The notes beneath the pieces are model-generated. The model made no database searches, was not told the origin of the DNA, and worked only from the letters and a program-made list of their open reading frames with translations. DNA of 6,335 bases from Phycisphaerales bacterium (GTDB lineage Bacteria; Planctomycetota; Phycisphaerae; Phycisphaerales; SM1A02): positions 1 through 6,335 of the forward strand of contig JASMLG010000052.1 of the NCBI GenBank assembly GCA_030748805.1. Reading direction: 5' to 3'. Shown here piece by piece: positions 1-6,335 of this stretch; positions within the stretch are counted from its first letter, which is position 1; each line of letters begins with the position of its first letter. The position numbers and the translations under genes were made by a program.

Positions 1-1
1 A

Positions 2-1072
2 CAATCGGGGTTAACCGTCATGGCTCCAGTTCAAGAATGCCCAACAGACAAAAGTAAAAAAATGTGTACTGTGTATGGCCTTCTCATTGGCGAAGCGACT
101 GATTGTGACGAAACGCCACTTGCAAAAAACTCATCTTCACGGTTTGATGTAGGGCGGAACTTTGCAAACAAGTTTTGGAACGCCTGTCGTTTTGCACTTA
201 TGAATATTAGTAATCCAACTGATTCAATTACAAAGGATGATTTGACACCAGTTGACCAATGGATGTTGTCTAGAGTTGTGCTTGCCACAAATAAAGTTGA
301 CGCTGCTCTAAGCGAATATAAATTTAGTGCTGCGGTTGATGCGATTTATGATGTTCTTTGGAGAGATTTTTGTGACTGGTATCTCGAAGCTATAAAGTCA
401 ACAGTCAAAGAAAACCATAATCAGCAACGCGTCTTGCTTTCTATTGTTGATGTTATTAGCCGGCTGTTACATCCTATCTGCCCGTTTGTAACTGAAGCAC
501 TTTGGCCGTACATACACTCTCTCCCGTCGGGAAATCTTGATGGTCTTGAAATGAATACAAATTTGCTTGCGGCAAATTCTTCATGGCCAGATGTTTCAGG
601 TCTTGAACTAAATGACGAAACAGTTTCTTCGTTTGAGAAGATTCGTGAACTTGTGACTGCAATACGTGGCGCGCGTGCTTCGCAGAACGTGGCACCAAAA
701 CGTAGAATTGACCTGTTCATGCCACAACAACTCTATTCTCTTGCGATGGAACACACAGTTGTCTTAAGTTCTCTTGCTGGGTTAGAAAAAATAGCTTTGA
801 TTGAGGAATCAACCGAAGGTTTTACAGTATTGGTAGATGGTCAGTCCATTGTACTTTCAAACATGGTTGACCAAGAACAAAGGCAAGAGAATGAAGCACG
901 AATTACAGGAGAGATAGCTTCACTAGAAAAGAAAGCAGAGGGATTTAGAAATCGTTTATCAAATGATTCCTATGTTAGCAACGCACCAGATCATATTGTG
1001 CAAGAAACAAGAGAGATGCTTTCAAAGACAGAACGAGAATTAGAACTTGCAAAGGAGCAACTAACAAAGTGA
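2..1072 (+). CDS. valS: Valyl-tRNA synthetase, C-terminal part (5' end outside window)
   Basis: Charges tRNA-Val with valine in the cytoplasm. Only the C-terminal part is present. The frame is open to the left edge, so the ATG at 20 is an internal Met and the Rossmann catalytic core, editing domain and KMSKS loop lie upstream. Numbering from that Met: residues 41-55 (RFDVGRNFANKFWNA) are the class Ia junction into the anticodon-binding helical bundle. DQWMLSR (79-85), FCDWYLEAIK (117-126) and LLHPICPFVTEALW (149-162) are typical ValRS motifs, and IRGARASQNVAPKRRI (215-230) matches the family's IRNIRAEMNV-type segment. Residues 284-350 form the charged coiled-coil tRNA-binding arm (Val_tRNA-synt_C). 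A short Cys-containing stretch (residues 5-40, Cys 7, 16, 29) precedes the bundle and resembles a reduced form of an insert I associate with planctomycete ValRS. The stop overlaps the next start as GTGA. Confidence 0.95.
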   Translation, partial: QSGLTVMAPVQECPTDKSKKMCTVYGLLIGEATDCDETPLAKNSSSRFDVGRNFANKFWNACRFALMNISNPTDSITKDDLTPVDQWMLSRVVLATNKVDAALSEYKFSAAVDAIYDVLWRDFCDWYLEAIKSTVKENHNQQRVLLSIVDVISRLLHPICPFVTEALWPYIHSLPSGNLDGLEMNTNLLAANSSWPDVSGLELNDETVSSFEKIRELVTAIRGARASQNVAPKRRIDLFMPQQLYSLAMEHTVVLSSLAGLEKIALIEESTEGFTVLVDGQSIVLSNMVDQEQRQENEARITGEIASLEKKAEGFRNRLSNDSYVSNAPDHIVQETREMLSKTERELELAKEQLTK

Positions 1073-2013
1073 AGAAACTTATTTTATTCTTACTTATTGC
1101 CATTTTTGCAATGTCCTGCGAGAGTTCTAAAGTTAGAACATCTTCACCTAGTGCAGCAGTTATCAATCCAGCCCAGATGAATAAGTTTCCTTGGATGTAT
1201 CACGGCGATGAAGGTACACAATTCGTTTCAGATATTTGGAATATCCGAACGACTATAAAACATAAACAAATAGTGGACTCGCTCCCTAATTTTTATGATG
1301 GTTTGATTGATCATTACACTTCAGTTTTTGGGAAGTTGCCATATCCAAAAGATAGAATTGATGTATTTATGTTTGCTAATGAGTCACAATGGAAGTTGAA
1401 ATTACAGGAACTACTTGGAAATGAAGCGAACTCTTGGTACGCACTTGGGCGTGGTGGATTGACAATTGATGGTATAGGTGTTTTATATCATCTTGACAAA
1501 AGTACAAGAAGTCGAGTTACGTTTCGGATTGCGGCACATGAGGGATGGCATCAATATGCGGAGCATGCCTTCAAATCATGTTTGCCAACTTGGCTGGATG
1601 AAGGAATTGGGACTTGGATGGAAGGTTTTCGTTTGCGTCGAGGACAACTCCATTTTACTCCTGCAAGCAATTGGGATCGACTTTCAGCGATTCGAAAAAT
1701 TGTTACAGCAAATCGCTTAACTCCATTGAATGAACTTATCAATTCAGACCCATCTGAATTACTTGAAACGGGTAGATCGACTTTACTTGGCTACTACTCA
1801 CAACTCTGGGCATTTACTAGTTTCTTAATGGAATATGAAAATGGAAAGTTCCGACCTGTTATTCGCGATTTATTGCTTGATGCTGTCGACGGAACTTTAA
1901 GAGAGCCAAGTGATGGCTGGCTCTTTTTGTTCACAGATGACAAACAACAATTGGAGAAAGAGTACAACGATTGGGTAGTTGAATATGTTAGACCAGGTAC
2001 TTCGTGGCGTTAG
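1069..2013 (+). CDS. Putative gluzincin-like metalloprotease lipoprotein
   Basis: Probable exported, lipid-anchored zinc peptidase; substrate unknown. The GTG start at 1069 overlaps the valS stop (GTGA) and has AAAGGAG at 1051-1057, a somewhat long 11-nt spacing. Residues 1-17 (MKKLILFLLIAIFAMSC) are a lipoprotein signal peptide: basic start, hydrophobic core, and Cys17 in a relaxed lipobox (AMSC). The body carries HEGWH at 157-161, an HExxH zinc site with His157, His161 and catalytic Glu158. WLDEGIGTWME follows at 175-185, where Glu178 is placed as the third zinc ligand, as in gluzincins of the Peptidase_MA / DUF1570-like type that are frequent in planctomycetes. YYSQLWAFTSFLMEY (242-256) matches the family's helix after the active site. 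The 314-residue length is reasonable for a stand-alone domain. The fold is inferred from motifs; proteolytic activity is not proven. It overlaps the next gene by 10 nt. Confidence 0.8.
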   Translation: MKKLILFLLIAIFAMSCESSKVRTSSPSAAVINPAQMNKFPWMYHGDEGTQFVSDIWNIRTTIKHKQIVDSLPNFYDGLIDHYTSVFGKLPYPKDRIDVFMFANESQWKLKLQELLGNEANSWYALGRGGLTIDGIGVLYHLDKSTRSRVTFRIAAHEGWHQYAEHAFKSCLPTWLDEGIGTWMEGFRLRRGQLHFTPASNWDRLSAIRKIVTANRLTPLNELINSDPSELLETGRSTLLGYYSQLWAFTSFLMEYENGKFRPVIRDLLLDAVDGTLREPSDGWLFLFTDDKQQLEKEYNDWVVEYVRPGTSWR

Positions 2014-2495
2014 TTGGTTTCATCTCTGATTCTCATGGCGAATGGTTACGAACAAGGGTCGCTGTAGACATGTTGCGTCAATATGGATGTGATACTTTGA
2101 TACATCTTGGAGATGTGGAAACACAAGCAGTTCTTGATGAACTTGCCGATAATTATGTTTCAATGGTTTTCGGAAATTGTGATTTTGTTTCCAAATTAGA
2201 AGATTATGCAGTTCAATTAGGGATTGATTTGCATCATCCAGCAGGAATAATAAAGATAGATGGGATGAGGATTGGATTTCTTCATGGAGATGATATTGCT
2301 CAATATCATCGTTTTCTTAACGATCCAAAAATAGATATAGTTGCCCATGGCCATAGTCATGAAACACGCGATGAAATGGTATATAACACCCGTTGTATCA
2401 ATCCTGGCGCATTACATCGTGCTGTTCGTTACACTGTTGCTGTACTTGACACTCAAAAGGAGACGGTTACTTTTCTAGAATTGGATGATAAATAA
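2004..2495 (+). CDS. YfcE/MJ0936-family metallophosphoesterase
   Basis: A 163-residue cytoplasmic calcineurin-like phosphoesterase of the small Metallophos_2 class (YfcE, MJ0936), enzymes that hydrolyse phosphodiesters using two metal ions. All expected metal and catalytic motifs are present in order: D9-S-H11 (ISDSHG), G36-D37 (LGDVE), G57-N58 (FGNCD), H94 (LHGDD), G116-H117-S-H119 (AHGHSHE) and NPGA at 133-136. The protein looks full-length and active. Start choice is forced: an in-frame TAG lies at 1989-1991, and GTG 2004 is the only start codon ahead of the first beta strand. No strong Shine-Dalgarno sequence is visible (only AGG at 1995-1997). Translation probably depends on ribosomes finishing the lipoprotein gene, whose stop is 10 nt inside this ORF. 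The physiological substrate cannot be told from sequence. Confidence 0.9.
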   Translation: MALVGFISDSHGEWLRTRVAVDMLRQYGCDTLIHLGDVETQAVLDELADNYVSMVFGNCDFVSKLEDYAVQLGIDLHHPAGIIKIDGMRIGFLHGDDIAQYHRFLNDPKIDIVAHGHSHETRDEMVYNTRCINPGALHRAVRYTVAVLDTQKETVTFLELDDK

Positions 2496-3019
2496 TGTCT
2501 GACAGCAAAGCAAAATCAAAGATTAACATGAAGTTAATGGATATACGTAGTGCTGATGAAAATGATGTTTCTACATTAAGAGAGTTGTTTGAAAAAAGTC
2601 GACTAGATGGACACATAGCTGAAAATGATACTGGTGCAGATCTTGACCATCTAATGGCAGGTTACTTTGAATGCAAGGACAGCGGTTTTTGGGTCGCTCA
2701 GTATGAAGATGTAATAGTTGGAATGATTGGAGTTCAACGTATTAACGACAACTCAGCAGAGATTAGGCGGTTACGAGTACGAGATGCATTTCGAAGACGT
2801 GGAATCGGAACCTTGCTTATGAAGCATGCGATTACTTTCTGCAGAGAAAAACAATTCCTAAAAATAGTGTTAGATGTACGAATTGAACGATCACCTGCTA
2901 TCGCTATGTTTGATACTTTTGGTTTCATACATAGTCGTGAAAGAGAAATGAATGGTCGCAAGTTACTTGACTTTTACCTAGATTTATACACTGATTCGAT
3001 GGATACTTCATTTGAGTGA
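2495..3019 (+). CDS. GNAT-family N-acetyltransferase
   Basis: A 174-residue GCN5-related acetyltransferase that transfers acetyl from acetyl-CoA to an amine; acceptor unknown. The acetyl-CoA-binding motif A is clear: AEIRRLRVRDAFRRRGIGTLL around 88-108, with the pyrophosphate-loop consensus R/Q-x-x-G-x-G/A as RRRGIG at 100-105. AIAMFDTFGF (135-144) is the usual motif B helix and strand. FWVAQYEDVIVGMIGVQRI (65-83) is the central beta hairpin. The ATG at 2495 shares its A with the TAA of the phosphoesterase gene (TAATG), a termination-reinitiation arrangement. ATG 2528 (Met12) or 2537 (Met15) are alternatives, because the GNAT fold begins near MDIRSADENDV and the first 12 residues are Lys/Ser-rich without motif. 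The gene ends the valS-led chain. Confidence 0.9.
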   Translation: MSDSKAKSKINMKLMDIRSADENDVSTLRELFEKSRLDGHIAENDTGADLDHLMAGYFECKDSGFWVAQYEDVIVGMIGVQRINDNSAEIRRLRVRDAFRRRGIGTLLMKHAITFCREKQFLKIVLDVRIERSPAIAMFDTFGFIHSREREMNGRKLLDFYLDLYTDSMDTSFE

Positions 3020-3059
3020 ACAAACTGCATTTTTTATTGAAAAACAACAAGTTCTTTGT

Positions 3060-3087
3060 TTGTTTCTTGTTAAATTCTGAATATACT
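3060..3087 (+). promoter_or_regulatory. Weak promoter candidate before the pseudopilin gene
   Basis: In the 86-nt gap between the acetyltransferase stop and the TTG start at 3106 there is TATACT (3082-3087, 5 of 6 to TATAAT). A poor -35-like TTGTTT (3060-3065) lies 16 nt upstream. A start about 7 nt downstream would leave a very short leader carrying only the Shine-Dalgarno sequence. AT-rich DNA yields such matches by chance, so this is only a possibility. Confidence 0.2.
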
Positions 3088-3094
3088 CAACTTT

Positions 3095-3098
3095 GGAG
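3095..3098 (+). promoter_or_regulatory. Shine-Dalgarno that decides the TTG start of the pseudopilin
   Basis: GGAG (within TTTGGAG, 3092-3098) lies 7 nt upstream of TTG 3106, an ideal spacing. The competing GTG at 3016 has no comparable site and would add 30 residues ahead of a normal-length prepilin leader. Confidence 0.65.
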
Positions 3099-3105
3099 TT
3101 ATAAA

Positions 3106-4011
3106 TTGATTAGGAAATCTAATACACATAGAGCTTTTACGCTTGTCGAGCTCCTAGTCGTAATGTCTATAATTGCTTTACTGCTTGGAATATTGATTCC
3201 TGCTCTTGGAAAAGCAAGAGCCGCTGCAATTCTACAAAAGGACGCAACCAAGATGAAAAAGATACACTCTGCTTGGATACAGTGGAGTGCAGATGACGAT
3301 GGTCGCTATCCAACTCCTGGTCTAGTGAATCGGCTAGCTAATTCTTCGGGACAGCACATAAAAGGTGTCGGTCCGGAAGATCGATTAGCTAACACAACTG
3401 ACAATTTGCATTCACTTGCAATCATGGAGAACCTTTACAAAGCAGAAGATTTGATTTGTGATAATGAACCAAATAGTAATATTTATGTGTTTGAAAGTTA
3501 TGATTATGATGTTAGATCAGTTCCCGACGATATCTACTGGGATGAAGATTTGAACGTTGATATGCAAGAAGGCGGAGAAGGAAGCAACATATCTTATGCT
3601 TCTATACCTTTGATTGGCCAGAGAAAAATAGATGAATGGAAAAACTCGTCATCTTCTAACTTCCCAATTATCAGTAACCGAGGTCCTGAATTTGGACAAC
3701 CAGTAAAGTGGTCTCTAACTTTTGATATTCATGGAGGTGGGCGTGACTGGGCTGGCAATATTTGTTGGCAAGATAATCACACTTCTTATGAAGAAACCTT
3801 TTTGCCCACAGGGAGTGTGTACGAAACCTTCGAAGGTAAAACAAACGACAATATTTTTAATATCGATTGCGTTACAGGTATATGCAATTTTTGGGGAGGT
3901 GATACTTGGCTAATACAAGTTAGCGAGTTAACAGAAGTAGGCACTCAGTTCCCATATCAACTTAATCCAGAGCTGCAATGGGATCCACAAATTGATGACG
4001 ATGCCCCATAA
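3106..4011 (+). CDS. Type II secretion/pilus-like pseudopilin with H-X9-DG-like region
   Basis: A 301-residue prepilin-like protein, an exported structural subunit with an N-terminal methylation-type helix. With the TTG start the leader is ten residues (MIRKSNTHRA). Prepilin peptidase would cut before Phe11, giving FTLVELLVV with the conserved Glu5 of the mature protein, followed by the hydrophobic helix ending in GILIPALGKARAAA. This is the usual planctomycete/Phycisphaerales pseudopilin N-terminus. The globular part includes HGGGRDWAGNICWQDNH (209-225), which resembles the H-X9-DG motif of planctomycete pseudopilins, with spacing extended and DN in place of DG. The mature part has four Cys (118, 220, 255, 260). 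An upstream GTG (3016, overlapping the acetyltransferase stop as GTGA) is the longer alternative start and would add 30 residues without motif. The gene lies 13 nt before the next start and is probably cotranscribed with it. Confidence 0.85.
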   Translation: MIRKSNTHRAFTLVELLVVMSIIALLLGILIPALGKARAAAILQKDATKMKKIHSAWIQWSADDDGRYPTPGLVNRLANSSGQHIKGVGPEDRLANTTDNLHSLAIMENLYKAEDLICDNEPNSNIYVFESYDYDVRSVPDDIYWDEDLNVDMQEGGEGSNISYASIPLIGQRKIDEWKNSSSSNFPIISNRGPEFGQPVKWSLTFDIHGGGRDWAGNICWQDNHTSYEETFLPTGSVYETFEGKTNDNIFNIDCVTGICNFWGGDTWLIQVSELTEVGTQFPYQLNPELQWDPQIDDDAP

Positions 4012-4013
4012 TT

Positions 4014-4018
4014 AGGAG
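4014..4018 (+). promoter_or_regulatory. Shine-Dalgarno favouring GTG 4025
   Basis: AGGAG at 4014-4018 is 6 nt from GTG 4025 but only 3 nt from the adjacent GTG 4022. The second of the two tandem GTG codons is the better start; the proteins differ by one residue. Confidence 0.6.
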
Positions 4019-4024
4019 ACAGTG

Positions 4025-5413
4025 GTGAAGATTCTTAAACAATTTATTTTATTCCTTGTTTTATTTACAAATTCTTCTTATTTGGATGCAGCCCCTAGGA
4101 AAGTTATTTGCGAAAACTTTACCGCAACTTGGTGTACTTATTGTCCTGATGTAGCTAACGGTTTAATTATGCTTATGGATGAATTCCCTGACACCTGTTT
4201 TGCAATGCAAATACATGGCAGTGATTCTTATTCTACTACGTGGGGAAATTTACGTCTGGCCTTTTATAATGTTCCGGGTTTTCCGACTGTTTGGATGGAT
4301 GGTGTACTAAAACAAGAAGGGTCTTATGGGAGTCCTACCGCTAACTACAATCAACTTCGGTCAAAATATCTAAGTCGAATCGCAGTTCCAACTGATGTCA
4401 CGATGGATATCTGTGGCACAATTGTAGACAGTGATACTTATTCAGTTACACTGAATGTTGGAATTGAATCAGGTGGATCTGGTAAGACAATGAGGTTGCA
4501 TTGCTCACATATTCTTCATCATTACCCAAGCCCCTCATTCAATTATGGCTGCTTTATGCAGGCGAGTTCACAAGATATAACTCTTGCGCCAGGCGAATCT
4601 ACTAGTATTTCTTTTACGATGGATCTTGATAGTGTAAGTTTGGCTAACCTCGAAGATGTGAGTTTCATTGGATGGGCTCAAACTCCAAACTCAACTGGAC
4701 CAGCCGAAGTGTATCAAAGCGAAAAACATGTATACAACAGCGGTGATTGCCAAGAAGACATTTTCATAGTTGGACCCAAGGGTGATTTCTCAACAATCAG
4801 TGATGCGATTGCTGCTTCAGGTACTGGTGACACAGTTAGGGTAATGTCTGGAACTTACTTTGAAAATATTGACTTTGGAGGACGTGGAATTACTATAGAA
4901 AGTATATCTGGAGCAGATGTTACAACTATTGATGGTGGTGGCAATGCTTCCGTTGTACGTTTATATAACAATGCCTCTTCAAACGCAGTGCTCAATGGCT
5001 TTACAATTCAAAATGGGAACTCCCCTCTTGGTGGAGGTATTTTGACGGATGGCTCACCAATTATTTCGAATTGTATTATTAAGAATAATTCCGCTCAAAT
5101 GGGTGGCGGTTTATATCACCTTCAAAATGGTACAACAGGACCAAGTATTTCAAATTCCTTTTTCTGCAACAACACACCCAGTGATATATATGGCGACTGG
5201 GTAGATTCTGGTGGCAACGTGTTTGATGAAAGTTGTGGTGATGATAATTGTCCTGCCGATGTTAATGGCGATGGCAATGTCAATGTATCAGATCTCCTTG
5301 CAATCATAGATGCTTGGGGTGGTTCAGATCCTTCAGCAGATATCAACGATGATGGTACTGTAAATGTTGTTGACTTACTTGAAGTCGTTGGCAGTTGGGG
5401 ATCTTGTACGTAG
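4025..5413 (+). CDS. Secreted thioredoxin-like / beta-helix / dockerin-like mosaic protein
   Basis: A 462-residue exported protein with three parts. Residues 1-23 are a signal peptide (KILKQFILFLVLFTNSSYLDAA). Residues 27 to about 120 are a thioredoxin-like domain of the Omp28-like type: NFTATWCTYC ends in the redox motif C37-T-Y-C40, and VPGFPTVWMDG carries the cis-Pro loop (Pro87). A beta-sandwich-like stretch follows (about 121-240). Residues 246-394 read as a right-handed beta-helix of the DUF1565/pectate-lyase type: GDFSTISDAIAASGTGDTV, SGTYFENI, then repeating NGFTIQNG, GGGI, NCIIKNNSA and GGGLY turns. Residues 409-462 hold two EF-hand/dockerin-type calcium loops, DVNGDGNVNVSD and DINDDGTVNVVD, each with acidic or amide ligands at positions 1, 3, 5, 7, 9 and 12. 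The tail probably serves surface retention or complex assembly. Disulfide oxidoreductase or adhesin-like roles are both possible. Confidence 0.85.
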   Translation: MKILKQFILFLVLFTNSSYLDAAPRKVICENFTATWCTYCPDVANGLIMLMDEFPDTCFAMQIHGSDSYSTTWGNLRLAFYNVPGFPTVWMDGVLKQEGSYGSPTANYNQLRSKYLSRIAVPTDVTMDICGTIVDSDTYSVTLNVGIESGGSGKTMRLHCSHILHHYPSPSFNYGCFMQASSQDITLAPGESTSISFTMDLDSVSLANLEDVSFIGWAQTPNSTGPAEVYQSEKHVYNSGDCQEDIFIVGPKGDFSTISDAIAASGTGDTVRVMSGTYFENIDFGGRGITIESISGADVTTIDGGGNASVVRLYNNASSNAVLNGFTIQNGNSPLGGGILTDGSPIISNCIIKNNSAQMGGGLYHLQNGTTGPSISNSFFCNNTPSDIYGDWVDSGGNVFDESCGDDNCPADVNGDGNVNVSDLLAIIDAWGGSDPSADINDDGTVNVVDLLEVVGSWGSCT

Positions 5414-5419
5414 TTACTC

Positions 5420-5449
5420 AATAAACTATCTCGAGGGAAAGTTTATTTT
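5420..5449 (+). terminator. Probable rho-independent terminator after the mosaic-protein gene
   Basis: AATAAACT (5420-5427) pairs perfectly with AGTTTATT (5440-5447). Inside, an A-A mismatch and three more pairs (TCT/GGA) close a CGAG loop, and a T-rich tract follows (TTTTA, 5446-5449). The stem begins 7 nt after the stop codon. It is AT-rich, so its strength is uncertain. Confidence 0.5.
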
Positions 5450-5472
5450 ATGTGTTGTGTTTCAATTTGATG

Positions 5473-5478
5473 CATAAT
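5473..5478 (+). promoter_or_regulatory. Possible -10 box for the small membrane protein gene
   Basis: CATAAT matches TATAAT at 5 of 6 positions and lies 22 nt ahead of the start at 5500, between a terminator candidate and a well-placed Shine-Dalgarno sequence. A promoter is expected here. No good -35 box is visible at 16-18 nt spacing. Confidence 0.3.
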
Positions 5479-5485
5479 GCACTGT

Positions 5486-5492
5486 GAAGGAG
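5486..5492 (+). promoter_or_regulatory. Strong Shine-Dalgarno for the 5500 gene
   Basis: GAAGGAG, 7 nt upstream of ATG 5500, is the longest anti-16S complementarity in the window and fixes this start. Confidence 0.75.
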
Positions 5493-5499
5493 CATTACA

Positions 5500-5985
5500 A
5501 TGCAAAACGAAGAACGAATTAATGGTTTAGAAACTCAAGTCCGAACACTCAAGAGAATTGTCTATGGGTTTGGATGTCTACTGGTCGCAGGAGTGGTTGT
5601 GTCTGCAACGACTCTGCAAACTGTTCCTGATGTGATTCAAGCAAAGAGTTTTGAGGTAATTAGCGAAAACGGCAAGCCAGTAGTTGTACTTAATTCGCAT
5701 TTACTCGATACAGGCGAAAGCGATGTGAATGAGAGAGTCTATTACGGAAGCATGAGTTCGCTCAATAGTAAGGGCGGTACACTTGTAACCCTCGGTTCTA
5801 ACAACTGCACTGGAACAGGTCAAATTGCTACGCTTAACGGCTACGGTAGGCTCCTTGTTAAACTTGGGTACAAAGTCGATGGCACACCCGGCTTAGCGCC
5901 TGTTGCATATGACAGCGGTCTTGTTACAACGTACGCTATTAACGGTGCGGTCACTTCTAATAATCCTTTGAAGCCTAAGGAATAG
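5500..5985 (+). CDS. Small membrane-anchored beta-repeat protein of unknown function
   Basis: No named family is assigned. The 161-residue protein begins with a short charged amphipathic helix (NEERINGLETQVRTLKRIV, residues 3-21), probably a small coiled coil. One membrane segment follows (about 21-39, VYGFGCLLVAGVVVSATTL), so the rest should face the periplasm. The exported part starts with VPDVIQAKSFEVISENGKPVVVLNS (43-66) and continues with related short units, MSSLNSKGGTLVTLGS (85-100) and IATLNGYGRLLVKLG (109-123), plus a degenerate GLVTTYAINGAVTS (140-153). The repeated pattern is x-LN-x-x-G-x-x-LV-x-LG, as expected for stacked beta strands. I recall proteins with the same layout (coiled coil, one TM, 'AKxFEVxxExGKxxVxLxS', then repeats) in planctomycetes. 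It has its own Shine-Dalgarno sequence and is flanked by terminator candidates, so it is probably monocistronic. Confidence 0.8.
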   Translation: MQNEERINGLETQVRTLKRIVYGFGCLLVAGVVVSATTLQTVPDVIQAKSFEVISENGKPVVVLNSHLLDTGESDVNERVYYGSMSSLNSKGGTLVTLGSNNCTGTGQIATLNGYGRLLVKLGYKVDGTPGLAPVAYDSGLVTTYAINGAVTSNNPLKPKE

Positions 5986-6027
5986 TGTTCGAAGAATCCG
6001 CTTTATTTTGAATGTATTGAAAATGCC

Positions 6028-6054
6028 TCTACCCATCTCAGGGTGGATATTTTA
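6028..6054 (+). terminator. Probable rho-independent terminator after the 5500 gene
   Basis: TCTACCC (6028-6034) pairs with GGGTGGA (6041-6047), seven pairs with one T-G wobble, around the loop ATCTCA. It is followed by TATTTTAT (6048-6055). It lies 43 nt after the stop codon. Confidence 0.5.
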
Positions 6055-6110
6055 TGTGTGCAAGCTTTTAAAAATCACACCTAAACTGATAGTAAATACA
6101 GCGTCACTTC

Positions 6111-6142
6111 AAAAAATAACCCCTTGCAAAAACAAGGAGTTA
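6111..6142 (-). terminator. Leftward terminator-like hairpin with U-tract on the minus strand
   Basis: AACCCCTTG (6118-6126) pairs with CAAGGAGTT (6133-6141) with one C-A mismatch, plus an outer T-A pair, around a CAAAAA loop. The run of six A at 6111-6116 means a minus-strand transcript would read stem-loop then UAUUUUUU, the usual intrinsic terminator layout. On the + strand no T-run follows. It would end a transcript coming from the hairpin array to the right, converging on the 5500 gene. Confidence 0.5.
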
Positions 6143-6163
6143 AAGAGTAAGAGCATAATTCTG

Positions 6164-6218
6164 AAGGGTTCGACGCCGTATTGGATTGCGAAGCAATCCT
6201 ATGCGCCGCGAACCCCTT
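6164..6218. repeat. Long imperfect inverted repeat with perfect GGATTGC-GAA-GCAATCC tip
   Basis: The outer arms AAGGGTTCG (6164-6172) and CGAACCCCTT (6209-6218) pair with one bulged C. The tip GGATTGC (6183-6189), GAA, GCAATCC (6193-6199) is a perfect seven-pair stem. The middle (6173-6182 against 6200-6208) pairs only partly. The tip contains GCGAAGC, known from biophysical work as an unusually stable DNA mini-hairpin. Confidence 0.75.
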
Positions 6219-6235
6219 GTGCGGTCTTACCGCAC
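6219..6235. repeat. Seven-pair hairpin with CTT loop
   Basis: GTGCGGT (6219-6225) and ACCGCAC (6229-6235) pair perfectly around CTT. It begins one base after the previous inverted repeat ends. Confidence 0.75.
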
Positions 6236-6240
6236 CATTG

Positions 6241-6274
6241 CTCAACTACATAACCGTTGGTTATGTATGTTGAG
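6241..6274. repeat. Fifteen-pair hairpin with one bulge and GTT loop
   Basis: CTCAACTACATAACC (6241-6255) pairs with 6259-6274 over all fifteen of its bases, with a single bulged T at 6268 and the loop GTT. Confidence 0.8.
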
Positions 6275-6294
6275 AAATGCACCCGCGAAGCAAC

Positions 6295-6326
6295 TCGAGC
6301 CATGAAAGGTTTCTTTCATGGCTCGA
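6295..6326. repeat. Perfect fourteen-pair hairpin with GTTT loop
   Basis: TCGAGCCATGAAAG (6295-6308) and CTTTCATGGCTCGA (6313-6326) are exact inverted repeats around GTTT. No T-run follows on the + strand, so it is not an ordinary terminator in that direction. GCGAAGC direct repeats lie on both sides. Confidence 0.85.
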
Positions 6327-6335
6327 TAGCGAAGC

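Follow-up and report, generated by a model that had tools for sequence, protein, structure and literature searches.

The question raised by this locus is what a dense run of hairpins, apparently without a gene, represents at the right end of a stretch of Phycisphaerales DNA. The window (the whole stretch analysed, 6,335 nt) encodes, by Pfam, the C-terminal end of a valyl-tRNA synthetase, a phosphoesterase, a GNAT protein and two proteins marked by an N-terminal methylation motif and a dockerin domain respectively, together with a DUF1570-like protein that scores below the DUF1570 cut-off. A preliminary description of the window had reported four short-loop hairpins, and all four are present on the minus strand, with 7–22 pairs and loops of 3–4 nt. 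Hairpin 1 (6164–6217) has 22 pairs with regular mismatches, one bulge and a loop of 3, and is seen in minus-strand folds. Folding also gives hairpin 2 (6219–6235; 7 pairs) and hairpin 3 (6236–6279; 19 pairs), both with 3-nt loops and both variable between species, and hairpin 4 (6295–6326) has 14 perfect pairs and a 4-nt loop. A fifth, terminator-like hairpin (6117–6142, within 6111..6142, minus strand), with TTTTTT 3' of its stem, belongs with these four and brings the short-loop hairpins at the right end of the window to five. It lies at the distal end of the array, reads away from the inferred tRNA gene discussed below, and is the only intrinsic-terminator call in 6100–6335, hairpins 1–4 being uncalled.

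The hairpins are real and lie far beyond chance on either strand (z about −11 to −12). The fold of 6100–6335 has an energy of −101.4 kcal/mol, against −56.4 ± 4.1 for 200 dinucleotide shuffles, none of which is as low (z −10.98). Folding of the minus strand as DNA (6160–6335) gives a z of −12.07, and as RNA (6111–6335) a z of −12.16. The region had also been described as free of genes, and it holds neither a Pfam-supported gene nor an Rfam family at the family cut-offs (one sub-threshold match at E ≤ 10); an 81-aa ORF (6008–6253) has no Pfam match, a 54-aa minus-strand ORF (6081–6245) being outside that test. The neighbouring 161-aa ORF (5500..5985, plus strand), again with no Pfam match, is convergent with the array and lies outside it. 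Two sequence details may be recorded here. The heptamer GCGAAGC, an unusually stable DNA mini-hairpin, occurs three times within 6188–6335, and by eye its complement recurs in the hairpins of other units. A second family of short intergenic palindromes, possibly REP-like and of the form AATAAACT...AGTTTATT, is seen at 5419–5450, and also in L005 (at about 13020–13045), L312 and L350 (at about 230–340), with several copies in genome G005.

The identity of the cluster was solved in related genomes. There are 19 loci related to the window region in the genome collection: L001 is closest (66%), L002–L006, from five Phycisphaerae/Planctomycetota MAGs, stand at 52–55%, and the remaining 13 at 27–33%. 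A search of six relatives with 6100–6335, as the preliminary description had advised, gave strong matches at four places in G005 (E down to 5.8e-18) and two in G001 (E 1.9e-11), whereas each of the other four relatives gave only matches with E > 0.1. An extension to the right, also advised there, was made by way of the relatives. At L005 (in G005), with a valS neighbourhood like that of the window, a tandem array (13065–13598; period 155 bp, 3.4 copies, 99% matches) enters the 3' end of a tRNA-Gly(TCC) gene (13578–13653, minus strand); the four ORFs of at least 200 aa in the next 7.4 kb belong to protease-like, NadA, FAD-binding and beta-lactamase-fold families, and none has a reverse transcriptase domain. 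At L001 (in G001) an array of period 166 bp (2.4 copies, 100% matches) reaches the contig end, and another G001 contig ends 57 bases past the tRNA-Gly gene, inside the start of a further unit. L003 (in G003) has two copies at a contig end, found by eye and by model search, with none listed by Tandem Repeats Finder; the other G003 contig begins inside a unit leading into tRNA-Gly. In both G001 and G003 the array and the tRNA-Gly gene are on separate contigs, both broken within the array, and since contigs end inside it in two of the three array-bearing relatives, such arrays may themselves break assemblies.

Judged by this homology, the window hairpins make up the outermost unit of a tandem array whose period is roughly 150–170 bp, like those found 3' of tRNA-Gly(TCC) in relatives. 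As the window stops inside the outermost unit, its own tRNA-Gly(TCC) gene would lie to the right of the window edge, on the minus strand. The arrays are not general among relatives: L004 has a tRNA-Gly gene and a trailer hairpin with no array, and in G097, G176 and G006 no second tRNA-Gly tail occurs in the ~230 bases examined (this exact-tail check covers 7 of 30 tRNA-Gly loci). An order-level search of 151 genomes drawn from a larger group matched nine, including G001, G003 and G005. The other six matches, all weak, were set aside; two fall in tRNA-Gly genes with no array in the stretch viewed, and four outside the tRNAs called by ARAGORN.

The outermost unit of the array occupies 6162..6335 on the minus strand, its tRNA-proximal side being cut by the window edge. 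It has 70% identity to the G005 units at L005 (E 5.8e-18), and 6148–6219 matches two places in G001 that are 166 bp apart (E 1.9e-11). By comparison with the tails of L005, L044 and L047, 6162..6173 (minus strand) repeats the 3' half of tRNA-Gly from the T-loop on (TCGAACCCTTCA) but ends before the acceptor strand; this last copy stops after TTCA, and the terminator-like hairpin comes next. The copy sits inside hairpin 1, an extended T-arm-like hairpin whose outer stem, AAGGGGTTCG / CGAACCCTT, consists of the 3' T-stem of the tRNA and its complement, and whose inner module (CGGCGCA-stem-loop-TACGGCG) splits the T-loop. Hairpin 1 is kept in L001, L003 and L005, and none of 22 control tails pairs as well. 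A heptamer, GCGGGTG (6280..6286, minus strand), is spelt like the 5' acceptor strand of tRNA-Gly(TCC) and is the complement of the 3' strand, CACCCGC. It is identical in the window, L001 and L003 and reads GCGGATG in L005; 0 of 22 control tails pair as well with it in the window unit, and 16 of 22 do so in the L005 unit. Hairpin 4 is, by eye in L005, L044 and L004, the counterpart of the hairpin directly 3' of tRNA-Gly. The order of a unit, moving away from the tRNA, can thus be read as the tRNA 3' half from the T-loop, the trailer hairpin/terminator (hairpin 4), the acceptor-5'-like heptamer, hairpins 3 and 2, and hairpin 1. The units of L001 have, by eye, a hairpin and T run at the place corresponding to 6117–6142. 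A simple cloverleaf reading for every unit was rejected, as complements are strong in some units only: the complement of the tRNA T-stem is strong (0–1 control tails as good) in 6 of 24 units.

When 181 family genomes were searched with a covariance model built on hairpin 1, seven matched at E ≤ 0.1, namely the Gly arrays of G001, G003 and G005, together with G006, G190, G250 and G274. The last three matches have no tRNA within the 2.4–3.1 kb around them. In G006 the hairpin 1 module stands downstream of the tmRNA gene, with a copy of that gene's 3' end after it, and weaker model matches led to tRNA-Val in G005, to tRNA-Tyr in G001 and, in G004, to a displaced tRNA-Tyr tail. A survey of seven relatives took 91 + 136 tRNA matches (five weak ones left out), amounting to 220 distinct genes; 200 were tested, the other 20 having fewer than 100 bases downstream or no recognisable T-loop. 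The gene's own 3' tail recurs within 600 bp downstream in 16 of the 200, against none when the tail of a randomly chosen other tRNA was used. An upstream control gave 2/200, both being slicing artefacts of genes cut by contig edges. By genome, the repeats number 3/26 in G001, 3/32 in G003, 1/34 in G004, 4/25 in G005, 3/29 in G006, 0/33 in G097 and 2/21 in G176. Two tmRNA genes (G001 and G006) also have their own 3' tail repeated downstream. Further units were seen by eye, below the survey threshold or at contig ends, at Val(tac), Tyr and Met of G001 and Ile of G006, and the Gly units of G001 and G003 are likewise outside the threshold or at contig ends.

The boundary was tested separately, as the tail used for searching already started at the T-loop. 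Upstream of the tail, the copy stops matching within 0–2 bases in 15 of 16 cases; the exception is the Lys copy of G005, which continues upstream of the T-loop (a 6-base run, 9/12). Similarly bounded units, about 75–225 bp long and with no gene, stand behind other tRNA genes and two tmRNA genes of related Phycisphaerales. The combination of array, tRNA adjacency and T-loop boundary is very probably correct. Some neighbouring observations concern tRNA-Tyr and tmRNA trailers. In G004 a hairpin unit bearing tRNA-Tyr tails (contig C93, L214) has no called tRNA beside it and looks as though an integrase element had displaced it, and the tRNA-Tyr trailers of G004 (L431) and G003 (L407) resemble trailers of integrase elements. 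The tmRNA trailers of the clade (L220 of G001, others of L217–L226) have GCGAATT...AATTCGC hairpins, repeated in G001, that are separate from the inserted units.

The fold of some units appears to be under selection. Hairpin-rich stretches (z < −4) make up 20 of 24 units, with the window and Escherichia coli included, versus 23 of 171 other tRNA trailers, the unit stretches being up to 200 nt long and the control trailers 160 nt. In four Asn units, whose mean column identity is 66%, 26 consensus pairs are retained and 94.1% of their cells can pair; 15 of the 26 pairs have changed on both sides. The shuffle mean is 6.7, with 0/500 as high, and 0–3 such pairs remain when partners are slid; the structure was predicted on the same alignment, of only four sequences, which gives a somewhat favourable bias. 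The structural claim rests on the Asn units, since covariation in the Gly hairpin is modest (2 of 22 pairs). The data support the view that hairpins of the Asn units are kept by compensatory change, so that their fold, as RNA or as single-stranded DNA, would be selected. Units of different genes also have end modules in common: 19 of 266 pairs exceed all 40 shuffles, compared with 3 of 266 when one sequence is reversed and about 6–7 expected. An example is TACTCGAGTGGCGC, which occurs in the Val and tmRNA units of G001.

One alternative explanation of the units is a functional RNA, in which the tRNA transcript carries a structured trailer that tRNA-processing enzymes free as small tRNA-like or rtT-like RNAs, kept for regulation; an origin by insertion would not conflict with this. 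The compensatory changes in the Asn units fit it, and so do the terminator-like hairpin found distally on the minus strand of the array and the annotation of the E. coli counterpart as a small RNA, RttR; RtT-family RNAs give Northern signals in Actinobacillus (PMC4986893). Against this, many units have, by eye, a terminator directly 3' of the tRNA, so the rest of the unit may rarely be transcribed, and unit sequences differ greatly even at the same tRNA. The RNA explanation is possible but rather doubtful. The structured noncoding RNA of the preliminary description survives in part, in that related units are under structural constraint, but a free-standing RNA does not agree with an array that runs into tRNA-Gly at L005.

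A second explanation needs no insertion enzyme: tandem duplication in place of the tRNA 3' half and trailer, by replication slippage or unequal exchange. The near-perfect tandem copies of L005 (99%) and L001 (100%) are in keeping with it, and by eye the last copy continues into the trailer in the Asp, Ala and Ile arrays. It is harder to reconcile with copies that start at the T-loop in different tRNA genes. The two origins also differ in the flanks, as an insertion predicts that the native flank lies beyond the last copy. Flanks were compared with those of relatives by local alignment score (the best of 60 shuffles is given in brackets). The flank beyond the last copy of Asp in G006 matches four of six comparators, G003 at 57 (22), G004 at 65 (24), G097 at 35 (26) and G176 at 48 (21). 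Lys of G005 matches two of three, G003 at 51 (20) and G097 at 35 (21), and Arg of G003 one of three, G097 at 80 (18). Pro of G001 is clear in one comparator, G176 at 35 (20), and so is Cys of G001, with G006 at 36 (26). For the tmRNA genes of G006 and G001 the displaced flank scores above all 60 shuffles, in each case in 7 of 8 relatives.

The native flank is thus displaced at seven of the loci tested, and the test is silent or opposite at the others. Displacement is not clearly seen at Asp of G001, Ala, Ile or Val(gac), and with several comparators neither flank matched. The first-copy flank matches instead, or as well, for Asn of G005 against G006 at 59 (20), Tyr of G001 against G006 at 39 (30), Asp of G006 against G176 at 32 (21) and Cys of G001 against G176 at 28 (21); that of the tmRNA of G001 stands above shuffles by 1–2 points in 3 of 8. 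The Asn and Tyr matches count for duplication, but the G006 locus behind the Asn match itself carries, by eye, a unit with a decayed tail copy. Duplication in place is an unlikely source of the units, given the displaced flanks of Asp (G006), Arg, Lys, Cys, Pro and both tmRNA genes. Several loci, though not all, support a unit inserted between gene and native flank, with a displaced tRNA 3' end left behind, and the units probably originated by insertion rather than by duplication.

It has also to be considered that the units are pseudo-tRNAs, decayed from tandem tRNA genes, with a 3' half kept parent-like by gene conversion. The acceptor-5'-like heptamer of the Gly units is suggestive of this, and so are remains of a tRNA body in two cases. 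The Ser(tga) units of G006 (L365) and G176 (L483), which match each other with a score of 90, hold by eye remains of the tRNA-Ser body, like decayed tandem copies and unlike other units, and the Lys unit of G005 holds, again by eye, tRNA-Lys remains. However, the Rfam tRNA and tmRNA models mark only the genes, and no unit at E ≤ 1, in 19 Phycisphaerales loci (the two Ser loci not among them). Decay would not give compensatory change, and the end modules are common to different genes. Taken together this origin is quite improbable. A free-standing ornate RNA or a retron msr/msd, as initially suggested on the strength of the dense hairpins, can be dismissed as extremely improbable, given the lack of an Rfam match at the cut-offs, the tRNA gene entered by the L005 array and the four long ORFs beyond it, none of them a reverse transcriptase.

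On balance the units seem best regarded as gene-less, structure-selected elements of ~75–225 bp inserted at tRNA 3' ends, with the window holding part of a Gly array, a reading to which we give somewhat better than even confidence. The suggestion of a folded-DNA recombination or repeat element was in this respect partly right: the window belongs to a tandem repeat, and several related units bear the footprint of insertion at a tRNA. A unit would enter at the junction of tRNA gene and native flank, which gives the pattern known from site-specific integration at tRNA genes, and tandem copies would then arise by repeated insertion or by recombination between copies. The units may be moved by a recombinase acting in trans, which would act on the tRNA gene at its T-loop and 3' end and would recognise the end hairpin; this we hold to be a little less than evenly likely. 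The units would be tolerated since the tRNA gene regains a complete 3' end with each of them, in many cases along with a terminator that the unit itself supplies. A DNA circle of ~155 bp would be mechanically awkward, a point against this reading. A more far-reaching version, which we offer as a speculation that is more probably wrong than right, is of a class of gene-less integrative elements (~75–225 bp) that colonise tRNA and tmRNA genes and are moved as folded, perhaps single-stranded, DNA by a putative T-loop-acting recombinase, perhaps of the host Xer type, giving arrays with selected hairpins; the same process would also have produced the E. coli tyrT/rtT repeats.

None of the 18 PF00589 matches in the seven genomes lies in a unit. 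Fourteen of them form two families present in all seven, of which the one tested representative each is XerC/XerD-like. In every one of the seven an XerC-like recombinase gene is also seen ~1–1.2 kb from a tRNA gene, tRNA-Lys(ttt) where named (G003:C18, G004:C1, G005:C80, G006:C67, G001:C84, G097:C8 and G176:C42). Tyrosine-integrase genes lie beside tRNA-Leu(gag) in G003 (L507, G003:C124), G005 (L508, G005:C10) and G004 (L510, G004:C9), and beside tRNA-Val(tac) in G003 (L509, G003:C80). The integrase ORF overlaps the tRNA gene in L507 and L509, and a displaced tRNA-Leu tail is present at G004:C72 (L519). The units were judged not to derive from such integrase elements, as the single right end found, which lies in G004, differs from the unit ends. 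A search for a phage or plasmid origin gave only one phage and two plasmid records, with matches of 27–34 query bases. The pattern GCGGCGCAN{10,40}ACGGCGTCGA occurs in at least 120 stretches of viral contigs; these are taken as chance matches, since the same pattern occurs in 24 of the 181 family genomes, of which G005 and G006 are known to carry units.

Among known systems, integron attC arrays presumably come close in form, as they are tandem and made of long imperfect hairpins with unpaired bases. In contrast to these, a unit has no room for a cassette gene, and by eye the attC boxes GTTRRRY / RYYYAAC are not conserved across units. In their ends the units are like the islands integrated at tRNA and tmRNA genes by tyrosine integrases (the Islander class), with an intact target gene and a displaced 3' fragment downstream in the same orientation. 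According to the Islander paper, the ends of such islands are recognised by the target gene, which is regenerated, and by a displaced 3' fragment in direct orientation, and candidates without an integrase or shorter than 2 kb are discarded (PMC4383910). The Phycisphaerales units differ in having ~75–225 bp, no gene and no integrase. With these two filters they would go unlisted, and a class of this kind could have been overlooked. Among open-licence papers, no description of such units in planctomycetes was found. Since there are also relatives without units, their origin by insertion or duplication, their mobility and the selection on their structure become testable.

There is also a close likeness to the repeats of E. 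coli tyrT/tyrV (RttR; Rfam RtT, RF00391), which are also tandem units downstream of a tRNA gene. Those of tyrV have a period of 178 and 3.1 copies, and each unit holds exactly the last 19 nt of the tRNA, a tail that we take to start at tRNA position 58. The E. coli unit shares with those of Phycisphaerales both the T-loop boundary and a complement of the tRNA 3' T-stem. It differs in not being hairpin-rich (z −1.1), a comparison that covers one operon. The RtT model has four matches in the E. coli stretch (132.9–137.5 bits), none in 19 Phycisphaerales loci at E ≤ 1 and none in the window at E ≤ 10, and the Phycisphaerales units are therefore not classed as RtT. The E. coli tyrT repeats are reportedly an old oddity, and we know of no agreed origin for them. 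RtT RNAs come from many E. coli tRNA operons (PMC4986893), which narrows what is new here. What the Phycisphaerales add is the same T-loop boundary beside many tRNA genes and the tmRNA of one clade, and this could help to explain the E. coli repeats.
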